In this document: one piece after another, positions 1 to 64,000 of the stretch
Numbering within the stretch: position 1 is the first letter of the stretch
Layout: each line of letters opens with the position of its first letter
Assembly (NCBI RefSeq): GCF_031157355.1
Contig: NZ_JAVIFT010000007.1
Coordinates: 124,001 to 188,000 of the forward strand
DNA from: Hyphomicrobium sp. LHD-15
GTDB taxonomy: Bacteria > Pseudomonadota > Alphaproteobacteria > Rhizobiales > Hyphomicrobiaceae
Reading direction: 5' to 3'
Length of the DNA: 64,000 nt
Program-made: the position numbers and the translations under genes
Notes under the pieces: generated by a model
The model's database searches: none
Seen by the model: the letters and a program-made list of their open reading frames with translations, nothing else
Told to the model about the DNA's origin: nothing

Positions 1-16
1 GCGGGAGGAGGCTGCG

Positions 17-1252
17 ATGGACGCTGGTCTCGTGAGAGTCGGACCAACGCACCGCATCGATATGGATCTCGATCGCCGCGCGCAGTATTGGCGGTTCTCG
101 GCCCGCATCGAGTCTCGCTACGCGGGCCTGCTAGCGGAGGAACTGCGCCCCAAAGCTCGGATCAACTCACCCTGGCGGCGACTGCTCCTCAAGGCACGCC
201 CTCGTGATCGCATGCCGAAGCCTAGCGTCAGGTTCATCTTGCCGCTAACCCAGTCTATCGGGCCAGCGGAGAGGCCCGATGGCTCGCCAGCAACTCCGGA
301 AGATCCCCGCAATTCTCTCCTCGTGATGCTCGACGAGGCTTGGGGCAGCCATGCGGGGCTGGCGGAAAAGCTGAACGTGCAGGTTGTCGCGTGGGAAGAA
401 ATGCCCGGCAGCAGCGCCCATCAGTTCGGTTTCGATCCCATCGTCAGCGCGAAGACAGCCGATCCCAGCATCGAGGTGTCGACGCGCTGGCCGTTCGGAT
501 TGACATTCGACGCCAACGTGAAACGGCCTCAGATTGCCGCCTCATGTTTCGAGCTGCGTATCCCGACTCCGATGACCAAAGGCACGGATGTTATGGCGCA
601 AGTTCGCTTTCAGCGCGGACTGGTAGCGAGCATGGTAGATGCTGCTAATCAAGTCAGCACCTACGAATCAGAATGGACCCAGCCGGAATGGGTGATCTTC
701 AATCGCGACGCCCGGTATTGGCGCGTCAAGAAAGGCGGCGAACCGATCCAGTGGCGCGATGCGCAAGAGCTGAATATTCGCGGATCAGAAGTCCTCTTGA
801 ACGCGCAACCCATCGCCATTCTGGCTGACGACCCGGAGCCGGACAGCAAGATGGTCCGGGACGTCTACCTGGTGATCACCGTGAAGATAAAGGAGGCGGA
901 CGGAACCGAAGGCGAGGTCTTTTACAACCTGAAGCGCATCACCAAGAATGGTTTCGAGGAGGTTGAGGCTGCTCATCCGTCGGCAATCAAGGTCGACGAA
1001 GAAACCGCGCGCTTCGTTGGACGCCTGTTGGAGATCGAAATTCACAAGAGCTGGAGGTCTCTCTATAGGGATATGGCGAAGCGCTACGACGAGAAAGTCG
1101 GTCAGAAGCCAAGCGCGAGAGACCATGAGCTTTGGATGCTGCTTTTCCCGTCAGACGACGGGGAGCATCACGACGCCATCGCCAGGATCAGGCGCGTCTC
1201 GCCACCTCTAGGTATTAAAGAACGGTCGGAGATCACGCGCGGGCAGGGGTGA
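17..1252 (+). CDS. Unknown protein, probably 5'-truncated by the window edge
   Basis: I do not recognise this protein. The reading frame stays open upstream of the ATG to the first base of the window, so the true start may lie outside and the 411 residues may be only the C-terminal part. The sequence is soluble-looking, with no signal peptide or membrane segment, and is rich in Trp, Arg and Glu. The last 200 residues alternate strand-like and helical stretches, ending in a basic Arg-rich tail. Its stop overlaps the stop of the convergent binding-protein gene by about 20 bases, so no room is left for a terminator. No function is proposed. Confidence 0.7.
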   Translation: MDAGLVRVGPTHRIDMDLDRRAQYWRFSARIESRYAGLLAEELRPKARINSPWRRLLLKARPRDRMPKPSVRFILPLTQSIGPAERPDGSPATPEDPRNSLLVMLDEAWGSHAGLAEKLNVQVVAWEEMPGSSAHQFGFDPIVSAKTADPSIEVSTRWPFGLTFDANVKRPQIAASCFELRIPTPMTKGTDVMAQVRFQRGLVASMVDAANQVSTYESEWTQPEWVIFNRDARYWRVKKGGEPIQWRDAQELNIRGSEVLLNAQPIAILADDPEPDSKMVRDVYLVITVKIKEADGTEGEVFYNLKRITKNGFEEVEAAHPSAIKVDEETARFVGRLLEIEIHKSWRSLYRDMAKRYDEKVGQKPSARDHELWMLLFPSDDGEHHDAIARIRRVSPPLGIKERSEITRGQG

Positions 1253-2309
1253 TTCCGTCGGCATTACGTAGCGCTTGTGCCAGATAGCCGCCGGATCCCC
1301 AGGGCAGGAGGCTGTTCGTATAAGGAACGAAGGTTCGATTTAAGCGGTGGTCACTCGTTGCAAGTCTCGCCGTGAGCTGACGCCAGCCCGCTCTATGATG
1401 CCGACCGAATGCGCTGTGGAACCCAAACGAAGCCCTTTGCATTCGTGACAGAGCCTCAAATTGCATTGCGAGCAGGGATTGGGAATAATGCGCAAGTTGT
1501 GGTTCAGAGCGCACGAGCGCAGCGGCCTCGGCCGAACGCTCGACCGCGTACGCAGCGGCAGCATTGAGAGTAAGCAGAATCTGCCGGGTGCGCGCGACTG
1601 TGTCCCTGTCGCTGATGGCGCCGCACGGCATTGCGAGCACCTGCGCCGGAAGCGAGTCCTCATCCGCCAAACGCATAGTGGCGAAGCGATGTCCACATAT
1701 CTTGTTCTGCGCAACTTCCAGCGGTGTCGCGAGAATGGCGTCGGCCGCTCCCACCGCCAGCGCGATGTCCGGCTCAACCTGGCGCTCCACGATCGTCGCG
1801 GCGTCCCAGTGATAGGCGAGTTTTAACTCGCGCCAAAGCTGGACCTGCTGCAAATTAGTTGCCAAAAGCTTTCCGCTGCGGAAATCCGGCAACCATTGCG
1901 CGCCATCATCGGCCGTGCGCACCAGAATGAGATACTCACAGCCTCGCGCGAGCTCTGCAATCGAGACGACCGGCAAACCATCCCGGACCGCGCAAAGCAG
2001 AGCGCGAGCCGAGCAGCAAACCAATCCGTTTCCTCCCTCTGAGATCAGCCGCAATGCGGCCTTTGCCGAACCGGCCTCTTCTACAGGGACGCCCGTCCAC
2101 TCTTGCTCGAAAAGTCGCCGTGCCAATCGTGCGGTTATCTGATCATGCCCCGCATTCAACTGGCCGGAAATCCATTTGAAAGGGCCGAGCTTAGATGCCA
2201 CCTCGCCGACGTGCGCTGTGGCGCTGGACGAAATGAAAGCTGGTGACGTCAGCGAGGCACAAGTAAGTGACGCCGCGCCATGCAGGATGTCTCGCCTGGA
2301 GAGAAGCAT
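1233..2309 (-). CDS. Tat-exported periplasmic substrate-binding protein (TAXI / NMT1-like)
   Basis: The N-terminus carries a twin-arginine signal (SRRDIL followed by an Ala/Ser/Thr-rich hydrophobic stretch), so the protein should be folded before export. The mature part has the pattern of TAXI/NMT1-type type II binding proteins: an early KWISGQLNAGHDQ segment, an SAKAALRLISEG segment and a central RTADDGAQWLPDF segment. It would deliver a small organic ligand to a TRAP or ABC transporter, but no permease or ATPase gene is adjacent. I chose the Met seven residues into the longer frame because it puts the RR motif close to the N-terminus. The ligand cannot be inferred. Confidence 0.6.
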   Translation of the reverse strand: MLLSRRDILHGAASLTCASLTSPAFISSSATAHVGEVASKLGPFKWISGQLNAGHDQITARLARRLFEQEWTGVPVEEAGSAKAALRLISEGGNGLVCCSARALLCAVRDGLPVVSIAELARGCEYLILVRTADDGAQWLPDFRSGKLLATNLQQVQLWRELKLAYHWDAATIVERQVEPDIALAVGAADAILATPLEVAQNKICGHRFATMRLADEDSLPAQVLAMPCGAISDRDTVARTRQILLTLNAAAAYAVERSAEAAALVRSEPQLAHYSQSLLAMQFEALSRMQRASFGFHSAFGRHHRAGWRQLTARLATSDHRLNRTFVPYTNSLLPWGSGGYLAQALRNADGITPARA

Positions 2310-2426
2310 ATCCCGGCCTCGCCTTAACACAAAATGGCCAGTCCGCCGGCCAGTGCGTACTTAATTTCAAATCGTGATATTGGGCACTTCACACAGACTG
2401 AGTGGAACACCTGGCAGTCGTCTAAC

Positions 2427-3122
2427 TCAAGGCAGCACCGGCTTAAGGGAGTCCCGCAACTCTTCAAATTTCTTTGCGACTTGTGGGAGCCCCTTCGCGA
2501 TGGCGTAAATTCGCCCCTCTTCGGCAACCTGGATAACGTAATTTCGCGCCATCTCCCTGCCTTCGTCCAATGTCTCGAGGAGAAACACTCCGGCTATTTG
2601 AGCGCCGCGCGTTACGCCGACCTGAGTGTGGCAAACGACGAGTGTTTTGGCGGTTTCGATAAAGCCGGGACGTCCGAGAGCTAGGGCATCCCCGATATCA
2701 ACAATTCGGGCGACGACCTTGATATCGCTATCGTTCAGCGAACAGAAGGATGGGGCGATTGTATAACATTTGTTATGGGACGCGATCGCATCCGCCTGTA
2801 TTTTGGCGCAGTTGCACGGTTGAGAATTTTGAACGTAAGACTTCGCGATCTCGTCACGCAGACAGCGCAGCGTCTTGTCACGCCAAGATTGACCGGCGCC
2901 AGAGAAACGCATTTCGGCGGCGAAACGTTGGCAATATTTGAACCCGAACTGAACGACATATTTTGACGCCGTGGAATCGCATCTGCAGTTTTTCTCAATA
3001 CATCCCGTATAGGCCGCGCAGGAGTTATCGTTCGGCGTGGAGCAGGCGGGTTGGGCGTTCGCGGCGGTCGATGCGACGCTTGCCGCAATCAAAGCTATTA
3101 AGCGGATGGCAGTCTTCCACAT
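2427..3122 (-). CDS. Small cysteine-rich secreted protein of unknown function
   Basis: A 231-residue protein with a Sec signal peptide (MWKTAIRLIALIAAS, cleavage near ANAQ) followed by a Cys-rich region with about twelve cysteines in the first 130 residues, including a C-x-C pair and a CNC cluster, then a helical C-terminal half. The Met chosen is preceded by a GGGGG Shine-Dalgarno at good spacing, better than the upstream Met. The disulfide-rich layout recalls the N-terminal half of the 895-residue secreted protein at 34.5 kb, but I see no clear alignment. It lies alone, convergent with nothing functional. Function unknown. Confidence 0.6.
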   Translation of the reverse strand: MWKTAIRLIALIAASVASTAANAQPACSTPNDNSCAAYTGCIEKNCRCDSTASKYVVQFGFKYCQRFAAEMRFSGAGQSWRDKTLRCLRDEIAKSYVQNSQPCNCAKIQADAIASHNKCYTIAPSFCSLNDSDIKVVARIVDIGDALALGRPGFIETAKTLVVCHTQVGVTRGAQIAGVFLLETLDEGREMARNYVIQVAEEGRIYAIAKGLPQVAKKFEELRDSLKPVLP

Positions 3123-3649
3123 GTGTGCCCCCGGCAATAAAGTAGAAGGAAGCGGTAGAGCGCCAAGACGATTCAGACGCTTGTTCGGATTTGCAATTGG
3201 CGTTGGGAATTTTGCTGCCCACCGCTCAACGTTTTAGCAATCTATATTAAAATAAAACGCGGACATCGAGGTTCATTGTGGGCTTCGACGATAATATCAA
3301 AGCTAACTAATCGCTGCGGGTCAACAGGATTAGCTCGTCGATCAATCGGTGAGGGAGCCGTCGGCAGCTCGTTCCAGGTGGCCTACCCAAAGACATTGCG
3401 TGAGCCAAAAGCCGTTCCTGTGGTCTCTGCGAGATAGTTCACCGGATCATTCGTGAGGTGAGCATCTTAGCCGTCGCGATCGGCGTATTGTGGCTAAGCA
3501 GCGTACCATTCACGGGGCGCGTGCCGCCGCTCATAACGGCGAAGCCGGCGAACGAATGGCGCGGATCGAGGATTCACACATTCGGCGTGGTTTCGCGGCA
3601 GTGCCGAGCAATGCGCGCTGCTATCCCGGGTTACCGAGGTGAGTCTTGA
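3123..3649. other. Intergenic stretch without recognisable gene
   Basis: No convincing coding region here. It opens with an AT-rich stretch around 3236-3260, likely the promoter zone of the leftward secreted-protein gene. The short open frames have no family features. Confidence 0.4.
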
Positions 3650-3674
3650 GGGGGCTTCTTCCAAGAAGCCCCCC
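3650..3674 (-). terminator. Strong hairpin (GGGGGCTTCTT / AAGAAGCCCCC)
   Basis: An 11-bp perfect inverted repeat (3650-3660 with 3663-3673) separated by 2 bases. It follows the stop of the small leftward membrane-protein frame directly. No T-run follows on either strand, so termination would rest on the hairpin alone. A hairpin with a similar GGGGGCT/AGCCCCC core occurs at 55385-55413. Confidence 0.5.
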
Positions 3675-3677
3675 AAG

Positions 3678-3824
3678 TTAGGCACGTACCACCGCGCCAA
3701 TGACAAGCCCCCAAAGCACGGCTGCCATTGCAATGAAGAACATGGTCGAAAACCACCGTGACCATCGGCTGCCTGATCGGCACCGCCGCCTGTTTTCTGC
3801 TCCAATCTGTTCCCAATGTCCCAT
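3678..3824 (-). CDS. Possible 48-aa single-span membrane protein
   Basis: A short frame with a basic, Arg-rich N-terminal half and a C-terminal hydrophobic helix (WFSTMFFIAMAAVLWGLVIGA) ending VVRA. That is the layout of small single-pass inner-membrane proteins common in this order. The strong hairpin just after the stop supports a real transcription unit. Against it: no good Shine-Dalgarno was found and the start is uncertain (the frame extends to 3911). Function unknown. Confidence 0.35.
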   Translation of the reverse strand: MGHWEQIGAENRRRCRSGSRWSRWFSTMFFIAMAAVLWGLVIGAVVRA

Positions 3825-4116
3825 AGCAATGCCTAGTGATCGACTTGCCGATGAAGGATCAATCCGTTGTCGAGGAGTGTCAAGCGGACGGCCGGCCTCG
3901 ATTGCAACCAAGTGTCAATTTGGATACGCTCGCGTCGCGTTGGAATTTGCGACAAACGCTCGAGACCCATCGGGCTCGTCCCAAGTTAAGGTTGTGAAAT
4001 TCGATACCGAAAGTTCAGCTTAGATCGACATCCAAGGTCGTGCGTTCTTCATGGTATGTTTTCCAAACCTCGATGGAGGATAGAATGCCGAGGTTAGACA
4101 AGGGGGGACTAAGTGA

Positions 4117-4572
4117 ATGCGCAAGAAAAAAAACGATGCCACCCAGATCCAGCCTGAGGCGACCGAACTGCTCAAGCGGGCTCCCAATGAGATTGATGTT
4201 CTTGTGGGGCAACGCGTGCGAGTGCGGCGCATCATGAATGGCCTAAGTCAGCAGGGACTAGCCGAAAAGGTTGGCATCTCCTTCCAGCAGGTCCAGAAGT
4301 ATGAAAATGGCCTCAATCGGATTAGCGCTAGCAAGCTCCATCAGATAGCGGAGGCGTTGAACGCCCCCGTTCATATCTTCTTTCAAACCGAAGACGAGTA
4401 TCGGGTTGTTGAGGAAGAGGGCGTATTAGCCCTTCTTAGGGATCGAGATACCGTTTCAGTGTTGCGTGCGTTTTCTCAGATCAGAGATCGCAACTTGAGA
4501 CGGGCCGTCCGCGACCATATCCGAAATATCGCCGCATGCGGAGAAGAGCTGGACGGTAAAGCGGCCGACTAG
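4117..4572 (+). CDS. PraR-like XRE-family transcriptional regulator
   Basis: A 151-residue DNA-binding protein. Residues about 25-88 form a helix-turn-helix of the XRE/Cro type: GQRVRVRR, then LSQQGLAEKVGISFQQVQKYE, then the segment ending in PVHIFF. The wording QQVQKYENG-NRISASKL is the signature of the alphaproteobacterial PraR/SinR-like group. In Rhizobium leguminosarum PraR represses quorum-sensing regulators and influences biofilm formation (established for that protein). Here the gene converges on the quorum-sensing operon, and its stop overlaps that of the 78-aa gene by 4 bases. A regulatory link is inference. The roughly 60-residue C-terminal extension is helical and charged. Confidence 0.8.
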   Translation: MRKKKNDATQIQPEATELLKRAPNEIDVLVGQRVRVRRIMNGLSQQGLAEKVGISFQQVQKYENGLNRISASKLHQIAEALNAPVHIFFQTEDEYRVVEEEGVLALLRDRDTVSVLRAFSQIRDRNLRRAVRDHIRNIAACGEELDGKAAD

Positions 4573-4805
4573 TTCATGCCGCCTCTGGCGGGCGGAAGAA
4601 TGTCCTTGTCCTCGAGCTTGTATTGCGTTTTTAACGACTCTATGGCGCCCACCAACGTAGCCGCAATATCATCTCCGCCGAGTTCCAGCGCATCGTGTGT
4701 TGCGTAGATCAGCAAGCGAGCGAGTCCTTTTGCGCGAGTTTTGAGTGCGTCCTGGTCGTCGATGTTTAGAATAACAGCGTGCAGCTGCGATTGTTTATGC
4801 TGCAT
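4569..4805 (-). CDS. 78-aa protein, last gene of the luxI operon
   Basis: Unrecognised small acidic, helical protein without signal peptide or membrane segment. Its ATG lies inside the 3' end of the CoA-ligase gene (overlap of 11 bases), which indicates translational coupling and places it third in a luxI - ligase - orf unit. It could be an accessory factor of signal synthesis or simply a passenger. No motif was found. The gene converges with, and overlaps by 4 bases, the PraR-like regulator, so antisense effects at the 3' ends are possible. Confidence 0.6.
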   Translation of the reverse strand: MQHKQSQLHAVILNIDDQDALKTRAKGLARLLIYATHDALELGGDDIAATLVGAIESLKTQYKLEDKDILPPARGGMN

Positions 4806-6423
4806 GTTGCGCCCTAAGTGCGAAACGTTTGAGCTTACCCGTCAATGTCTTGGGTAGACCTTTGACGAACACGACCTCCCGAGGCGCCTTGTAAGGCGCG
4901 ATCACGGTCTTGACGTGATCGATCAGTGTTTCCGAAAGTCTATTAGTTTTCTTCATGCCGGTCCGCAGTATTATATACGCTTTGACGCTATGTCCTCTGT
5001 CCAGGCAGGGAACGCCCACCACCGCGCACTCCGCGACCGCCGGATGCTCGAGCAGCGCACTCTCCACCTCTGGAGCTGCAACTTTGTATCCTGAAGTGAC
5101 GATCAGGTCGTCCATCCGGGACTGAAACCAGAAATAGCCATCGTCATCGCGAGAATAGGCATCGCCGGTGATGTTCCAGCCGTTTTTGACATAAACGTTT
5201 TGTCGGTCATCGCTGAGGTAACGGCACCCGGTGGGACCTTTGACCGCGAGCCACCCTACATCGCCAGACGGGACTTCGTTTCCTTGATCGTCAAGGATTG
5301 TCGCGAGATAGCCCGGAACGACCTTGCCGGTTGAACCAGGTCTGATCGCGTCCCCCGCAGCCGAAATGAAAACATGCAGCATTTCGGTCGAACCAATGCC
5401 ATCAATGAGTTTCAACCCGGTCACTAAGAGAAATTCTTCGAACGTCGCTCGAGGGAGTGCTTCTCCGGCGGAGACGCATTTTCGCAACGATCGGATGTCG
5501 AAGTCGTTGATCGATTTGAGCATTGCCCGATAAGCTGTAGGCGCAGTGAAACATATGCTCGGCCGATAAGTCTCGATGGCCTGTAGGAGAGAGGCAGGAC
5601 GGCCATCTTCGAGTAGGAGACTGCAAGCTCCTGCGCGCAGCGGAAACAGGAGGAGACCGCCAAGCCCATAGGTGAAGGCGAGAGAGGGCGAGCCGCAGAA
5701 TAGATCGTCTGATGTGGGTTGGAGAATGTGTTCTGAGAAGGTGTCGCAGATAGCGAGCAAGTCCCGATGGGTGTGGATCGCCCCCTTGGGTTTGCCGGTG
5801 GTGCCTGACGTAAACGCAATCAGACACGGTGTATCGGAGCGCGAGCGATAGGCATCCGCAAAGCGAGTTTCGGTTGCCGCAAAGGCGTCGATATCTGCCG
5901 ATCCCAGCTCAACCGGTCCAGAATAAACACGATAACTTGTGATCGAGCGAAGCGACCGACACTTGGAGCGACATGTCTCCAGCTCACCAAGGAGGTCGCC
6001 TTCGCAAATTGCGTGCGAAATCTCTGCTTTGTTGATGATCGTCACAAGTTCGTTTTTTCGCAGCAATGGCATCGTCGAGACTACGACGCCTCCAGCTCGA
6101 ATGACTGCAAGGTGCAGGGCCGCTAGCATCGGACTGTTGCGCCCCCGAAGGAGGACGCGATTTCCAGGTATCACCCCAAGTCGATGTCGTAAGACCGCAG
6201 CATACCGGGACACGCGCACGAAAAGCTCGTCGTATGTCCATTTTGTGGATGGACTCATGAGCGCTGGGCGTGCGCCGTAGCCGCGCGCAATCCAATAATC
6301 GAGCAATTCCTCGACGACGTTTAAGCGGGGCGAATACGCGCGTCCCGGAACTTTGAGGAGATCGGGTTGTGAGTGCGCTTCTGGCATACGATCGCGAACA
6401 AAGCTGTCAAACCGTTTTGACAT
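4795..6423 (-). CDS. AMP-forming acyl/aryl-CoA ligase linked to luxI
   Basis: A 542-residue member of the ANL superfamily (adenylate-forming CoA ligases), of the benzoate/2-aminobenzoate/coumarate-CoA ligase type. Visible core motifs are the phosphate loop TSGTTGKPKGA (about residue 205), GIGSTEM (A5), NGWNITGD followed by SRMDDLI (A7/A8 hinge), and the C-terminal catalytic Lys in PKTLTGKLKR. It would activate a carboxylic acid to its CoA thioester in the cytoplasm. It starts a few bases after the luxI stop, with a GGGGTG Shine-Dalgarno before the ATG; a GTG overlapping the luxI stop is an alternative. That places it in one operon with the AHL synthase and suggests it supplies the acyl-CoA substrate. 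Confidence 0.85.
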   Translation of the reverse strand: MSKRFDSFVRDRMPEAHSQPDLLKVPGRAYSPRLNVVEELLDYWIARGYGARPALMSPSTKWTYDELFVRVSRYAAVLRHRLGVIPGNRVLLRGRNSPMLAALHLAVIRAGGVVVSTMPLLRKNELVTIINKAEISHAICEGDLLGELETCRSKCRSLRSITSYRVYSGPVELGSADIDAFAATETRFADAYRSRSDTPCLIAFTSGTTGKPKGAIHTHRDLLAICDTFSEHILQPTSDDLFCGSPSLAFTYGLGGLLLFPLRAGACSLLLEDGRPASLLQAIETYRPSICFTAPTAYRAMLKSINDFDIRSLRKCVSAGEALPRATFEEFLLVTGLKLIDGIGSTEMLHVFISAAGDAIRPGSTGKVVPGYLATILDDQGNEVPSGDVGWLAVKGPTGCRYLSDDRQNVYVKNGWNITGDAYSRDDDGYFWFQSRMDDLIVTSGYKVAAPEVESALLEHPAVAECAVVGVPCLDRGHSVKAYIILRTGMKKTNRLSETLIDHVKTVIAPYKAPREVVFVKGLPKTLTGKLKRFALRAQHAA

Positions 6424-6428
6424 CGCCG

Positions 6429-7061
6429 TCACCCCGCAAGTTTGCGGTTGAAGTTGTGGGATAAGACCGGGGTGCGAATGCCGCGCAGTCGGCGCGTTTC
6501 GCGGAGGGCAAATTCAGAAACATCAACAGTTATCCCGACGACATCCATGCCCTGCCATTGAATGGGAAGTCCAAGCGGGCGCGGTGACCAACCGAGCCGC
6601 AAGAAGCGGGGGATCCAATAGGGCTCGGTTACGATGGAGAATTGCGATAGGTTGTGCTCGAGCCCAAATTCCTGGACACCGCACATGATCGTACAGGCGA
6701 CATCGCTAGTCGCGTGCGGTTCGCGACGCTCTGGTACTACGTAAAATCTTGTCCACTCGTAGATATTGGGCGAACGGGGAACCGGATGTGTGCTCGCCAA
6801 CTGCGGGAACACGTCGGCGAGCAGATGCGGCTTGAGGGAGGGTATAAGACGGGAGCCTCCGATCACACGCCCGTCGGTCTCATCGAGCATCAGAAGGTAG
6901 ATTGCGTCGCTATTGTCGAACTGATCGACTTCTCGGCCGTCTGCGCGAGCGAGATCTTTCCAGCCTCGCTCATGTACGTAGATGCGATGCCGGATGCGAA
7001 AGCTATCGTCGACTTGGCTCTGATAGAGGTGTCGGTTCTCGCCCGTAATGATGTGCAACAT
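6429..7061 (-). CDS. LuxI-family N-acyl-homoserine lactone synthase
   Basis: A 210-residue autoinducer synthase. The conserved set is visible: Arg24 and Trp34 in FRIRHRIYVHERGW, Asp46 and Asp49 in DQFD, Arg71 in GGSRLIP, and the EWTRFYV segment. The usual Phe28 is a Tyr here. The opening MLHIITGENRHLY resembles the BjaI/RpaI subgroup, whose members take acyl-CoA (isovaleryl-, coumaroyl-, cinnamoyl-CoA) rather than acyl-ACP; the subgroup assignment is from memory. I chose the Met with GGAGG seven bases upstream over the Met 13 codons earlier. It is followed directly by a CoA ligase and preceded by its luxR on the same strand. Confidence 0.9.
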   Translation of the reverse strand: MLHIITGENRHLYQSQVDDSFRIRHRIYVHERGWKDLARADGREVDQFDNSDAIYLLMLDETDGRVIGGSRLIPSLKPHLLADVFPQLASTHPVPRSPNIYEWTRFYVVPERREPHATSDVACTIMCGVQEFGLEHNLSQFSIVTEPYWIPRFLRLGWSPRPLGLPIQWQGMDVVGITVDVSEFALRETRRLRGIRTPVLSHNFNRKLAG

Positions 7062-7115
7062 GTCCCTGCCTCCGAAAGGAGTTCGGGGCAAGCACGCCAC
7101 GTAAGGTCGTTCGCG

Positions 7116-7139
7116 GGAATCCTAAGAAATGGGGATTCC
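7116..7139 (-). promoter_or_regulatory. Inverted repeat upstream of luxI, candidate lux box
   Basis: GGAATCC at 7116-7122 and GGATTCC at 7133-7139 are exact reverse complements separated by 10 bases. The pair lies 55-78 bases upstream of the luxI start, in the only intergenic space between luxR and luxI. Position and symmetry suit a LuxR-type operator; the 24-bp span is slightly longer than a classical 20-bp lux box. Confidence 0.45.
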
Positions 7140-7185
7140 TACTACGGCTTGGATTGGCATATGAGGGAGGATAGTTTATTGATTT

Positions 7186-7926
7186 CTAAAGCAATATTTC
7201 TCTGCGGCGAATGCCACTGGCGACAGCCTGGGCGCGCGTCACGGCACGTAGCTTTCGACAGATATTCTGCATATGCGCGGTTGAGGTCGCCGCGGATATT
7301 TTCAGTATTTCACCGATCTCCCAGTCGGTTTTGCCGCGCGAGACCCATTTTAAAACCTCACGCTCCCGTGGCGTAAGGCGGTCGGCATCGTCTTCCGCCG
7401 CTCGGGTCCTCAGCCGCGCCCTGTGGCAGCGCGCGAGATCGTGGGCATAGATCGACATCAGATGCAGCGCTTCTCGCCCACGCGGCGGGATGTCGAGTTG
7501 ACGACCACCCATGGTCACACAAGATTGTTCACCGGCGCTGCCAATCAGCGGAATGCTGAAGCCTTGGTTCAGCCCGCATTCACCCGCCTCGTTCATGACC
7601 TGTCTGGCTTGTGCCGTGAACTTAGTAGCGGCCACCTCACTCCAAAAGAACGGCCTCGTCGTTTCGCGAGTATGTCGTGCCATGGGATCGTGGCGATAGA
7701 AACCTTTCTCGATGTAGCGATCGAACCAGACTTGCGACCACCCATTCAAAATCATGAAATTCTCAAGACCAGAGTTCGGAGGAGGCATCTCAGTGATCAG
7801 GAAATTCGTAAAGCCGAATTTTGAAATTTCCTTTGCCAATAGCGGGTAAACCTCGCTCGCTTTCAAAGTCCCACTAAGCTGATCTATAAAATCAAAGGTT
7901 TCGATTTCGACCCGTGGTGTACGCAT
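7186..7926 (-). CDS. LuxR-family AHL-responsive transcriptional activator
   Basis: A 246-residue cognate receptor for the adjacent synthase. The autoinducer-binding domain keeps the invariant residues Trp67, Tyr71, Asp80, Pro81 and Trp95 with the same spacing as in TraR (W57, Y61, D70, P71, W85). The C-terminal DNA-binding domain (about residue 183 on) reads LTPREREVLKWVSRGKTDWEIGEIL, a GerE-type helix-turn-helix. It lies 124 bases upstream of luxI on the same strand. Which ligand it binds is not readable from sequence. Confidence 0.9.
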   Translation of the reverse strand: MRTPRVEIETFDFIDQLSGTLKASEVYPLLAKEISKFGFTNFLITEMPPPNSGLENFMILNGWSQVWFDRYIEKGFYRHDPMARHTRETTRPFFWSEVAATKFTAQARQVMNEAGECGLNQGFSIPLIGSAGEQSCVTMGGRQLDIPPRGREALHLMSIYAHDLARCHRARLRTRAAEDDADRLTPREREVLKWVSRGKTDWEIGEILKISAATSTAHMQNICRKLRAVTRAQAVASGIRRREILL

Positions 7927-8773
7927 GCCCCACCCCGCTCAACCACATTCCCTCAAAAGAGTAACTTAGTCTCGAATCGACAACAAGTCCGCCCCTCGGC
8001 AAGGGCTCCCGCAGCTTGGCTCGATCGTTGACGGCCGGCATAGCGGCACGATGGCATAGTGTCTCTCGCGGATAGAAACGCCGCACAGCAACTTCGCCGA
8101 AAATGCTGAGTGGGTATCTCTGCTATCGATCGATGTTGAACAGTGAGTAGGCGTGATGTGCCGTTGATTTCCGCGTGTGTTCCGGTCGAGTTGAAATAAA
8201 TGGGCTGCTGATTTACAACGGGTCGTGACGGTTGAGGTGAGCACTCCGGGCGATACTGAAGAGCGTCTATCATCGAAAGCTTTTCTTCGCTTTCGCTAGG
8301 GTGAAATTGGGCGCTGGTGGTGAACCTTCGTTGGCAATGCGGTGCAAAGCAGTCAAGTGAGTATTAGCACAATCGATGCTAGCCGTGTTTTTCCGCGATG
8401 TCCGGAATTTCTGCGTCGCAACTCGGGCTAGGTGATGTGTCCCAGAAGCGGCCATTGCCGCATTAGAAGTCGGCGCCCCCAAGCGCACGCCGACCAGGTC
8501 CACTGACAGGTACAATGCAGCCATCAGACGTCGATCTTCGAGATAACTTACCGTGCTCTTGATCTTTGAATCTCGGACGTCTCGAAACCTCGGGTCGAGT
8601 GAGGCGGCACTGGACTTGGCGTGCTGCCGGCCGTACGCGGCAGTGTGACCCGCACGCCCAAAGAAATCTCCGCGGATCGAAGTCGATGGATTCGAGGTTC
8701 GCCTCTGCCCGTTTCCTGCTACCCGGTCGCTCTTCAAAGAGATCGTCGATCAAATCTGCCCAACTGAAACGGT
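7927..8773. other. Long intergenic stretch without convincing gene
   Basis: About 850 bases between luxR and a small leftward gene. Several open frames cross it on both strands, but none shows family motifs, a plausible start site or a domain. The first 150 bases presumably hold the luxR promoter. The rest may be decayed sequence next to the recombinase debris. Confidence 0.4.
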
Positions 8774-9070
8774 TCAGTTCGGTCGCTCGAATTCTGTCTT
8801 CCGTGCGCCATTTAGCTCTTCCGCCGCGATGGCCTTGAGCGTTGCCAAATCCATCTCGACGTTGTCGGACAGTCGCGCAATTTCGGCCGCGACCTTTGCC
8901 CAATGCCAGAAACCGTGGTTGTCACCTCGCGCTCGCGAGCGGGCAACGAGGCGCTGCGCCTCATAGTATGCTGTGCGTTCGTTTGCGCGGAGTAGGATCC
9001 GCGCGTCGGCCTTCCAAAGGGCCCGCAACTGCCGCCGTCGATCCAACCACTGTTGAATGAAGCCAAACAT
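8774..9070 (-). CDS. Small helical hypothetical protein
   Basis: A 98-residue frame starting MFGFIQQWLDRRRQLRALW, almost entirely predicted helix, with an amphipathic N-terminus and Arg/Glu-rich middle (RANERTAYYEAQRLVARSR) followed by NHGFWHWAKVAAEIARLS. It reads like a conserved short hypothetical of alphaproteobacterial islands, but I cannot name a family. The longer frame reaching 9286 is an artefact of a recombinase remnant on the other strand. No strong Shine-Dalgarno is visible. Confidence 0.45.
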   Translation of the reverse strand: MFGFIQQWLDRRRQLRALWKADARILLRANERTAYYEAQRLVARSRARGDNHGFWHWAKVAAEIARLSDNVEMDLATLKAIAAEELNGARKTEFERPN

Positions 9071-9159
9071 CTGAAAACATCCGCGCCCATCGAGAAGATC
9101 CCGTCGTAGTTCTCCGACGAGCCCGCAATATATTTGAAAAGGCTTTGATGGAGGAGAGC

Positions 9160-9273
9160 ATGCCTGCTTCGGCCAGCGAAAAGAAGGCTGCGCAATATGT
9201 GCGCATGTCAACCGACTACCAGCAGTATTCAACCGCCAATCAAAAGGCTGCCATCGCCGGACCTGTTCGGTAG
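9160..9273 (+). pseudogene. N-terminal stub of a serine recombinase
   Basis: A 37-codon frame with a good GAGGAG Shine-Dalgarno. It reads QYVRMSTDYQQYSTANQKAAI in the middle, the start of large serine recombinases with the catalytic Ser in the VRMSTD segment. After IAGPVR a stop follows and the family sequence does not resume in any frame, so only the first few percent of the gene remains. It lies just upstream of a tyrosine integrase and marks a recombination breakpoint. Confidence 0.7.
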
Positions 9274-9540
9274 GTCTGTCCCTCAAGCGGTCATAGCGTG
9301 ACGACGGGACAGCCGTGCCGCTCGCACTTTTGGCAATGTCTGCTCACCATGGGTCTGCGTCATCGGAGGCCAACCGCGGTTCTACAGAAGCAAACATTAG
9401 CCGCCGCATTGATCCGCAACGCTGTACGGACCTTCGACTATGCCCATTTGGGTTTGCATCATGTGGCTATCTCCGCAGCAATCTCGATGCATAATCGAAC
9501 TGCATGCCGAGATATCGGCACATGAGTGAGGAGTGACCCA

Positions 9541-10827
9541 ATGAATAAGCACGACACCATCCTGGGTGATCCCCAGGTTCGCCGATCCATGAGATACCGA
9601 CGTGCCGGATACTACCACTGTTTTGATGTTGGCAAGGCCGTAGGCTACATCCCGAGGCAATCGGGCCCTGGGCGGTGGGTTGCAAGGGTGACCCAACATT
9701 GCAAGCTGTATCGCGAAGAGACATTCGCAATTGCTGACGACTACGACCGATCTAATGGTGCGACGATTCTGACGTTTGCAGAGGCGAAGGCACGCGCTCA
9801 GAACCTTTGTTCGCGACCGCATTTAACCAAGAACTTTTCTGCTCAGGTGTGCTTTGGAAAGGAGCGTGGACTCCGCTTCTGCCCCTTCGGAGACGTTTAC
9901 ACCGTTGGTCACGCACTCGCCGAGTATGTCGAGTGGAAGCGCACCTTTGGGACTGAGAGCTCGTTTCAGACCGCGCTGAGCAACATCAACTACTACATCT
10001 ATCCCGAACTAGGGACGGTTCGAGCAGACGAACTCAACCACATTCACATACGTCGGATGATGGAGCGTATTGAAGCGACGCCATCAAATTCAGCAAAGTC
10101 TGCGACGCGCTTCCTGATCGATCCCAAAACCTTGGACCCAGATGCGCGCCGGAAGCGCCGCGTCTCCGCCAACAATGCCGTCTCCATTCTTCGCGCGGCG
10201 TTGTTGTTGGCGTGGGAAGCCGGCAAAATCTTAGATGATAGAGGGTGGCGACGAACCTTTCGCTTCAAGGACGGTGTCCGCCCCCGTACAGACATTCTGA
10301 CGCGCCAGCAGTTTGAGAGCTTGTTGGCTGTGGCCGATGCAGAAATAAAAACCCTTCTGATCGGGCTCTTTTATACCGGCTGCCGCATTACCGAGCTGCT
10401 CAGCATCCAGGCTGGAGACCTTCTTGCTGATCGGCTAGCCGTCTACATTCGTGCCGTAAAGAAGGTAGAGGCACACTACATCGCGCTTCCGCGCACCGGC
10501 TATGATTACCTTCTTTCACTCGCGACGAAACGTGGCTCAACGGATCTCATCTTTACCCGGGCCGACGGTAGCAGTTGGACGCGCTACGCCATGCAGAGTC
10601 GATTTAGAACAGCTCTGAAAAAAGCAGGTCTGCCGAACCGCTACGTCTTCCATACAATGCGGCACACATACGCGTCGCTGCGGCTTCAGGAAGGCATCTC
10701 ACCCATAGCGGTTGCTCGTCAGCTTGGACATCGGCACGTTCGGACCGTCATGCAGACCTACGCGCATTGCACTGATGACGTGCTCGATCAGGAAATTCGA
10801 GAGAAGTTTATTCCTCCGGTTCTGTAG
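9541..10827 (+). CDS. Tyrosine-type site-specific integrase
   Basis: A 428-residue integrase. The catalytic residues are all visible: Arg in YTGCRITELLS, Lys in RAVKKVEAHY, H-x-x-R in HTMRHTYASL, His in RQLGHRHVRTV, and the Tyr nucleophile in MQTYAH. A core-binding SAM-like domain (about residues 125-200) precedes the catalytic half. The ATG with GAGGAG seven bases upstream was preferred over an in-frame GTG 15 bases earlier. It looks intact. No attachment site or excisionase was recognised beside it; neighbouring sequence is recombination debris, so it probably belongs to an eroded integrative element. Confidence 0.85.
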   Translation: MNKHDTILGDPQVRRSMRYRRAGYYHCFDVGKAVGYIPRQSGPGRWVARVTQHCKLYREETFAIADDYDRSNGATILTFAEAKARAQNLCSRPHLTKNFSAQVCFGKERGLRFCPFGDVYTVGHALAEYVEWKRTFGTESSFQTALSNINYYIYPELGTVRADELNHIHIRRMMERIEATPSNSAKSATRFLIDPKTLDPDARRKRRVSANNAVSILRAALLLAWEAGKILDDRGWRRTFRFKDGVRPRTDILTRQQFESLLAVADAEIKTLLIGLFYTGCRITELLSIQAGDLLADRLAVYIRAVKKVEAHYIALPRTGYDYLLSLATKRGSTDLIFTRADGSSWTRYAMQSRFRTALKKAGLPNRYVFHTMRHTYASLRLQEGISPIAVARQLGHRHVRTVMQTYAHCTDDVLDQEIREKFIPPVL

Positions 10828-11135
10828 ATCGACTGTGGAGCGTCTCGGTGCGTCGTCGATTGTAGGGTGGATTCATCCGCATCTCCCGCCGCAGCCAAGG
10901 TGCGCTCCGCGGGAGGGTGTATTCGCTCCGGCTCGTGAATTCAAATCCGCCATCACGTTCAGAATAACGTTGCAAACCAGACGGTTGTACAAGTTTATGC
11001 TGCGGTTACGTCCATCATGTGGAAATGCCAACGGCCAAGTTCGGCGGTCAGTCCCAATAGCTGCCATCGGCATAATGGTGATCGGCGAGGCAACCGGCAC
11101 CGCCGACCACGTCCGGTATCTAGCGCGTCAGTTGC
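10828..11135. other. Intergenic region with inverted repeat
   Basis: Between convergent integrase genes. It contains CTCCCGC (10883-10889) and GCGGGAG (10909-10915), a 7-bp inverted repeat with a 19-base loop that might weakly terminate the rightward integrase transcript. Nothing else was recognised. Confidence 0.35.
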
Positions 11136-11762
11136 TCAGATGTCGATCTTCTCGGCGATCTCAATCGCGTCGTCTACCTCTATGCCGGGGTACCTTACGG
11201 TGCTTTCGATCTTCGAATGCCCAAGCAATAGCTGGACAGCCCGAAGGTTTCCGGTTCTCCGGTAGATGAGCACCGCCTTTGTCCGACGCAGCGAGTGTGT
11301 GCCGAACTTCGCCGTGTCGCGACCGATACTGGCGATCCACTCAAGAACGAGACGCGCGTACTGCCGCGTTGTCAGCCCACCTCTGTCGCCACGACCGGCG
11401 AAGAGGAACTGACGCGGCTTGCGTCCAGTCAAGCGCAGATACTCGTCGATGGCCTGGCGTGTCTGATCGGTTAGCTCAAACCGTACCGGCCTGCCGGTCT
11501 TCTTCTGCCGGACGGTTGCGCGGTCCATCGAGTATCCGCTCGGCGCAACGTCATCGACGCGAACGGCAACTACGTCACAGCCTCGAAGCTTGCTGTCGAT
11601 CGCCAGGTTGAAGAGAGCCAGGTCTCTCTTCTTGCCCTCGATTTCGAGCTTGGTCCGGATCGACCAGACGTGGCTCGGGCGCAAGGGCGGCTTCGCGCCT
11701 ACTAGCTTGCCCTTGTTCCAAGGTACTCGGGTCACTGTCTTTGGAGCATGTTCCTGTTCCAT
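11136..11762 (-). CDS. Short tyrosine recombinase/integrase lacking a core-binding domain
   Basis: A 208-residue protein of the short alphaproteobacterial integrase family that consists mainly of the catalytic domain. Catalytic residues are visible: Arg in SKLRGCDVV, Lys in RQKKTGRP, H-x-x-R in THSLRRTK, His in QLLLGHSKI and Tyr in STVRYPGIE. The family usually reads RYLGIEV; Pro replaces Leu next to the Tyr. A second copy, inverted and truncated, sits at 45284-45853, about 90% identical over 155 residues by eye. Many genomes of this order carry several stand-alone copies; the biological role is unknown. Confidence 0.75.
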   Translation of the reverse strand: MEQEHAPKTVTRVPWNKGKLVGAKPPLRPSHVWSIRTKLEIEGKKRDLALFNLAIDSKLRGCDVVAVRVDDVAPSGYSMDRATVRQKKTGRPVRFELTDQTRQAIDEYLRLTGRKPRQFLFAGRGDRGGLTTRQYARLVLEWIASIGRDTAKFGTHSLRRTKAVLIYRRTGNLRAVQLLLGHSKIESTVRYPGIEVDDAIEIAEKIDI

Positions 11763-11971
11763 GGTTGGTCTCCTTTCTAGAGAGACGAACGAACGTGCTC
11801 CGCAGCAGAGCCAACGCCTTACTCAACGGCTGGATTCGGGCTAAAACTTCCTTGGATTGGTTTGCGGCCGACGATTATGACCCAAAGTGGAAGGGACTAC
11901 TGGCGCTGTTTTATGCACAGGTCCGCGTCCGGTTTCAGTGATTTCATCCGTTGTTGTTATTGCACTCTCAA

Positions 11972-12394
11972 TCACGCTGCTGGACGCGCTCGCAACCAGT
12001 TGGCGACGTCTGTGGCGCTGCGATCAGGTGGAAACACGGGATAGAAGATGTGTTTGATCCGCCCGTCGACGATAATCATCGTCAAACGCTTCAGGAGCCG
12101 CATTCCGCTCGTCTCGAAGGTGGGCAATCGCATCGCGTCGGTGAACTTGAAGTCGCAGTCCGAAAGCAGCGCAAACGGCAGGTGAAGGCGTTCTGCAGCC
12201 GCCTGCTGGTAATGGGTTGTTTGGGTGGAAAGGCCGAACAGGTGGTCCGCGCCGAGCGCCTTAAGCTCGGCATGGTGATCTCTGAACGAACAGGACTGCG
12301 GCGTGCAACCGCGAGCGCCTGGCAGCATGTCCCAGCCGTCGGGCAACGCGATGCCCAGCCGACCCGTCATCGGGTAGGCGTACACCACGGTCAT
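11972..12394 (-). pseudogene. N-terminally truncated Bcp-type peroxiredoxin
   Basis: The frame begins MTVVYAYPMTGR and carries the Bcp/PrxQ signature RGCTPQSCSFRD, with peroxidatic Cys and the resolving Cys five residues later, followed by LSTQTTHYQQAAAERLHLPF and a normal C-terminus. The family normally has about 35 more residues at the N-terminus. The frame does extend a little upstream (GQIIDLSNLAG, the expected sequence) but hits a TGA about 20 codons before the Met, exactly where an unrelated gene fragment begins. The first strand is therefore lost by a deletion. The product may be unstable or made from an improvised start. Confidence 0.65.
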
Positions 12395-12424
12395 CCCTGC
12401 GAGGTTTGACAGATCGATGATTTG

Positions 12425-12650
12425 CCCGTAACTGCCACCCGAAACTGTCGATCAGCAACAGCACGATCTTTTTGGGTTGAGGGTAAGCGCCCCCGAAGCA
12501 GTCGACCGGCAACAGTGGACCAATACGCTCCCCCGTCAGCAAATAGTGCAGAGTGGCAGGCAGATTTGCGAACGAATAGTCCTCGTATATCGGAATTAAC
12601 AGTTGGTCGCCGAGAGGAGCGAAGCGCTTCAGCGTGTGGTCAACGAGCAT
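12425..12650 (-). pseudogene. 5' fragment of an alkaline-phosphatase/phosphodiesterase-like gene
   Basis: The frame begins MLVDHTLKRFAPLGDQLLIP 29 bases after the tonB stop and reads through to KKIVLLLIDSFGW. That resembles the beginning of the type I phosphodiesterase/nucleotide pyrophosphatase-like proteins (…VVLLVIDGLGW, with the first metal-binding Asp). Immediately afterwards the frame becomes meaningless while a peroxiredoxin appears in another frame. Only about 75 codons of a normally 350-400-codon gene remain. The family assignment rests on this short stretch. Confidence 0.45.
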
Positions 12651-12679
12651 GTATCGTGGTCCCGCGACAAGCAAGCACT

Positions 12680-13498
12680 CTAGCGTTTGATCCGAAACTG
12701 GATCGGCTGCGCGAACTTGAAGGTTACGTCGATAACATCCGTTGGCGGTGCGGGGAACGGACTTGCGCTGTTGAGCGCGTCGAGCGCTGCCTGATCGAGA
12801 AGTGCCGAGCCAGAACTTCTGTCGAGCCGAGCGGCGACAACCTTGCCTGAACGATCGATGGAGTACGAGACGAGCGCCACACCTTGTTCGCCCCGCGAAC
12901 GCGCGTCGCTTGGATATTTTTTGTGCTTGTTGAGGTGGAGAGCGACAGCCTTCTGCCACGTTAGGGTGGCCTGCGACGGCTTTGACGACAAGCCCTGTTT
13001 GGCAGCGGCCGGCTTTTCAGCCTCGGGGGCCTCGACTGGCGGCGGAGCGCTCGCCTCCTGCGCCGCGGATGACGCGGTGGGAGCCGCCACCTGCTTCGGA
13101 AGCGGGTTCTCTTCGGCCTTCTTTTCTTCGGTCTCTTCCACCGGCTCGCTATTTTTGACGACGACTTCCGGCTGAGGTGCCAGCGGTGCCTCGGGAACCT
13201 TCGGCGTCTCTATCTCGGACTTCTGGACCTCCTCCTCGGTTGCCGCGACGGCCGCGGCAGCTTCGTCGGCGCGTGGACCGATGGCCAGATTGAGCATCTC
13301 GATCGGCGGCGAAACGGTTTCCGGCGCGTATTCGACCATGTATGCGCCTTCCGTCTCGTCGCTGGTGACCTCGTCCGACCACTCAACGTATGCCAATGCG
13401 CCGGCGGCAGCGTGCATCGAGATCATCATCACCGAGGCGACCAGCCAGCGGCTGTGACGTGAACGCGAAACTTCGAATGGTTCGAGGTGCGCAATCAT
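12680..13498 (-). CDS. tonB: TonB energy-transducing protein
   Basis: A 272-residue TonB. A single N-terminal membrane anchor (about residues 18-40) is followed by a long periplasmic linker rich in Pro, Glu, Ala and Lys (EETEEKKAEENPLPKQ, PPPVEAPEAEKPAAAK), and a C-terminal TonB domain (about 175-272) with the AVALHLNKHKKYPSDARSRG and GVALVSYSIDRSGKV segments. It contacts TonB boxes of outer-membrane receptors and transmits proton-motive force. Its start overlaps the exbD stop (ATGA), so it is the last gene of exbB-exbD-tonB. Likely clients are the two receptors in this window at 18.8 and 41.7 kb. Confidence 0.92.
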   Translation of the reverse strand: MIAHLEPFEVSRSRHSRWLVASVMMISMHAAAGALAYVEWSDEVTSDETEGAYMVEYAPETVSPPIEMLNLAIGPRADEAAAAVAATEEEVQKSEIETPKVPEAPLAPQPEVVVKNSEPVEETEEKKAEENPLPKQVAAPTASSAAQEASAPPPVEAPEAEKPAAAKQGLSSKPSQATLTWQKAVALHLNKHKKYPSDARSRGEQGVALVSYSIDRSGKVVAARLDRSSGSALLDQAALDALNSASPFPAPPTDVIDVTFKFAQPIQFRIKR

Positions 13499-13965
13499 GG
13501 CGTGGCAGGGCTCGCTGTCGTTCCAGAGGAGGGGGGCGCATCCTGAGATGGAGCTGGCAAACCTTCCAGGCCGACGAGTGCGATTTTTACGTAACCCGCC
13601 GATCGCAAGGTATCCATCAGACGGATCAACTCGCCGTACTGAACCGTTTTGTCAGCTCGCAAGAACAGCCGTTTGTTGCGGTCGGATCCAGTCTCGACAT
13701 CGAGCGCCGAGCCGAGAGCGCCCCATAGCACCGAGTTGTTTCCCACGGCGAGGGATTGGTCTGCCTTGAGCGTCACGAACAGCGGCTTGTCCGGTTTGGG
13801 AGCGGGTTGGGCGGCCGAAACGGGCAGATCGACCGGAATGTCGACGGTCGAAAGCGGGGCTGCGACCATAAAGATGATCAGCAACACCAGCATCACGTCG
13901 ATGAACGGCGTGACGTTGATCTCATGCGTTTCCGTGGCGTCATCACCTTCAAGACGTCCGGCCAT
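13495..13965 (-). CDS. exbD: ExbD proton-channel subunit
   Basis: A 156-residue ExbD/TolR-family protein. The short cytoplasmic N-terminus (EGDDATETHEINVTPFIDVML) leads into one membrane helix, with the functional Asp in TPFIDVMLVLLIIFM, then a periplasmic domain with the ADKTVQYGELIRLMDTLRSAG segment typical of the family. With ExbB it forms the inner-membrane channel that energises TonB. It sits 3 bases after exbB and overlaps tonB by 4. The C-terminal tail is Pro/Ser/Thr-rich. Confidence 0.92.
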   Translation of the reverse strand: MAGRLEGDDATETHEINVTPFIDVMLVLLIIFMVAAPLSTVDIPVDLPVSAAQPAPKPDKPLFVTLKADQSLAVGNNSVLWGALGSALDVETGSDRNKRLFLRADKTVQYGELIRLMDTLRSAGYVKIALVGLEGLPAPSQDAPPSSGTTASPATP

Positions 13966-13968
13966 GAA

Positions 13969-15012
13969 TTACTCCGCGGCCATGAGTTCGGCGCGTATGC
14001 CGCGATCTAAGTCGCGCGACACAAGGCCAAGCACTGTGACAGACGCATCGCCGATCAACGCTTTGTAGCCGCCGATCGCGCGGGCGAAATGGTTATAAAT
14101 AATAACGGCGGGGATGGCTGCGACGAGTCCGAAGGCCGTGGCGAGGAGGGCCTCGGCAATGCCCGGCGCGACGATGGCGAGGTTTGTCGTTTGCGATTCA
14201 GAGATGCCAATGAAGCTGTTCATGATTCCCCAGACGGTGCCGAAGAGACCGATGAACGGCGCCGTGGATCCGATGGTCGCGAGTAGACCGGTACCGCGGT
14301 TAATGTCGCGCCCAGCGGCCAGTTCGACCCGGTCGAGTCGCGCTTGAATGCGCTCTTTGATGGCGTGCTTGTCGGCAACGTCCCATGACGCCCGGGTTTC
14401 GGCGATCGCCGCTCGGATCATCGCCGGAACCGCGCCGCGATTCACCTCGACCAGGCTTGAGGCTTCATGAATCGAGTTTGCCGTGCTGAGGTTGCGAAGC
14501 TGTTTTGAGAGACGACGTTTGGCGGCCCAAAGCTCGAATGTCTTTGCAAGCCAAACGGTCCAGGTGACAAGCGACGCGAGAACCAGACCGATCATCACCG
14601 ACTTTACGACCAGGTCCGCCTGCAGGAACATTCCCCATGGCGAAAGATCGTGAGGTTTGGTCGGGGAAGGTTTGGCGGTCAATTGAGGCGCTGAATGTGC
14701 CTCCGATGACGCGGAAACCCCAGCGGCTGTCACGTCATGGGAAGGAAAGTTACTTGCGGACGGAGCGGTTGAATTTTCGTCCGTCACTGTTGCCTGCTTC
14801 GCCGGCACTGGTTCGGTTGCTGGAGCGGAGTTCGTCGCGGCAGGGAGTGCAGATGCTTCACTCGTCGCGGCGGTATTGGGGGTCTGAGCGTTTTTCGGTT
14901 CAGTGCTCTGCTCAAGAATTGCAGGTACCGAGCTCGGCGCAGAGGAAGCCGGTTCTTTCAGATCGCCGGCATCCTGTGCGTGTGCAAGTTGCAGCGTGGG
15001 AAGCATCATCAA
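13969..15012 (-). CDS. exbB: ExbB proton-channel subunit with long periplasmic N-terminus
   Basis: ExbB/MotA/TolQ-type inner-membrane protein. The last 230 residues hold three membrane helices and the conserved segments AGRDINRGTGLLATIGSTAPFIGLFGTVWGIMNSF and APGIAEALLATAFGLVAAIPAV. About 110 N-terminal residues form a Pro/Ala/Ser/Thr-rich periplasmic extension, seen in proteobacterial ExbB forms with a signal peptide. The start is problematic. The earliest standard codons (TTG at 15012 or the ATGs just inside) have no Shine-Dalgarno and cut the signal peptide in half. The frame continues upstream, and an ATT at 15114 follows AGGAG at ideal spacing; starting there would restore a full hydrophobic core (NFVLIVLLMMLPTLQLAHA). 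Confidence 0.88.
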   Translation of the reverse strand: MMMLPTLQLAHAQDAGDLKEPASSAPSSVPAILEQSTEPKNAQTPNTAATSEASALPAATNSAPATEPVPAKQATVTDENSTAPSASNFPSHDVTAAGVSASSEAHSAPQLTAKPSPTKPHDLSPWGMFLQADLVVKSVMIGLVLASLVTWTVWLAKTFELWAAKRRLSKQLRNLSTANSIHEASSLVEVNRGAVPAMIRAAIAETRASWDVADKHAIKERIQARLDRVELAAGRDINRGTGLLATIGSTAPFIGLFGTVWGIMNSFIGISESQTTNLAIVAPGIAEALLATAFGLVAAIPAVIIYNHFARAIGGYKALIGDASVTVLGLVSRDLDRGIRAELMAAE

Positions 15013-15400
15013 GAGGACAATGAGGACGAAGTTGCACGTGGACCGACGAGCGTTGTCCCACGCCTTCGCTTCGAAGCGATTTCCTGATGGTGTTCCGGAC
15101 AGTTCGAGGAAAATGGTACGCTCCTGTGTCTTGCTAGACTGTTCTTTAGTGAGAACCCGGACAGGAATTTTCTATCCCTGGCAGGTGCCGAGCCGGCTTT
15201 CGAGTGTGTTCGCAAGCAGCTCGTAGGACCCTAGATGGCTGGCAGCATGGAACGTTCACGCCGGAAGCGAAATCGATCAGGGGGCGCCACGGCTGATGTC
15301 CCTACCCCATCGCGGAGCGCAACTCATCGTGCCTAATCCATATACGGGGCCACTCAAGCTCAAGGTCAACGAAGGATTTCCGCATTTCTTATATACGAGA

Positions 15401-15417
15401 ATAGTATAGCCCCCTAT
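15401..15417 (+). promoter_or_regulatory. Candidate RcnR/DmeR operator upstream of the first dmeR
   Basis: ATAGTATAGCCCCCTAT, a C-tract flanked by AT-rich arms, as in RcnR-family operators. It is identical at 16 of 17 positions to the site in front of the second dmeR gene (17381-17397, other strand). It lies about 130 bases before the dmeR start. The remaining bases between 15013 and 15400 hold nothing else recognised. Confidence 0.6.
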
Positions 15418-15546
15418 ATTACTAGAAGGGATGGTGGGGCATGCTATAAGTCGAGTGGGCCAGCTCGTTAATTTTGCAGTACGCACCTCATTAATTTTTC
15501 CGGTATGGTGTGTTCGGAAAGTTCGAATCTGAGAGACGTGCGCTCT

Positions 15547-15819
15547 ATGTCCCACACCATCAGAGACAAGAAGAAATTGCTCGCGCGGGTGCGTCGCATT
15601 CAAGGTCAGTTCGAAGGCTTGGAACGCGCCCTCGAGGCAGAAGTGCCGTGCTCCGAGATTCTGCGCCAACTCGCATCGATCCGCGGAGCGACGAGCGGTC
15701 TGACCGCAGAAATTGTGGAGGACCACATCCGGGAGCACATTCTGGATGCCAAATCGCCGTCCGATCGGCGCCAGGGCGGCGAGGAGCTGATCAGCGTCTT
15801 GCAGACCTACATGAAGTAA
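15547..15819 (+). CDS. dmeR: RcnR/DmeR-type Ni/Co-responsive repressor
   Basis: A 90-residue protein of the CsoR/RcnR family (all-helical, DUF156). Starting at MSHTIRDKKKLL, the metal ligands fall at exactly the RcnR positions: His3, Cys35, His60 and His64. In E. coli RcnR this set defines Ni(II)/Co(II) sensing, as opposed to Cu (CsoR) or formaldehyde (FrmR). The frame continues 14 codons upstream, but the MSHT start fits the family. The gene converges with dmeF and ends before a strong terminator. It is nearly identical at its C-terminus to the second copy at 17 kb and, unlike it, is intact. Confidence 0.88.
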   Translation: MSHTIRDKKKLLARVRRIQGQFEGLERALEAEVPCSEILRQLASIRGATSGLTAEIVEDHIREHILDAKSPSDRRQGGEELISVLQTYMK

Positions 15820-15845
15820 CCAGTTCGCAATGGGATGGATCATAG

Positions 15846-15884
15846 GCGCCGCTTGAGCCTTGACTGCAAGCGGCGCTTTTTTTT
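15846..15884 (+). terminator. Rho-independent terminator of dmeR
   Basis: Perfect 10-bp stem GCGCCGCTTG (15846-15855) / CAAGCGGCGC (15867-15876) with an 11-base loop, followed by eight T. It sits 26 bases after the dmeR stop. Confidence 0.92.
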
Positions 15885-15932
15885 CGTCGGTATTGTTGGG
15901 CGTTGCCGCTGACCGATCCTGTGCGTCGGCGA

Positions 15933-17024
15933 TCAACCTGCAATTCTTGCGATCTGGTTTTGCTCTGCAGCGTTTGTCCAGCCATTGTCAGCCAAATCTT
16001 CGATCGCGGCCGCCCGTGAGGTCGTCGCAGCTTCAACCTCAATCGTCACGTGTGACAGCTCATGCACCTTGGTGAGCCGTGCTTTGTAATGCGATGGGTC
16101 CTTGGGCTCGCTGGAGGTGAGGGAGACGATCGCTCCGAAGTGTCCTGGCCCGAGCTGCCAAACGTGCAGGTCGGTGATGCGGTCCCCGTTTTGCTCGATG
16201 ACCTCGTGGATTTCGCCTTGCAGCTCTTTGCCCTGTGGAACGGCGTCAAGGAGGACGCTGCCGGCGTCACGGATCAGCGCCCAGGACCAGTGGGCGATGA
16301 CCAGACCGCCAACGACGCCCATTAGCGGGTCAGCCCAGTTCCAGCCGTACAAACTGCCAACAGCCAAGGCCACGATCGCTAGGATTGATGTCAGCAGATC
16401 GGCGAGGACATGCAGATATGCCGCCCGCAAGTTGTTGTCGTGACCGTGTCTCGTATGGTCATTGTGATCATGATCGTCATCATGGCGGTGGTCATGAGCA
16501 TGATCGTGGCGTCCATGATGATGGTGCCCGTGTCCATGATCATGCCCATGTCCGTGATGATGATGGTGATCATCCTTCAGAAGCCAAGCGCTGATGAGGT
16601 TGACGATCAGTCCGACGACCGCAATCGCCATCGCCTGCTCGAAGCTGATGGGTACCGGGTTAGCTAGGCGTACGACGCTCTCCCATCCGATCAGGAGCGC
16701 AATCAGCGCCAATAGGACTGCGCTGGCAAAACCAGCGAGGTCGCCGAGCTTGCCGGTGCCAAAAGTGAAACGAGGATCGTGAGCGTAGCGCCGCGCGTAA
16801 AAATACGCGAACGCGGCGATGAGCATTGCGCCCGCATGGGTCGACATGTGCCAGCCGTCCGCGACGAGAGCCATTGAGCCATAGATCGTTCCGGCCGTGA
16901 TCTCGATCACCATCATGCTGGCCGTCAGCGCGATCACGAACCACACTTTTCTCTCGTTTCGGCTGTGATGATCGCCAAGAAAGACGTGATCGTGGCTGGT
17001 GCTGGTTCTGTCTATCTGAGTCAT
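15933..17024 (-). CDS. dmeF: DmeF-type cation diffusion facilitator (Co/Ni efflux)
   Basis: A 363-residue CDF exporter in the inner membrane. Six helices are visible, with the metal-site motifs ADGWHMSTHAG in helix 2 and HVLADLLTS in helix 5, and a cytoplasmic C-terminal domain (LHVWQLGPGHFGAIVSL). Between helices 4 and 5 is a very His/Asp/Gly-rich loop (about residues 151-195), typical of DmeF-like cobalt/nickel pumps. In Rhizobium leguminosarum dmeR and dmeF form an operon induced by Co and Ni (established). Here dmeF follows the second, frameshifted dmeR on the same strand, and faces the intact dmeR. Confidence 0.9.
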   Translation of the reverse strand: MTQIDRTSTSHDHVFLGDHHSRNERKVWFVIALTASMMVIEITAGTIYGSMALVADGWHMSTHAGAMLIAAFAYFYARRYAHDPRFTFGTGKLGDLAGFASAVLLALIALLIGWESVVRLANPVPISFEQAMAIAVVGLIVNLISAWLLKDDHHHHHGHGHDHGHGHHHHGRHDHAHDHRHDDDHDHNDHTRHGHDNNLRAAYLHVLADLLTSILAIVALAVGSLYGWNWADPLMGVVGGLVIAHWSWALIRDAGSVLLDAVPQGKELQGEIHEVIEQNGDRITDLHVWQLGPGHFGAIVSLTSSEPKDPSHYKARLTKVHELSHVTIEVEAATTSRAAAIEDLADNGWTNAAEQNQIARIAG

Positions 17025-17054
17025 TGATTGTGTTTTCCCCCAAGAATGAGCGAA

Positions 17055-17339
17055 TTATTTCATGTAGGTCTGCAGGACGCTGATCAGCTCCTCGCCACCT
17101 TGACGCCGATCGGATGGCGATTTGGCTTCCAGGATGTGCTCTCGGATGTGGTCCTCAATCACTTCTGTTGTCAGCCCACTGATGGCGCCCCGCACCGAAG
17201 CGAGCTGGCGAAGCACTTCGGAGCAAGAAACTTCTGCCTCGAGGGCGCGCTCCAGGCCCTCGAGTTGCCCGCTGATGCGTCGCACGCGGGCTAGGAGTTT
17301 TTTTCTTGTCCCGAATGGTGTGCGACATGGAGCGTGCAC
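17055..17339 (-). pseudogene. Second dmeR copy with a +1 frameshift in an A7 tract
   Basis: RcnR-family sequence, closely related to the intact copy 1.5 kb away (same last 22 residues). The natural start is the ATG at 17328, with GGAGG ten bases upstream, which reads MSHTIRDKKK and then leaves the family frame. On the coding strand a run of seven A (17298-17304) replaces the six that would give KKKLLA. The open frame that contains the rest of the protein starts instead with a GTG at 17339 abutting the Shine-Dalgarno, giving a wrong N-terminus that lacks His3. Cys35-, His60- and His64-equivalents are present. It may be a pseudogene, a slippage-dependent gene, or a sequencing error. Confidence 0.75.
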
Positions 17340-17380
17340 CTCCGCAAGAGATAGCCTGACGGGGTATACTTTAATATGGC

Positions 17381-17397
17381 ATAGGGGGGTATACTAT
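17381..17397 (-). promoter_or_regulatory. Candidate RcnR/DmeR operator of the dmeR2-dmeF unit
   Basis: On the minus strand: ATAGTATACCCCCCTAT, 16 of 17 identical to the site upstream of the first dmeR. A second, partial copy (AGTATACCCC) lies at 17361-17370. Both sit in the 60 bases before the dmeR2 start, where a promoter is expected, so the two DmeR proteins probably control both transcription units. Confidence 0.65.
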
Positions 17398-17486
17398 TTT
17401 TGCTGATAACATATGCAGGATTCATTCGTTGACCTGCCGCACTTTCGCCGACGTATATGTCGGGGCGCATTGAGTGCGGATCTCAG

Positions 17487-17506
17487 GCGGGCACGGATGC
17501 CCGCCG
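17487..17506. repeat. Short perfect hairpin
   Basis: GGCGGGCA (17487-17494) and TGCCCGCC (17499-17506) with a CGGA loop, in the space between the divergent dmeR2 and the luciferase-like gene. No T-run on either side. The role is unclear; the rest of 17400-17639 shows no gene. Confidence 0.4.
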
Positions 17507-17639
17507 TCCCGCTACTCTGCGAATTGGGGGCGTGTTTGACTACCGCATCGACTGATCGAAGCGACTTGTGCGATGAGAGGTTGCTCTCGCTTGGCTTTGG
17601 AGAGGCTTTGATCGCCGAAGGGCCGGCCGGTGATCGCCC

Positions 17640-18653
17640 ATGATTAGACTCTCAGTGCTAGATCAATCGGCCACGTCCGCCGGCCGAAGCCATCAGGCTA
17701 CCTTGCAGAACGCAATCGCCCTTGCGCAACACTGCGAGCGCCTTGGATACCATCGCTATTGGATAGGAGAGCATCACAGCAATCCAACCAATGTTGGACC
17801 TGCTCCGGAAATACTATGTGCCGCGGTGGCGGCGGTGACCGACCGTATCCGCGTTGGCAGCGCGGCGACGCTGCTCACGCATTACGCACCCTTGAAGGTG
17901 GCTGAGACCTTTCGTGTGCTGAGTGCAATTGCGCCCGGACGCATTGATCTTGGCATAGGTCGCGCGCCCGGCGGAGCGCCCGCTTTCGTGGCAGCTATGA
18001 ACCGCGGTGTTCCTGAAAGAAATCACAACGATAGCGTCGACGAGTTGCTGCAATGGCTTGAGTACAATGGTGCGGCGCCGTCCAGCGACGACGATGTTCA
18101 AGCCTATCCGCGCGACGTCGATGGGCCGGTGCCATGGATGCTGGGAAGTACATTGCGGGGCGCCAAGCACGCCGCCCGTTTGGGGCTGCCGTTTTGCTTC
18201 AACTTCTCGAACAGCGCCAGCTACGGCCTCTCCCGAGAGGCGATAGAAACTTACCGGGCCGAGTTTCGCCCAAGTCGTGAGCTTGCCCATCCCTTGGCGT
18301 CGTTGTCGATTTGGACGATCGCGGCAGAGACCTCAGAGGAAGCGGACCGCCTCTTTTCTCCGAGGGCCTACTGGCGCGCGATGCTGGCCAGAGGAATACG
18401 CGTGCCGATTGTCGATCCGGAGCAGACGCACGAGGCGATCTACTCGGAAGACGAGCAGGCCTGTATCGACGACATGCGTCGTTATTCGCTTGTCGGCTCT
18501 GCCTCCGAAGTGGCGAAGCGCCTCCAAAGCATCGCGGAGGAGCATGCCATCGACGAACTCGTGCTTCTGACCTCAGCTTACAACGCGGCCGACCAGTTCA
18601 AATCCTATGAGCTCATAGCTAGAGCGTTGGATTTGCGCGCCTACAGATCTTGA
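17640..18653 (+). CDS. LLM-class flavin-dependent oxidoreductase
   Basis: A 337-residue bacterial luciferase-like monooxygenase (F420/FMN TIM-barrel family), of the MsnO8/YhbW-like group. Visible features: N-terminal LSVLDQS, the YHRYWIGEHHS segment, RIRVGSAATLLTHYAPLKVAE, and the ALIAPGRIDLGIGRAPGG-like segment (IAPGRIDLGIGRAPGG). It would oxidise a small organic substrate using reduced FMN and oxygen. It precedes a TonB-dependent receptor gene by about 100 bases on the same strand, but co-transcription is uncertain. The substrate is unknown; the translation signals before its ATG are weak. Confidence 0.8.
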   Translation: MIRLSVLDQSATSAGRSHQATLQNAIALAQHCERLGYHRYWIGEHHSNPTNVGPAPEILCAAVAAVTDRIRVGSAATLLTHYAPLKVAETFRVLSAIAPGRIDLGIGRAPGGAPAFVAAMNRGVPERNHNDSVDELLQWLEYNGAAPSSDDDVQAYPRDVDGPVPWMLGSTLRGAKHAARLGLPFCFNFSNSASYGLSREAIETYRAEFRPSRELAHPLASLSIWTIAAETSEEADRLFSPRAYWRAMLARGIRVPIVDPEQTHEAIYSEDEQACIDDMRRYSLVGSASEVAKRLQSIAEEHAIDELVLLTSAYNAADQFKSYELIARALDLRAYRS

Positions 18654-18758
18654 GATCCGTCAAGAACTCAAGTTCGGCTTCAACACAGACCAGATGACGA
18701 CGCGTGCCGGGGGGCTCGGACGCAGGGAATCCTACGTTCGAATTGGGGAGTAACTGAA

Positions 18759-21044
18759 ATGACAGTTTGCAGGACGAGTGCGCTAATTGCAGCGCTCTCG
18801 GTATCAATGGCGGTAATTCCGCAGGGAGCTTCCGCACAGGAAACCGTGGCCAAGGATTCTGAGGGCACGGTTGTTCTGCCGGGCATCGAGGTGGAGGCGA
18901 CGGCATCGGAGGCGCAAACAGCCAAGAAGGCCACGCAGCAACGCAAGAGCAATCCGCAGAAGCAGAGCGGCCCAGCCGCATCGGCCGTTGCCTCGGATGC
19001 ACTCGTTGTCACGCCGGGCGGGCGCCCCGAGGCGCGTGGCAAGGTGGCCGGTACCGTCCAGGTCATTGATCGCGCGGTGATCGAGCGTTCGTCATCACAA
19101 TCGGTCACCGAGCTCCTGCGAGAGAACGCTGTCGGTTTCTTCAGTGAATGGACGCCGGGACAGACCTCGATCAATATCCGCGGCGCCGCGACGGACGGCC
19201 AGGGCAAGGATTTCCGCAGCCAGGTATTGGTGCTGCTGAACGGCCATCGGGCCGGCACCGCGAACCTCTCGAAACTCTCGCTCTCCGACGTGGATCGCAT
19301 CGAAATCGTCCGCGGACCGGCGTCGGTGGTTTACGGAAGCCAGAATCTCGGCGGTGTCATCAACATCATTTTGAAGACCGGCCGCTCTGCGCCCGGCACG
19401 CTGGTGGAGGGCAGCATCGGCTCCTGGGATCTTCACCAGGGCAAGGTGCAGCAAGGCGGCGTGAGCAACGGCGTCGATTACTACGTCGGCGTATCGGGCG
19501 GTGAGCGCGGCGACTATCACAGCGGCAAGGGCGGCAGCACGATGGAGAACACCGACTGGGAGCGCCGCGGGGCGACGGCCTCCCTCGGCTATCAGATCAA
19601 TCCTAACAACCGGCTCGAGTTCAACGTTCGCACCGACGGCATCTACGATGTCGGTTTCCGCGGTTCGGGCGCCAATACTCTCAGCAAGGAAGACCGTTCA
19701 AACAAGTCCGCAGATGCGAGCTACTTCGGCCGCACGTCGGACGGGGTGTTCAACTGGTTCCTGCAGGGCTACGTCGTCGAGGATGTAGACAATTTCAAAT
19801 GGGCCTCGCCAAACGGCGGCGGCACCTCGCTCGACCACAATCGCCGTGAGCTTGACGTCATCGGAACACGTTTCCAACCACGAGTGCGCCCCTGGGAAGG
19901 GCATGAGCTGTTGCTTGGTTGGGATTTCGAGCAGAGTACAGTGCGCTCCGATCGCTTCCGCCTCGGGCTCGGCGGCGCGTCGATCGCGCAGATACCGCCT
20001 CAGGATAACAACCAAACCGACCAAGTTAACGGGTTCTACTTCGAGGATTCCCAGTCTTTCTTCAATGACACGTTGGGGTTACGGGGCGGCATTCGCTACA
20101 CGACCGGAACTACAACCTTCGACCACACGCCGCATTATCTTAATCAGAACAATACATCGCAGGATTACGACGCGCTGACGTATTCGTTCGGCGGAACCCT
20201 CGCGATTACCGATGGCGTGATCCTGCGCGCAGGCACCTCAACGGGCTTCCGCGCCCCGACCGCCACGGAGCTCGCGGCGGAGACGACAAACCTGAACGGC
20301 ACGCGCGTATTCGGCAACCCTAACCTGGATCCGGAGACCAACCGTCAGATCGAGGTCGGAGCGAACATAAATGGGTGGCTTGGAACACTTGATGTCGCCG
20401 TGTTTCAGAACGTCATTTCCGACCGGATCACAACGCTTCCGCGTTCAGGTGTCTCCCCGCAGACATCCGACTACATTAATAATCCAGGCGACATCGAGGT
20501 GAGCGGCATCGAGGTGGGGTTCGACGCGAATATCCTGCGCTTGGTGGCGCCCGGTCCGAGCAATTGGCGTTGGAATCTGTTCTCGAACGGCTACTATCAT
20601 TTTGACATGGTCGACAAGGGCGCTTCTGCGACTGCTAACACGGACAAGCCGCAGCGCATCTACGAATATCAGGCCTCTATTGGAACACGGTTTGGACAGT
20701 CGGGTCCCAGCGTCCGAGACTGGTCTCTGCAGGCTGTCGCCCTGCTACGCGGTCCCATGTGGTACGATAGCGAGGAGCGCTTCATCCCCGGCGTCGAGCC
20801 TACGTCGAGCTACATTCACCGCAAGGATCCGTTCTGGACCTGGAACGTTCGCGGTGACATCGAGCTCGCCGAAGGCGTGAAGTTCTTCGCCGGCGTGAAC
20901 AACCTCTTCAATGTCAATGAGCACCCGATCCTTATCGCGACCGACACAGAGCCGTGCATTGCGGATCCCGCCTATCAGAACGGCGGTTGCGGCACCTCCA
21001 TGCCAGGTCGTGAGTTTGTGGCGGGTCTGCAATGGCGATGGTAA
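18759..21044 (+). CDS. TonB-dependent outer-membrane receptor
   Basis: A 761-residue receptor. It has a Sec signal peptide (cleavage near GASAQ), a 60-residue Lys/Gln/Ala-rich linker, a plug domain (about 85-215) with VIERSSSQSVTELLREN and the RGPASVVYGSQNLGGVINI segment, and a 22-strand barrel ending in an aromatic residue (LQWRW). A GGGGAG Shine-Dalgarno precedes the ATG. Three ABC-importer genes follow with overlapping ends, so it feeds a metal-chelate importer of the BtuB-FCD or FecA-BCDE kind. I could not identify the ligand; I looked for a cobalamin riboswitch upstream and found no B12-box sequence. The neighbouring dme genes hint at cobalt or nickel, weakly. Confidence 0.88.
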   Translation: MTVCRTSALIAALSVSMAVIPQGASAQETVAKDSEGTVVLPGIEVEATASEAQTAKKATQQRKSNPQKQSGPAASAVASDALVVTPGGRPEARGKVAGTVQVIDRAVIERSSSQSVTELLRENAVGFFSEWTPGQTSINIRGAATDGQGKDFRSQVLVLLNGHRAGTANLSKLSLSDVDRIEIVRGPASVVYGSQNLGGVINIILKTGRSAPGTLVEGSIGSWDLHQGKVQQGGVSNGVDYYVGVSGGERGDYHSGKGGSTMENTDWERRGATASLGYQINPNNRLEFNVRTDGIYDVGFRGSGANTLSKEDRSNKSADASYFGRTSDGVFNWFLQGYVVEDVDNFKWASPNGGGTSLDHNRRELDVIGTRFQPRVRPWEGHELLLGWDFEQSTVRSDRFRLGLGGASIAQIPPQDNNQTDQVNGFYFEDSQSFFNDTLGLRGGIRYTTGTTTFDHTPHYLNQNNTSQDYDALTYSFGGTLAITDGVILRAGTSTGFRAPTATELAAETTNLNGTRVFGNPNLDPETNRQIEVGANINGWLGTLDVAVFQNVISDRITTLPRSGVSPQTSDYINNPGDIEVSGIEVGFDANILRLVAPGPSNWRWNLFSNGYYHFDMVDKGASATANTDKPQRIYEYQASIGTRFGQSGPSVRDWSLQAVALLRGPMWYDSEERFIPGVEPTSSYIHRKDPFWTWNVRGDIELAEGVKFFAGVNNLFNVNEHPILIATDTEPCIADPAYQNGGCGTSMPGREFVAGLQWRW

Positions 21045-21925
21045 CGCGCACAGTGGTCGCCGCACTAGCGGCGACCACTGGCCTCTGGTCACCGGCAGTG
21101 CAGGCGGAAAGGGTGTCGGTCGTCGACGCGCTTGGACGGACGGTCGAGATCGCTACGCCGCCGCAACGCATCGTGACGGTGTTCTCGTCCAACACCGAAT
21201 TGGTTGCGGCCCTTGGCCTTGCCGACCGCATTGTCGGCATCGACGCCATGACGCCCTATCCACCGGAGATCGTCGGTAAACCTCACATCGGCGGGCGCCT
21301 CGGGTTTTCGGTCGATGCGGTCGTCGCGCAACGGCCCGATCTCGTCATCGTTACTCCCGCGCGCCAAGCCGCCAATCAACTCGTCGAGCCGATGCAGCGG
21401 GTTGGGGTTCCCGTCATCGTTCTCACCGCGCGCACCATGGCGGAGGTCATGGCCAACCTGCGTTTGCTCGGCCGTGCAACCGGGCAAATGGAACGCGGAG
21501 AGAAGACGGCGGACGAGCTCAAGAAACGTCTTGCGGCCGTCGCAGAGCGGAACCAGAACAGTCCTCTGCTACGGGCCGTCATGATCACTGGCCGTCTTGG
21601 CAACGGACTCTTTTTGATCGCACGCCCCAACACTTATACAGGCGACGCAATGAGAATTGCCGGCACGGTGCCTGCGTTGCCCACGCTCACGACGCTGGCG
21701 CAAGTCTCGCCGGAGGCCATTCTGGCTGCTTCGCCGGACGTCATCCTGTTTGCCGGAGGGCAGGAGGATCTAGACGATCTTCTCGTTCGTCCCGGCTGGA
21801 GAGATCTCGTCGCGGTAAAGCAAGGGCGGGCATGGACGGTGCCGCGTGCTGAGTGGCTGATCCCGGGTCCGCGCACCGTGGACGGCATCGAGCGTCTTGC
21901 TCGCCAATTGCATACGGGGCACTGA
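21032..21925 (+). CDS. Periplasmic metal-chelate binding protein (BtuF/FecB family)
   Basis: A 297-residue type III (helical-backbone) binding protein with a Sec signal peptide cleaved near VQAE. The fold-defining segments are VVDALGRTVEIATPPQRIVTVFSSNTELVAALGLADRIVGIDAMTPYPPEI and, in the second lobe, VSPEAILAASPDVILFAGG. It starts inside the receptor gene (13-base overlap) and ends 4 bases before the permease, so it is part of a four-gene import operon. It hands the chelate from the receptor to the permease. Cobalamin, haem or a siderophore are all possible. Confidence 0.85.
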   Translation: MAMVTRTVVAALAATTGLWSPAVQAERVSVVDALGRTVEIATPPQRIVTVFSSNTELVAALGLADRIVGIDAMTPYPPEIVGKPHIGGRLGFSVDAVVAQRPDLVIVTPARQAANQLVEPMQRVGVPVIVLTARTMAEVMANLRLLGRATGQMERGEKTADELKKRLAAVAERNQNSPLLRAVMITGRLGNGLFLIARPNTYTGDAMRIAGTVPALPTLTTLAQVSPEAILAASPDVILFAGGQEDLDDLLVRPGWRDLVAVKQGRAWTVPRAEWLIPGPRTVDGIERLARQLHTGH

Positions 21926-21929
21926 CAGA

Positions 21930-22910
21930 ATGCGCGTCTGGATAACACTTGGCGGTTTCGTTTTTCTCGCGCTCACCGTCGGAATCTGCGCGGGGCATAC
22001 CTGGGAGGGCCCTGATGCCGTGTTCAGGGCATTGGCGGGTGACACTTCAATGGAGAGCGCGTTGCTCCTTGAATGGCGCGTGCCGCGCGTTCTCGCCGCG
22101 GCACTCGTCGGCGCACTGCTTGGACTGGGTGGAGCGATCTTCCAAGGCGTCTTCCGCAATCCCCTCGCAGAACCCTATCTGCTTGGTTCGGCTGGCGGCG
22201 CTGCGTTGGGGGCGACCGTAGCGCTGCTTGTTCCACTCAGCCTATCGCAAACCTTCTCATTGCCAATACTTGCATTCGCCGGTGCTTGGGGGGCGACGCT
22301 TCTGGTGATCGGCGTCGCGCGTGCCGCAGGCACGATGGATGTGTCGACGCTTCTTCTGTCGGGCGTAGCGGTGTCCGCGGTTCTTGCAGCCTTCAAATCG
22401 TTTCTTATGCTGGCGCTCTCCGATGAAACGGTGAGCTTGCAAGTGGTGCTGAGCTGGGTCCTGGGAGGCATGCAGACGCCGACCTGGGCCGGCGTCGGCG
22501 GTCTCGCTGCGGTCTCGTTGGCGGCACTGCTTGGCTGCCTCGCGCTCGCGCCGGGACTGGATAAGCTCGGCCTAGGAGAGGCGATGGCGTCCACCTTCGG
22601 GATGAATGTCGATCGCTTCATTGGCGTGGCGGTTCTGGTGGGAGCGGCGACGGTTGCGATTTCCGTTACGGTGGGCGGTCTGATCGGCTTTGTCGGGCTC
22701 GCCGCGCCGCACATCGCGCGCTGGAGGTTAGGACCACTCCATCGTTCTGTGATTCCGGCGTCGGCTTTGATCGGCGCCGCTATCGTAACACTGGCTGACG
22801 CCATTGCCCGCTCTGCGTTGCCGCCAGCCGAGATTCCACTTGGCCTCGTGACGGCCGTTGCAGGTGGCCCGTTCTTCTTGTTTCTCCTTGCAAGGAGCAG
22901 ACAATGGTGA
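21930..22910 (+). CDS. FecCD/BtuC-family ABC permease
   Basis: A 326-residue inner-membrane permease with about ten hydrophobic segments. Family landmarks are the N-terminal EWRVPRVLAAALVGALLGLGGAIFQGVFRNPLAEPYLLG, the GLIGFVGLAAPHIAR cytoplasmic loop that docks on the ATPase, and the C-terminal PPAEIPLGLVTAVAGGPFFLFLL. The ATG just after the binding-protein stop is preferred to an in-frame ATG 11 codons upstream. Its end overlaps the start of the ATPase gene (ATGGTGA). Confidence 0.9.
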   Translation: MRVWITLGGFVFLALTVGICAGHTWEGPDAVFRALAGDTSMESALLLEWRVPRVLAAALVGALLGLGGAIFQGVFRNPLAEPYLLGSAGGAALGATVALLVPLSLSQTFSLPILAFAGAWGATLLVIGVARAAGTMDVSTLLLSGVAVSAVLAAFKSFLMLALSDETVSLQVVLSWVLGGMQTPTWAGVGGLAAVSLAALLGCLALAPGLDKLGLGEAMASTFGMNVDRFIGVAVLVGAATVAISVTVGGLIGFVGLAAPHIARWRLGPLHRSVIPASALIGAAIVTLADAIARSALPPAEIPLGLVTAVAGGPFFLFLLARSRQW

Positions 22911-23731
22911 GTCTTGTCGCCCACAATCTATCGCTCATTCGCGCGGGAAAGCTGCTGCTTGACGACATCAGCCTGTCCGCTCGCGGGGCTGGATCAATCG
23001 CGATCATAGGTCCCAATGGCGCGGGAAAATCGACCCTGCTCAAAACCTTCGCTGGGTTGCTTTACCCATCGGCAGGCGCCGTTGCCTTAGGCGATCAGGC
23101 TTTGCAGCATGTGCCTGCGGACGAGCGCGCGCGAACGATCGGATACATGCCGCAGCACTTCGCTCCACACTGGGATATCCGTGTGCGCGACCTGTTGCGC
23201 ATTTCGGTCGAGCGCGTGGGAACGGCTGCTGCTGCCGTGCGCGTGGATGAGGTGCTGACCACACACGCGATTGGCGATTTCGCCAACCGCTGGTGGTCGA
23301 CGCTTTCCGGGGGAGAGAGCGCGCGCATCCTTCTGGCGATGGTAACCGCCATCGATCCTCCCATCTTGCTCGCCGATGAGCCGGCCGCGGCTCTCGACCC
23401 GCTTTATCGGCTGGACATGATCGAACGTATCGCGAAGCGTGGGCGAACGGGGATTTGCATCGCGGTAATGCACGATATCGATCTCGCGTTCCGCTTCTTC
23501 GATCGTATCGTCATGATGAAGAACGGACAGGTCGTTGCCGACGGATCTGCGGCGGAACTTTTTGAGACGTCGCACCTCGAAGAGACGTTTGGCGTTCGAT
23601 TTCTGCGTTCGAAAATCGACAATGTCAGGTTTGCCGGTATTGGTTGGCCGACTGGCTCACCCTCGGCGAAGCAGGTAGCTGTTGTCGGCGCCCGATCAAC
23701 CGTAGGAATTGTCAAAGCGGCGCCTCTATAG
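22904..23731 (+). CDS. ABC transporter ATP-binding protein (FecE/BtuD family)
   Basis: A 275-residue ATPase. Walker A GPNGAGKST (about residue 36), Q-loop region YMPQHFA, ABC signature LSGGESARILLAMV, Walker B ILLADEPAAALDP, and the switch His in VMHDIDLAF are all visible. It powers the importer encoded by the preceding genes. The C-terminal 30 residues (after RFLRSKIDNVRF) form an extension beyond the usual family length. It is the last gene of the operon; no strong terminator was recognised after it. Confidence 0.9.
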   Translation: MVSLVAHNLSLIRAGKLLLDDISLSARGAGSIAIIGPNGAGKSTLLKTFAGLLYPSAGAVALGDQALQHVPADERARTIGYMPQHFAPHWDIRVRDLLRISVERVGTAAAAVRVDEVLTTHAIGDFANRWWSTLSGGESARILLAMVTAIDPPILLADEPAAALDPLYRLDMIERIAKRGRTGICIAVMHDIDLAFRFFDRIVMMKNGQVVADGSAAELFETSHLEETFGVRFLRSKIDNVRFAGIGWPTGSPSAKQVAVVGARSTVGIVKAAPL

Positions 23732-24056
23732 CAACACGCGCCGTTCCATCGGCCGTTGCCTTTCCGACATGCGTGCGTTTAGTGATTAGTGGCTAGCGGG
23801 TCGGTCTGCATTACCCACAGCCGTTCGCCTAGTTCAGCGCGCTTGACGATGATCTCTTTTCGGCTTCTCCGAACGGGTGGTTTGGCTGGCTTGGCGCTTT
23901 GAGCCATTGTCTGCTTTAAAGAGCACTGCTGACAACCGGATGAGGTCCATCGAGCCATCTTTTGGAAACCTCGTTGACGTCCGCTTTCTCGGCAAAGCGT
24001 CTCGCTACGCCGGTAGAGGCCGACGCCATGCTGGCCGCGACCCAGAAACGAAACCA
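23732..24056. other. Intergenic region
   Basis: No convincing gene. A leftward 42-codon frame (23779-23907, MAQSAKPAKPPVRRSRKE start) is basic and might be a tiny protein, but there is no Shine-Dalgarno and no other support. Confidence 0.35.
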
Positions 24057-24078
24057 CCCGGAGGCTTACGCCTCCGGG
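24057..24078 (-). terminator. Terminator hairpin (CCCGGAGGC/GCCTCCGGG)
   Basis: Perfect 9-bp stem with a 4-base TTAC loop (24057-24065, 24070-24078). On the minus strand it is followed by a T-rich stretch (TGGTTTCGTTTC). It is a variant of the hairpin at 25359-25382; both follow related gene ends. Confidence 0.7.
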
Positions 24079-24123
24079 GAACTGCGCCACTATACGGGAT
24101 TTCCTTGTAGTTTCTCTCTGTAA

Positions 24124-24207
24124 CTACTTCGCCGCAACCGTCCGGCGATGCTCCGGAACGATCGCCTTGCACCGTCCGACCGTCCGGCGCGCTGGTATCA
24201 AGCCGGA
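24124..24207 (-). pseudogene. 3'-end remnant of a paralogue of the 25.4-kb gene
   Basis: The minus-strand frame reads SGLIPARRTVGRCKAIVPEH and then a short extension. The intact gene at 25442 ends in almost the same words, SGVIPARRTVGRCKAIIPA. Only this last part of the gene is present; upstream the sequence is the acyltransferase gene, which it overlaps by about 10 bases. Followed by a hairpin of the same family as that after the intact gene. Confidence 0.6.
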
Positions 24208-25232
24208 ACGGGAGCTTTCCTCGTGAGAGCCAGTGAAATCCCGCGACGCCTCTTTGCGATCCAGCCCGCAATCGGCCGCTCGATGAACCGAAACGACAGC
24301 CAGCCGAGCGTCGGAATGACGATGAGGATCGCCGCAACCGTCAGCGGACCCGGGTAACTCACCTTTGCCATCGTGGCACCGTAGAGGATTGGCCAGTGCC
24401 ACAGATAGGTGGAGTAGGACGCATCGCCCATTGAGACGAACAACCGTGGCGCGCTCCTCTTCGGTTCGAGTGCAACCATGCCGGCAACGAGAATGGCGGC
24501 TGGAATGCCGAGATAGTAGGGTCGCAGGTCCGCCTTGGACCAGGAATTGCCCATCATCAGGTAGGTGCCGATGCACAAACCGACGATGCCTATCGCCACG
24601 GTTGCAGCCGGTGGGACTTTCCAGCCCTTGTCCAAGTAAAGAAAAACGAGGATGCCGAACAGGAAATCGAGCACCACTGGAAACAGCAGGATGCCGTAGC
24701 TGAAGCCGGTTACTTGCGCCCATATCAGCAACCCCCCGTAGGCCAGCGCGAACGTTCCGAGAGCCCAGCGGATGAACTGCGCGGGCGTGATCAGAATTAG
24801 GACAGTGACGAGGCTGTAAAACCAGATCTCGAACCGCAGCGTCCATGCAACCGAGACGATCGGGTTTCCGCCTGTAAGGGCAATGGCATGCCAGAGAGAC
24901 GCGGGCTTGCCCCACGATACCGAGCCGGTGATCGCGAATGCTGCCACCATCGAAGCGGCGAGGACGACCCAATACAGCGGGTAGATCCTGGCCGCGCGGT
25001 TGAAGCCGAAATCAGCGGCGCCCGCCAGTCGGCCCTTGTTCTCGGATGCTGCAACGGCGGATCTCGAAATGACGTATCCGGAGATCACGAAGAACAGATC
25101 AACGCCTGTGAATCCGGCGGCGAAGGCATAGCTTTTCAGCCATGGAAGCCATGAACCCCATTGCAGGGTGGCGTGGCAAAGCACAACGAGCATGGCGGCA
25201 ATGCCGCGGAGCATCTGGATGTTGCGGATCAT
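24198..25232 (-). CDS. Acyltransferase-3 family membrane protein (OafA/YrhL-like)
   Basis: A 344-residue integral membrane acyltransferase. The N-terminal MLRGIAAMLVVLCHA with the catalytic His, the VDLFFVISGYVISR segment, the RIYPLYWV motif and about ten hydrophobic segments define the family. Such enzymes transfer acyl groups (often acetyl or succinyl) to surface polysaccharides, lipids or Nod factors. A GGGGGG Shine-Dalgarno supports the Met used. The gene is isolated on its strand and lies between two related terminator-linked gene ends, so it may have been inserted as a cargo gene. Its substrate is unknown. Confidence 0.85.
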   Translation of the reverse strand: MIRNIQMLRGIAAMLVVLCHATLQWGSWLPWLKSYAFAAGFTGVDLFFVISGYVISRSAVAASENKGRLAGAADFGFNRAARIYPLYWVVLAASMVAAFAITGSVSWGKPASLWHAIALTGGNPIVSVAWTLRFEIWFYSLVTVLILITPAQFIRWALGTFALAYGGLLIWAQVTGFSYGILLFPVVLDFLFGILVFLYLDKGWKVPPAATVAIGIVGLCIGTYLMMGNSWSKADLRPYYLGIPAAILVAGMVALEPKRSAPRLFVSMGDASYSTYLWHWPILYGATMAKVSYPGPLTVAAILIVIPTLGWLSFRFIERPIAGWIAKRRRGISLALTRKAPVPA

Positions 25233-25358
25233 CGATTGTCCCCCCACGGAGTATCGTAAGGGGACAGGTCGAAGTGACTAGCGGATTCGTAATGTACCTG
25301 ACGCAGATCAGAAAGCTGGAGCGTTTTGCTGTGAGTACGGAGGTATCCGTAATGAAAA

Positions 25359-25382
25359 CCCCGGAGGGGTGAGCCTCCGGGG
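25359..25382 (-). terminator. Rho-independent terminator (CCCCGGAGG/CCTCCGGGG)
   Basis: Perfect 9-bp stem with a 6-base loop (25359-25367, 25374-25382); on the minus strand TTTTC follows. It ends the transcript of the leftward gene at 25442. Confidence 0.8.
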
Positions 25383-25441
25383 CGCTGGGCAACTATTCGA
25401 TATTTTCGAATGGTTCGAAAAAGGCAGGATTATCCTACCTT

Positions 25442-26572
25442 TTACGCCGGTATGATAGCCTTGCACCGTCCGACCGTCCGGCGCGCTGGGATAACGCCGG
25501 AGCGTTCCCATTCTCCGAGCCAGTCCGACACCGTCGACCGCGGTACTCCGAACATCACCTGCAACGAAATGTTGCTCGGTACGCTCCGTCCGTCCGAGAT
25601 CTGGTCGAGCACGTAACTGCGCACCTCGCCCTTCAATCCGTCCGTCCGTCCGTCCGGCGGACCTTTTTTCGGCCCTCCGGATGCCCACTTCGCATCCGGG
25701 CCGTGGCCTTTCGGCGCCGGACGCTCCGGCTTGGTGCCGCCGGCCGGACGCTCCGGGCTCGCCGGAGCGTTCTTGAGTAGCGCCGGATGGTCCGACATGG
25801 CCGCATAGTCGGACTGTCCGGTGACGTCGACCGGAAGGTCGTTACGGAGTGTAATGGCCTTTGCTGCCTTGCGCTCGCGCCGCACCTGCAGTGCCAACGC
25901 GATCAAATACTCGCCGAGCGCCACCAGCGACCAGATCGCGAAATCGAGGCCGACTGCGAAGGCGATCACGGTGCCCTTGCGGATGGCGCCGGCCGTCAAG
26001 CCCGCCCACGAAAGCGCCCAGGCCCATAGCGTGGAGCCGAGGTCGCCCGTCGGTGGGGCCACGAAGGCCTCGAGCTGCTTTGTCAGCTTCTCGAGCGACG
26101 CCTGCCGCTGGTTGAGGATGAAGGTCGCCGACTTGCAATCCTTGCCGGGGCCGCCTTTGCACGCTTTCGGCTGCCACTTGTTGGATTCCTCGACCAGTGT
26201 TTTCGTGGCGTCGTAGTCGGCCTGAACGCGGGCCTTGTCTTCGATGTGCTTGGTTTCGAGCGCCGCGTTCGCCTCCTTGATCTCGCCCGTGCGGCCGGAT
26301 GTGGCCGGCAGCGAGTAGAACAGGAACGCGGCGAACGAGATGCCGATCGCGCCCGCGATGAGGCGGGCACCAGTACGCCAGGCGATGGCGCAGAACACCG
26401 GCAGCAGCGCGAGCGTGACCATGGCGCCGATCATCGACCAGCGCGTGCCAGGCGTGCCGCCGTCGGTGTATTCGAGGCCGAGCACGATTTGAAGCGCCAG
26501 GAGCCCGAGGGCGCCGAGAACGGCCGCGATGCCTGCGATGACAAGCGCGGCGGGAGATGGTATGTGTTTCAT
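25442..26572 (-). CDS. Membrane protein with C-terminal winged-helix-like domain
   Basis: A 376-residue protein with no name that I recognise. Four hydrophobic segments are visible: two near the N-terminus (ALVIAGIAAVLGALGLLAL, WSMIGAMVTLALLPVFCAIAW), one at about 90-108, and one around 205-235. Between the third and fourth is a coiled-coil-like stretch (EIKEANAALETKHIEDKARVQ) with two Cys. After a Pro/Gly/Lys linker, the last 60 residues (EVRSYVLDQISDGRSVPSNI, then FGVPRSTVSDWLGEWERSG) look like a helix-turn-helix of the replication-partner or plasmid type. AAGGAAAGGA precedes the chosen ATG. Divergent from an RHH gene 200 bases away. It could be an island membrane-anchored regulator. Confidence 0.6.
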   Translation of the reverse strand: MKHIPSPAALVIAGIAAVLGALGLLALQIVLGLEYTDGGTPGTRWSMIGAMVTLALLPVFCAIAWRTGARLIAGAIGISFAAFLFYSLPATSGRTGEIKEANAALETKHIEDKARVQADYDATKTLVEESNKWQPKACKGGPGKDCKSATFILNQRQASLEKLTKQLEAFVAPPTGDLGSTLWAWALSWAGLTAGAIRKGTVIAFAVGLDFAIWSLVALGEYLIALALQVRRERKAAKAITLRNDLPVDVTGQSDYAAMSDHPALLKNAPASPERPAGGTKPERPAPKGHGPDAKWASGGPKKGPPDGRTDGLKGEVRSYVLDQISDGRSVPSNISLQVMFGVPRSTVSDWLGEWERSGVIPARRTVGRCKAIIPA

Positions 26573-26769
26573 GTCGAAAGTCCTTTCCTTTGAGAAGGGG
26601 GAGGGGTTTTGAGACACGGGCCGGAGCTGTTAGCGCAGCTGCCGGCCTTTTCGTCATCCAGTAACGTCAATAAATGTATGACAAAAACAACTGCCACACA
26701 AGATAATTGACGTAAATATTTGTCTGACGTAATGTTGTGTCGATGCAACAACTAGCGGGGCTGACCAAA

Positions 26770-26982
26770 ATGGCAAAGGCAACACGCCGCGTTGGAAGGC
26801 CATCGATGAAGGCTGGTGAGCGCGCCGGGCAGGTGGCAGTGCGGTTTCCGCCTTCGCTGTTGGATCGCGTAGATGCCTTGCGGGCCGAGCGCCTTGATGA
26901 GCCAGACCGTTCGACCTTCATCCGCGAGCTGGTGGCGCTGGGCATCGAGGTGCTCGAGCAGCGGATGAAGGGACGGAAGTGA
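26770..26982 (+). CDS. Ribbon-helix-helix (CopG-like) protein
   Basis: A 70-residue basic protein with RVGRPSMKAGERAGQVAVRF (AT-hook-like GRP then the beta strand) and the helices PSLLDRVDALRAERLDEPDRSTFIRELVALGIEVLEQ, the pattern of CopG/Arc/MetJ DNA-binding proteins. It may be an antitoxin or a copy-control type regulator, but no toxin gene accompanies it. The Met at MAKATRRVGRP fits the fold; the frame opens 11 codons earlier. It is divergent from the membrane/winged-helix gene, so it could control the shared AT-rich promoter region 26573-26769. Confidence 0.7.
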   Translation: MAKATRRVGRPSMKAGERAGQVAVRFPPSLLDRVDALRAERLDEPDRSTFIRELVALGIEVLEQRMKGRK

Positions 26983-27083
26983 CAGGCTGTCGCTAACGTG
27001 GAACGCGATCTAGGTCTGTCGGGCTTTTGCTGAGCTTGAGAGTCCGGCGGGAGCAGTTCCCACCGGACTTGTTGTGCTGATTT

Positions 27084-27701
27084 TTAAAGGATGTTTTGCC
27101 GACGTTGGCGTCTTGCACGGCGGCTGAGCGCTCCCCGAAGGGATTCCTCAAGCGCTTCACAGGCATTGGTGATTGCATCGATCCGACGGGCCAGTTCCTC
27201 TTGTTTCGCTGCTTGCGCTAATTTTGATAGGCAACTTTCTTCGCACTGGTTCAGAAGAGTATGGGCATCGAAAAGGTCCTCGAGCCCGTCGTGAACGCGG
27301 ACTTCGTTCAAGGCTTTACCAGCCGTGCGAAGTACTCGCCGACCGGGCTCAATGATTTCGCCGTACGGATAGACCTGCTCATGCGGGTAAGGCGCGCCAG
27401 CAATCCGATGAGCCTTCCTGCTGAAGTGCTCGCGTATGGTTGATTCAAGGTCTTCGCATTTGTCGGAGATGTGTCCTGCGAGCGCGGCCAGAAGTCGGAA
27501 TTCTTCGTCGTAGAGCTTGGACTTCACCAGCGATTGGACTTCACCGGTAGCGGTATGGATGTCGTCAAACGCCTTGTGAACGCCAGCCGCCGGGATGTCC
27601 CATCGGCCGCCAAAACCGTAAGCCAAGTCTTGCGCTTCAGTCCAGATAACGCCTTCGAGCTCACTGGCATTCAAAGGCACAGCATCATCTTCGTATTCCA
27701 T
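27084..27701 (-). CDS. Unknown helical protein
   Basis: A 205-residue acidic, mostly helical soluble protein with no recognised domain. It contains GGRWDIPAAGVHKAFDDIHTATGEV near the start and a helical, Cys/Glu-rich C-terminal half (LNQCEESCLSKLAQAAKQEEL) ending in a strongly basic tail (SRRARRQRRQNIL). The Met four codons into the longer frame has GGAG at good spacing. It lies next to the attachment-site-like sequence at 27.86 kb, as island-edge genes often do. Confidence 0.5.
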   Translation of the reverse strand: MEYEDDAVPLNASELEGVIWTEAQDLAYGFGGRWDIPAAGVHKAFDDIHTATGEVQSLVKSKLYDEEFRLLAALAGHISDKCEDLESTIREHFSRKAHRIAGAPYPHEQVYPYGEIIEPGRRVLRTAGKALNEVRVHDGLEDLFDAHTLLNQCEESCLSKLAQAAKQEELARRIDAITNACEALEESLRGALSRRARRQRRQNIL

Positions 27702-28194
27702 CTTGCACTCCACTCAACAGATAAGGCTCGACGTCACCAGAGGGCTGACTGCCATATTTTTAGAGGAGGAGAGTGGGAAACTACTGTGCGAAAATGTGCG
27801 GTATTCCGCGGTCGCTTTGAGCTTCCCACTGCAGACTAACTGATTGAAGTCAAAGTGTTATTCGAGCCCCTCCCGGCTCACCAATTTTACAAACATTATC
27901 AATTGGTTGAGTTTTGAGATTGGCGATATTTTCGATCATGATTTGAGTGTTGTTGATCATGGGGTCGAGGGTTCGAAGGTTCCCAAGACCTTCAATGGGT
28001 TGACGTGAAAAATTGCGAGTACGAATAGAGCTAGGACGAGATTGGGACAAATTCGGCGTTTGCTTGCTTGAAATTGCATGCGTCAGCATGATCACTGGAA
28101 TTGTCCACGCGTGATTTTTAGCAGTTGTCAGCTTCTGTTCTGCAGCTCTCCGTGGTCATCTCTTTCTCATTGTGATGTTGGACAAACAAGGAGT
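27702..28194. other. Intergenic, low-GC island edge
   Basis: AT-richer than its surroundings. Apart from the tRNA-end fragment at 27861-27883, only a leftward 81-codon frame (27850-28095) is open, and it shows no family features. It crosses the tRNA fragment, so I do not call it. Confidence 0.4.
27861..27883 (+). repeat. tRNA 3'-end fragment, candidate integration (att) site
   Basis: TTCGAGC, then CCCTC, then CCGGCTCA and CCA: T-loop, 3' T-stem strand, 3' acceptor strand, discriminator and CCA end of a tRNA, with no tRNA body before it. The implied 5' acceptor would be GAGCCGG, which fits alphaproteobacterial tRNA-Lys as I remember it. Integrases that target tRNA 3' ends leave such a copy at the distal element junction. 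No intact partner tRNA was found in this window. Confidence 0.6.
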
Positions 28195-28422
28195 TCACGC
28201 GCTGCCCTTCTTCGTCTTGCGAGGGGCACATCGAGCGCTCATCCAATCGCGAACTTCTCGTTCTAGCCAAGCAGAACGATTGTCCCCGATGCGAATACGT
28301 TCTGGAAACTTGCCAGCTAGTTCTAGGACACGCAGGTGCTTTACTGAGTAAGGCACGAGGCCACGGATCTCCTTTTTGCAGATGGAGCGATCCCGAGGGC
28401 CAATGACCACCTTCGAAGCCAT
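28195..28422 (-). CDS. AlpA-like helix-turn-helix protein
   Basis: A 75-residue winged-helix/MerR-like DNA-binding protein of the AlpA/phage excisionase kind: ICKKEIRGLVPYSVKHLRVL gives the recognition helix and FPERIRIGDNRSAWLEREVRDWM the wing and last helix. AlpA-type proteins regulate excision or integrase genes of prophages and islands. AAGGGG precedes the ATG. The frame continues upstream without a stop into a second, degenerate copy of the same domain. The gene is convergent with nothing intact; the resolvase stub lies upstream on the other strand. Confidence 0.7.
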   Translation of the reverse strand: MASKVVIGPRDRSICKKEIRGLVPYSVKHLRVLELAGKFPERIRIGDNRSAWLEREVRDWMSARCAPRKTKKGSA

Positions 28423-28434
28423 GGAGTGGCCCCT

Positions 28435-28590
28435 TCGCGCGCTGGCTTTGGACTGCATCCAGCGGATGACATCGTCCTGAAGCCAAACGACACGCCCCGG
28501 CCCGATGTGAACACGCTTCGGAAACCGACCGCTGGCTGTCTTGTGGGATTTCGCGATCGGATGTGGTATAGTAAACTTTAAAAAGTGATG
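28435..28590 (-). pseudogene. Degenerate second AlpA-like domain, in frame upstream
   Basis: IPHPIAKSHKTASGRFPKRVHIG followed by RVVWLQDDVIRWM aligns by eye with the FPERIRIGDNRSAWLEREVRDWM half of the downstream protein, but the first helix is disrupted. No Shine-Dalgarno or convincing Met opens it (the frame starts at 28704, inside the divergent resolvase start). It is either a decayed tandem copy or the N-terminal half of a fused two-domain protein. Confidence 0.45.
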
Positions 28591-28702
28591 AGTTTCGCCA
28601 CCCAATTGTTTGAGGTGCGCGCACCGTCGAAAGGGACCCCATTTGATAATGTGAGCCACACGCGGTTTTCCGCGCACGAGAGCGGCTTGCGATTTGAAAG
28701 GC

Positions 28703-29065
28703 ATGTTGATCGGCTACGCGCGCATATCGACGGACGAACAGAACTTAGCAATGCAGCTCGACGCGCTAAGGTTGGCTGGTTGCCATCAAGTATTTTGCGA
28801 CGAAGGGATCAGCGGCGCGGCAACGGAACGCCGAGCGCTCAGCGAGGCGCTGACTTCCCTAACCGCCGGCGACGTACTGGTTGTCTGGAAGCTGGATCGG
28901 CTAGGGCGTAGCTTAGCCCATCTCATTCAGATCACGACCCGCCTCGAAGTCGAAGGCGTCGGGTTCCGGTCGCTCTCCGAAGCCATCGATACGACAACCG
29001 CCAGCGGCCGACTGCTCTTTCACGTCCACCGCGTTGGGAAGCAATTCCAGATGCCCTCGACATGA
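28703..29065 (+). pseudogene. Serine resolvase, truncated by fusion to a Fic gene
   Basis: The N-terminal catalytic domain of a Tn3/Hin-type resolvase is intact: IGYARISTDEQNLAMQLDAL with the nucleophilic Ser, the CDEGISGAATERRALSEAL segment and VVWKLDRLGRSLAHL. At TTASGRLLFHV the family sequence (normally FGALAEFER and then a helix-turn-helix) stops, and the reading continues nonsensically to MPST and a stop. In the next frame a Fic-domain gene begins at the same place. GAAAGG precedes the ATG. The product would lack the DNA-binding domain and should be inactive. Confidence 0.75.
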
Positions 29066-29340
29066 TGTTCGATCTGCTTCAGCACGAGACATCGCCCTTA
29101 GTACGGGCCGTTCTCGGTCACTGGTTGATGGGCTATATCCATCCCTTTCCGGACGGAAACGGCCGAACAGCCCGTTTTCTCATGAACGCCATGCTCGCAT
29201 CTGGCGGCGTCCCTTGGCTCATCGTCCGTTTCGAAAACCGTGCCGAATATTTGGAGAGCCTCGAACAGGCGAGCGTCGGCGGCGACGCCCTGCCCTTCGC
29301 GCGGTTCATCATCGAGGGTACGGCCGGCAAATTCGGTTGA
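29024..29340 (+). pseudogene. 3' fragment of a Fic-family gene
   Basis: Frame reading PPRWEAIPDALDMMFDLLQHE, then GYIHPFPDGNGRTARFLMNAML, the Fic active-site motif HPFxDGNGR, then the C-terminal AEYLESLEQASVGGDALPFARF. Fic enzymes transfer AMP or other phosphate moieties to target proteins and often act as toxins. Only about the last 105 residues of a 350-400-residue protein remain; the 5' part is replaced by the resolvase gene. An ATG at 29062 could give a 92-residue protein with the active-site motif but without the rest of the domain. Confidence 0.7.
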
Positions 29341-29705
29341 GCCGCAGAACTCCGCGGAATTCGGCCTGCGAAGCCGTTAGATGTCCGAAAGGCCGAGTTA
29401 GCGGACGTCGCAGAAGGGAAGTCCTCGGTGCGCTCCATGAGCCAAATGTTATCCGGTTTTCAACCGGCAGCGAACGCATGCGGTTTCACCAATGCCGGGC
29501 GCAGCGTCCAGAACGCGGCGCAACGCTCTGCGTCAAACTCACCAAGGTGCGTGCGATAGGTTTTAGCTCACTCGCGCTGTGGCGCCTTCTGAGATTGCGA
29601 CAACTTCTGTCCGTCATCAAATCGCGGCCATATCATCCGAACGGATGACGCCAACACGTTTACTATTTGCCATCCTGCGGACCTCGGACATGTTGAGGTC
29701 GGCGC
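29341..29705. other. Intergenic region before the secreted-protein cluster
   Basis: No gene recognised. Presumably contains the promoter of the 1586-residue protein gene; an inverted pair ATCCGGTTTTCAACCGG lies around 29451-29467. Confidence 0.4.
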
Positions 29706-32700
29706 ATGTGGTTTGCAAATCGGATCAAGCGTTTCGATGCCTGCGTGCTATCTCTGATTTCCGTCCAGTTGGTATGTGACTGTTCTGTCGCGACGGCCCA
29801 AACAAACGGCGCGACATCCGCCGCTTCAACAACTCAAAATCCCAATTCTCCAACGGCTCAACCGCTCGCTCCGGGTGATGTCATCGTCACCGGCTTTTCG
29901 GGTACGAAGCTTGCCGGCAACGGGGGCATCGCGCCAGGCGTCAACCCGGTCGAAAAGACCGTCATAAACAGCGACGCGGCTTCGTTACGGGCTTTCGGAA
30001 TTGGGTCCATCGGCGGCGTGCCCGCGGGGCAGCTGCTCAGCCCTCAGGTCAAATTAGAGATCAAGGCCAAGGATATTGGCCAAGTGTTCGGTTTGGCGTT
30101 CGATGACGGCTCGGCGACGCCAAGCTTGTTTACGGCCGCGACATCAGCCTTCGGGCTGCAGGTCGTAGCGGGCGCGCCGGACGGGGACGGTACGCCGATC
30201 CGCCTCAAGGCCGGTACGCCGGGTGCGAGGTTCATGATCGGGCAGTTCGGCGGGCTGCCAGACGCGGGTCCGGGCACGATCTACAAGATCGACGTTGCCA
30301 AGGGTACGGCGACTGTCTTCGCCAATACCGACGCAGGCGGTGTTTCAAATAGCGGCGCCGGCCTTGCCGGTCCTGCGGTCGACGCGAAGAGCCGCAGTCT
30401 TTTTGCTGCCGATCTCGACACGGGTCTTATCCATCGTTTCTCGCTCGACAGCGGCGGGGCGAGCACCGCTACGTTCGATCATGGTGACAAGGGTCGGAAG
30501 GCGGCGGGTAAAGCCGCAGTCACGGATGACGGCAAGCGGCTCGATCTCGCGAGCCCCGCCTTTCATCCCGACGATCCGAAAACCTGGGGCTTTACTCCGC
30601 CGGAACGCCGGGTAACCGCGCTCGCGGTTCGCGAAAGCCGCCTCTATTACGCCGTCGCGGAGGGGCCGGAGGTCTGGTCGGTCGCCATCGATGGCGCTGG
30701 CTCGTTCGGTGCGGACGCTCGCATCGAAACGCAGGTCAAGACAGAGAAGCCTTCGTCCGTAACGTCGATGGCTTTCGACAAGGATGGGCGCCTGATCCTC
30801 GCGTTGCGCGGCGCGCCAATAAGCCAATTCGATTTCAGCAGGTTTGTGGAACCCGAGAGCGGCCGCATCTTCCGCTTCACGCCGTTGGCGCAGGGTGCGG
30901 CGACACCGGGCGCGCATTGGGCTGAAAAGGTCGAAGAGTTCTCCGTCGGCGGCGCAGACGGCCATACCTCCGCAAGCGGCGGCGTCGCACTCGGTCATGC
31001 GTTTGCCGCCGACGGTTCGATCGATCTTGCTCAATGTATCGGAACGTTGATCGCCAGTGGCGACACGCTGTCCGATGCGACCTCGGATGACGCCGTATCA
31101 CACGGCGTCCAGCTCAACGCTGCGACCCTTGCAAGGCCTGCCAACACGCCGCCGTCCCAGAGCGTATTCGTCGATTTCGACGGCCGGCTCGGCAATGTGA
31201 ACGAGCGCGGCCATGTCGGCGCGGTACTCGGCGTACAGGATTGCAGCGGGGACGCCGGCGGCCCGCCGATCGAAGCTCCTCCTGTCGCAGAGGGCGGGCC
31301 GCCGGTAGAGGGCGGTGGCCCGCCTGTTGCCGGAGGTGGTCCACCTATTGCTGGTGGTGGAGGAGGCGGCGGGCCGCCCGTGGCGGAGGGAGAAGAAGGC
31401 CCGCCAGTGGAAGATGCTCCGCCGGTCGAGGATGCCGCCGTCGATCCGAACGCGCCCAACTTAGCGGTCGAGAAGACGCAGCAGTGCACGGTTACAGGAA
31501 ACAAGGGCACCTGCATCTACACGATCGCCGTGCGCAACACGGGCGCGACACCGTTCGACGCCAGCGGCGTCGTCCTGAACGACGACTTCGTGAAAGGCAC
31601 GCCGGAGATCGAAACGCCAAACGGCATCACGAAAACGCCGACAGGGGCTACAAACACGTTTCCTACCGGGACCATTGTGCCGCCAAGAACTGGAGCAGAT
31701 GGTGCCCCCAGGCCGCCGGTGCTCAAGGCGACCTTCGACGTGCCAGCGGGTGGTACGACCATCGAGAACTGCGCGAGCTTGACGTTTCCCGCTGTTGGAG
31801 CAGATGCGGGTACTGCCCCCCCGGCCGACGGCCTATCTGTGGCCAACGTCAACACACCGACGTGCACAAACAATCCGGATGGCAAAACCAAGAAGTGCAC
31901 GTTTCCTGTCGCCTTTACGAACAACTCCGCGGCGTCTGCTCCCCAGTTCATCAAGTTCAGAACCGAGCCGCCACCCCAAGCCGGGTTCACAAACGTAACC
32001 CCCAGTTCTGGTAGTGGGATACGCGGAGACGGCACGTTCTTTCGCGGGTCCAGCGAGCTTGCGGCCGGAGAGACCGGGACCCCCGTCGTGTTTTCAGCCG
32101 ATTACCCGATTGACCAAGAGCCCATCGCACAACCATCGGTGGATCGAGCCCCGAGAGTTTTGCGCAATGGTCAGACGACATGCCAGCCGCCCCAGAACGG
32201 AGAGCAGGTCTGCTCCGTTCCGCTCAAATTTCAGAACCCCAGTCAGCTCGATAACCCCAAGATTGAGATCCTTTCGAATACGGCGCCCAAGAGGGCCACG
32301 ATCAGCAAGGGCGATCAAAACATAGTACCGACAGGGTCGAGGAACGTCGACGCAACGATTACGACGTTCGACACCTCGTTTCCCGCAGGGTCGAATGAAG
32401 ATCTCGTGGCCACGGTCGTGTTGCCGGAAGGCACGGACAAATCGTTCGATGTGAGGGTTGCCGATGAATCGACAGCGGCAGCTGATAAGCTGGATCAGGT
32501 TCCGTCTGGTGCGACGACGCCCGGCTCTGCACAAGCGGGCGCTTCACCAGCGCCGAGCCAGGATTCAAATCCCGCCGACGACACCTCCTGCATCGCCTTC
32601 AACACCAATACTCCCGACGACCAGGGCACCCCCACCAATGCGCCGTCCGAGCCACCCCCAACGCTCGAAATCACCAAGGCGCCTACAGTGCCAACGTGCG

Positions 32701-34466
32701 GAAAGGGTGAAGCCCGATCGGAATGGAGATGCGGTTGGACGGTCAACATCAAGAACACCGGCACGTCTCCGGTTACCGGCCCAATCGTTCTCTCGGAAGA
32801 TACCTCGCTGCCTACATTGACCAACATCGTCAGCGCCGGAGGACATGTTTGCGAGCTCAATGGCGGTGCCGCTTCGCCCTCGAGAAGTTGCGAAGTAAAA
32901 AACGACGCTGGGCTTCAGCCCAACGAAAGCATCGAGCTGACACTCGACACCTCAATTCCGTTCTCCGCCGTACCGGTCGATACGCCGCCGGGTGAGTGCA
33001 AGATCACGAACACCGTGCGGATCATCTCGCCGATCGGTACAGGAGCGGTGCCCTCGGCGGAGGCAACTGCAACGCTCGAACCCGGCGAAAACAAGGGCGG
33101 CAAGATCCCTTGCGATCCGCCTAGTCTTTCGCTGTCGAAAGCGGCCAAGGCGTGCGCAGCGAGCGGCGACGGCTTTGACTGCGGCTTCTCGCTAGTCGTC
33201 ACCTCTACCGGCCCCGATCCGTTCCAGAATGGCGTGATCGATATTGTGGAAGCCGTTCCGAACGGCGCGATACTGACGACGACATCGCAAGGCTGGTCGT
33301 GCACTCCGACAGGCGGAATGTTCCACTGCCATCACGGGGCCGTAACGCTGGCGGTGAACGAGCAACTCACGCTCGATGTTTCTGTCCAGGTGCCAAAGAG
33401 CTCGCTTGGCTCCGGACAATGCGACGTCAAGAACGAAGCGCAAATCGTCCAAATCGGTCGCGCCAATACCAGCAGCCGCGCACAATACAGTGCCTCTGCG
33501 ACGGCCACGATCGACAGCCCGGAATGCAAATCGAAAACCGCGGAGGCGCCGAAGCGTGTGTGCCTTCCGGGGTACGTCGGCGAATATCCGGATTGCTGCA
33601 AGCCGCCCCTACGTTACGACGCGGCCGTGAAGGCCTGCGTTATGCCTGAGGTGACGTGCTACGGCGGCATGACGCTGGTGTCCACATCAGGCAAGTGCGC
33701 GTGCCCGGATGGCAAGGAATATGACGCGCAACGCGGTTCGTGCTACCAGCGCACGGCTAGCGTCGAAGACGCGCCGACGGGCGGCAGCAATTCCGCCGTT
33801 TCCCCCGATCCTCCGCGGAAATCCGAACCCTTGCGCGGCGGCACGAACGGCACGATAGGCGACAGCCCCAAGGGCAAGAGGACCGTTGTCGCCGATCCGC
33901 CGAGATGCTCGGGCTCGCGCCCGATCGGCAATTATCCCAATTGCTGTCCGATCGGAACGTTCTTCTCCAACGGCCTCTGCCGACGTCCCAACGACGGGCC
34001 GAAGCTTACAGGCGGATCAAATCCGACGCTCAACCCGAGCGAACCCAAGGCCTGCCCAGCGAGCACGCGCAAGATCAAGAAGAACGGACGTACGCTTTGC
34101 ATTCCCGTTTCCTCGACCGCGGGCAACAACGTCACCCCTTGTCCAGCGTCACGACCGGTTGGCAGGCCGCCGTACTGCTGCCCGGCGGGCACGCGTTACG
34201 TCAACGGCGTTTGCTCAAGTGGGCGGGAGGTGAAGGGACCCACGGCGACAAAACCACCCAAGCTCACCGGCGGCATCAATCAGTCTTTGCCCGGATTCGA
34301 TGTGAAGAAGCCCATCAGAGCCATCGGCAAAAAAAAGGTAACCCCGGACCAAACGCGAACGACGATCAGGGCGATTGGCAAGAAGAAGGTCACTCCCGAT
34401 AAGCGAGTCAATTACGGCGCGATGTCCAACGAAGGGAAACCTCCGAAGGATCAGGGGCCGAGATGA
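29706..34466 (+). CDS. Giant secreted multi-domain protein (propeller-like, repeats, Cys-rich tail)
   Basis: A 1586-residue exported protein of unknown function. It has a signal peptide (cleavage near ATAQ), a region of about 430 residues with beta-propeller-like repeats (PGTIYKIDVAKGTATVFAN, RVTALAVRESRLYYAVAEG, SGRIFRFTPLAQG), a Gly/Pro/Glu low-complexity spacer (about 515-580), then four to five beta-sandwich modules of the DUF11/adhesin type around residues 580, 710, 815, 985 and 1136 (PNLAVEKTQQC, TLEITKAP, SLSLSKAAKAC). A Cys-rich tail follows (about 1280-1520) with CPASRPVGRPPYCCPAGTRY-like repeats, and finally a duplicated IRAIGKKKVTPD. Its stop overlaps the next start (ATGA). Likely an extracellular or surface structural protein; that is inference. 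Confidence 0.75.
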   Translation: MWFANRIKRFDACVLSLISVQLVCDCSVATAQTNGATSAASTTQNPNSPTAQPLAPGDVIVTGFSGTKLAGNGGIAPGVNPVEKTVINSDAASLRAFGIGSIGGVPAGQLLSPQVKLEIKAKDIGQVFGLAFDDGSATPSLFTAATSAFGLQVVAGAPDGDGTPIRLKAGTPGARFMIGQFGGLPDAGPGTIYKIDVAKGTATVFANTDAGGVSNSGAGLAGPAVDAKSRSLFAADLDTGLIHRFSLDSGGASTATFDHGDKGRKAAGKAAVTDDGKRLDLASPAFHPDDPKTWGFTPPERRVTALAVRESRLYYAVAEGPEVWSVAIDGAGSFGADARIETQVKTEKPSSVTSMAFDKDGRLILALRGAPISQFDFSRFVEPESGRIFRFTPLAQGAATPGAHWAEKVEEFSVGGADGHTSASGGVALGHAFAADGSIDLAQCIGTLIASGDTLSDATSDDAVSHGVQLNAATLARPANTPPSQSVFVDFDGRLGNVNERGHVGAVLGVQDCSGDAGGPPIEAPPVAEGGPPVEGGGPPVAGGGPPIAGGGGGGGPPVAEGEEGPPVEDAPPVEDAAVDPNAPNLAVEKTQQCTVTGNKGTCIYTIAVRNTGATPFDASGVVLNDDFVKGTPEIETPNGITKTPTGATNTFPTGTIVPPRTGADGAPRPPVLKATFDVPAGGTTIENCASLTFPAVGADAGTAPPADGLSVANVNTPTCTNNPDGKTKKCTFPVAFTNNSAASAPQFIKFRTEPPPQAGFTNVTPSSGSGIRGDGTFFRGSSELAAGETGTPVVFSADYPIDQEPIAQPSVDRAPRVLRNGQTTCQPPQNGEQVCSVPLKFQNPSQLDNPKIEILSNTAPKRATISKGDQNIVPTGSRNVDATITTFDTSFPAGSNEDLVATVVLPEGTDKSFDVRVADESTAAADKLDQVPSGATTPGSAQAGASPAPSQDSNPADDTSCIAFNTNTPDDQGTPTNAPSEPPPTLEITKAPTVPTCGKGEARSEWRCGWTVNIKNTGTSPVTGPIVLSEDTSLPTLTNIVSAGGHVCELNGGAASPSRSCEVKNDAGLQPNESIELTLDTSIPFSAVPVDTPPGECKITNTVRIISPIGTGAVPSAEATATLEPGENKGGKIPCDPPSLSLSKAAKACAASGDGFDCGFSLVVTSTGPDPFQNGVIDIVEAVPNGAILTTTSQGWSCTPTGGMFHCHHGAVTLAVNEQLTLDVSVQVPKSSLGSGQCDVKNEAQIVQIGRANTSSRAQYSASATATIDSPECKSKTAEAPKRVCLPGYVGEYPDCCKPPLRYDAAVKACVMPEVTCYGGMTLVSTSGKCACPDGKEYDAQRGSCYQRTASVEDAPTGGSNSAVSPDPPRKSEPLRGGTNGTIGDSPKGKRTVVADPPRCSGSRPIGNYPNCCPIGTFFSNGLCRRPNDGPKLTGGSNPTLNPSEPKACPASTRKIKKNGRTLCIPVSSTAGNNVTPCPASRPVGRPPYCCPAGTRYVNGVCSSGREVKGPTATKPPKLTGGINQSLPGFDVKKPIRAIGKKKVTPDQTRTTIRAIGKKKVTPDKRVNYGAMSNEGKPPKDQGPR

Positions 34467-37150
34467 CCAGAGCTCTGTCATCGATCGGCGCAGCACTCAG
34501 CTCGCTTATTGTGCTTGGCGGCCTGGCATTCGTTGCACCCGCTCGTGCAGACGACGTCGACTATGTCGCGATTTCAATCGACACGATGCAGATCGCCCTC
34601 GCCCCACTCGGCGTGACAATCTCGGAGGATGAAAAGAACTTCCTCAAGCCGCTCGTGAAATGCCTTGCCGACAGCGGCGCCAGCGTGACGATTGCGGACT
34701 GCGGCAAGCGAATGCTCGCAGAGCAGATTCCTTCGGAGGAAGCGCGATCTTTTGCGACATGCATGATCGACACCGCAGATGCAATCAACTGCGTCAAGAA
34801 TGCCGCGCTCGAGCAGCTTGGCGATGAAGTGAAGCAGCCGGCACGGTGTGCGCTGAGCGGCACTCCGCTCAATCAATGCGTGACGAACGAGGTCTTGAAC
34901 CGATTGCCCGCGGACGAGCAGGAAGCACTACGCTGTCTTCAGCGAACAAGGGATCCGGCCTCCTGCGGATTGCACTACGCGCTCTCAAAGGATGATGAGA
35001 CCTTCCAGAAGGCATGGGGCAAGGTGAAGAGCGACGTCGGTACCATCGGTGCGGACGTTGAGGGACCGATCAAGAACTTCGTCGATGTGGCCATCGGCAT
35101 CCGAGAGAATGATTGGGCGAAGGTTGTCACTGCGGCCGGCGCAACCGCGACCAAGATCGCAGGGCGAATTGTGCTGAAAGTCTTTCTGGGAGGGGTGGGC
35201 GACATCCTGTTTGGACCGGCCGTGGATGCGGCAGTGGACAACAGGATCGGTATGGTCAGCGGCATCATCAATGCCGCAAAAGCCCGTGACCCCGGCGCCG
35301 TCGCCGAGGTGCTGGTGGCGTCGAACTTGGGCTATGCCGTCTTTGTCACGTGCGCTGTCATGCGCAGCGACGTGCCGATTACCGGCACCATCATCGTGGA
35401 GGGTGTCTGCGAAACGCTCGGCGGGATCATTATGTTGGCTTCCGACGTGGCGGGCAGCCTGGTCACAAAGATTGCCGACCTCATCAACTTCGATGGGATC
35501 GTGCGTGAGATCGAGAGCATTCTGCACGATTCCCGCCTCGGCGTGATGATCCTTACCGGCGAGAAGTCGGGCAAGTGCTTGCCGATCAAGGAGGCGTACC
35601 GCGATATCTATGCAAAATGCTATTCGAAGCAGGCATATCTGAATCTCGCGGCCGCACCGAACAGCCAATCGTTTCCGAACGATCTCTATTTCAAATGCCG
35701 GGCGCACTATCTCAATTGCAGCTTCGCGAATGACAAAGTGCTTGAGAGGACGTGCCGGTCCTTAACAGAACAATACATCGTCGATACCGCGATCCTCACA
35801 AATTCGATCGAATCCGAGGCCGAACGAGCTGTGTGGTCCTCCAGCGGGCTACGAGACTGCAAGTTCGACGAGCTTGAGCAGCAACGCCTCGCAAGTGCCT
35901 GCAGACAGCATCTCAATAAAACGTTCCCGGTAACCGGCCTGATCGATGGGGTGGGGACAAACTGTAGCGAAAGCCAGCCAAACACCACGCCATCCCTATT
36001 TGGCAAGGCTTACGGATTGTACGAACCGGTGTGCGATCAGGCGGTTCTTTTCGTGGGCAGGGAGAAACAAAGAAGATGCCGGGATTCCATCGCCATTCCC
36101 GATTGTGACGGGGGTCGCGACTTCAGGGTCGGTAGAGGCTGTGTCTGCCGGGATGGATTCCTGTGGGATGAGAGAGCAAAGCAGTGTGTCAACCAGACCA
36201 CGTTGATCGTAGGCGGTGCGTGTTCGGGGGGAATGAAGCAGGATCTGGAGACGGGTAAATGCAAGTGCCCCGACAAGCAGCTTTGGGACGGCACGAAATG
36301 CAAACTCGTCAACACGCCGTTTGCGACGGGAGGTGGGCCCAAACTTCCAGGGATACCTCCGTGTTCCGGCGGTATGAGGATGAACGCTGCTGGTCAGTGT
36401 GAGTGCCCACCCGCAACGTATTTTTCGGGCGGCCAATGCCGGCCGGCGTCCGTTTCGGTACCAGGGAGCGCAAAGGACAAATTCGTTTTCAACCCCGGAG
36501 GCTCCTCGACCAACACCGGCACGGAGATCATTCGAAAGTGCGGGGGGCGCCGGCCTAATGGGGTCTGGCCCAATTGCTGTCCGCCGCGGACGTATTATTC
36601 GAATGGTATGTGCCGCTACGGCAATGTCGCCAATGGAAAGGACGTCGGCCCCTCCGCAACTCAGTTTGGGCAGAAAACGCCGTGCGTCGGTAACGCATGC
36701 TGTCCTGCAGGCACGGTCTATAGAAGCGGAGTTTGCCGGCGCATTGTCGTCGATACCAAGCTCCCACCATCGGGCGCCCAATCGGAGGGGAGCGGCCGCT
36801 CCACGAGCGTGACGCCGTGCCCCGCATCGCGGCCGGTTGGGCGTCCACCCTACTGCTGTCCTGTCAACACTCGCTACACAATGGGCGCGTGTCGGAGAAC
36901 TGTCGGAGTACCAACGGGAACGGCTGGGGGCAGGCGCGGAGTTGGTCCATGCCCGGCGAGCCGTCCGATCGGACGTCCCCCCAATTGCTGCCCTTCCGGC
37001 ACGAGCTACTCGAACGGCGCGTGCCGTCCACCCCCGAAGGGCAATTCCAACACGCGCCAACACTACGGCGGTGCGGCTCCAGCGTGCAAATCCTACGAGA
37101 TAAGAGGCGGCGATGGAAAATGTTACTACAACAGCCAAGGCGTGCGATGA
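34463..37150 (+). CDS. Large secreted Cys-rich protein, partner of the giant protein
   Basis: An 895-residue exported protein of unknown function, translationally coupled to the preceding gene. A signal peptide (cleavage near PARAD) leads into a 500-residue helical region with many paired Cys (FATCMIDTADAINCVKNAAL, CALSGTPLNQC) and a hydrophobic middle (about 200-350). It is followed by EGF-like Cys segments from about residue 545 (GCVCRDGFLWDERAKQC, GKCKCPDKQLWDGTKC, QCECPPATYFSGGQC), and four copies of the CCP repeat also found in the giant protein (RRPNGVWPNCCPPRTYYSNG, SRPVGRPPYCCPVNTRY, SRPIGRPPNCCPSGTSYSNG). The shared repeat suggests the two proteins assemble together or bind a common partner outside the membrane. 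Confidence 0.75.
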   Translation: MTRALSSIGAALSSLIVLGGLAFVAPARADDVDYVAISIDTMQIALAPLGVTISEDEKNFLKPLVKCLADSGASVTIADCGKRMLAEQIPSEEARSFATCMIDTADAINCVKNAALEQLGDEVKQPARCALSGTPLNQCVTNEVLNRLPADEQEALRCLQRTRDPASCGLHYALSKDDETFQKAWGKVKSDVGTIGADVEGPIKNFVDVAIGIRENDWAKVVTAAGATATKIAGRIVLKVFLGGVGDILFGPAVDAAVDNRIGMVSGIINAAKARDPGAVAEVLVASNLGYAVFVTCAVMRSDVPITGTIIVEGVCETLGGIIMLASDVAGSLVTKIADLINFDGIVREIESILHDSRLGVMILTGEKSGKCLPIKEAYRDIYAKCYSKQAYLNLAAAPNSQSFPNDLYFKCRAHYLNCSFANDKVLERTCRSLTEQYIVDTAILTNSIESEAERAVWSSSGLRDCKFDELEQQRLASACRQHLNKTFPVTGLIDGVGTNCSESQPNTTPSLFGKAYGLYEPVCDQAVLFVGREKQRRCRDSIAIPDCDGGRDFRVGRGCVCRDGFLWDERAKQCVNQTTLIVGGACSGGMKQDLETGKCKCPDKQLWDGTKCKLVNTPFATGGGPKLPGIPPCSGGMRMNAAGQCECPPATYFSGGQCRPASVSVPGSAKDKFVFNPGGSSTNTGTEIIRKCGGRRPNGVWPNCCPPRTYYSNGMCRYGNVANGKDVGPSATQFGQKTPCVGNACCPAGTVYRSGVCRRIVVDTKLPPSGAQSEGSGRSTSVTPCPASRPVGRPPYCCPVNTRYTMGACRRTVGVPTGTAGGRRGVGPCPASRPIGRPPNCCPSGTSYSNGACRPPPKGNSNTRQHYGGAAPACKSYEIRGGDGKCYYNSQGVR

Positions 37151-37166
37151 ATGGAGAGGCCTGCTC

Positions 37167-37829
37167 ATGGCCCCTCACTCATTGACCGGAAAGTCAAGGT
37201 TTCATGCGATCTGCGTTGCGGTCGCCGTGTTCTGTATGTTGGTCCCGCCGATCGGACCCGCGAAAGCAGGAAGCCGAGGTGTCGGTGTCGGGATCGGCGT
37301 CGGCGCGGGTCTGCAAATCCTGAATCAACTTTCCAAGGGCACGACGGCGAGTAAGGGCACGGCAAAAAAACGGACCGCCACCGGAACAAGCAAGAAGACG
37401 ACTAAGAAAGCCAAGCAGCCGCGCGATAACGGCGGCGAAGAGAAAATCACATCCAAAGACAAGGACGCTTCGGAACAGACGCAAGTCGAGGCAGCTGCGG
37501 AAAAGCAGCCAAGTCCGCCTGCCGCCGCGAGCGCGGCCGCCGCTGCTGCAGCCGTTGCGGCCCCCACCGTGACGGGCGCCGTACCAACGGTTGCTGGCCC
37601 GGCGCCCAATTTGATCTCGACGAAGGAGGAGGTCACGTCCGCCCAGGAGCACCTGCGCTATCTCGGCTACGATGTGCCGACAACGACCGGTGTACTCGAT
37701 CTCAATACGAAGATCGCGATCATGAAATTTCAGGATTCGATCGGCGCGCAGGCAACTGGCGGGCTCACCGTCGAACAACTGCAACGGCTCTACGCTCGCG
37801 CAGACGAGCAACAGAAGCGAGCCAAGTAA
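37167..37829 (+). CDS. Exported peptidoglycan-binding-domain protein
   Basis: A 220-residue protein with a signal peptide (FHAICVAVAVFCMLVPPIGPAKA), a Gly-rich stretch (GVGVGIGVGAG), a Lys/Thr-rich then Ala/Pro-rich linker, and a C-terminal PG-binding-1 domain (about 155-215: AQEHLRYLGYDVPTTTGVLDLNTKIAIMKFQDSIG). It would anchor itself, and perhaps the large secreted neighbours, to peptidoglycan in the periplasm. The Met used lies 16 bases after the preceding stop with GAGAGG upstream; the frame also opens at 37113 inside the previous gene. Third gene of the cluster. Confidence 0.75.
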   Translation: MAPHSLTGKSRFHAICVAVAVFCMLVPPIGPAKAGSRGVGVGIGVGAGLQILNQLSKGTTASKGTAKKRTATGTSKKTTKKAKQPRDNGGEEKITSKDKDASEQTQVEAAAEKQPSPPAAASAAAAAAAVAAPTVTGAVPTVAGPAPNLISTKEEVTSAQEHLRYLGYDVPTTTGVLDLNTKIAIMKFQDSIGAQATGGLTVEQLQRLYARADEQQKRAK

Positions 37830-37930
37830 CAAGGGCCCGACTTTCTCAGTCGATCGCCATCGCATCCAGCATGGATGAGGGAGTCACTCGGTGGTTGCCT
37901 TGCTGTTCGCGAGTTGAATGAGGGAATCCC

Positions 37931-39247
37931 ATGGAAATCACCCGCAGAACTGCCCTGCGAGGGGCTGTGGCGAGCCTGGGCATGAGCGCCGTTGCACCAA
38001 GGTACTGTTTGGCCCACGGCACACTTCCCAGCCCGGGAGCCATTCGCCTTTCCAACGGCTTCCGCGTTCACTGCCTCTCCAATGATACCGGTTACGTGCT
38101 CGCGACGTTGGTTCTTCGCAGTGAATCGATTGTTCATGATGGGCTGGCTCACCTGTGCGAGCACACATCATGCTCGGGCGCGGCCGGGGGGATGTCGTCC
38201 GCGGACGTTGTGAGAATGTTCAAAGACTACGTCCAGGTCAGCAACGCGTCGACGGAGCAAGGTGCCCTCAAGTGGCACGCCTCGTTCCTTCCGAAGTATC
38301 TCCCGCAAGTGATCGAACTTCTTGCGGCCGTCTCGCTCGGCCAAACGTTCGACACCGAAACTGTCACAGCGCAATCCCGCGTCGTGCTTCAGGAGCTGTA
38401 TCTGGAGAAGTACGATCCGGTAACCGTCGCGCAGGGAAAATTTGATCGCGAACTTTTCGGCAAATCGCATCCCTACGCGAGAGATACCGTCGATGCCGAA
38501 ATCGCGAAAAGCAAAACGCCCATTCCAAAGCTTGTCGAAGAACTACGGACGTTCGCCGCCGCTCTCCGCCTCCCAGCCAACATGGATCTGTTTCTCGTTG
38601 GCTCAGTCGAGCTTGGAGACGTCGAACGCCTCGTTCAGACGCATTTCGGCAAGTACGCGTTCGCGCAAGGACCGTTGCTTCAACTTCCGCAAGTGGCGGT
38701 CACCAAATCCTATAAAGGTTTGACGGAAAAATCCTTCGAACTGGCTGGCCCGATGACGGACGTCAAAATCGCGTGGAACACCGGCGCTTGCGTCGCGAGC
38801 AACGAGGCCCGCGTTTTGCTGGCCCTGAGCGAGTATCTCTACACAGCGCTGTTCGACGATTTGCGCGAGAAGGATGGCGACAGCTACACGCCGGAGGTCA
38901 GCTTCGATCCGGATTCGTGCAGCGGCATCTTCCGCATTGGTATCGCGAGCAGCAAAGATCCAAAAAAACTAGAAAAGCGGGTTTTTGAGGTGGTCGACAG
39001 GCTCAAGAGCGACATAGATGATCGAGAGCTAGCGCGCATCCGGGATCGGGTCGAGCTCAAGCGACGCACGGAGAGCCGCGACAACCAGGCTTTACTCGCA
39101 CGACTTATGGACAGGACGCTCTACGGTGCGTCCGTCGACGACTTGGCCGTTGAAACGGTAACGCGCGACGAAATGCTGGATGCCGCTCGCCGATATCTTC
39201 CTTCGCACCGGAACGCTTATGTGCGACTTGCGCTCAAGGGCCAATAA
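37931..39247 (+). CDS. Tat-exported M16-family zinc metallopeptidase
   Basis: A 438-residue pitrilysin-family (M16) protein. The inverted zinc motif HxxEH is present as His74-Leu-Cys-Glu77-His78, with the third ligand Glu155 in VVLQELYLEKYD at the expected distance, so a catalytic domain is intact. A second, non-catalytic M16 domain follows (about 230-435, DVKIAWNTGA and LYTALFDDLREKDGDSYTP). The N-terminus ITRRTALRGAVASLGM is a twin-arginine signal. M16 enzymes cleave peptides or process exported proteins. It lies 100 bases downstream of the secreted-protein genes on the same strand and could process them. Convergent with the LuxR gene 30 bases away. Confidence 0.82.
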   Translation: MEITRRTALRGAVASLGMSAVAPRYCLAHGTLPSPGAIRLSNGFRVHCLSNDTGYVLATLVLRSESIVHDGLAHLCEHTSCSGAAGGMSSADVVRMFKDYVQVSNASTEQGALKWHASFLPKYLPQVIELLAAVSLGQTFDTETVTAQSRVVLQELYLEKYDPVTVAQGKFDRELFGKSHPYARDTVDAEIAKSKTPIPKLVEELRTFAAALRLPANMDLFLVGSVELGDVERLVQTHFGKYAFAQGPLLQLPQVAVTKSYKGLTEKSFELAGPMTDVKIAWNTGACVASNEARVLLALSEYLYTALFDDLREKDGDSYTPEVSFDPDSCSGIFRIGIASSKDPKKLEKRVFEVVDRLKSDIDDRELARIRDRVELKRRTESRDNQALLARLMDRTLYGASVDDLAVETVTRDEMLDAARRYLPSHRNAYVRLALKGQ

Positions 39248-39276
39248 TGCGTCACGAACGGTGAGGTGATGCGCTC

Positions 39277-40413
39277 TCACACGAGAGGCCGTACTCTCGC
39301 GGCTAGCGCAATGAGCTCGCTCTGCCTCGAGCAGCCCGTCTTGTCGAACACGCGACCCAGGTGTGACTTCGCCGTCGGCAACGCGATGGTGAGCTGTTTG
39401 GAAATTTCGTCGAGGGTCTTTCCCGCGACGATCAATTCGAAGACCCTCAGTTCGGCCGGCGTCAAATCGTAGAGCAAGGCCACGGCGTCCGCCGGCAATC
39501 TCGGCGGATCGGCGGCGCTGGCGATGAATATGGCCGCTGCAGCGCGCCGCTCTATGCCGTATGCGCTGCTGCGGTGACGCAGCGGCAGAACCTGGATAAC
39601 TGCGGACAGGCCGTCGGGAAATCTTGCAGGAATATCGATGCTGCGCCTTTCGAGGTCGGGGTCGCGACGGGCGGCCTGGGCAACTGCGTCTCTCAAGACG
39701 GTGTTCGTGACTGCGTTGCGCAAATCCAGCTTCCCATCGCGCGCAGAGATGGGTTCACCGGCTTTCAACATGACTTGTGCCGCCGCATTTGCGTGAACGA
39801 TCGACATCGCCTCATCGACAAGAACCGCGCCGGACGCAATTTTATCCAGCACGTCCGAGAACGTTAAAGACGTAATCGCATCTTGTTTGAGCAGTTGGCT
39901 AATGGTGACGGCTCTCCTCAAGTGGGGAGCGATCAGCCGTAGCCCCCTTATTTCGTCATCTTCGAACTCACCGTCATGCAGGTATCGGCCGAACGTGATC
40001 ACGCCGAGTGTTTGGGAGTTGCGGACAAGAGGAATGCAAACGGCATCGTGAAGCCCGCGCGGTTCGCAAATGTCGCGACACCAGCCATTCGAGTGCCAAC
40101 CTTCGCGTGGCGTTGCATTCGATTGCACAAGTGGCTCTTCCAGAACGGCTTCGTGGAGAATCCGCGGGCCGCCCCATAGATAAACCATCTCCTGAGCGTA
40201 GCGCGCCTGAGCCGCGAACATCTCGGAATCGAAGCCGATGATAATATGAGATTTCAATGACAGGGATGTGGTGTCATGGACGGTCAGTGCAGCGTTGGCG
40301 AGCCGGAACTCCGAAATCACGAGCTGTAGCGTTTCTGGCCATTTATCCGGCAAGATCACGCAATCGTAGATGGAACCGATGATGTCCGACAGTCGCTCAC
40401 GGTCGGCGGTCAT
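39277..40413 (-). CDS. LuxR-type regulator, first of three 378-aa paralogues
   Basis: A 378-residue regulator. The N-terminal about 170 residues (SDIIGSIYDCVILPDKWPETL onwards) resemble a GAF-like sensor, followed by a PAS-like region (about 190-290, VLDKIASGAVLVDEAMSIVHANAAAQVML) and a C-terminal LuxR/GerE helix-turn-helix (LTPAELRVFELIVAGKTLDEISKQL, then KSHLGRVFDKTGCSRQSEL). No AHL-binding Trp/Tyr/Asp set is present, so it is not a quorum-sensing receptor of the LuxR type proper. It lies 13 bases downstream of a sister gene on the same strand. Target genes are probably local, such as the adjacent receptor or the secreted cluster; this is inference. Confidence 0.8.
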   Translation of the reverse strand: MTADRERLSDIIGSIYDCVILPDKWPETLQLVISEFRLANAALTVHDTTSLSLKSHIIIGFDSEMFAAQARYAQEMVYLWGGPRILHEAVLEEPLVQSNATPREGWHSNGWCRDICEPRGLHDAVCIPLVRNSQTLGVITFGRYLHDGEFEDDEIRGLRLIAPHLRRAVTISQLLKQDAITSLTFSDVLDKIASGAVLVDEAMSIVHANAAAQVMLKAGEPISARDGKLDLRNAVTNTVLRDAVAQAARRDPDLERRSIDIPARFPDGLSAVIQVLPLRHRSSAYGIERRAAAAIFIASAADPPRLPADAVALLYDLTPAELRVFELIVAGKTLDEISKQLTIALPTAKSHLGRVFDKTGCSRQSELIALAARVRPLV

Positions 40414-40426
40414 TTTGCACCTGTAG

Positions 40427-41563
40427 TTAGATCACGAGGGTCACTTTCGCGGCCATCGCTACAAGGTCTGCTTGCCTCGAACAGCCGGTCTTGTCGAAGA
40501 CGCGACCGAGATGCGTCTTGACGGTCGACACTGAGACCCCAAGAACCTTTGAAATCTCGGCGGGCGCCTTTCCTTCCACGATGAGTTCGAAGATGCGGGT
40601 TTCCGCAGGTGTGAGACGGTAAAGCAATCCCATCACATCGGCCAAGCGCGGGGGGGCGGCCGAGTTCGCGATGAATATCGCGGCCGCTGTCCTCTGCTCG
40701 ATGCCATTGCGGACGGTCCGTCGACTCAGGGGCAATACCTGCATAACGGTCGGCGACCCATCAGCGAGACGCGCCGGAATATCGATACTTCTCCGCTCGA
40801 TATCGATTTCGAGGTTGGCGGCTTGTCTCACGGCATCGATCAGCACTGCGCTGGTGAGTGGACTGGTCGTGGATAGCCGGCCGTTCCGCAACTGGACCGC
40901 GTCGCCCGTGTCGAGCATCCGTCTCCCGGCAGCATTGGCGTGCACGATGGTACAATCTTCATCGACAAGGAGGATGCCTGCCGAAACCTTTTCCAGAATT
41001 TCCGAGAACGTTGCCGTCGCGGCCGCTTGCTGTTCGAGCAAGCGCCCGATGGTTACGGCCCGCCTGATATGCGGCGCCAGAAGTCGCAAGACGTTTAAGT
41101 CGTCCTCGCCAACTTCTCCTTGGTCGGCGTGCCGGCCGAAGGCAACGGCACCTGCCGTGTTCGCATCACGCACGAGGCCGATCATCACGCAATCGTGGAG
41201 TTGGCGCGGCTCGAGAATATCGCGAAAATATGCATTGTTATGCCACTGCGATCGCGGTGTGACTTGAGATTGAATGATGGGCTCTTCGAGGGGAAAGTCC
41301 GGAATTTTCTGTGGTCCGCCCCAGAGCTGGAGCACATCGGCGCCGTAGTGGGGAACCGCATCGAGCCAATCTTGGTCTGCGCCTACGGTAATATGGAGCT
41401 TCACATCGCCATTGTTGGCGTCATGCACCGAAATGGCTGTCATGGCGTAGCCAAATTCGTTCATGATGGCGGCTAAAGTGCTTGGCCATTTCTCCGGTGC
41501 AACGACGCAATCATATATTGATCCGATGATGTCGGAGGGGCGTTCGGGGCTTAGGGATACCAT
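40427..41563 (-). CDS. LuxR-type regulator, second of three 378-aa paralogues
   Basis: Same length and architecture as its neighbours: SDIIGSIYDCVVAPEKWPSTL at the start, PAS-like ILEKVSAGILLVDEDCTIVHANAAGRRML in the middle, and helix-turn-helix LTPAETRIFELIVEGKAPAEISKVLGVSVSTVKTHLGRVFDKTGCSRQ at the end (shown in part: VSVSTVKTHLGRVF). It is divergent from the TonB-dependent receptor gene, with 175 bases between starts. It is closer by eye to the third paralogue (GGPQKIPDFPLEEPIIQSQV versus GGPQRIPDFPLEEPIVQSQV) than to the first, which implies two duplication steps. Confidence 0.82.
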   Translation of the reverse strand: MVSLSPERPSDIIGSIYDCVVAPEKWPSTLAAIMNEFGYAMTAISVHDANNGDVKLHITVGADQDWLDAVPHYGADVLQLWGGPQKIPDFPLEEPIIQSQVTPRSQWHNNAYFRDILEPRQLHDCVMIGLVRDANTAGAVAFGRHADQGEVGEDDLNVLRLLAPHIRRAVTIGRLLEQQAAATATFSEILEKVSAGILLVDEDCTIVHANAAGRRMLDTGDAVQLRNGRLSTTSPLTSAVLIDAVRQAANLEIDIERRSIDIPARLADGSPTVMQVLPLSRRTVRNGIEQRTAAAIFIANSAAPPRLADVMGLLYRLTPAETRIFELIVEGKAPAEISKVLGVSVSTVKTHLGRVFDKTGCSRQADLVAMAAKVTLVI

Positions 41564-41738
41564 CGATCTCTACGAAGCAAACGGTTTAAACATCGGACAA
41601 CGTGTGGTGCGGCGACTTATACTCGGCGTTGCAATATGGCGTTCAGCGAATGTTTGCAAACTAACAAATTTTGTCTAATCCTTCAAAACTTAGTGCAGTT
41701 GTTTATGTATGTTTGTAGCGGCGGCGTGAGACGGCGCA

Positions 41739-44066
41739 ATGATTGTTCGAAACGGGTTTGTCAGGACGACGGGTATCAGGGTTTTGTCGTCCAGCCTGAC
41801 TGCGGCAACGGCTTTGCAAGCCGTTGGTTTTAGCGCGATAGCCCAAACTGCGCCTTCGGCAACGCAATTACCGGCCATCGAAGTTCAGACAACAGCAAAA
41901 AAGGTATCCGCCGCTAAAAAGTTCCGGCCCAAGGGGGCCAAGGTCGCGGCCATTCCTAAGGAACCAGCGCCAGAGGCTGTTTTTGGCGCTTACAATCCTG
42001 CGCTCGATCTAAAAAATCTCGAGCTCCCGCCTGGCACCACCCTCACGACCGCCGGCCCCGTTGACGGATATCGCGCGCTTTCGGCCGTTTCGGCAACCAA
42101 GACCGCCACGCCCCTCAGCGATATTCCGCAATCGATCCAGGTCATTCCGAAGTCTGTGATCAAGGACCAGGGAAGCTTGGGTGTCGGCGAGGTTATACAG
42201 AACGTCAGCGGCGTCATCGCGACAAATGACGTGAGAACGCCTGGATATGACTTTATTACTGTTCGAGGATTTGAAGCCGAGCAGTGGGTCGATGGGCTGG
42301 GTGTGTTTTACAACCTGGGTCACCGCGACGCTCTCGCCAACATTGAGCGAATTGAAATCCTCAAGGGACCAAATGCTATTCTTTATGGAGGCGGCAACGG
42401 GGCCCCAATCGGCGGCGCGGTCAACGTCATCTCCAAAATGCCGACTAATCGGGCCGGCGGCGAATTCGGCGTGACTGTTGGCAGCGAGTCCTACGCGCGG
42501 CCTTATTTCGATATCGACCAACCGATTTCCGCCGATGGCTCCGTGCTCTTTCGCCTGACGGGAGACTACGCAGCAAAAGACAGTTTTATCGAGGTGATCG
42601 AGTCCGAGCGCTATTCGATCAATCCGACGCTGACACTCACCAACAAGGTCGATACGACCCTCACGATCCAGGGGCGGGCGACGCATTGGCAGCAGCAGGA
42701 ATATCAGGGGCTTCCCGCAGTCGGTACGGTCGCAGGGGACTTCGACATCAGGCGGACGCTGTTCGTTGGTCCACAGGATGCTCCGGCCAGCTCCACCGAC
42801 ATTCGCGGCATCACGACGTCTTTCGATCACAAGGCGAATGACGCCATTTCGGTTCATGCTAAGGCCCGTTGGAGCGAAGCTGGATTCCGCCAGCTGGGGC
42901 AATTGCTCGTTGGAAGCGACGGCTTCCGAGCCAACGAGCCGCTCTTGCCGCCGTCCAGTTGGCTTCTGACGAACACGATCCTCGATCAGAATGAAACGGA
43001 ATTTGTAGCGACCGCCAACGTCCAAGTGAAAACTGCGACGGAGTTGACCAAGTCGACCTTCCTGCTTGGTGCCGACTACAGCCATATTACCGATGAAGGA
43101 TTTATCGCGTGGGATGCCCCCTTCGGCGGGGCTGGGATTGTCGATCTGCAATCCCCTTCGTTTCCGACCCCATACGTAAATCCTGGCGATACACCCGCGA
43201 CGACGTTCGGAAGCTCCGAGAAGACGTTCGTCAATGAAGGGCTCTATCTGCAGGCGCAAATCTCGGTTGCCGACCGGGTGCATCTGCTTGGGGGATTGCG
43301 GCTCGCTCACGTTGATATCTCCGCGAACGATCGGGTGACCGGCGTGTTGGATGCGGTCAGCGAGACACGGCTTTTGCCGAGGGTCGGCGCCTTGTTCGAT
43401 TTGGATCGGCACGTCTCCGTCTATGCCAGCTACAGCCAGGGCCTAAAGGGCCAGCCTCTGATAAGCCATTCGGGTGCGCCCGCGCCGGAGCATTCGGAGC
43501 AAAAGGAGGTTGGGTTGAAATTCGCTTGGGGCGATTTCTCCGGGACAGCTGCCATTTTTGAAATCGTGCGTTCGAACGTTCCTGTTCTCGACGGATTCGT
43601 GACTGTGGACACCAGCGAGGAGCGATCGCGGGGCTTCGAGACAGACCTCATCTGGCAGCCAAGCCGCAATTGGCGGGTGCTTGCTAGCTACTCCTTCACG
43701 GACGCCGTACTGCTCGAGCCAACAACCGGCGCTGCCGCGGGAAACCGCCTCGCCGCTGTGCCTGAGCATTCAGGGCGCCTGTGGGTGCATCACGCATTCG
43801 AGCCTCCGGCTCTTAGAGGGTGGAGCATGGGAGCCGGGGTCTATGCTGTCTCCGATCAAGCCATCGAATACGGCAACTCGTATTTTGCCGACGGATACTT
43901 CAAAATCGATGCAAGGCTCGGCTACGACAACGAGACGATTTCGGCGGGGCTTTCGATCAAGAACCTCACAGACGAAGAGTATTTCGTGCCGTACGACTAT
44001 TTCCGAGGCCGGGTTGCTCCGGCTGAGCCTCGCATGGTGTATGGGACCATCAGCTACAAGTACTGA
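41739..44066 (+). CDS. TonB-dependent siderophore-type receptor
   Basis: A 775-residue outer-membrane receptor of the FhuE/FpvA/FoxA group. A signal peptide (cleavage near AIAQ) is followed by a Lys-rich linker, a plug domain with TPLSDIPQSIQVIPKSVIKDQ and the RIEILKGPNAILYGGG segment (typical of ferrisiderophore receptors), and a barrel ending in VYGTISYKY. It should import an iron(III)-siderophore with energy from TonB-ExbBD. No biosynthesis, permease or sigma/anti-sigma genes are adjacent. Instead it is bracketed by three related LuxR-type regulators. An AT-rich promoter region with GCAA-poor, T-rich tracts lies at 41640-41710. Confidence 0.88.
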   Translation: MIVRNGFVRTTGIRVLSSSLTAATALQAVGFSAIAQTAPSATQLPAIEVQTTAKKVSAAKKFRPKGAKVAAIPKEPAPEAVFGAYNPALDLKNLELPPGTTLTTAGPVDGYRALSAVSATKTATPLSDIPQSIQVIPKSVIKDQGSLGVGEVIQNVSGVIATNDVRTPGYDFITVRGFEAEQWVDGLGVFYNLGHRDALANIERIEILKGPNAILYGGGNGAPIGGAVNVISKMPTNRAGGEFGVTVGSESYARPYFDIDQPISADGSVLFRLTGDYAAKDSFIEVIESERYSINPTLTLTNKVDTTLTIQGRATHWQQQEYQGLPAVGTVAGDFDIRRTLFVGPQDAPASSTDIRGITTSFDHKANDAISVHAKARWSEAGFRQLGQLLVGSDGFRANEPLLPPSSWLLTNTILDQNETEFVATANVQVKTATELTKSTFLLGADYSHITDEGFIAWDAPFGGAGIVDLQSPSFPTPYVNPGDTPATTFGSSEKTFVNEGLYLQAQISVADRVHLLGGLRLAHVDISANDRVTGVLDAVSETRLLPRVGALFDLDRHVSVYASYSQGLKGQPLISHSGAPAPEHSEQKEVGLKFAWGDFSGTAAIFEIVRSNVPVLDGFVTVDTSEERSRGFETDLIWQPSRNWRVLASYSFTDAVLLEPTTGAAAGNRLAAVPEHSGRLWVHHAFEPPALRGWSMGAGVYAVSDQAIEYGNSYFADGYFKIDARLGYDNETISAGLSIKNLTDEEYFVPYDYFRGRVAPAEPRMVYGTISYKY

Positions 44067-44101
44067 TCGTGGCCGTGGCAATGTCTGAAATGTAAGGCGC
44101 A

Positions 44102-45238
44102 ATGGTACATCTGACCCACGATCGTCTCTCCGAGCTTATCGGATCGATCTACGACTGTGTACTGGCCGTCGAAAAATGGCCGGCAACCTTGTCTGCGATC
44201 GGAGGAGAGTTGGGCTATGCCACGAGCTTGATTTCGGTTCACAGTGCAGCGACCGCGGCTATGACACTTCATGCCCACTTCGGAATAGACCAAGCGTGGT
44301 TGGACGCGATGCCGTCTTATGGTGCCGAGGCCATGCAGCTCTGGGGCGGACCTCAAAGAATACCGGACTTCCCTCTTGAAGAGCCGATCGTTCAGTCTCA
44401 GGTCACGTCCCGTTCACAGTGGCCTCAGAATGCATATTACCGAGACATCGGTGCGCCCCGCGGGTTTCACGACGTCGTAATGATAACGTTGGTGCGCGAT
44501 AGCCGCACGATAGGCGTCGTCGCCTTTGGTCGGCTCACCGAAAGAGGTGATATTCGCGACGACGAACTGGATGTTCTACGTTTATTGGCGCCTCACCTTC
44601 GACGTGCGGTCATCATAGGTGGACTGCTCGAGCAGGAGGCCACAGCAGCATCCAAGTTCTCGGACATTCTCGAGAACGTGCAGGCTGGCATCGTACTCGT
44701 GGATGAGGACTGTCGCATCGTTCACGCGAACGCCGCGGGACACTCTATGCTCGCTAAGGGTGATCCAATTCACATTCTGGATGGTCGAGTAACAACAGCT
44801 CATGCGCTGACGAGCGCCGTCCTTAAAGATGCAGTTGGCCAGGCCGCAAGACAGGAAATTGCTCTCGAACAACGAAGCATCGATATCCCGGCACGCTTCA
44901 CAAATGGCGCGCCTACGGTCCTGCAAGTCCTGCCGCTACGTCGACGAGCCATTCGAGGCGGGATGGAGCAAAGCACCGTCGCAGCGATATTTGTAGCAAG
45001 CGCTGCAGATCCGCCCAGGTTGGCAAACGTATTGGCGCTTCTCCACGGGCTAACGCCGGCGGAAACTCGCGTCTTCGAGATGGTCGTAGAGGGCAAGGCG
45101 CCCGCCGAAATTTCCGAGTCCCTCGGGGTGTCCGTCGCTACGGTCAAAACCCATCTGGGCCGCGTATTCGAAAAAACGGGCTGCTCTCGCCAAGCGGAGC
45201 TCGTCGCGATGGCTGGAACGGTCAATCTCATGATCTAA
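44102..45238 (+). CDS. LuxR-type regulator, third of three 378-aa paralogues
   Basis: Again exactly 378 residues, starting 35 bases after the receptor stop on the same strand, so likely co-transcribed with it. Sensor region begins LSELIGSIYDCVLAVEKWPATL; PAS-like part ILENVQAGIVLVDEDCRIVHANAAG; C-terminal helix-turn-helix LTPAETRVFEMVVEGKAPAEI and TVKTHLGRVFEKTGCSRQAEL. The gene ends 45 bases before a truncated recombinase copy, so the duplicated regulator may have reached its place by recombination. Confidence 0.82.
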   Translation: MVHLTHDRLSELIGSIYDCVLAVEKWPATLSAIGGELGYATSLISVHSAATAAMTLHAHFGIDQAWLDAMPSYGAEAMQLWGGPQRIPDFPLEEPIVQSQVTSRSQWPQNAYYRDIGAPRGFHDVVMITLVRDSRTIGVVAFGRLTERGDIRDDELDVLRLLAPHLRRAVIIGGLLEQEATAASKFSDILENVQAGIVLVDEDCRIVHANAAGHSMLAKGDPIHILDGRVTTAHALTSAVLKDAVGQAARQEIALEQRSIDIPARFTNGAPTVLQVLPLRRRAIRGGMEQSTVAAIFVASAADPPRLANVLALLHGLTPAETRVFEMVVEGKAPAEISESLGVSVATVKTHLGRVFEKTGCSRQAELVAMAGTVNLMI

Positions 45239-45283
45239 TGAAGCTCGGAGCAGCTGTTTGTCTCTCAGCAAAGGAGACAGACC

Positions 45284-45853
45284 ATGGAAGACCATCTTAG
45301 TGCACCTAATGCTACCGAACCGTCTGTCAAGACCGCTCGCGTCCCCTGGAACAAGGGCAAGCTGGTGGGCGCGAAGCCGCCCTTGCGCCCGAGCCACGTC
45401 TGGTCGATCCGGACCAAGCTCCAAATCGAGGGCAAGAAAAGAGACCTTGCTCTCTTCAACCTGGCGATCGACAGCAAGCTTCGTGGCTGTGACGTAGTTG
45501 CCGTCCGCGTAGATGATGTTGCGCCGAGCGGATACTCGATGGATCGCGCAACAATCCGACAGAAGAAGACTGGCGGACCTGTACGGTTTGAGCTGACCGA
45601 TCAGACACGCCAGGCCATCGACGAGTATCTCCGCTTGACTGGACGCAAACCGGACCAATTCCTATTCAGTGGTCGTGGCGACAAAGGTGGGCTGACAACG
45701 CGGCAGTATGCTCGCCTGGTTTTTGAGTGGATCGCCAGCATCGGCCTCGACCCGGCCAAGTTCGGTACCCACTCGCTACGGCGCACGAAGGCCGTGCTGT
45801 TCTATCGCCGCACCGGTAACCTGCGCGCCGATGCGCGAGCGGAGGGCGATTGA
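45284..45853 (+). pseudogene. Truncated copy of the short tyrosine recombinase
   Basis: About 90% identical by eye to the recombinase at 11136-11762 from VPWNKGKLVGAKPPLRPSHV through RRTGNLRA, in opposite orientation. After NLRA the sequences part: this copy runs DARAEGD and stops, losing the LLLGHSK His and the VRYPGIE Tyr nucleophile. It keeps a Shine-Dalgarno (AAAGGAGAC) and could be translated, but would be catalytically dead. The breakpoint marks a rearrangement. Confidence 0.8.
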
Positions 45854-46202
45854 GCAAGTAATCGGCTGCAGTCCCGCCGCGCGAATTGGTATCGAAAAAA
45901 AATCTGCGGGTGTCTGAGCACGGCGATAAGCCTACTGCTCCGCGAGAGTCCGCTCAACCGAGCAGGCTATCGGGTGGTGGACCCGGTGAGCCTCGATCGA
46001 CGCGAAGTCTCGATTCATAGGGGAAGAATCGTCTTCGGCTTGGCCGAGAAAGCGGTCATTGCTTAGCCGTAGGATCGTGGTCAGTCCTATACTGGAGCTG
46101 CGTCTGCTACTGCGATAATTGTGGACTTGGGCGGATTGCTGCAGTGTCCCAGGCTCTCTCCGCAATGTGGATAAAGAAAAGCGCTTGGCAGCCGGTCGCT
46201 AA
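45854..46202. other. Intergenic region after the recombinase copy
   Basis: No gene or strong motif seen. Short frames have no support. It probably contains decayed sequence belonging to the rearrangement. Confidence 0.4.
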
Positions 46203-46604
46203 TCACGAAGGCGGATCCAGCTTGGCATAGGCTTCGATCTCGACCTTTTGCCACGGACGCAGCATGGACGTGACCTGAACCAGGGTGCTCGCTGGGCGGA
46301 CCTTGTCGAAACGCTCGAGGTGCGCACGAGCGACGTCCTCGGCATCATTGATATCTCGCAGATAGACGACGGTCCGGACAACGTGATCGAGCCCCCCTCC
46401 CGCTTCGCCAAGAGCCTTTTCGATTATGTCGAGTGCCGCGCGAGCTTGCGTGAAGGCATCGCTTTTATCGTGCGAGGCTGGGGCGCAGGTTCCAGATACA
46501 TGGATATCTTCCCCGGCGCGTACAGCCCGCGAATAGCCAAAAACGGATTCGTAAGCGCCGCCCGAGGAAATGTTCGTGCGGGCAGTTTTGGATGTTTTCG
46601 CCAT
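46203..46604 (-). CDS. RidA-family enamine/imine deaminase
   Basis: A 133-residue RidA/YjgF-like protein: SRAVRAGEDIHVSGTCA, QARAALDIIEKALGEAGGGLDHVVRTVVYLRDI, and the C-terminal VQVTSMLRPWQKVEIEAYA with the active-site-proximal Glu. The family hydrolyses reactive imine/enamine intermediates released by amino-acid and amine oxidases. GAGGGAG precedes the chosen ATG, and the start is 31 bases after the FAD oxidoreductase gene on the same strand, so it would clear the imine made by that enzyme. The usual Arg around residue 105 of RidA appears to be replaced in the RPAST segment region; activity not certain. Confidence 0.82.
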   Translation of the reverse strand: MAKTSKTARTNISSGGAYESVFGYSRAVRAGEDIHVSGTCAPASHDKSDAFTQARAALDIIEKALGEAGGGLDHVVRTVVYLRDINDAEDVARAHLERFDKVRPASTLVQVTSMLRPWQKVEIEAYAKLDPPS

Positions 46605-46635
46605 GCGGCGGTCTCCCTCAAGTTTGTTGTTGGAT

Positions 46636-48021
46636 CTAAAGCTTCGTCGCATCGCGGAAGCGGTACCAAGTCTCGACGACTGGCACAGCGCGTTTTGCGA
46701 TGGGATGAACCGGAAAGCTCGGAAAGACGAGGTCGTCGAACGACGTGCGCCCTTCGCTCCGGCCGAGGAGCTGCAGCGCGATTCTGTTGCCGAAATAGGT
46801 TGCCCGCGAGACGCCCGTCCCGCAGTAACCGAGCGCATAGTAGAGGCCGGCCGCCGTTCGGCCGAGATGCGGAACTTCGTCGTAGGTGTATCCGATCATA
46901 CCATCCCAGGCGTGGGAGATCTGTACGTCGGCGAGATCTGGGAAAACATGCAGCATGTCGCGCGCCAAGTGGCGGAATGCCAACGGCGACGTGTTGTTGG
47001 CCAACCGCCCGACCCGGCCGCCCCAGATCACGCGGCGCTCTCCGGGTGCTGCGCGGAAATAGTAGAACACGCGGTTGGTGTTTCCGTAGACGCGGTTCTT
47101 CGGCATGAGGCGGGAGAACGTCGCTTCCGGAATTTGACCGGTTGCAATCAGTCCCGAGCCGATGGGCACGATGCGGCGACCTAGTTCCGGGACAAGGCCA
47201 TCCGTATATCCGTTGGTAGCGATAATGACGTCTCGTGCTGCGATGGTGCCGAGCGGTGTCGTGACCGAATATCCGCCATCGCCATTCGAAGAGATGTCCT
47301 GCGCGGCGGCATTTCCGGCGATGTGTCCCCCGGCTTCCTGAATTCGCTGTATGAGGCCTGCGTGATAGAGACCCGGATGCAGCGAAGCATCCTGCGGCAG
47401 AATCGAGCCACCATGAAAGACGTCGGTTCCGATCTCGGTTTGCTGCTCGCTCCTAGGCACCATGAAGCTCTCGACACCGGCGATCTGACGTAGATCTTCC
47501 ATGTCCCGCGCCATGGCTTCGTAGTGTTCCGGCTGCACCGCGGCCCGGAAGCGCCCGCAGCGCGTGAAATGGCAATCGATCTTCTCTGTCTCGATCAGAT
47601 GCTCGATGTGGTCGAGCATGCGGACGCCTTCGCGCAGCATCGCTTCGGCCTTTGCACGCCCGCGCAATTCGATCAGCCGCTTAACGCGGAATTTCTGATT
47701 GCCGCTGCCGATCTGCCCACCGTTGCGCGTGCTGGCTCCGAAGCCCGGGTCGCCTCGCTCAAGCACGACCACGTCGCGTCCGTTGCGGAGAAGAGTGAGT
47801 GCCGCCGAAAGGCCGGTGAATCCAGAGCCGACGACGACAACGTCTGTTTGTCTCGGAAGCAGCAAGGAAACGCGGGGACGCGGCGCCGCCTCCCACCAGT
47901 AGGGCCGATAGGTGATCCCCGTCGATACGGGTAAGCCACCACGCGCGAGGTGAGCCGCGCTTGGTCCGGGGAATTCCGCTTCGTCTCTCGTTTTGATGTC
48001 CAGCTTGACGTCGGAATTCAC
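46636..48021 (-). CDS. FAD-dependent amine oxidase, PuuB/DAO-like
   Basis: A 461-residue D-amino-acid-oxidase-fold flavoprotein. The dinucleotide motif DVVVVGSGFTGLSAALTL (about residue 55) is followed by VLERGDPGFGASTRNGGQIG, and the C-terminal AGLYYALGYCGTGVSRATYFG closes the FAD site. By pattern it belongs with gamma-glutamylputrescine oxidase (PuuB) and N-methyl amino acid oxidases. I placed the start at the GTG (VNSDVKLDIKTRDE) because CAGGAG lies six bases before it; the ATG two codons upstream abuts the Shine-Dalgarno. Divergent from the glutamine-synthetase-like gene across a shared palindrome. Probable role: oxidising a gamma-glutamyl amine or N-alkyl glutamate. Confidence 0.82.
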   Translation of the reverse strand: MNSDVKLDIKTRDEAEFPGPSAAHLARGGLPVSTGITYRPYWWEAAPRPRVSLLLPRQTDVVVVGSGFTGLSAALTLLRNGRDVVVLERGDPGFGASTRNGGQIGSGNQKFRVKRLIELRGRAKAEAMLREGVRMLDHIEHLIETEKIDCHFTRCGRFRAAVQPEHYEAMARDMEDLRQIAGVESFMVPRSEQQTEIGTDVFHGGSILPQDASLHPGLYHAGLIQRIQEAGGHIAGNAAAQDISSNGDGGYSVTTPLGTIAARDVIIATNGYTDGLVPELGRRIVPIGSGLIATGQIPEATFSRLMPKNRVYGNTNRVFYYFRAAPGERRVIWGGRVGRLANNTSPLAFRHLARDMLHVFPDLADVQISHAWDGMIGYTYDEVPHLGRTAAGLYYALGYCGTGVSRATYFGNRIALQLLGRSEGRTSFDDLVFPSFPVHPIAKRAVPVVETWYRFRDATKL

Positions 48022-48062
48022 GTGCATCTCCTGAAAGTGATGTTTCTCTACATACAAATATA

Positions 48063-48077
48063 TTGCATCTTATGCAA
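48063..48077. promoter_or_regulatory. Palindromic operator between the oxidase and ligase genes
   Basis: TTGCATCTTATGCAA: a 6-bp perfect inverted repeat around CTT. It lies 42 bases upstream of the oxidase start and about 100 bases upstream of the GS-like gene. A site matching at 13 of 15 positions lies in front of the permease/regulator pair (53394-53408). Probable binding site of the PuuR-like regulator encoded at 52592. Confidence 0.65.
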
Positions 48078-48176
48078 GTATGAGGTACGAGAATTTCAAC
48101 GGAGCGGGCCACCAAACGCAGCGGCCACACAAAAAGCTCTCGGCACTCGGGAAGAAGCGAGCAGGGAAGGATCAAC

Positions 48177-49571
48177 ATGACGATCGCGCATTGGGATTGG
48201 CGTAACTCGCCTGGACAGCTGGTGGCGCCGCAAAATCTCGACGTTGAAAAGGCCAAGCAGTTCCTCGCGCAGCATCAAGTGCGCTACGTCCTCGCCCAGT
48301 TTGTCGACATATACGGTGTCGCGAAGAGCAAGGCCGTTCCTGTCGATCATCTCGACGACATCATCACCGATGGCGTGGGCTTTGCGGGTGGCGGCGTGTT
48401 TGGCATGCGGCTAGCGCCGCACGAGGCCGAATACATGCTGGTTGGCGACCTCTCGACATTGAGCCTCATTCCATGGGCGCCCGGCTATGCGCGAGTGATG
48501 GGAACAGGCGCCGTTTCGGGCCGGCCGCACCCTATCGACACACGCAACATTTTGAAGACGCAGGTTGCTCGCCTCGCCGAGCGCGGATGGATCTTGAATA
48601 CCGGTATCGAACCGGAATTCAGCCTGCTCGAGCGCACGGCCGATGGCTCGGTCGTTCCGTTCGATTCCACGGATGTTCTGCAGAAGCCCGCATATGACTA
48701 CCGCGGTCTATCGCGCGTTCGGGTGTTTCTTGAACGCGTTACCGAGAGCCTGCAGGCGCTCGGGATTGATGTCTATCAGATCGATCACGAGGACGGGAAC
48801 GGCCAGTACGAGATCAATTTCAAGTATGCCGATGCGCTGACTTCGGCCGACCAGATCATCCTGTTCAAGATGGCGGCGGCGGAAATCGCTCACGAGCTTG
48901 GCGCCATCTGCTCGTTCATGCCGAAACCCAAGAGTTCGACCACCGGCAATGGCATGCACATCCATTGCTCCATTGCCGATGCGTCGGGCCGTAATCTCTT
49001 TCACGACCCGTCTGACAACCGCGGGATGGGGTTATCGCAGCTCGCTTATCATTTTGTGGCGGGTGTTCTGAAACACGCGGCGCCGCTCACGGCGCTGCTC
49101 GCCCCGAGTGTCAACTCCTATAAGCGGCTCGTGGTGGGGCGTACGGCGTCAGGTACGACCTGGGCGCCGGTATTCGTGGCATATGGAGACAACAACCGCA
49201 CCGCCATGGTGCGTATCCCGTACGGTCGCATCGAGATCCGTACCGGAGATTCGGGGATGAACCCCTATCTCGCGCAAGCTGCGATCATCGCCGCGGGGCT
49301 CGATGGCATTGACCGCAAGCTCGATCCCGGCGAGCCGCACAACATCAACTTTTACGCGCTCACCCCAGATGAGATCTCGCGGCGGAATATCGAGACGCTT
49401 CCCCAGTCGCTTCATGAAGCGATCGAAGCGTTGTCGCGGTGCGAGCTGATGCGCAACGCCCTCGGCGCCGACTTCATCGACGAGTTCGTGGGCCTCAAAC
49501 GCGAGGAGTGGATCGACTATCACCGTCACGTCTCCGATTGGGAGGTGAAGCGGTACCTCAACTTCTTCTAG
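48177..49571 (+). CDS. Glutamine-synthetase-like gamma-glutamylamide ligase (GMAS/GlnT type)
   Basis: A 464-residue type III glutamine synthetase homologue. Family landmarks: RYVLAQFVDIYGVAKSKAVP, EPEFSLLE with catalytic Glu, IDHEDGNGQYEINFKYADAL, NGMHIHCSI, and YGRIEIRTGDSGMNPYLAQAAI. In methylotrophs this branch is gamma-glutamylmethylamide synthetase, which joins a primary amine to glutamate using ATP; relatives act on isopropylamine or anilines. A GS of nitrogen assimilation is unlikely because mgsABC-like genes follow directly. Divergent from the FAD oxidase. First gene of a four-gene operon. Confidence 0.85.
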   Translation: MTIAHWDWRNSPGQLVAPQNLDVEKAKQFLAQHQVRYVLAQFVDIYGVAKSKAVPVDHLDDIITDGVGFAGGGVFGMRLAPHEAEYMLVGDLSTLSLIPWAPGYARVMGTGAVSGRPHPIDTRNILKTQVARLAERGWILNTGIEPEFSLLERTADGSVVPFDSTDVLQKPAYDYRGLSRVRVFLERVTESLQALGIDVYQIDHEDGNGQYEINFKYADALTSADQIILFKMAAAEIAHELGAICSFMPKPKSSTTGNGMHIHCSIADASGRNLFHDPSDNRGMGLSQLAYHFVAGVLKHAAPLTALLAPSVNSYKRLVVGRTASGTTWAPVFVAYGDNNRTAMVRIPYGRIEIRTGDSGMNPYLAQAAIIAAGLDGIDRKLDPGEPHNINFYALTPDEISRRNIETLPQSLHEAIEALSRCELMRNALGADFIDEFVGLKREEWIDYHRHVSDWEVKRYLNFF

Positions 49572-49600
49572 TCACCGGCCGAATACAAGGAGAGATCAAG

Positions 49601-50500
49601 ATGTGTGGAATTGCCGGTCTATTCATTAAAGATGCCAAGCTCGAACCGGAGCTTGGATCCCTGCTTGCGCAGATGACGTCGACTCTTTGCAGCCGCGGTC
49701 CGGATTCTGCGGGCTTTGCCATTTACAGCCGCGGCGCAGGAAGCCGCGCAAAGCTCACGATCTCAGGGCCGTCTGCCGGGTTCGATATCGGTGCCGTCGG
49801 CGAGAGGCTCGCTGCCGCCTTGGGGCATGATGCCACGAGTGCCGTCCGTTACTCGCATGCGATTATCACGCTGGCGCACGACGATGTCGAACGGGCTGAG
49901 CAGTGGCTTGCCGAGAACCATCCCGAAATCACCGTCATGAGTGGCGGGAAAAGCCTCGAGATCTACAAGGAGGTCGGTTATCCGGATGACGTCGCCAAGT
50001 CGTTTGGCATTGCGGGCATATCGGGGACGCACGGCATTTCTCACACGCGGATGGCGACCGAGTCCGCTGTCACCACGAACGGCGCTCATCCATTCTCGAC
50101 TGGTCCCGATCAGTGCCTCGTTCACAACGGCTCGCTCTCGAACCATGCCTCTTTACGCCGGGAGCTTCGGCGCGAAGGGATCAAGATCCGAACCGAAAAC
50201 GACTCCGAGGTCGCGGCCGCATATCTCACCAAGCAGATGCGTGACGGCCAAACGCTCGGCGAAGCGCTGAAATCCAGCCTCGACGATCTCGATGGCTTCT
50301 TCACGTTCGTCGTCGGTACAGAGCGCGGTTTCGGTGTTCTGCGCGATCCCATCGCCTGCAAGCCTGCGGTGATGGCGGAGACCGATCGCTATGTCGCGTT
50401 CGCCTCCGAATACAAGAGCCTCACCTGCCTCCCCGAGATTGCCAAGGCGAAAGTCTGGGAGCCAAAGCCCGCCACCGTCTATTTCTGGGAGCACGCCTGA
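49601..50500 (+). CDS. mgsA: Class II glutamine amidotransferase, MgsA/GlxB-like
   Basis: A 299-residue Ntn-hydrolase domain. The chain opens MCGIAGLF, so Cys2 becomes the N-terminal nucleophile; HTRMATESAVTTNGAHPF and VHNGSLSNHASLRREL form the glutamine pocket. AGGAGA precedes the ATG. In N-methylglutamate synthase the A subunit corresponds to the amidotransferase domain of glutamate synthase. An upstream extension of the frame into the previous gene is spurious. The stop overlaps the next start (TGATG). Confidence 0.85.
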   Translation: MCGIAGLFIKDAKLEPELGSLLAQMTSTLCSRGPDSAGFAIYSRGAGSRAKLTISGPSAGFDIGAVGERLAAALGHDATSAVRYSHAIITLAHDDVERAEQWLAENHPEITVMSGGKSLEIYKEVGYPDDVAKSFGIAGISGTHGISHTRMATESAVTTNGAHPFSTGPDQCLVHNGSLSNHASLRRELRREGIKIRTENDSEVAAAYLTKQMRDGQTLGEALKSSLDDLDGFFTFVVGTERGFGVLRDPIACKPAVMAETDRYVAFASEYKSLTCLPEIAKAKVWEPKPATVYFWEHA

Positions 50501-51189
50501 TGTCGACATTCGATCTGACCAAGTCATCGGTGCGGGAGCTGAACGCGGCGCTGCACACGCTCAAGGATGACACCAACGATACCCTGTGGAGCGTGCTCAA
50601 TCCCAATGGCGAACACTCGATTGCTGCGGGTGTCGATGCGGCCGTTGCAATCAATGTGCAGGGCAGCGTCGGTTACTTCTGTGGCGGCATGAACAAGCGC
50701 GCCAACATTGTCGTCGATGGCAGCGCCGGGCAGGGCGTCGGCGAGAACATGATGTCGGGGCGCATTCACGTCAAAGGGGATGCGAGCCAGAGCGCGGGCG
50801 CGACGGGCCGCGGTGGCCTGCTGATTGTCGACGGAAATGCGTCGGCGCGCTGCGGCATCTCGATGAAGGGCATCGATATCATCGTTAAAGGCGATGTCGG
50901 GCACTTATCGGCATTCATGGGGCAGAACGGGCGCCTTGTCGTGTTCGGTGAAGCGGGCGAGGCGCTTGGGGATTCGATCTATGAGGCGCGTCTGTTCGTT
51001 AGGGGCCCGGTAGCCGGACTTGGCGCCGACTGCATCGAGAAGCCGATGCGCGATGAGCACAAAGCCGAACTTATCGAGTTGCTGGCGGCATCCGGACAAG
51101 ATCACAAGGTCGATGTCGCCGAGTTCCGCCGCTACGGATCGGCGCGCAAGCTTTACAACTTCAACATCGACAACGCCGGAGCCTACTGA
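50500..51189 (+). CDS. mgsB: Glutamate-synthase C-terminal-domain protein, MgsB/GlxC-like
   Basis: A 229-residue right-handed beta-helix (GXGXG) protein: repeated Gly motifs in VVDGSAGQGVGENMMSGRIHVKGDASQSAGATGRGG and GHLSAFMGQNGRLVVFGEAGEALGDSIYEA (partial strings IVDGNASARCGISMKGID and RLVVFGEAGEALGDSIYEA). It is the separate-gene equivalent of the C-terminal domain of glutamate synthase, and is the B subunit of N-methylglutamate synthase or GlxC in rhizobia. Start and stop overlap with both neighbours, implying equal expression of the three subunits. Confidence 0.85.
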   Translation: MSTFDLTKSSVRELNAALHTLKDDTNDTLWSVLNPNGEHSIAAGVDAAVAINVQGSVGYFCGGMNKRANIVVDGSAGQGVGENMMSGRIHVKGDASQSAGATGRGGLLIVDGNASARCGISMKGIDIIVKGDVGHLSAFMGQNGRLVVFGEAGEALGDSIYEARLFVRGPVAGLGADCIEKPMRDEHKAELIELLAASGQDHKVDVAEFRRYGSARKLYNFNIDNAGAY

Positions 51190-52520
51190 TGACCAGCCAC
51201 GAACGAAACTGGGTGCCTACCACTCCGCGGAAGTCGGCAACCTTCGACGACTACACTCTATCCGAGATCCGGCGCGCCTCGCTCACGGGCATTTACGACA
51301 TTCGCGGCGGTGGTTCTAAGCGCCGGCTGCCGAATTTCGACGACCTCGTGTTGCTCGGGGCTTCGATGTCGCGCTATCCGCTCGAGGGATATCGCGAGAA
51401 GTGCGGGACGGATGTAACGCTCGGCACGCGGTTCGCCAAGAAGCCGATTAAGCTGAAGATCCCCGTCACCATCGCGGGCATGAGCTTCGGCTCGCTGTCG
51501 GCGAATGCCAAGGAAGCTCTTGGCCGCGGTGCTTCGCTCGCTGGTACGTCTACCACGACCGGTGATGGCGGCATGACGCCGGAAGAGCGGGGACAGTCCG
51601 AAACTCTCGTCTACCAATACCTGCCCTCGCGGTACGGCATGAATCCGGACGACTTGAGACGAGCGGACGCGATTGAGATCGTCATCGGCCAAGGTGCCAA
51701 GCCTGGCGGCGGCGGTATGCTGCTCGGCCAGAAGATTTCGGACCGCGTGGCCGAGATGCGCCAGCTTCCCAAGGGGATTGACCAGCGTTCTGCGTGCCGG
51801 CATCCCGATTGGACGGGTGCCGACGACCTTGAGATCAAGATCAACGAGTTGCGCGAGATCACCGACTGGGAGAAGCCGATTTATCTCAAAGTTGGCGCCA
51901 GCCGGCCCTATTTCGATGTCGCGCTCGCAGTCAAATCCGGAGCTGACGTGGTCGTGCTTGACGGGATGCAGGGCGGTACTGCCGCCACGCAGGAAGTGTT
52001 CATCGAGCATGTCGGCATTCCGCTTCTCTCGGCCATTCGCCCGGCCGTGCAGGCGCTCCAGGATTTGGGGATGCACCGGAAAGTTCAGCTCGTGGTTTCA
52101 GGTGGCATTCGGAACGGTGCTGATGTCGCCAAGGCTTTGGCTCTAGGCGCGGACGCCGTTGCGATCGGGAGCGCGGCCTTGGTTGCGTTGGGTGACAACG
52201 ATCCCAAGTGGGAAAGGGAGTACGCCAAACTCGGCTCGACGGCGGGTGCTTATGACGACTGGCATGAGGGCCGCGATCCGGCGGGCATCACCACTCAGAC
52301 GCCCGAGTTATCTCAGCGTTTGGATCCGGTCATTGCCGGGCGCCGTCTCGCAAACTACCTCAAAGTGATGACGCTCGAGGCCCAAACCTTGGCGCGCGCT
52401 TGCGGTAAGAACCATCTTCACAATCTGGAGCCGGAAGATCTCGCCGCGCTCACGCTAGATGCGGCCGCGATGGCGCGAATTCCACTCGCTGGAACGAATT
52501 GGATACCTGGCGGCGTCTAA
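51189..52520 (+). CDS. mgsC: FMN-binding glutamate-synthase-like protein, MgsC/GlxD-like
   Basis: A 443-residue TIM-barrel flavoprotein equivalent to the FMN/iron-sulfur domain of glutamate synthase. Visible: KLKIPVTIAGMSFGSLSANA, TTTGDGGMTPEERG, IVIGQGAKPGGGGMLLG, VVLDGMQGGTAATQEVFIEH, and SGGIRNGADVAKALALGADAVAIGSAAL. With MgsA and MgsB it would form N-methylglutamate synthase, transferring an alkylamine to a glutamate skeleton. A glutamate-synthase-like activity on other gamma-glutamyl amides is possible. Followed by a strong terminator. Confidence 0.87.
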   Translation: MTSHERNWVPTTPRKSATFDDYTLSEIRRASLTGIYDIRGGGSKRRLPNFDDLVLLGASMSRYPLEGYREKCGTDVTLGTRFAKKPIKLKIPVTIAGMSFGSLSANAKEALGRGASLAGTSTTTGDGGMTPEERGQSETLVYQYLPSRYGMNPDDLRRADAIEIVIGQGAKPGGGGMLLGQKISDRVAEMRQLPKGIDQRSACRHPDWTGADDLEIKINELREITDWEKPIYLKVGASRPYFDVALAVKSGADVVVLDGMQGGTAATQEVFIEHVGIPLLSAIRPAVQALQDLGMHRKVQLVVSGGIRNGADVAKALALGADAVAIGSAALVALGDNDPKWEREYAKLGSTAGAYDDWHEGRDPAGITTQTPELSQRLDPVIAGRRLANYLKVMTLEAQTLARACGKNHLHNLEPEDLAALTLDAAAMARIPLAGTNWIPGGV

Positions 52521-52542
52521 GTGCAGACGTCTCCCCCCACCT

Positions 52543-52571
52543 GCCGGGGGCGAAAGCTCCCGGCCTTTTTT
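52543..52571 (+). terminator. Rho-independent terminator of the mgs operon
   Basis: GCCGGGGGC (52543-52551), GAAA tetraloop, GCTCCCGGC (52556-52564), one G-T wobble, followed by a C and then a T-run. Located 23 bases after the mgsC stop. Confidence 0.92.
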
Positions 52572-52591
52572 GTTGGCGAAGGTGCCGCCGC

Positions 52592-53299
52592 TTATTCGCT
52601 GTACATGATTATCGATAGAAATCGAGCGTGCTCGTCGAGCAACCGCTCAGGTCCATGGACGACATCGCCTGAAAACGTGAAGGCGTCGCCCGGTTCGAGC
52701 AAATAGGTGAGATCGCCGAAGCGGTACTCCACGCGTCCCTGCAACATATAGATGAACTCAGTGCCGGGGTGGGAAAACCGTGGGTAGGACTGGCTCTTCT
52801 TGTCCATCTCGATGAAGAAGGGATCAAAGAGCTTCTTGGGTCCCTTGTCGTAGGACAGCAGCTTGTAGGTATAGCCATACTTGGTTCCGACGCGGACCAC
52901 CTCCATCTGCTCGCTGCGCTTGACGAGCTGTGCCGTGCCCTTCTTTCCGTCTGTCCTCTTGAACAGATCCGATAGGCCAATGCCCAGGGCGAGGCAGAGA
53001 CGTTCGAGAGCATCCAAGCTCGCCGTTGCCATGCCGTTCTCGATCCGGCTCAGCATTGCGCTTGAAATGCGAGAGCCTGTGCTCAGATCGGCAAGCGTAA
53101 GATTGGCTTCAAGCCGAAGCTGCTTCAGCACCTCACCGATGCGCTTTTCCAACGGTACGTTTGCCGTGTCGTGCGATCGTTGTGATTTAGCTGCCTGAGC
53201 AGCGGGCTGACGAGGGCGGCGCGGCGGCGCGCGCCGCACTCTAGCTTTGACCATGGGTTTTCTCATCGGACGGAGGATGAAGGGATTCTCTGGCCCCAT
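52592..53299 (-). CDS. PuuR-like XRE regulator with C-terminal cupin domain
   Basis: A 235-residue regulator. A basic Pro/Arg-rich N-terminal tail of about 50 residues precedes the helix-turn-helix (about 55-110: VLKQLRLEANLTLADLSTGSRISSAMLSRIENG), then a cupin domain (about 160-230: SHPGTEFIYMLQGRVEYRFG, LEPGDAFTFSGDVVHGP) that probably senses a small ligand. The layout is that of PuuR, the putrescine-responsive repressor. A GGGGGG lies before the first ATG; an internal Met 11 or 15 codons on is possible. Divergent from the permease, convergent with mgsC. Likely controls the whole amine locus through the TTGCAT palindromes. Confidence 0.82.
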   Translation of the reverse strand: MGPENPFILRPMRKPMVKARVRRAPPRRPRQPAAQAAKSQRSHDTANVPLEKRIGEVLKQLRLEANLTLADLSTGSRISSAMLSRIENGMATASLDALERLCLALGIGLSDLFKRTDGKKGTAQLVKRSEQMEVVRVGTKYGYTYKLLSYDKGPKKLFDPFFIEMDKKSQSYPRFSHPGTEFIYMLQGRVEYRFGDLTYLLEPGDAFTFSGDVVHGPERLLDEHARFLSIIMYSE

Positions 53300-53369
53300 T
53301 CTGCCCCCCTAGCCGCTGACTTTGCAACTCGGGCTATCTCTTAGATGAGTTGCCGATGAGGCAAAAAAC

Positions 53370-53408
53370 TTGCACCATGGTTATGCAAAAATATTGCATC
53401 ATTTGCAA
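53370..53408. promoter_or_regulatory. Operator cluster between regulator and permease
   Basis: Three overlapping TTGCA/TGCAA half-site arrangements: TTGCAC at 53370 with ATGCAA at 53383-53388; ATGCAA at 53383 with TTGCAT at 53394-53399 (a perfect inverted repeat around AAATA); and TTGCATCATTTGCAA at 53394-53408, matching the site at 48063 at 13 of 15 positions. It sits about 75 bases from both divergent starts. Confidence 0.65.
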
Positions 53409-53482
53409 CTCTGCGGCAGTATGCCCCTCCTAAGGCGCAAAAAAGCACCTCCTCTTCGAGAGGAGCCTAGGGAGCGATACTC

Positions 53483-55255
53483 ATGCAAAACGCGGTTGTT
53501 ACGGGTGCCGACGCGCCCGGTAAATCCGGGCCGGGACAGGCCTATCCCGGTGACGAGTTCGGTGGGCTACACAGAACGATCGATTGGAAGGGGGCGTTCT
53601 GGATCGCGAGCGGTGTGCCCGCACTGGTGCTCATCTCGATCGGCGGGATGGGGGCAACCGCCGGCAAGCTCGCCTTCCTAGTTTGGGCGATCTCGGTGGT
53701 GATCGGGCTTTTCCAGGCCTACAGCTACGCCGAAATTGCGGGTCTGTTCAAAAACAAGTCGGGCGGTGCAGCCGTTTACGGATCGGCGGCCTGGCTCCGT
53801 TACAGCAAAATCATCGCGCCGCTTTCGGTTTGGTGCAACTGGTACGCCTGGACGCCGGTTCTCTCGCTCGGCTGCACCATTGCGGCAGGATACATCCTCA
53901 ACGCGATTGCGCCGATCCCCGTCTTCACGGCTGAGTCTCCGGAAGTCCTGGCGTGGTTGAAGAACGTCGCCAATGCTGCCGCCATCGACGGGAAGTCTGC
54001 GGAGGAGGCCGCCAAGATGGCGATCGCCGCCGTCACGGAGGGGGCGACGCCGGCGCTCCGCACGATGGTGCTTGCCAGCTTTTCGTTCTTCGGACTCGCA
54101 AAAATCGAGATCGGGCCAACGTTCTTCATCGGCGCCGCCCTCATGCTGATTACTTTTGCGATCCAGCACCGGGGCATTCTCGGCACCGCTCGCGTGCAGA
54201 CGGTCATCGGGCTCTTTGTCGTCATTCCAATGCTCATCGTCGGCGTCGCGCCCTACTTCAACGGAGGCGTGAACTACGAAAACTACACGCCGCTCGTGCC
54301 ACCCAACGGAGAGTGGAACAACGGGGGTTGGACCTACTTTCTTGGTGCGCTGTTCATTGCCGGGTGGTCGACCTATGCCTTCGAAACGGCGGTCTGCTAT
54401 ACGCGCGAGTTTCGAAATCCGGCCTCGGATACGAAGAAGGCCATCATCTCGGCCGGCATTCTGTGCGTCGTCCTGTACACGCTCGTTGCAGCGAGTTTTC
54501 AGGGCTACCTTGGGCTCGATGGCATGACCCAGCCGGGCATCGTGGACGGCACCGGCGTCGCGGCCGCGATGGGGCACATGGTCGGGGGCGGCTCGCAGTT
54601 CGTTACGCACCTCCTTGAAATGATGATGATCCTCGCGCTCATTCTGGCGATCCAGATGGCGATGGCCGGGTCATCGCGCACGCTCTACCAGGGCGGCGTC
54701 GATGGATGGCTTCCGAAGTATCTTGCTCACACGAACGAGCATGGTGCTCCGACGCGTGCGATGTGGACGGACCTCATCTTCAATCTCGGCCTGCTCACCT
54801 TCGCTGCGTCCGATGCGACCGCCTACTACCTGATCCTGTCGATATCGAACGTCGGCTATATGATCTTTATCTTCCTCAATTTGCAGTCGACGTGGATCCA
54901 CCGCATCGATAGTCCGCATATTCCGCGTCCCTACCGGGCGCCGAACTGGCTTGTTGCGGTAAACGCAGGGCTCGGCTTCTTCAATCTGTTCCTGATGGGC
55001 GTTGGAGCCAAGGTGTGGGGTAACCCCAATGCGCTTTGGTACGGGCTTCTGTTCGGCTTGCTCATCATCCCGGTGTTTCTGTTCCGGCACTACGTGCAGG
55101 ATAAAGGGCGATTCCCGGACCACATGCTGATTGATCTCGACCTCAAGAGCCAGGATCTCGGCCAACGGCGCGCGGGAATTTTGCCCTATCTGGCGCTGGC
55201 TGCCGGCGCCGCCATCACGCTCTTCGGGCACTTCTACTTCCAGCTCCCCAGCTGA
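53483..55255 (+). CDS. APC-superfamily amino acid/amine permease
   Basis: A 590-residue inner-membrane transporter with about 12 hydrophobic segments (for example WIASGVPALVLISIGGMGA, VVIGLFQAYSYAEIAGLF, IAGWSTYAFETAVCYTREF). The ETAVCYTREFRNPASDTKKAI segment is typical of APC amino-acid permeases. An insertion of about 50 residues near 155-200 carries charged helices. GGGAGCG precedes the ATG. It shares an operator region with the PuuR-like regulator and should import the amine or gamma-glutamyl compound handled by the upstream operon. The exact substrate is unknown. Confidence 0.85.
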   Translation: MQNAVVTGADAPGKSGPGQAYPGDEFGGLHRTIDWKGAFWIASGVPALVLISIGGMGATAGKLAFLVWAISVVIGLFQAYSYAEIAGLFKNKSGGAAVYGSAAWLRYSKIIAPLSVWCNWYAWTPVLSLGCTIAAGYILNAIAPIPVFTAESPEVLAWLKNVANAAAIDGKSAEEAAKMAIAAVTEGATPALRTMVLASFSFFGLAKIEIGPTFFIGAALMLITFAIQHRGILGTARVQTVIGLFVVIPMLIVGVAPYFNGGVNYENYTPLVPPNGEWNNGGWTYFLGALFIAGWSTYAFETAVCYTREFRNPASDTKKAIISAGILCVVLYTLVAASFQGYLGLDGMTQPGIVDGTGVAAAMGHMVGGGSQFVTHLLEMMMILALILAIQMAMAGSSRTLYQGGVDGWLPKYLAHTNEHGAPTRAMWTDLIFNLGLLTFAASDATAYYLILSISNVGYMIFIFLNLQSTWIHRIDSPHIPRPYRAPNWLVAVNAGLGFFNLFLMGVGAKVWGNPNALWYGLLFGLLIIPVFLFRHYVQDKGRFPDHMLIDLDLKSQDLGQRRAGILPYLALAAGAAITLFGHFYFQLPS

Positions 55256-55269
55256 GGGCCGGCGAGGTC

Positions 55270-55291
55270 GGCGGCCGGAACTCCGGCCGCC
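55270..55291 (+). terminator. Hairpin after the permease gene
   Basis: GGCGGCCGGA and TCCGGCCGCC around AC: 10 bp, perfect, 14 bases after the stop. There is no T-run, so it may act as a transcript-stabilising hairpin rather than a classical terminator. Confidence 0.55.
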
Positions 55292-55384
55292 GTACCATCT
55301 GCCCAGTTTGGAATTCTATTCGATCTCGACGGCAACGGTTTCTACTGGCGGTCGGAGCTAGATGACCGACGCCGCCTTCGGGGC

Positions 55385-55413
55385 ATGGGGGCTCGTTAGC
55401 AAGAAGCCCCCAT
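55385..55413. terminator. Inverted repeat ATGGGGGCT/AGCCCCCAT
   Basis: Nine-bp perfect stem (55385-55393, 55405-55413) with an 11-base loop. Shares the GGGGGCT core with the hairpin at 3650-3674. Bidirectional terminator is possible but no T-run is seen. Confidence 0.4.
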
Positions 55414-55824
55414 CGCTCACTCTTCACATGGATGCGGACCGCGTGCAGCGAGCCCGTAATCGACGACGATTGATGGTCTCGGACTTACGTTTTGGAATTT
55501 TGGAGTGTGGCGGAACTCGGCGTGTGGTCCATGGACATCGCCTAGACTGTCAGCTGCTTTTTCGCCTTCGACTTGACGATTAGCGAAAGTAGAGAGTGCA
55601 CTCATCTCGCTCCGAGCGGCTCAATCAGCGGAGCTGAGCCGGCTAGGACGGATTCGGATTTAGCGATAGGCTGGTTGAAAGGTCTGCTCATCAAGGCGTA
55701 GCGGACGTAACGTCTCTGCTATTTAGTGTAGGCTATGCTCGGTCACTGGACGTCAGTTTTGGGGACATGCCAACCCGGGCGCTGCGTCACGGAGATACGA
55801 CCCCCAGCTGTCGATGCCAATTCG

Positions 55825-56871
55825 TCAGATTATCAGTCGCTCGGGATCGTAGCTCATTCCGAAACGAATGAGCCGTTCGATCAACTCCGGGTATTCGATG
55901 CCCGCGGCCTCCGCTGCACTGGCGAAGTCCTCGTCCGAGGCGATCTGCGGATTGGGGTTGGCTTCGAGAAGATAAGCCTCCTCGTCAGCCGTGACGCGGA
56001 AGTCCAGGCGCGCATAGCCGCTGAGACCAAGCAACCGATAGATATCGCGGGACAGCTTCTGCAGTTTTGTTGCAAGTTTTTCGCTGATCTCGGCCGGGCC
56101 TGTCATCACGCCGGCCTGATCCTGATAGTCCGGATCCCATTTACCTCGGCCCGTCGCGATTAAGGGTGATCCCGCAGGTCTGTTCTCTACGAAAAACTCC
56201 CAGGGTGGCAGCACGGTCACGCGCTCGTTGCCCATCATGCTGACATAGATTTCCCGGCCTTCGATGTACTCCTCTGCAAGCGCAGCCGACGTCGCAGTGC
56301 GATGGATGAACTCCACGCGCTCCATTAATTTGACGTCATCGCGCACGATCGACGCCCCCGAAATCCCGATGGAGCCTTCTTCGGTCAGCGACTTGACAAA
56401 AAGTGGAAACCCCAAGGCCCCGGGCCGCTTTGTTGCGCGATTGATAGGGAAGATAGCGAACTCCGGCACCTTCATCCCATCATAAGCGAGGATTTTCTTG
56501 GTCAAGGCTTTGTCGCGGGCGATCGTGAGGCCGCGAGGGTTGCAGCCCGTATAAGGCTGCCGGAGCATCTCCAGGAAGCTGACGACGTGCTGATCGAAGT
56601 GCCCGACGTGGTTGAATTCCTCAGCGAGATTAAAGACGATATCCGGTTTGTGGGCTTCGAGCGCATCGGTGATCGCCGAAAGATCGTTCGAGATACCGAT
56701 CGGAACGAGGGTATGACCGAGCGACTCGATGGCATTCTTGACGTCGTATTCGGTCTTCCGAAGCATCCGCTCTTTGCCGCTGAGCTCCGACAAGTCTCCA
56801 TTAGGCAGCAATCGCTCGTCCGCCAGCAGGATGACCGTCAGCTTCTTCTTTGACTTCTTGATCGTGGTCAT
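55825..56871 (-). CDS. ATP-grasp ligase, D-Ala-D-Ala-ligase-like
   Basis: A 348-residue ATP-grasp protein. N-terminal KKKLTVILLADERLLPNGDL and DIVFNLAEEFNHVGHFDQHVVSFLEMLRQPYTGCN correspond to the substrate-binding domain of Ddl-type ligases. FPLFVKSLTEEGSIGIS is the ATP-binding loop, and YARLDFRVTADEEAYLLEANPNPQI carries the metal-binding Asp/Glu/Asn. It would join two amino-acid or peptide substrates through an acyl-phosphate. It is not a housekeeping Ddl, which sits in the mur cluster and lacks this N-terminus. Its ATG overlaps the metallopeptidase stop (ATGA), so the two act as one unit. Confidence 0.82.
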   Translation of the reverse strand: MTTIKKSKKKLTVILLADERLLPNGDLSELSGKERMLRKTEYDVKNAIESLGHTLVPIGISNDLSAITDALEAHKPDIVFNLAEEFNHVGHFDQHVVSFLEMLRQPYTGCNPRGLTIARDKALTKKILAYDGMKVPEFAIFPINRATKRPGALGFPLFVKSLTEEGSIGISGASIVRDDVKLMERVEFIHRTATSAALAEEYIEGREIYVSMMGNERVTVLPPWEFFVENRPAGSPLIATGRGKWDPDYQDQAGVMTGPAEISEKLATKLQKLSRDIYRLLGLSGYARLDFRVTADEEAYLLEANPNPQIASDEDFASAAEAAGIEYPELIERLIRFGMSYDPERLII

Positions 56872-57896
56872 AGCGGCAGTCTCGGGCTGTTCCGAATGAT
56901 TGAGACGGTCGCGCGGGAAACGAGCCGCGATACCCTTTTTACCGTTTCCGCCTTCGGCCGCGATTGTCTGAGCTTGAGGATGCGCGCTCGATGGACGAGC
57001 TGCCGCAAAACCTGATCGACGACGTACGCTGGAACGCCGAGAGGCTTTGCCGTGCGCCGCCGAAGGCGAGTCCTGTACTCTGCCAGCAGAGCCGATGCCG
57101 ACATGTGCCCGCGCCCGCGAGAAACTGAACCGTTCGCCTCGAAGATCCGCTGCAACGCGCCGTCGAATTCGTCTTCGGCATCGATGGCGTAAAACTCTCG
57201 CTTCTCTTCGTAGTGTTGACCGAGTGTCCGCGTGCAGTCGCGCAGCTCGTTCGCAACCCGCCTCGGCTTGATCTCGGGCTCGACGTTACGAAGATCGTGC
57301 ATCCATGCGTCGACCGCGCTTAATTTCTCATAGGCCGGCCAGTCGCGGTACTTCCGTCGCCAGCCGCTTTTTGACGTGAGCCACACGGCAAAGGTCTCGG
57401 CAAAATCCTCGACCGGATGCGATTGCGCGTACCAGGCGTTGAGATGCTGTACGAAATCGCGGCTGTCTGAGTCCGCAACGTAGTCGTTCGGATACGCGCG
57501 TTGCGGGGAACCGAACACCTTGCGATACTCGCGCATCCTGCGCAGCTGGAAAGCTTCATCCACCGCATGTCCGGTTTCATGCCGCACGATGCTCAGCGCT
57601 TCATCCAGGGATGCGCCTTCGGCTTCCAGCATCATCTTGCGCTCGAGGCGGATCAACCGCGGGTGCAGCAGATAGAACGGGACGGCGAACCCAACGACCT
57701 CATCGGGATTATACCATTGTTCGGAGATCCAGAGAGTCGGCCGGAAGCGAATATCGCGTGCCATTAGTTCATCGAACACCGAATTTGCACGCTGCTCGAT
57801 CACGGAGCCCTTGAGACGGAGCGGCAGATCGCAGAACCGCAGACGCAGCAGTTCGCTATCTGGCAGTTGATCTAGGCGCGACGCTCGTATGGTCAT
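56868..57896 (-). CDS. Putative zinc-binding metallopeptidase
   Basis: A 342-residue protein with an HExxH-like zinc site: His106-Glu-Thr-Gly-His110 in IVRHETGHAVDEAF, with the FAETFAVWLTS segment supplying the probable third ligand Glu. The N-terminal half is globular (LRFCDLPLRLKGSVIEQRANSVF); the C-terminal 80 residues are basic and helical. No signal peptide, so it should act in the cytoplasm. The Met at MTIRASRLDQL was chosen because the 30 residues before it look non-coding. Co-translated with the ATP-grasp ligase, and divergent from a SET-domain gene. Confidence 0.72.
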   Translation of the reverse strand: MTIRASRLDQLPDSELLRLRFCDLPLRLKGSVIEQRANSVFDELMARDIRFRPTLWISEQWYNPDEVVGFAVPFYLLHPRLIRLERKMMLEAEGASLDEALSIVRHETGHAVDEAFQLRRMREYRKVFGSPQRAYPNDYVADSDSRDFVQHLNAWYAQSHPVEDFAETFAVWLTSKSGWRRKYRDWPAYEKLSAVDAWMHDLRNVEPEIKPRRVANELRDCTRTLGQHYEEKREFYAIDAEDEFDGALQRIFEANGSVSRGRGHMSASALLAEYRTRLRRRTAKPLGVPAYVVDQVLRQLVHRARILKLRQSRPKAETVKRVSRLVSRATVSIIRNSPRLPL

Positions 57897-58191
57897 GCTG
57901 CTCCAAAAGGTGGCTCCGGTCGCCGGGACGACCGAATAATGCGGATGCTCGGAATCGTTTAGACCACGAACACATACCTGCAACACCCAAAAGATGGCGT
58001 CACCGCGATAAAAATTCGATCCGTTCCAATGAATTAGCCTTTATGAGCCGAACTTGGCGGCGATCCAAGCAGGCTACACGCCGCCGGAGGCGAGAATCCT
58101 CGTCTCCCCCACCTGACCGCTCCCGCAGCGACGAACAGTCCAGAAAGCGGAAACAAATGGGGCTCGTCAATTTTCTGCTTGAGGCTGTTCA
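57897..58191. other. Divergent promoter region
   Basis: Nearly 300 bases between the metallopeptidase and SET-domain genes. No gene seen; a GCGATAAAAATTCG stretch near 58005-58018 is AT-rich. Expected to hold both promoters. Confidence 0.4.
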
Positions 58192-58650
58192 TTGGGTCAG
58201 CATATGGACGCGGGATTGATGGTAAATAAAGTACGGTATCCTACTCCGATGAAGCGACGCTTCCTACCTGCGCCCTACCGCCTTGCAGTCCGTCGGTCGC
58301 TCAGTGGCCGAGGTCTTTTCACTCTCGATCGCATTCCCAAGGGTTCGTGCGTCATCGAATATGTCGGACACCCAGCCACAGCCAGGCAGATAAAGGAAAA
58401 CCGCGGGAAGTACCTTTTTTGGACGAGCGACACGAGCATGATCGACGGGAACATACCGGCGAATACCGCCCGCTTCATCAACCACTCCTGCGCACCGAAT
58501 TGCGAGATCTATATCCGCAAACGTCGCGTGTATGTCTTCGCGCTCCGCAACATCAAGCCTAGCGAAGAACTATCGTACGATTACGGCGAGGAATATTTCG
58601 AGATACATCTGGCCGGACGCTGCCTTTGCGCCAAGTGTTCTAAGTCGTGA
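58192..58650 (+). CDS. SET-domain protein-lysine methyltransferase
   Basis: A 152-residue protein made up almost entirely of a SET domain. RSLSGRGLFTLDRIPKGSCVIEYVG is the first SAM-binding part, ARFINHSCAPNCEIY gives the NHSCxPN pseudoknot motif, ELSYDYGEEYF carries the catalytic Tyr, and the tail GRCLCAKCSKS is a post-SET Cys cluster (C-x-C-x2-C) that may bind zinc. Such enzymes methylate lysines; in bacteria targets are mostly unknown. The start is unsure: Mets at 58192, 58204, 58219 and 58249 are possible, and none has a strong Shine-Dalgarno. It is divergent from the metallopeptidase/ATP-grasp operon. Confidence 0.88.
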   Translation: MGQHMDAGLMVNKVRYPTPMKRRFLPAPYRLAVRRSLSGRGLFTLDRIPKGSCVIEYVGHPATARQIKENRGKYLFWTSDTSMIDGNIPANTARFINHSCAPNCEIYIRKRRVYVFALRNIKPSEELSYDYGEEYFEIHLAGRCLCAKCSKS

Positions 58651-58879
58651 ACATCCGTAAACCGTCTCCAGTATCGGCATGCGCTTGACGGGCGATATCG
58701 AATTCCCCTTATGGCGGCGAGATCTGCTTCGGGTCACATCCGGACTTCGGTTATTGGCCATTCAAGGTGTCCGCTTTCGGCGAGGTGTGGAGGTCCGACT
58801 CTCGGAATCCTCACAATAAATTTCACAGCGCACTGAGGGGCAACGGGAAGTGGCCTCGGCAATGTCCATGTCCTGGGGC

Positions 58880-59371
58880 TCACTCGTCGGCCAGGGTCCA
58901 GCCTCCGATGTTCTCGTAGATCGCGTCGCGCAGACGCCTCACGTCGGCATTTAGTACACCCAGTTCGCGCGGAGTCTGTCCAGATGCTGATAACAGGGCG
59001 TTGCCGAGGCACCCGGATTTTACGCGCAACGCTCGCCCCTTGTCGGTCAGTGCCACGACGACTTGGCGCTCGTTGTCTGGGTTTCGCGCCCGATGCACCA
59101 GGCCGGCGCTTTCCAAGCGCTTCAATAGCGGTGTCAGCGTGCTCGACTCCAATGCGAGCTGGCTGGCGATCGCACCGACGTTTTGCCGATCTTCCTCCCA
59201 CAGAACGTTGAGGACGAGATACTGTGGATAGGTCAGTCCGAGCTCGTCCAGCAGAGGCTTGTAAGCGCGCTGGATGGCGATACCTGCAGAATAGACGGCA
59301 TAGCAGAGCTGGTCATCTAACGGCACGGGGGCGCCATGTGGTGGCGATCTTCTGGTCGGGGTCTTCATCAA
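58880..59371 (-). CDS. OhrR-type MarR-family redox regulator
   Basis: A 163-residue MarR regulator. LDDQLCYAVYSAG carries the conserved N-terminal Cys (Cys23) of OhrR, with the two Tyr that contact the oxidised Cys also present (CYAVYSAG, LGLTYPQY). LESSTLTPLLKRLESAGLV is the recognition helix and NPDNERQVVVALTDKG the wing. OhrR proteins sense organic hydroperoxides and repress ohr-type genes. Here the target is an exported alpha/beta hydrolase in place of ohr. Divergent promoter with operators lies at 59408-59473. Confidence 0.88.
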   Translation of the reverse strand: MMKTPTRRSPPHGAPVPLDDQLCYAVYSAGIAIQRAYKPLLDELGLTYPQYLVLNVLWEEDRQNVGAIASQLALESSTLTPLLKRLESAGLVHRARNPDNERQVVVALTDKGRALRVKSGCLGNALLSASGQTPRELGVLNADVRRLRDAIYENIGGWTLADE

Positions 59372-59407
59372 AGGTCTCCTGGCCCGTGAGGCTGCCGCTT
59401 AAAATAG

Positions 59408-59473
59408 TATCGCGATAAATATTATCTTGACAAGGGCTGATTGGGTGCATTAGATGACAATTATCGCGATAAT
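59408..59473. promoter_or_regulatory. Divergent promoter with two OhrR/MarR-type palindromes
   Basis: TATCGCGATA (59408-59417) and ATTATCGCGATAAT (59460-59473) are perfect palindromes with the same core. Between them, TTGACA (59427-59432) and TTAGAT (59450-59455) with 17 bases spacing form a sigma-70-like promoter for the hydrolase gene. The downstream palindrome overlaps the likely transcription start and the upstream one lies towards the regulator's own start. Confidence 0.75.
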
Positions 59474-59503
59474 AGTTATCGAGCTATCGTAGGAGACATC
59501 ATC

Positions 59504-60295
59504 ATGATCACCGGCATTCGTAGTGCGGCCTTTGCCGCGGCCTCAGCCATTGCATTCTCTGGAACAGCCCAGGCCGGCCACCGCATCCCCGAGAGTCAAG
59601 CTGTGCGCAACGTGGTGCTCGTGCACGGTGCCTTTGTCGATGGCTCAGGCTGGCGCAGCGTCTATGACGACCTCACGGCGCGCGGATACGATGTTACAAT
59701 CGTGCAAAACCCCCTGACCTCGCTCGAGGAGGATGTTGCGGCAACCACGCGCGCCCTTGCCAGGCTAAGCGGTCTCACGATCCTCGTCGGTCATAGCTGG
59801 GGCGGCACGGTTATCACCGAAGCGGGAGCGCATCCGAATGTGGCGGGCCTTGTTTATCTTTCGGCACTCTCACCCGACGCTGGAGAGACAACGGCTCAGC
59901 AATATGACGGCTATCCCGCTGCGTCTGAATTCGTTCTCGATGTCGGCGCCGATGGATACGCGGTCGTGCGTCCCGACAAGTTCCAGTCGGGTTTCGCTGC
60001 CGATGTCAACAACTCCGACGCGGCGTTCCTGCGCGACTCTCAGCTACCCATCAACATGTCCGCGTTCGAAGCGCGCCTGACGCACGCCGCGTGGCGGTCA
60101 AAGCCTAGCTGGGCCATCGTCGCCACCGAGGACCGCGCGTTTGGTGAAGGGATGCTGCACGGCATGGCGCGCCGTATCGGAGCGACGATCACCGAGATCC
60201 CTGGCAGTCACGCAGCTTTCATAACACAGCCGGCGGCGATTGCGGACGTAATTGATCGCGCGGCACGCGCCACGTCTCAACCAGCCTTGAACTGA
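59504..60295 (+). CDS. Exported alpha/beta hydrolase
   Basis: A 263-residue hydrolase with a Sec signal peptide (cleavage near AQAG). VVLVHGAFVDGSGW provides the oxyanion hole, GHSWGGTVI the nucleophile elbow (Ser), ATEDRAF the acid Asp, and IPGSHAAF the catalytic His. Ester or lactone hydrolysis is expected; many relatives are annotated as salicylate esterase-like. AGGAGA precedes the ATG. It is divergent from, and probably repressed by, the OhrR-type regulator. Confidence 0.85.
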   Translation: MITGIRSAAFAAASAIAFSGTAQAGHRIPESQAVRNVVLVHGAFVDGSGWRSVYDDLTARGYDVTIVQNPLTSLEEDVAATTRALARLSGLTILVGHSWGGTVITEAGAHPNVAGLVYLSALSPDAGETTAQQYDGYPAASEFVLDVGADGYAVVRPDKFQSGFAADVNNSDAAFLRDSQLPINMSAFEARLTHAAWRSKPSWAIVATEDRAFGEGMLHGMARRIGATITEIPGSHAAFITQPAAIADVIDRAARATSQPALN

Positions 60296-60312
60296 TCTTC
60301 ATCATGCGTTGG

Positions 60313-60350
60313 CGGCGACAAGCGGGTCCGATAGGCCCCGCTTGTCGCCG
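60313..60350 (+). terminator. Strong hairpin terminator of the hydrolase gene
   Basis: CGGCGACAAGCGGG (60313-60326) and CCCGCTTGTCGCCG (60337-60350): a perfect 14-bp stem with a 10-base loop, followed by GTTTAC. 18 bases after the stop. Confidence 0.8.
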
Positions 60351-60480
60351 TTTACGTGCCCGCATGGATCGAACTTCACGACAGCGCTCGTTAGTCACCG
60401 CGGTACATTTAGCGCTCGTGGTGCGAGCTATGCGAAACGTATGCGCCCATGTTGTACAGCATGAGAACGCCAGGAGCGTT

Positions 60481-60858
60481 CTACAGGCCGGGCGATATCG
60501 AAGCCCTCCAGAATTTGTGGGCGCGCTCGATGTTCCTCTTCGGCCAGTCCTGAAAGACGCTCTGAGACGTAGCACTCGAGAAGCAATAGAGCTTTTGGGT
60601 ATCGGGATCGATCCAGTTCAACGAACAATCAGCCTTGATCTTTGTGCCCGCCGCCAGCCCTAGCGGATCATGACCGTCAAACTCCGCCTTCATGTGCGCG
60701 GGGGGCACAGCGGCCTTCCAGATTCCTATGCCTTCGCGCCTTGCCGGCGCAGTCCTCACTTCGGGGCGCGCGGCACTACCAGCCTGCACGACTGTTGAGG
60801 ACAAGCACAGCGTGAGAAGCGTCGCGTATCCTATCCTGCTCAACATAAACATTGGCAA
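60481..60858 (-). CDS. Small exported protein of unknown function
   Basis: A 125-residue protein with a signal peptide (MLSRIGYATLLTLCLSSTVVQAG). The mature part contains KADCSLNWIDPDTQKLYCFSS with two Cys about 15 apart and the segment SVFQDWPKRNIERAHKFW. I do not recognise the family. It is the last of two small exported proteins on this strand upstream of a two-component system, and may be a periplasmic partner of the system's sensor. Confidence 0.65.
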   Translation of the reverse strand: MPMFMLSRIGYATLLTLCLSSTVVQAGSAARPEVRTAPARREGIGIWKAAVPPAHMKAEFDGHDPLGLAAGTKIKADCSLNWIDPDTQKLYCFSSATSQSVFQDWPKRNIERAHKFWRASISPGL

Positions 60859-60959
60859 TCTCCGTGCTATTTCAAAGCAGTTTTCCGTTCATCGGCCGAG
60901 TCAACAGTGTCCGACGCCGTCAGAGCTTTCCCGCGGGCGAACGTGCTGCGGGCCTTTGG

Positions 60960-61487
60960 TCAAGAGACGCCGGGCAGGAGGTAGTGCTTAAGCAGATAGT
61001 TGATGGCTCTCTCCCACCCCTCGTCAGAATTGTTGCGGATGTCGACACTCTTGACGAACACCATTTTGTTGGCGTGGACGTCGGCGATGTAGACGTTCAT
61101 GTTAAGAATGAGGTTCGAAACCTTTTGAACGTTGATCCAGGCTACCCAATCCGTGCCGACCTCCTTGGCATAATCGATCTCGCAGCCACCGCATTCGCCT
61201 GGCGCCTGACCGGACGCGATCCTTGCCAACAACTTCGGGTCAATTTTTGCGAAGCGGTACTTCGTCGACTCGGTGAGTCTGTCCATGAACATTTGGCCGG
61301 TTCTCTTAATCCGGCTGCGTTCTCCATCGCTGGTCGGCTCGTAAATCTCGTTGTCGTTCTGGAAGTGGACGCCCAAGAATGCGGTGTTGTGCGGCTCAGT
61401 GGCTTCTCCATGAGCTGGCAGCATGGCGATAGTCACTAGGCCGAGAAGTGTGAAAATTGCAGCTGTGGCGATGCTCGGTAACTTCAT
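60960..61487 (-). CDS. Exported DUF3280/DUF2380-like protein
   Basis: A 175-residue protein with a signal peptide (cleavage near AHGEA) and the pattern AFLGVHFQNDNEIYEPTSDGE…RFAKIDPKLLARI, GGCEIDYAKEVGTDWVAWINVQKVSNLILNMNVYIADV, which I associate with DUF3280/DUF2380 proteins seen near methylotrophy or alcohol-dehydrogenase regulatory loci. The CGGC motif may bind metal or form a disulfide. The Met chosen opens the signal peptide; the longer frame to 61640 is not needed. It is divergent from the histidine kinase gene. Confidence 0.65.
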   Translation of the reverse strand: MKLPSIATAAIFTLLGLVTIAMLPAHGEATEPHNTAFLGVHFQNDNEIYEPTSDGERSRIKRTGQMFMDRLTESTKYRFAKIDPKLLARIASGQAPGECGGCEIDYAKEVGTDWVAWINVQKVSNLILNMNVYIADVHANKMVFVKSVDIRNNSDEGWERAINYLLKHYLLPGVS

Positions 61488-61661
61488 TGGTTTGGTGCTC
61501 CTCGGATCAAAGATTGTGCTTTGAGAAAATCGCGAGCAGCCGTGCCGAGCCACCGATGGTTGCCTCACGGGCTCTGGGCATTTTCCACGACTTTCCTCAA
61601 TGCGATTTCGCAGCATCGCGTTCGGCGGTAACATCGCCACATCCTAGGCTGGAGAATAACG

Positions 61662-63089
61662 ATGACGCTTCCTCCCGCCCTCCGGGCGCGTCCGTGGCGT
61701 ACCAATAGCCTCGACCTTAAATGGGTCTTGGTCAGGCGCATCCTGTTGGTCGCATTGATCTGTATGACTGGCGGAGCTGGTTTGGTACTCCGCGATGTCC
61801 GGCGAGAGGCTATCAATCTAAATGAGGAAGCCGCTGCCACGGTCGCGAGGCAGCTCGCCCTGCAGCTTACGCGCATAGACGCTGCATTAGATCGCCCCGA
61901 GCGGTTTCCGGATTGGGAGCCCCTTGCAAACTACTCGCTACGCCCAGGCCAGTGCATTCAGTTCGTGGCGGGAGGGAGCCATCAGGTTAACTCGAATTGC
62001 CAAGGCATCGACATGCACGAGCAGGTATCGCCGGACTGGTTCGTCAATGCGTCCACGACTTTCCTAGGGCAATCTGTCGTACAGCTTCCCCTAATTCATA
62101 AGGGCGAGATCAAGGGCGCTGTGGTCGCCACAGTTGAAGCTGCAGCGATAGCCGGACGTGCTTGGCAGGAGCTGTCGCGACTAGTCGGAATTGGCGCAGC
62201 CATGATCGTTTCGATGTGCTTCCTTGTGTATTTGGTGATCGCCAGATCGCTTCGGCCGACTGCCGAAATCCTTTCGGGATTGAACCGTCTCGCCGATGGC
62301 GACTTGGTTCACCGGTTGCCGCGTTTCAAGCTGAAAGAACTTGACCGGATATCGGAAGTCTTCAATGGCATGGCGCAAAGGCTGGAGACGAGTACGCAAG
62401 AGCGATCAGAGCTCTCCCGTAAGCTCGTGAATGCACAGGAGCAAGAGCGCCTTCACATCGCACGCGAACTACATGACGATGTTGCGCAGAGGCTGAGCGC
62501 AATAAGTGGCCTCGCGGCTTCGATCAGGAGGGTTTGTCAGCATTCTTCTCCAGCCGCTACGAGGCAAAGCGAGGAGTTGGTGGCGGTAGCTTCCAGCACC
62601 ATGCGTGCGCTTCGCGACACCCTTACTTATCTCCGGCCTCCAGAGATCGATGATCTCGGTCTCATTGCCAGTTTGCAAAGCCTTATCCAAACCCACAACG
62701 CGCTAGCTAACAGCATGACGACGTTTAGCCTCGAGACAAGCGGAATCTTCGATGATCTGCCGACCGAGATGTCCGCGCACGTCTATCGCATTGTTCAAGA
62801 GGGCTTGAATAACGCGGCAAGACACGCAAATGCACGCACTGTTCGCGTGCTGTTGAAGAGCTCAATCAAAGTAGCCACCAATGCACGGCGCATCGATCTT
62901 GCGGTCACGGACGACGGATGCAGCCCTCAAGTCGAGACCCGAGAGGGGACTGCTGGAGTCGGGCTGGTCGGTATTCGAGAGCGAGTTTACGCACTTTCTG
63001 GAGCTATTTCCGCAGGTCATCGTGACGGCCGCGGGTTCGAACTCCAGGTCAGTTTTCCGGTGCAATCCGTCGGTGTGGCAACAGCATGA
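61662..63089 (+). CDS. NarL-family sensor histidine kinase
   Basis: A 475-residue sensor. A first membrane helix (about 25-45) and a second (about 185-205) bracket a periplasmic region of about 130 residues; a HAMP domain follows (SLRPTAEILSGLNRLADGDL), then the dimerisation/phosphoacceptor helix IARELHDDVAQRLSAISGLA with His271, and a HATPase domain (EGLNNAARHANARTVRVLL, GVGLVGIRERVYALSGAI). This is the HisKA-3 type, as in NarX and the methylotroph MoxY/MxaY. The gene overlaps its response regulator by 4 bases. Relation to the methanol-dehydrogenase regulators is a guess based on architecture and the DUF3280-like neighbour. Confidence 0.87.
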   Translation: MTLPPALRARPWRTNSLDLKWVLVRRILLVALICMTGGAGLVLRDVRREAINLNEEAAATVARQLALQLTRIDAALDRPERFPDWEPLANYSLRPGQCIQFVAGGSHQVNSNCQGIDMHEQVSPDWFVNASTTFLGQSVVQLPLIHKGEIKGAVVATVEAAAIAGRAWQELSRLVGIGAAMIVSMCFLVYLVIARSLRPTAEILSGLNRLADGDLVHRLPRFKLKELDRISEVFNGMAQRLETSTQERSELSRKLVNAQEQERLHIARELHDDVAQRLSAISGLAASIRRVCQHSSPAATRQSEELVAVASSTMRALRDTLTYLRPPEIDDLGLIASLQSLIQTHNALANSMTTFSLETSGIFDDLPTEMSAHVYRIVQEGLNNAARHANARTVRVLLKSSIKVATNARRIDLAVTDDGCSPQVETREGTAGVGLVGIRERVYALSGAISAGHRDGRGFELQVSFPVQSVGVATA

Positions 63090-63748
63090 CCAAGAGAATC
63101 CGAGTGATGCTCGTGGATGACCACGCGGTGGTCAGAAAGGGTTATCGAACACTGATTGAGGAACATGGGACCATTGAGGTGGTCTGCGAGGCTGCCGACG
63201 CGGATGCGGCCTACCAGCTCTACAAGACCAAGGTACCCGACGTCGTCATCATGGACATCAGCATGCCAGGGCGCGGCGGAATTGATGCGATCCGCCAAAT
63301 ACGTCTATGGGATCCCTCGGGGCGTATACTCGTCTTCAGCATGCACGCCAACGCGGCCTACGCGCTGCAAGCCTTCCGGGCTGGAGCCAAAGGCTATGTC
63401 ACGAAAAGCAGCGATCCTGAGTTGTTGATTGCGGCCATCGAGAGTGTGGCACGTAATAGGACAGCGCTCTGTGCGGAAATATCCGAAGCATTGGCAACCA
63501 GCCGCTTGCAAGGCGACAGCAATGCATTTCAAGCCCTGTCTCCCCGAGAGTTCGAGATTCTGCAATTGATACTGGACGCCAAGTCGACTGAGGAGATCGC
63601 CAACACGCTGCATTTGGCGCCAAAGACGGTCGGCAACTACCATTATGCCATCAAGAGCAAACTTGGCGTCGTGTCGGATATCGATCTCGTCTACTTCTGC
63701 ATGCGCCAGGGATTGATTGCCCCGCTAGCAAGCGTTCCGTCCTCGTAG
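63086..63748 (+). CDS. NarL-family response regulator
   Basis: A 220-residue regulator, co-translated with the kinase (ATGA overlap). The receiver domain has Asp11/Asp12, the phosphoacceptor Asp57 in VVIMDISMPG and the Lys in AKGYVTKSS. The output domain (about 145-210) is a LuxR-type helix-turn-helix: LSPREFEILQLILDAKSTEEIANTL, then KTVGNYHYAIKSKLGV. MoxX/MxaX-like in layout. Targets may be the exported protein gene downstream or the divergent small exported proteins. Confidence 0.88.
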   Translation: MTKRIRVMLVDDHAVVRKGYRTLIEEHGTIEVVCEAADADAAYQLYKTKVPDVVIMDISMPGRGGIDAIRQIRLWDPSGRILVFSMHANAAYALQAFRAGAKGYVTKSSDPELLIAAIESVARNRTALCAEISEALATSRLQGDSNAFQALSPREFEILQLILDAKSTEEIANTLHLAPKTVGNYHYAIKSKLGVVSDIDLVYFCMRQGLIAPLASVPSS

Positions 63749-63913
63749 GACTGATCTTGGAAGGCTTGAAGGCCTCGGCAACTCGCTTGTGGAAAATTCC
63801 CAAACATCCTTGGGCGGTTGACCCTGGTGCCGCACGTCGACCGGGTAATACTCTGCGAAGTTCCCCGGCCGGCATCTCCTTTTGCCCGGCAGAGCACCCG
63901 AAGTGGAATAGCC

Positions 63914-64000
63914 ATGAAAGTTATCGCACTTGCGGTCCTTGCCCTTTGCCTTTGTCAGCCGGCGCAGTCAGCAGACATGACTGCGGGGAGGGTCGTTTCT
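63914..64000 (+). CDS. Start of an exported protein, cut by the window end
   Basis: The first 29 codons of a gene: a signal peptide (VIALAVLALCLCQPAQSAD) followed by MTAGRVVS at the window edge. Co-oriented with the two-component genes but 165 bases downstream. The remainder lies outside the window, so no function can be given. Confidence 0.6.
   Translation, partial: MKVIALAVLALCLCQPAQSADMTAGRVVS

Follow-up and report, generated by a model that had tools for sequence, protein, structure and literature searches.

Organization and conservation of the locus

The window, a stretch of 64,000 nucleotides from Hyphomicrobium sp. LHD-15, carries on its minus strand four genes in the order luxR, luxI, CoA ligase and a coupled 78-aa gene. 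The luxR gene (7186 to 7926) encodes an AHL-binding LuxR-type regulator of 246 amino acids, with matches to PF03472 (107.8 bits) and PF00196 (59 bits). It is followed by luxI (6429 to 7061), encoding an acyl-homoserine lactone (HSL) synthase of the BjaI/RpaI group with 210 amino acids (PF00765, 76.1 bits; cut-off 24), by the gene for an aryl-CoA ligase of 542 amino acids (4795 to 6423; PF00501 and PF13193), placed by trees in the anthranilate (2-aminobenzoate)-CoA ligase clade, and by the 78-aa ORF (4569 to 4805). Open reading frames and Pfam domains confirm, on this strand, the operon described in the initial annotation. A fifth conserved gene, absent from that annotation, lies at the operon end on the plus strand (4117 to 4572) and converges tail-to-tail with the 78-aa gene. 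It encodes an XRE regulator of 151 amino acids, a paralog of PraR (PF01381, 49.4 bits).

The listed luxI frame begins with GTG at 7100. The ATG at 7061 is most likely the true start, since a matching ATG starts the ortholog in Hyphomicrobium zavarzinii and GGAGG is found upstream. For the ligase, an alternative listed start, GTG at 6432, gives 545 amino acids; most likely, translation begins at ATG 6423, leaving 5 nt after the luxI stop, a gap that measures 6 nt in H. zavarzinii. In each of the two species, the 78-aa ORF shares 11 nt with the end of the ligase gene.

All five genes are kept in H. zavarzinii, in the same order and with the same coupling, between different flanking genes. Amino-acid identity is 73% for LuxI, 65% for the ligase, 59% for LuxR, 45-46% for the XRE protein and 37% for the 78-aa ORF (45% across a shorter stretch). 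The divergence is highest at third codon positions (0.61-0.67, versus 0.14-0.46 at positions 1 and 2). Because order, strand and coupling are retained in a second species despite this divergence, the arrangement is more than chance. A wider linkage of luxI and ligase, which had been put forward as something to survey, is upheld in H. zavarzinii and in no other of the best 80 LuxI loci of the genome contig collection. Among the papers listed for luxI and homoserine lactones in Hyphomicrobium, none appears to deal with this system.

The LuxI synthase and the ligase beside it

The best PDB relatives of LuxI are 6wn0, the nearest, which is a 4-coumaroyl-HSL synthase, 6wns and 5w8c/5w8a. All of R24, W34, E44, D46, D49, R71, E102 and R105, which we take to be the conserved catalytic residues of the LuxI family, are present. 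In a quick tree of 116 rows, LuxI lies in a 105-row part (SH-aLRT 89, unstarred) together with BjaI, RpaI and 6wns and apart from TofI, which is the sole acyl-ACP reference and also the root. The protein thus groups with acyl-CoA users, as first proposed, and by its grouping is likely to use acyl-CoA itself; a position among acyl-ACP synthases, named in the initial annotation as the outcome that would count against it, was not what the tree gave. The change of Phe28 to Tyr, earlier thought to shape the acyl pocket, loses that meaning: Tyr occupies this position in 76 of the 116 rows, RpaI and 6wns included, and Phe in 36.

The ligase has intact ANL motifs when aligned with PDB enzymes (FTSGTTGKPKG, STEML, TGD and TGK, with the A10 lysine). 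Its best PDB matches are 4wv3, the anthranilate-CoA ligase AuaEII (278 bits), and benzoate ligases including 2v7b (252-270 bits). The match to 5oe3 is weaker (161 bits); this we take to be PqsA, the anthranilate-CoA ligase that Pseudomonas aeruginosa uses in cell-to-cell signalling. The two are alike in that an anthranilate-CoA ligase would serve a signal, and differ in the product, which in the PqsA pathway is a quinolone and not an HSL.

In two trees, of 36 and 58 rows, the ligases of the window and of H. zavarzinii form a pair (100/100) inside an anthranilate-type clade of 26 and 52 rows, respectively, which is also supported at 100/100 in both. This clade is separate from the box-cluster benzoate ligase, 2v7b and AuaEII. 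Since AuaEII, with its anthranilate activity, falls outside, this activity is not limited to the clade. One of the members is the plasmid-encoded ligase of Arthrobacter Rue61a (ARUE_113p00220), 48.3% identical to the window ligase and described as an anthranilate-CoA ligase on the basis of expression, assay and mass spectrometry (PMC3534580). The resemblance to aromatic-acid ligases noted at the outset can therefore be narrowed to nesting among anthranilate-CoA ligases. A branched-acyl signal, the other option raised there, is dropped, given an aryl-type ligase that descends from anthranilate-type enzymes and finds its best PDB matches in 4wv3 and 2v7b.

Scores on the NCBIfam model of the benzoate-CoA ligase family, TIGR02262, agree with the trees. 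The window ligase (349.7) sits in the band of the scanned anthranilate-type ligases (338.4-365.5), with Rue61a at 338.4, Thalassospira at 358.3 and Ruegeria at 365.5; these and the H. zavarzinii ligase (334.9) all stay below the cut-off of 375.25, versus 731.8 for a box-cluster benzoate ligase. Both lux-linked ligases have the pocket motif FTYGLGG, at the place where the clade typically has FTF (F in 47 of 50 other members, Y in 3); this motif is our own measure rather than a published defining feature of anthranilate-CoA ligases. Benzoate ligases have the pocket Tyr too, but preceded by Ala (FAYGLGN). The lux-linked pair stands on a long stem (0.68), and each of its members is altered at 23 of 186 clade-conserved sites, at the upper end of the range for single members (0-23).

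The relatives of this ligase are mostly found in catabolic surroundings. At least one catabolic marker lies near 20 of 24 other clade members examined, the monooxygenase/reductase near 11 of these 24, and RidA near 25 of 26 further members. In Thalassospira the ligase gene is followed by kynU and kynA, and in Aminobacter by kynA. The marker is imperfectly specific, since it is missing at four of the 24 members and a monooxygenase match lies beside one outgroup ligase (Agrobacterium). To judge from trees and neighbourhoods, the lux-linked enzyme appears to be a catabolic ligase captured from an anthranilate-breakdown lineage, and its ancestry points to anthranilate first and then to benzoate as the predicted substrate.

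A place for the ligase in an aromatic catabolic pathway of this Hyphomicrobium is unsupported by searches of its genome for the monooxygenase/reductase and kynureninase. A 2-aminobenzoyl-CoA monooxygenase/reductase was not found in it, the sole good match to the Rue61a enzyme being to its reductase part, by an old-yellow-enzyme-like protein. The genome yielded no convincing kynureninase either, with a weak 24% match at best. An endogenous source of anthranilate does exist, since TrpE is present (573.6 versus a cut-off of 517.7).

Regulators and the small protein

In the LuxR alignment, the six residues that usually contact the AHL are recognizable by eye, at what we take to be the positions W57, Y61, D70, P71, W85 and G113 of TraR. 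Upstream of luxI lies a weak lux-box candidate, GGAATCC-10 nt-GGATTCC (7116 to 7139). It is one of eight inverted-repeat pairs in 1.2 kb and has no counterpart in the spacer of H. zavarzinii; it may be due to chance.

The 78-aa protein has no match in Pfam or NCBIfam. When a profile of the two orthologs was run against 8281 ORFs of LuxI loci, the only hits were the copy from H. zavarzinii, which appears in two loci, and one weak match (E 0.06), and no relative was found among plasmids at E 0.01. Kinship with luxI-coupled ORFs of Rhodopseudomonas was considered and rejected (hhalign probability 0.8%).

The neighbouring XRE protein shares 41% identity with the product of the PraR-like gene that precedes metK and trmB in this genome (neighbours read by eye). 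We also considered whether the XRE protein might sense benzoyl-CoA in the manner of BzdR/BoxR; this is not supported, as it reaches 42.5 bits on PRK08154, whose cut-off is 204, and has only 151 amino acids.

A LuxI operon with a coupled gene for a small protein, in combination with a PraR-family XRE regulator, is described for CinI-CinS/PraR of Rhizobium (PMC4149787) and MmaI-MmaP/PraR of Methylobacterium (PMC10790750). The locus presented here, likened to these modules by their description, shares both elements and has the PraR paralog adjoining the small gene. By this analogy, the 78-aa protein is proposed to be a CinS/MmaP-like regulator. That it acts by titrating the XRE regulator is a speculative assignment, which we regard as rather doubtful.

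A candidate aroyl-homoserine lactone circuit

These elements can be combined in a model. LuxR with its signal would switch on a single operon of luxI, the ligase gene and the 78-aa gene, a presumed autoinduction. The ligase would load an aromatic acid onto CoA, most likely anthranilate from the tryptophan pathway, and LuxI would join the aryl group to S-adenosylmethionine and release an aroyl-HSL, most likely N-anthraniloyl-HSL. The 78-aa protein would titrate the adjoining PraR-like regulator, which would let the density signal reach a repressor as well. The parts of this model differ in strength. That some aroyl-CoA is passed by this ligase to LuxI is probable on sequence grounds, and a ligase dedicated to the signal, as suggested in the initial annotation, stands as the best reading. 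The identification of the acid as anthranilate is tentative. The circuit as a whole, a five-gene quorum-sensing unit with a captured ligase and an anthraniloyl-HSL, is a credible proposal that falls somewhat short of probable. More tentative still is the version in which the cell makes N-anthraniloyl-HSL from its own tryptophan pathway and possibly reads it twice, by LuxR and by the PraR-titrating small protein. A search of the open-access literature retrieved neither anthraniloyl-HSL nor benzoyl-HSL; RpaI combined with a plant CoA ligase in E. coli is reported to yield several aryl-HSLs (PMC4659178).

A serious alternative, although on balance an unlikely one, keeps the same circuit and replaces the signal by benzoyl-HSL or a different aroyl-HSL of the benzoate type, such as salicyloyl-HSL, made from an acid of external or metabolic origin. 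The pocket Tyr shared with benzoate ligases favours it, as does the overlap of substrates listed in Table 1 of PMC8388817, where the characterized 2-aminobenzoate ligase of A. evansii accepts benzoate as well as 2-aminobenzoate, and the latter is also a substrate of some benzoate ligases. However, the ancestry of the ligase, the Thr before the pocket Tyr and the TIGR02262 score band fit the anthranilate clade.

It is improbable that LuxI draws on a different acyl-CoA or on acyl-ACP and that the ligase recycles or removes free acid, like RpfB, a fatty acyl-CoA ligase cited as counteracting the RpfF thioesterase, beside the DSF synthase. According to PMC4234381, LuxI proteins of the acyl-CoA type have no positive residue at ACP-contact position 9, and Arg155, here and in H. 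zavarzinii, stands at what would be the ACP-contact position in our presumed numbering (Lys or Arg in 26 of 116 rows). Yet in the same numbering a Lys occupies this position in the LuxI of BTAi1, a strain reported to make p-coumaroyl-HSL when fed p-coumarate (PMC4659178), the aligned protein being presumably the enzyme responsible. Moreover, LuxI groups with CoA users, and it is not obvious what an aryl ligase would contribute to a fatty-acyl signal. A recent assembly of functionally little connected genes on acquired DNA, with the ligase as a relic or passenger, could account for the low G+C content of 4117-7926 (0.552, versus 0.612-0.654 at nine loci elsewhere in the genome), the tyrosine recombinases at 9526-10827 and 11136-11762 and the rarity of the linkage, but is very improbable in view of the coupled five-gene order, which has survived long divergence and different surroundings in H. 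zavarzinii, the G+C content of the unit there (0.586, near the 0.594-0.597 of its flanks) and the intact catalytic motifs of the ligase.

For the favoured reading, a ligase that supplies LuxI with an aroyl-CoA, the closest precedent is the luxR-luxI-crotonase circuit of Mesorhizobium japonicum. There, as here, a CoA-type LuxI is encoded on the same strand as an enzyme acting on acyl-CoA; the crotonase gene lies 8 bp downstream of luxI and is described as needed for a normal signal level (PMC10470506). The Mesorhizobium enzyme belongs to the crotonase family and its signal is a dienoyl fatty one, whereas in Hyphomicrobium an AMP-forming aryl-CoA ligase follows luxI and a PraR-like gene adjoins the operon. 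RpaI/RpaR of Rhodopseudomonas palustris, with p-coumaroyl-HSL as signal, provides the closest solved LuxI relative (6wn0) and would have an aryl-CoA substrate in common with the window's LuxI, but is described as relying on p-coumarate from outside and on a ligase of the cell (PMC10470506). No match to the window ligase was found in the flanks of the Rhodopseudomonas loci surveyed among the best 80 LuxI loci. Compared to its clade relatives of the aerobic 2-aminobenzoyl-CoA pathway, such as Rue61a, the Hyphomicrobium ligase is linked to luxI instead of a monooxygenase/reductase cluster and has Tyr for Phe in its pocket.

If the proposal is true, Hyphomicrobium would possess a quorum-sensing operon with its own aryl-CoA ligase, which would neither borrow a catabolic enzyme nor wait for a plant acid. 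A catabolic anthranilate-type ligase would have been recruited into HSL signalling, and through the acyl group of the signal, cell density would be coupled to the flux through the tryptophan pathway. The autoinducer would unite LuxI-type homoserine lactone chemistry with the anthraniloyl-CoA chemistry of quinolone signalling, and it may offer a new orthogonal signal for synthetic circuits.

The cassette and its occurrence

On the minus strand, luxR (7926-7186) is followed by luxI (7061-6429), the CoA ligase gene (6423-4795) and a gene for a 78-aa protein (4805-4569), and the latter is met tail to tail by a plus-strand gene for an XRE regulator of 151 aa (4117-4572). Among named genomes, the closest LuxI (within the best 80 of 260 stretches) is that of H. 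zavarzinii ATCC 27496, where all five genes stand in identical order and orientation, with almost identical spacing and overlaps and with different flanking genes. Divergence between the two sets is greatest at third codon positions. In the host genome (4.29 Mb, 10 contigs) the operon has a G+C content of 0.552 versus 0.612-0.654 at nine other loci, and it is adjoined by two tyrosine recombinase genes (9526-10827, plus strand; 11136-11762, minus strand); on these grounds, its surroundings are possibly an acquired region. Similar small proteins with a HWAKVAAEIAR-like stretch, a likeness seen by eye, are encoded at 8774-9286 (minus strand; no Pfam match) and at 9769-10242 (plus strand) of the H. 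zavarzinii locus L045, on opposite sides of the cassette in the two species.

A LuxI survey of genome_contigs gave 260 stretches with a LuxI relative, of which the best 80 were retained, with flanks of at most 6 kb (shorter near contig ends) and own-genome records possibly excluded. The luxI-ligase linkage that the initial annotation had put forward for such a survey is kept in H. zavarzinii, the only one of these best 80 of 260 in which a window-ligase match adjoins luxI; in the other 79 no such match adjoins luxI, and at one of them, L134, a weak ANL match stands some 5 kb off. No window-ligase match was found at 28 LuxI loci of relatives (L017-L044, flanks of at most 1.5 kb) or at 10 LuxI loci, partly the same genes, from a family search. 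Four of eight Hyphomicrobium genomes have a LuxI match, which is close in two, the window genome and H. zavarzinii; among the same-genus genomes searched, these two alone match the ligase at E 1e-100 or better. Among 397 Rhizobiales genomes, 111 encode a match to the window ligase at E 1e-150 or better, and none of 26 newly fetched ligase loci from those 111 has luxI or luxR within 1.5 kb. Within the loci surveyed, the arrangement is so far known only from Hyphomicrobium.

Other genes also adjoin luxI. A crotonase (enoyl-CoA hydratase-like) match of about 29% identity lies downstream on the same strand in two further genomes from this order (L210 in G474, luxI 1489-2076, crotonase 2294-2851; L025 in G072, luxI about 2100-1501, crotonase 1182-631), and both are possible design relatives of the Mesorhizobium luxI-crotonase circuit. 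At L208 (G013), an SDR-type match (33%, 1249-641), downstream of luxI (2094-1501) on the same strand, is perhaps another luxI-linked CoA-tailoring gene. The luxI end is overlapped by 4 nt by an ORF of 74-86 aa, for which no described function is known, in RpaI-group loci of Rhodopseudomonas (L085, L086, L089, L091, L099, L102, L124), and by 8 nt by a 95-aa ORF in L057, L058, L060, L061, L065 and L068, mostly Bosea. A LysR-type gene is directly 3' of luxI in Paracoccus saliphilus (L048, annotated) and in L070, L075 and L083 (protein starts read by eye).

Kinship of the synthase

The best PDB relatives of LuxI are 6wn0 (4-coumaroyl-HSL synthase), 6wns and BjaI, with 160-181 bits, followed by TofI (67 bits) and LasI (50 bits). 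In a quick tree of 116 LuxI rows, with the acyl-ACP user TofI as sole ACP reference, the window and H. zavarzinii synthases are paired (SH-aLRT 98) within a 105-row part holding BjaI, RpaI and 6wns (SH-aLRT 89, unstarred), in agreement with the BjaI/RpaI-like placement initially given. Arg155, at the inferred place of an ACP-contact residue described in PMC4234381, counts against a CoA grouping. Lys or Arg occupies this place in 26 of the 116 rows, among them that of BTAi1, which is reported to form p-coumaroyl-HSL when given p-coumarate (PMC4659178). A second PF00765 match at G000:C1:1011152-1011559 (L002) is marginal (25.8 bits, cut-off 24).

Ancestry of the ligase and the candidate acid

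The ANL motifs of the window ligase are intact, and its nearest homologs found outside Hyphomicrobium are at most 57% identical. The two lux-linked ligases pair at 100/100 in both ligase trees (36 and 58 rows). The pair belongs to a clade, also at 100/100, with 26 rows in the smaller tree and 52 in the larger; outside it fall AuaEII, the benzoate ligases 2v7b and that of the box cluster, and others. Their sisters in the 58-row tree are seven ligases from the order (98/95), one of which (G078) accompanies a monooxygenase/reductase cluster. The clade includes the plasmid ligase of Arthrobacter Rue61a, reported to be an anthranilate-CoA ligase by E. coli expression, assay and mass spectrometry (PMC3534580); ARUE_113p00220 was equated with ARUE_RS22905 from its position before the monooxygenase/reductase gene, whose RefSeq name is bifunctional salicylyl-CoA 5-hydroxylase/oxidoreductase. 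With monooxygenase/reductase, kynU, kynA, enoyl-CoA hydratase, acyl-CoA dehydrogenase, SDR and RidA as cluster markers, at least one is near 20 of 24 other clade members of a first set and none near four, the monooxygenase/reductase being near 11 (stretch lengths unequal); a monooxygenase match is also near one of four outgroup ligases (Agrobacterium). RidA is near 25 of 26 additional members, and the ligase is followed by kynU and kynA in Thalassospira and by kynA in Aminobacter. The NCBIfam TIGR02262 cut-off of 375.25 is not reached by the ligases of the window (349.7) and of H. zavarzinii (334.9), nor by those of Rue61a (338.4), Thalassospira (358.3) and Ruegeria (365.5), with which the two fall; the score of a box-cluster benzoate ligase is 731.8. 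One clade member, at L176 on plasmid AZO_p1 of Azospirillum lipoferum 4B, has diverged: it reads FAYGLGG, its STEMLH motif is altered and no cluster marker accompanies it; it is possibly a further repurposed ligase.

Several observations do not fit a straightforward assignment to anthranilate. Both lux-linked ligases have FTYGLGG as pocket motif, at a site with F in 47 and Y in 3 of 50 other clade members. Each departs at 23 of 186 clade-conserved sites (single members, 0-23; the verified Rue61a ligase, 19 of 193). One characterised 2-aminobenzoate ligase also accepts benzoate (PMC8388817 Table 1), and the anthranilate-CoA ligase AuaEII is placed outside the clade.

When the host genome is searched with the Rue61a monooxygenase/reductase, only its residues 388-641 are matched well, by a single protein interpreted as an old yellow enzyme; two further matches reach 21 bits each. 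Kynureninase gives one match (24% identical, E 1e-5). The remaining host ANL matches are at most 39% identical to the ligase, over a partial stretch. TrpE is present above its curated cut-off. In these searches, then, no partner for anthranilate catabolism can be recognised for the ligase in the host genome, while the host should make anthranilate itself.

Accessory regulators and the proposed signal

A PraR-like gene elsewhere in the host genome precedes two genes read as metK and trmB, a praR gene order described in PMC10790750, and the operon XRE protein is 41% identical to its product. CinS of Rhizobium and MmaP of Methylobacterium are small synthase-coexpressed proteins that bind PraR (PMC4149787, PMC10790750). 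The 78-aa protein resembles them by analogy only, in position and size, and an action on the XRE/PraR proteins is the weakest part of the proposed mechanism.

Among the open-licence papers searched, none describing a luxI-ligase operon was found, and none on anthraniloyl-, aminobenzoyl-, benzoyl- or salicyloyl-HSL. The closest precedent is the three-gene circuit of Mesorhizobium, which has a crotonase, whereas Hyphomicrobium has a CoA ligase; RpaI is described as depending on an acid from outside and on a ligase of the cell (both from PMC10470506). Beyond the five genes, their order, conservation and ancestry, which are seen directly, it is likely that the ligase would convert an aromatic acid to an aroyl-CoA, that this would be taken up by LuxI, and that LuxR would close the signalling loop. 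More tentatively, the acid may be anthranilate and the signal anthraniloyl-HSL.
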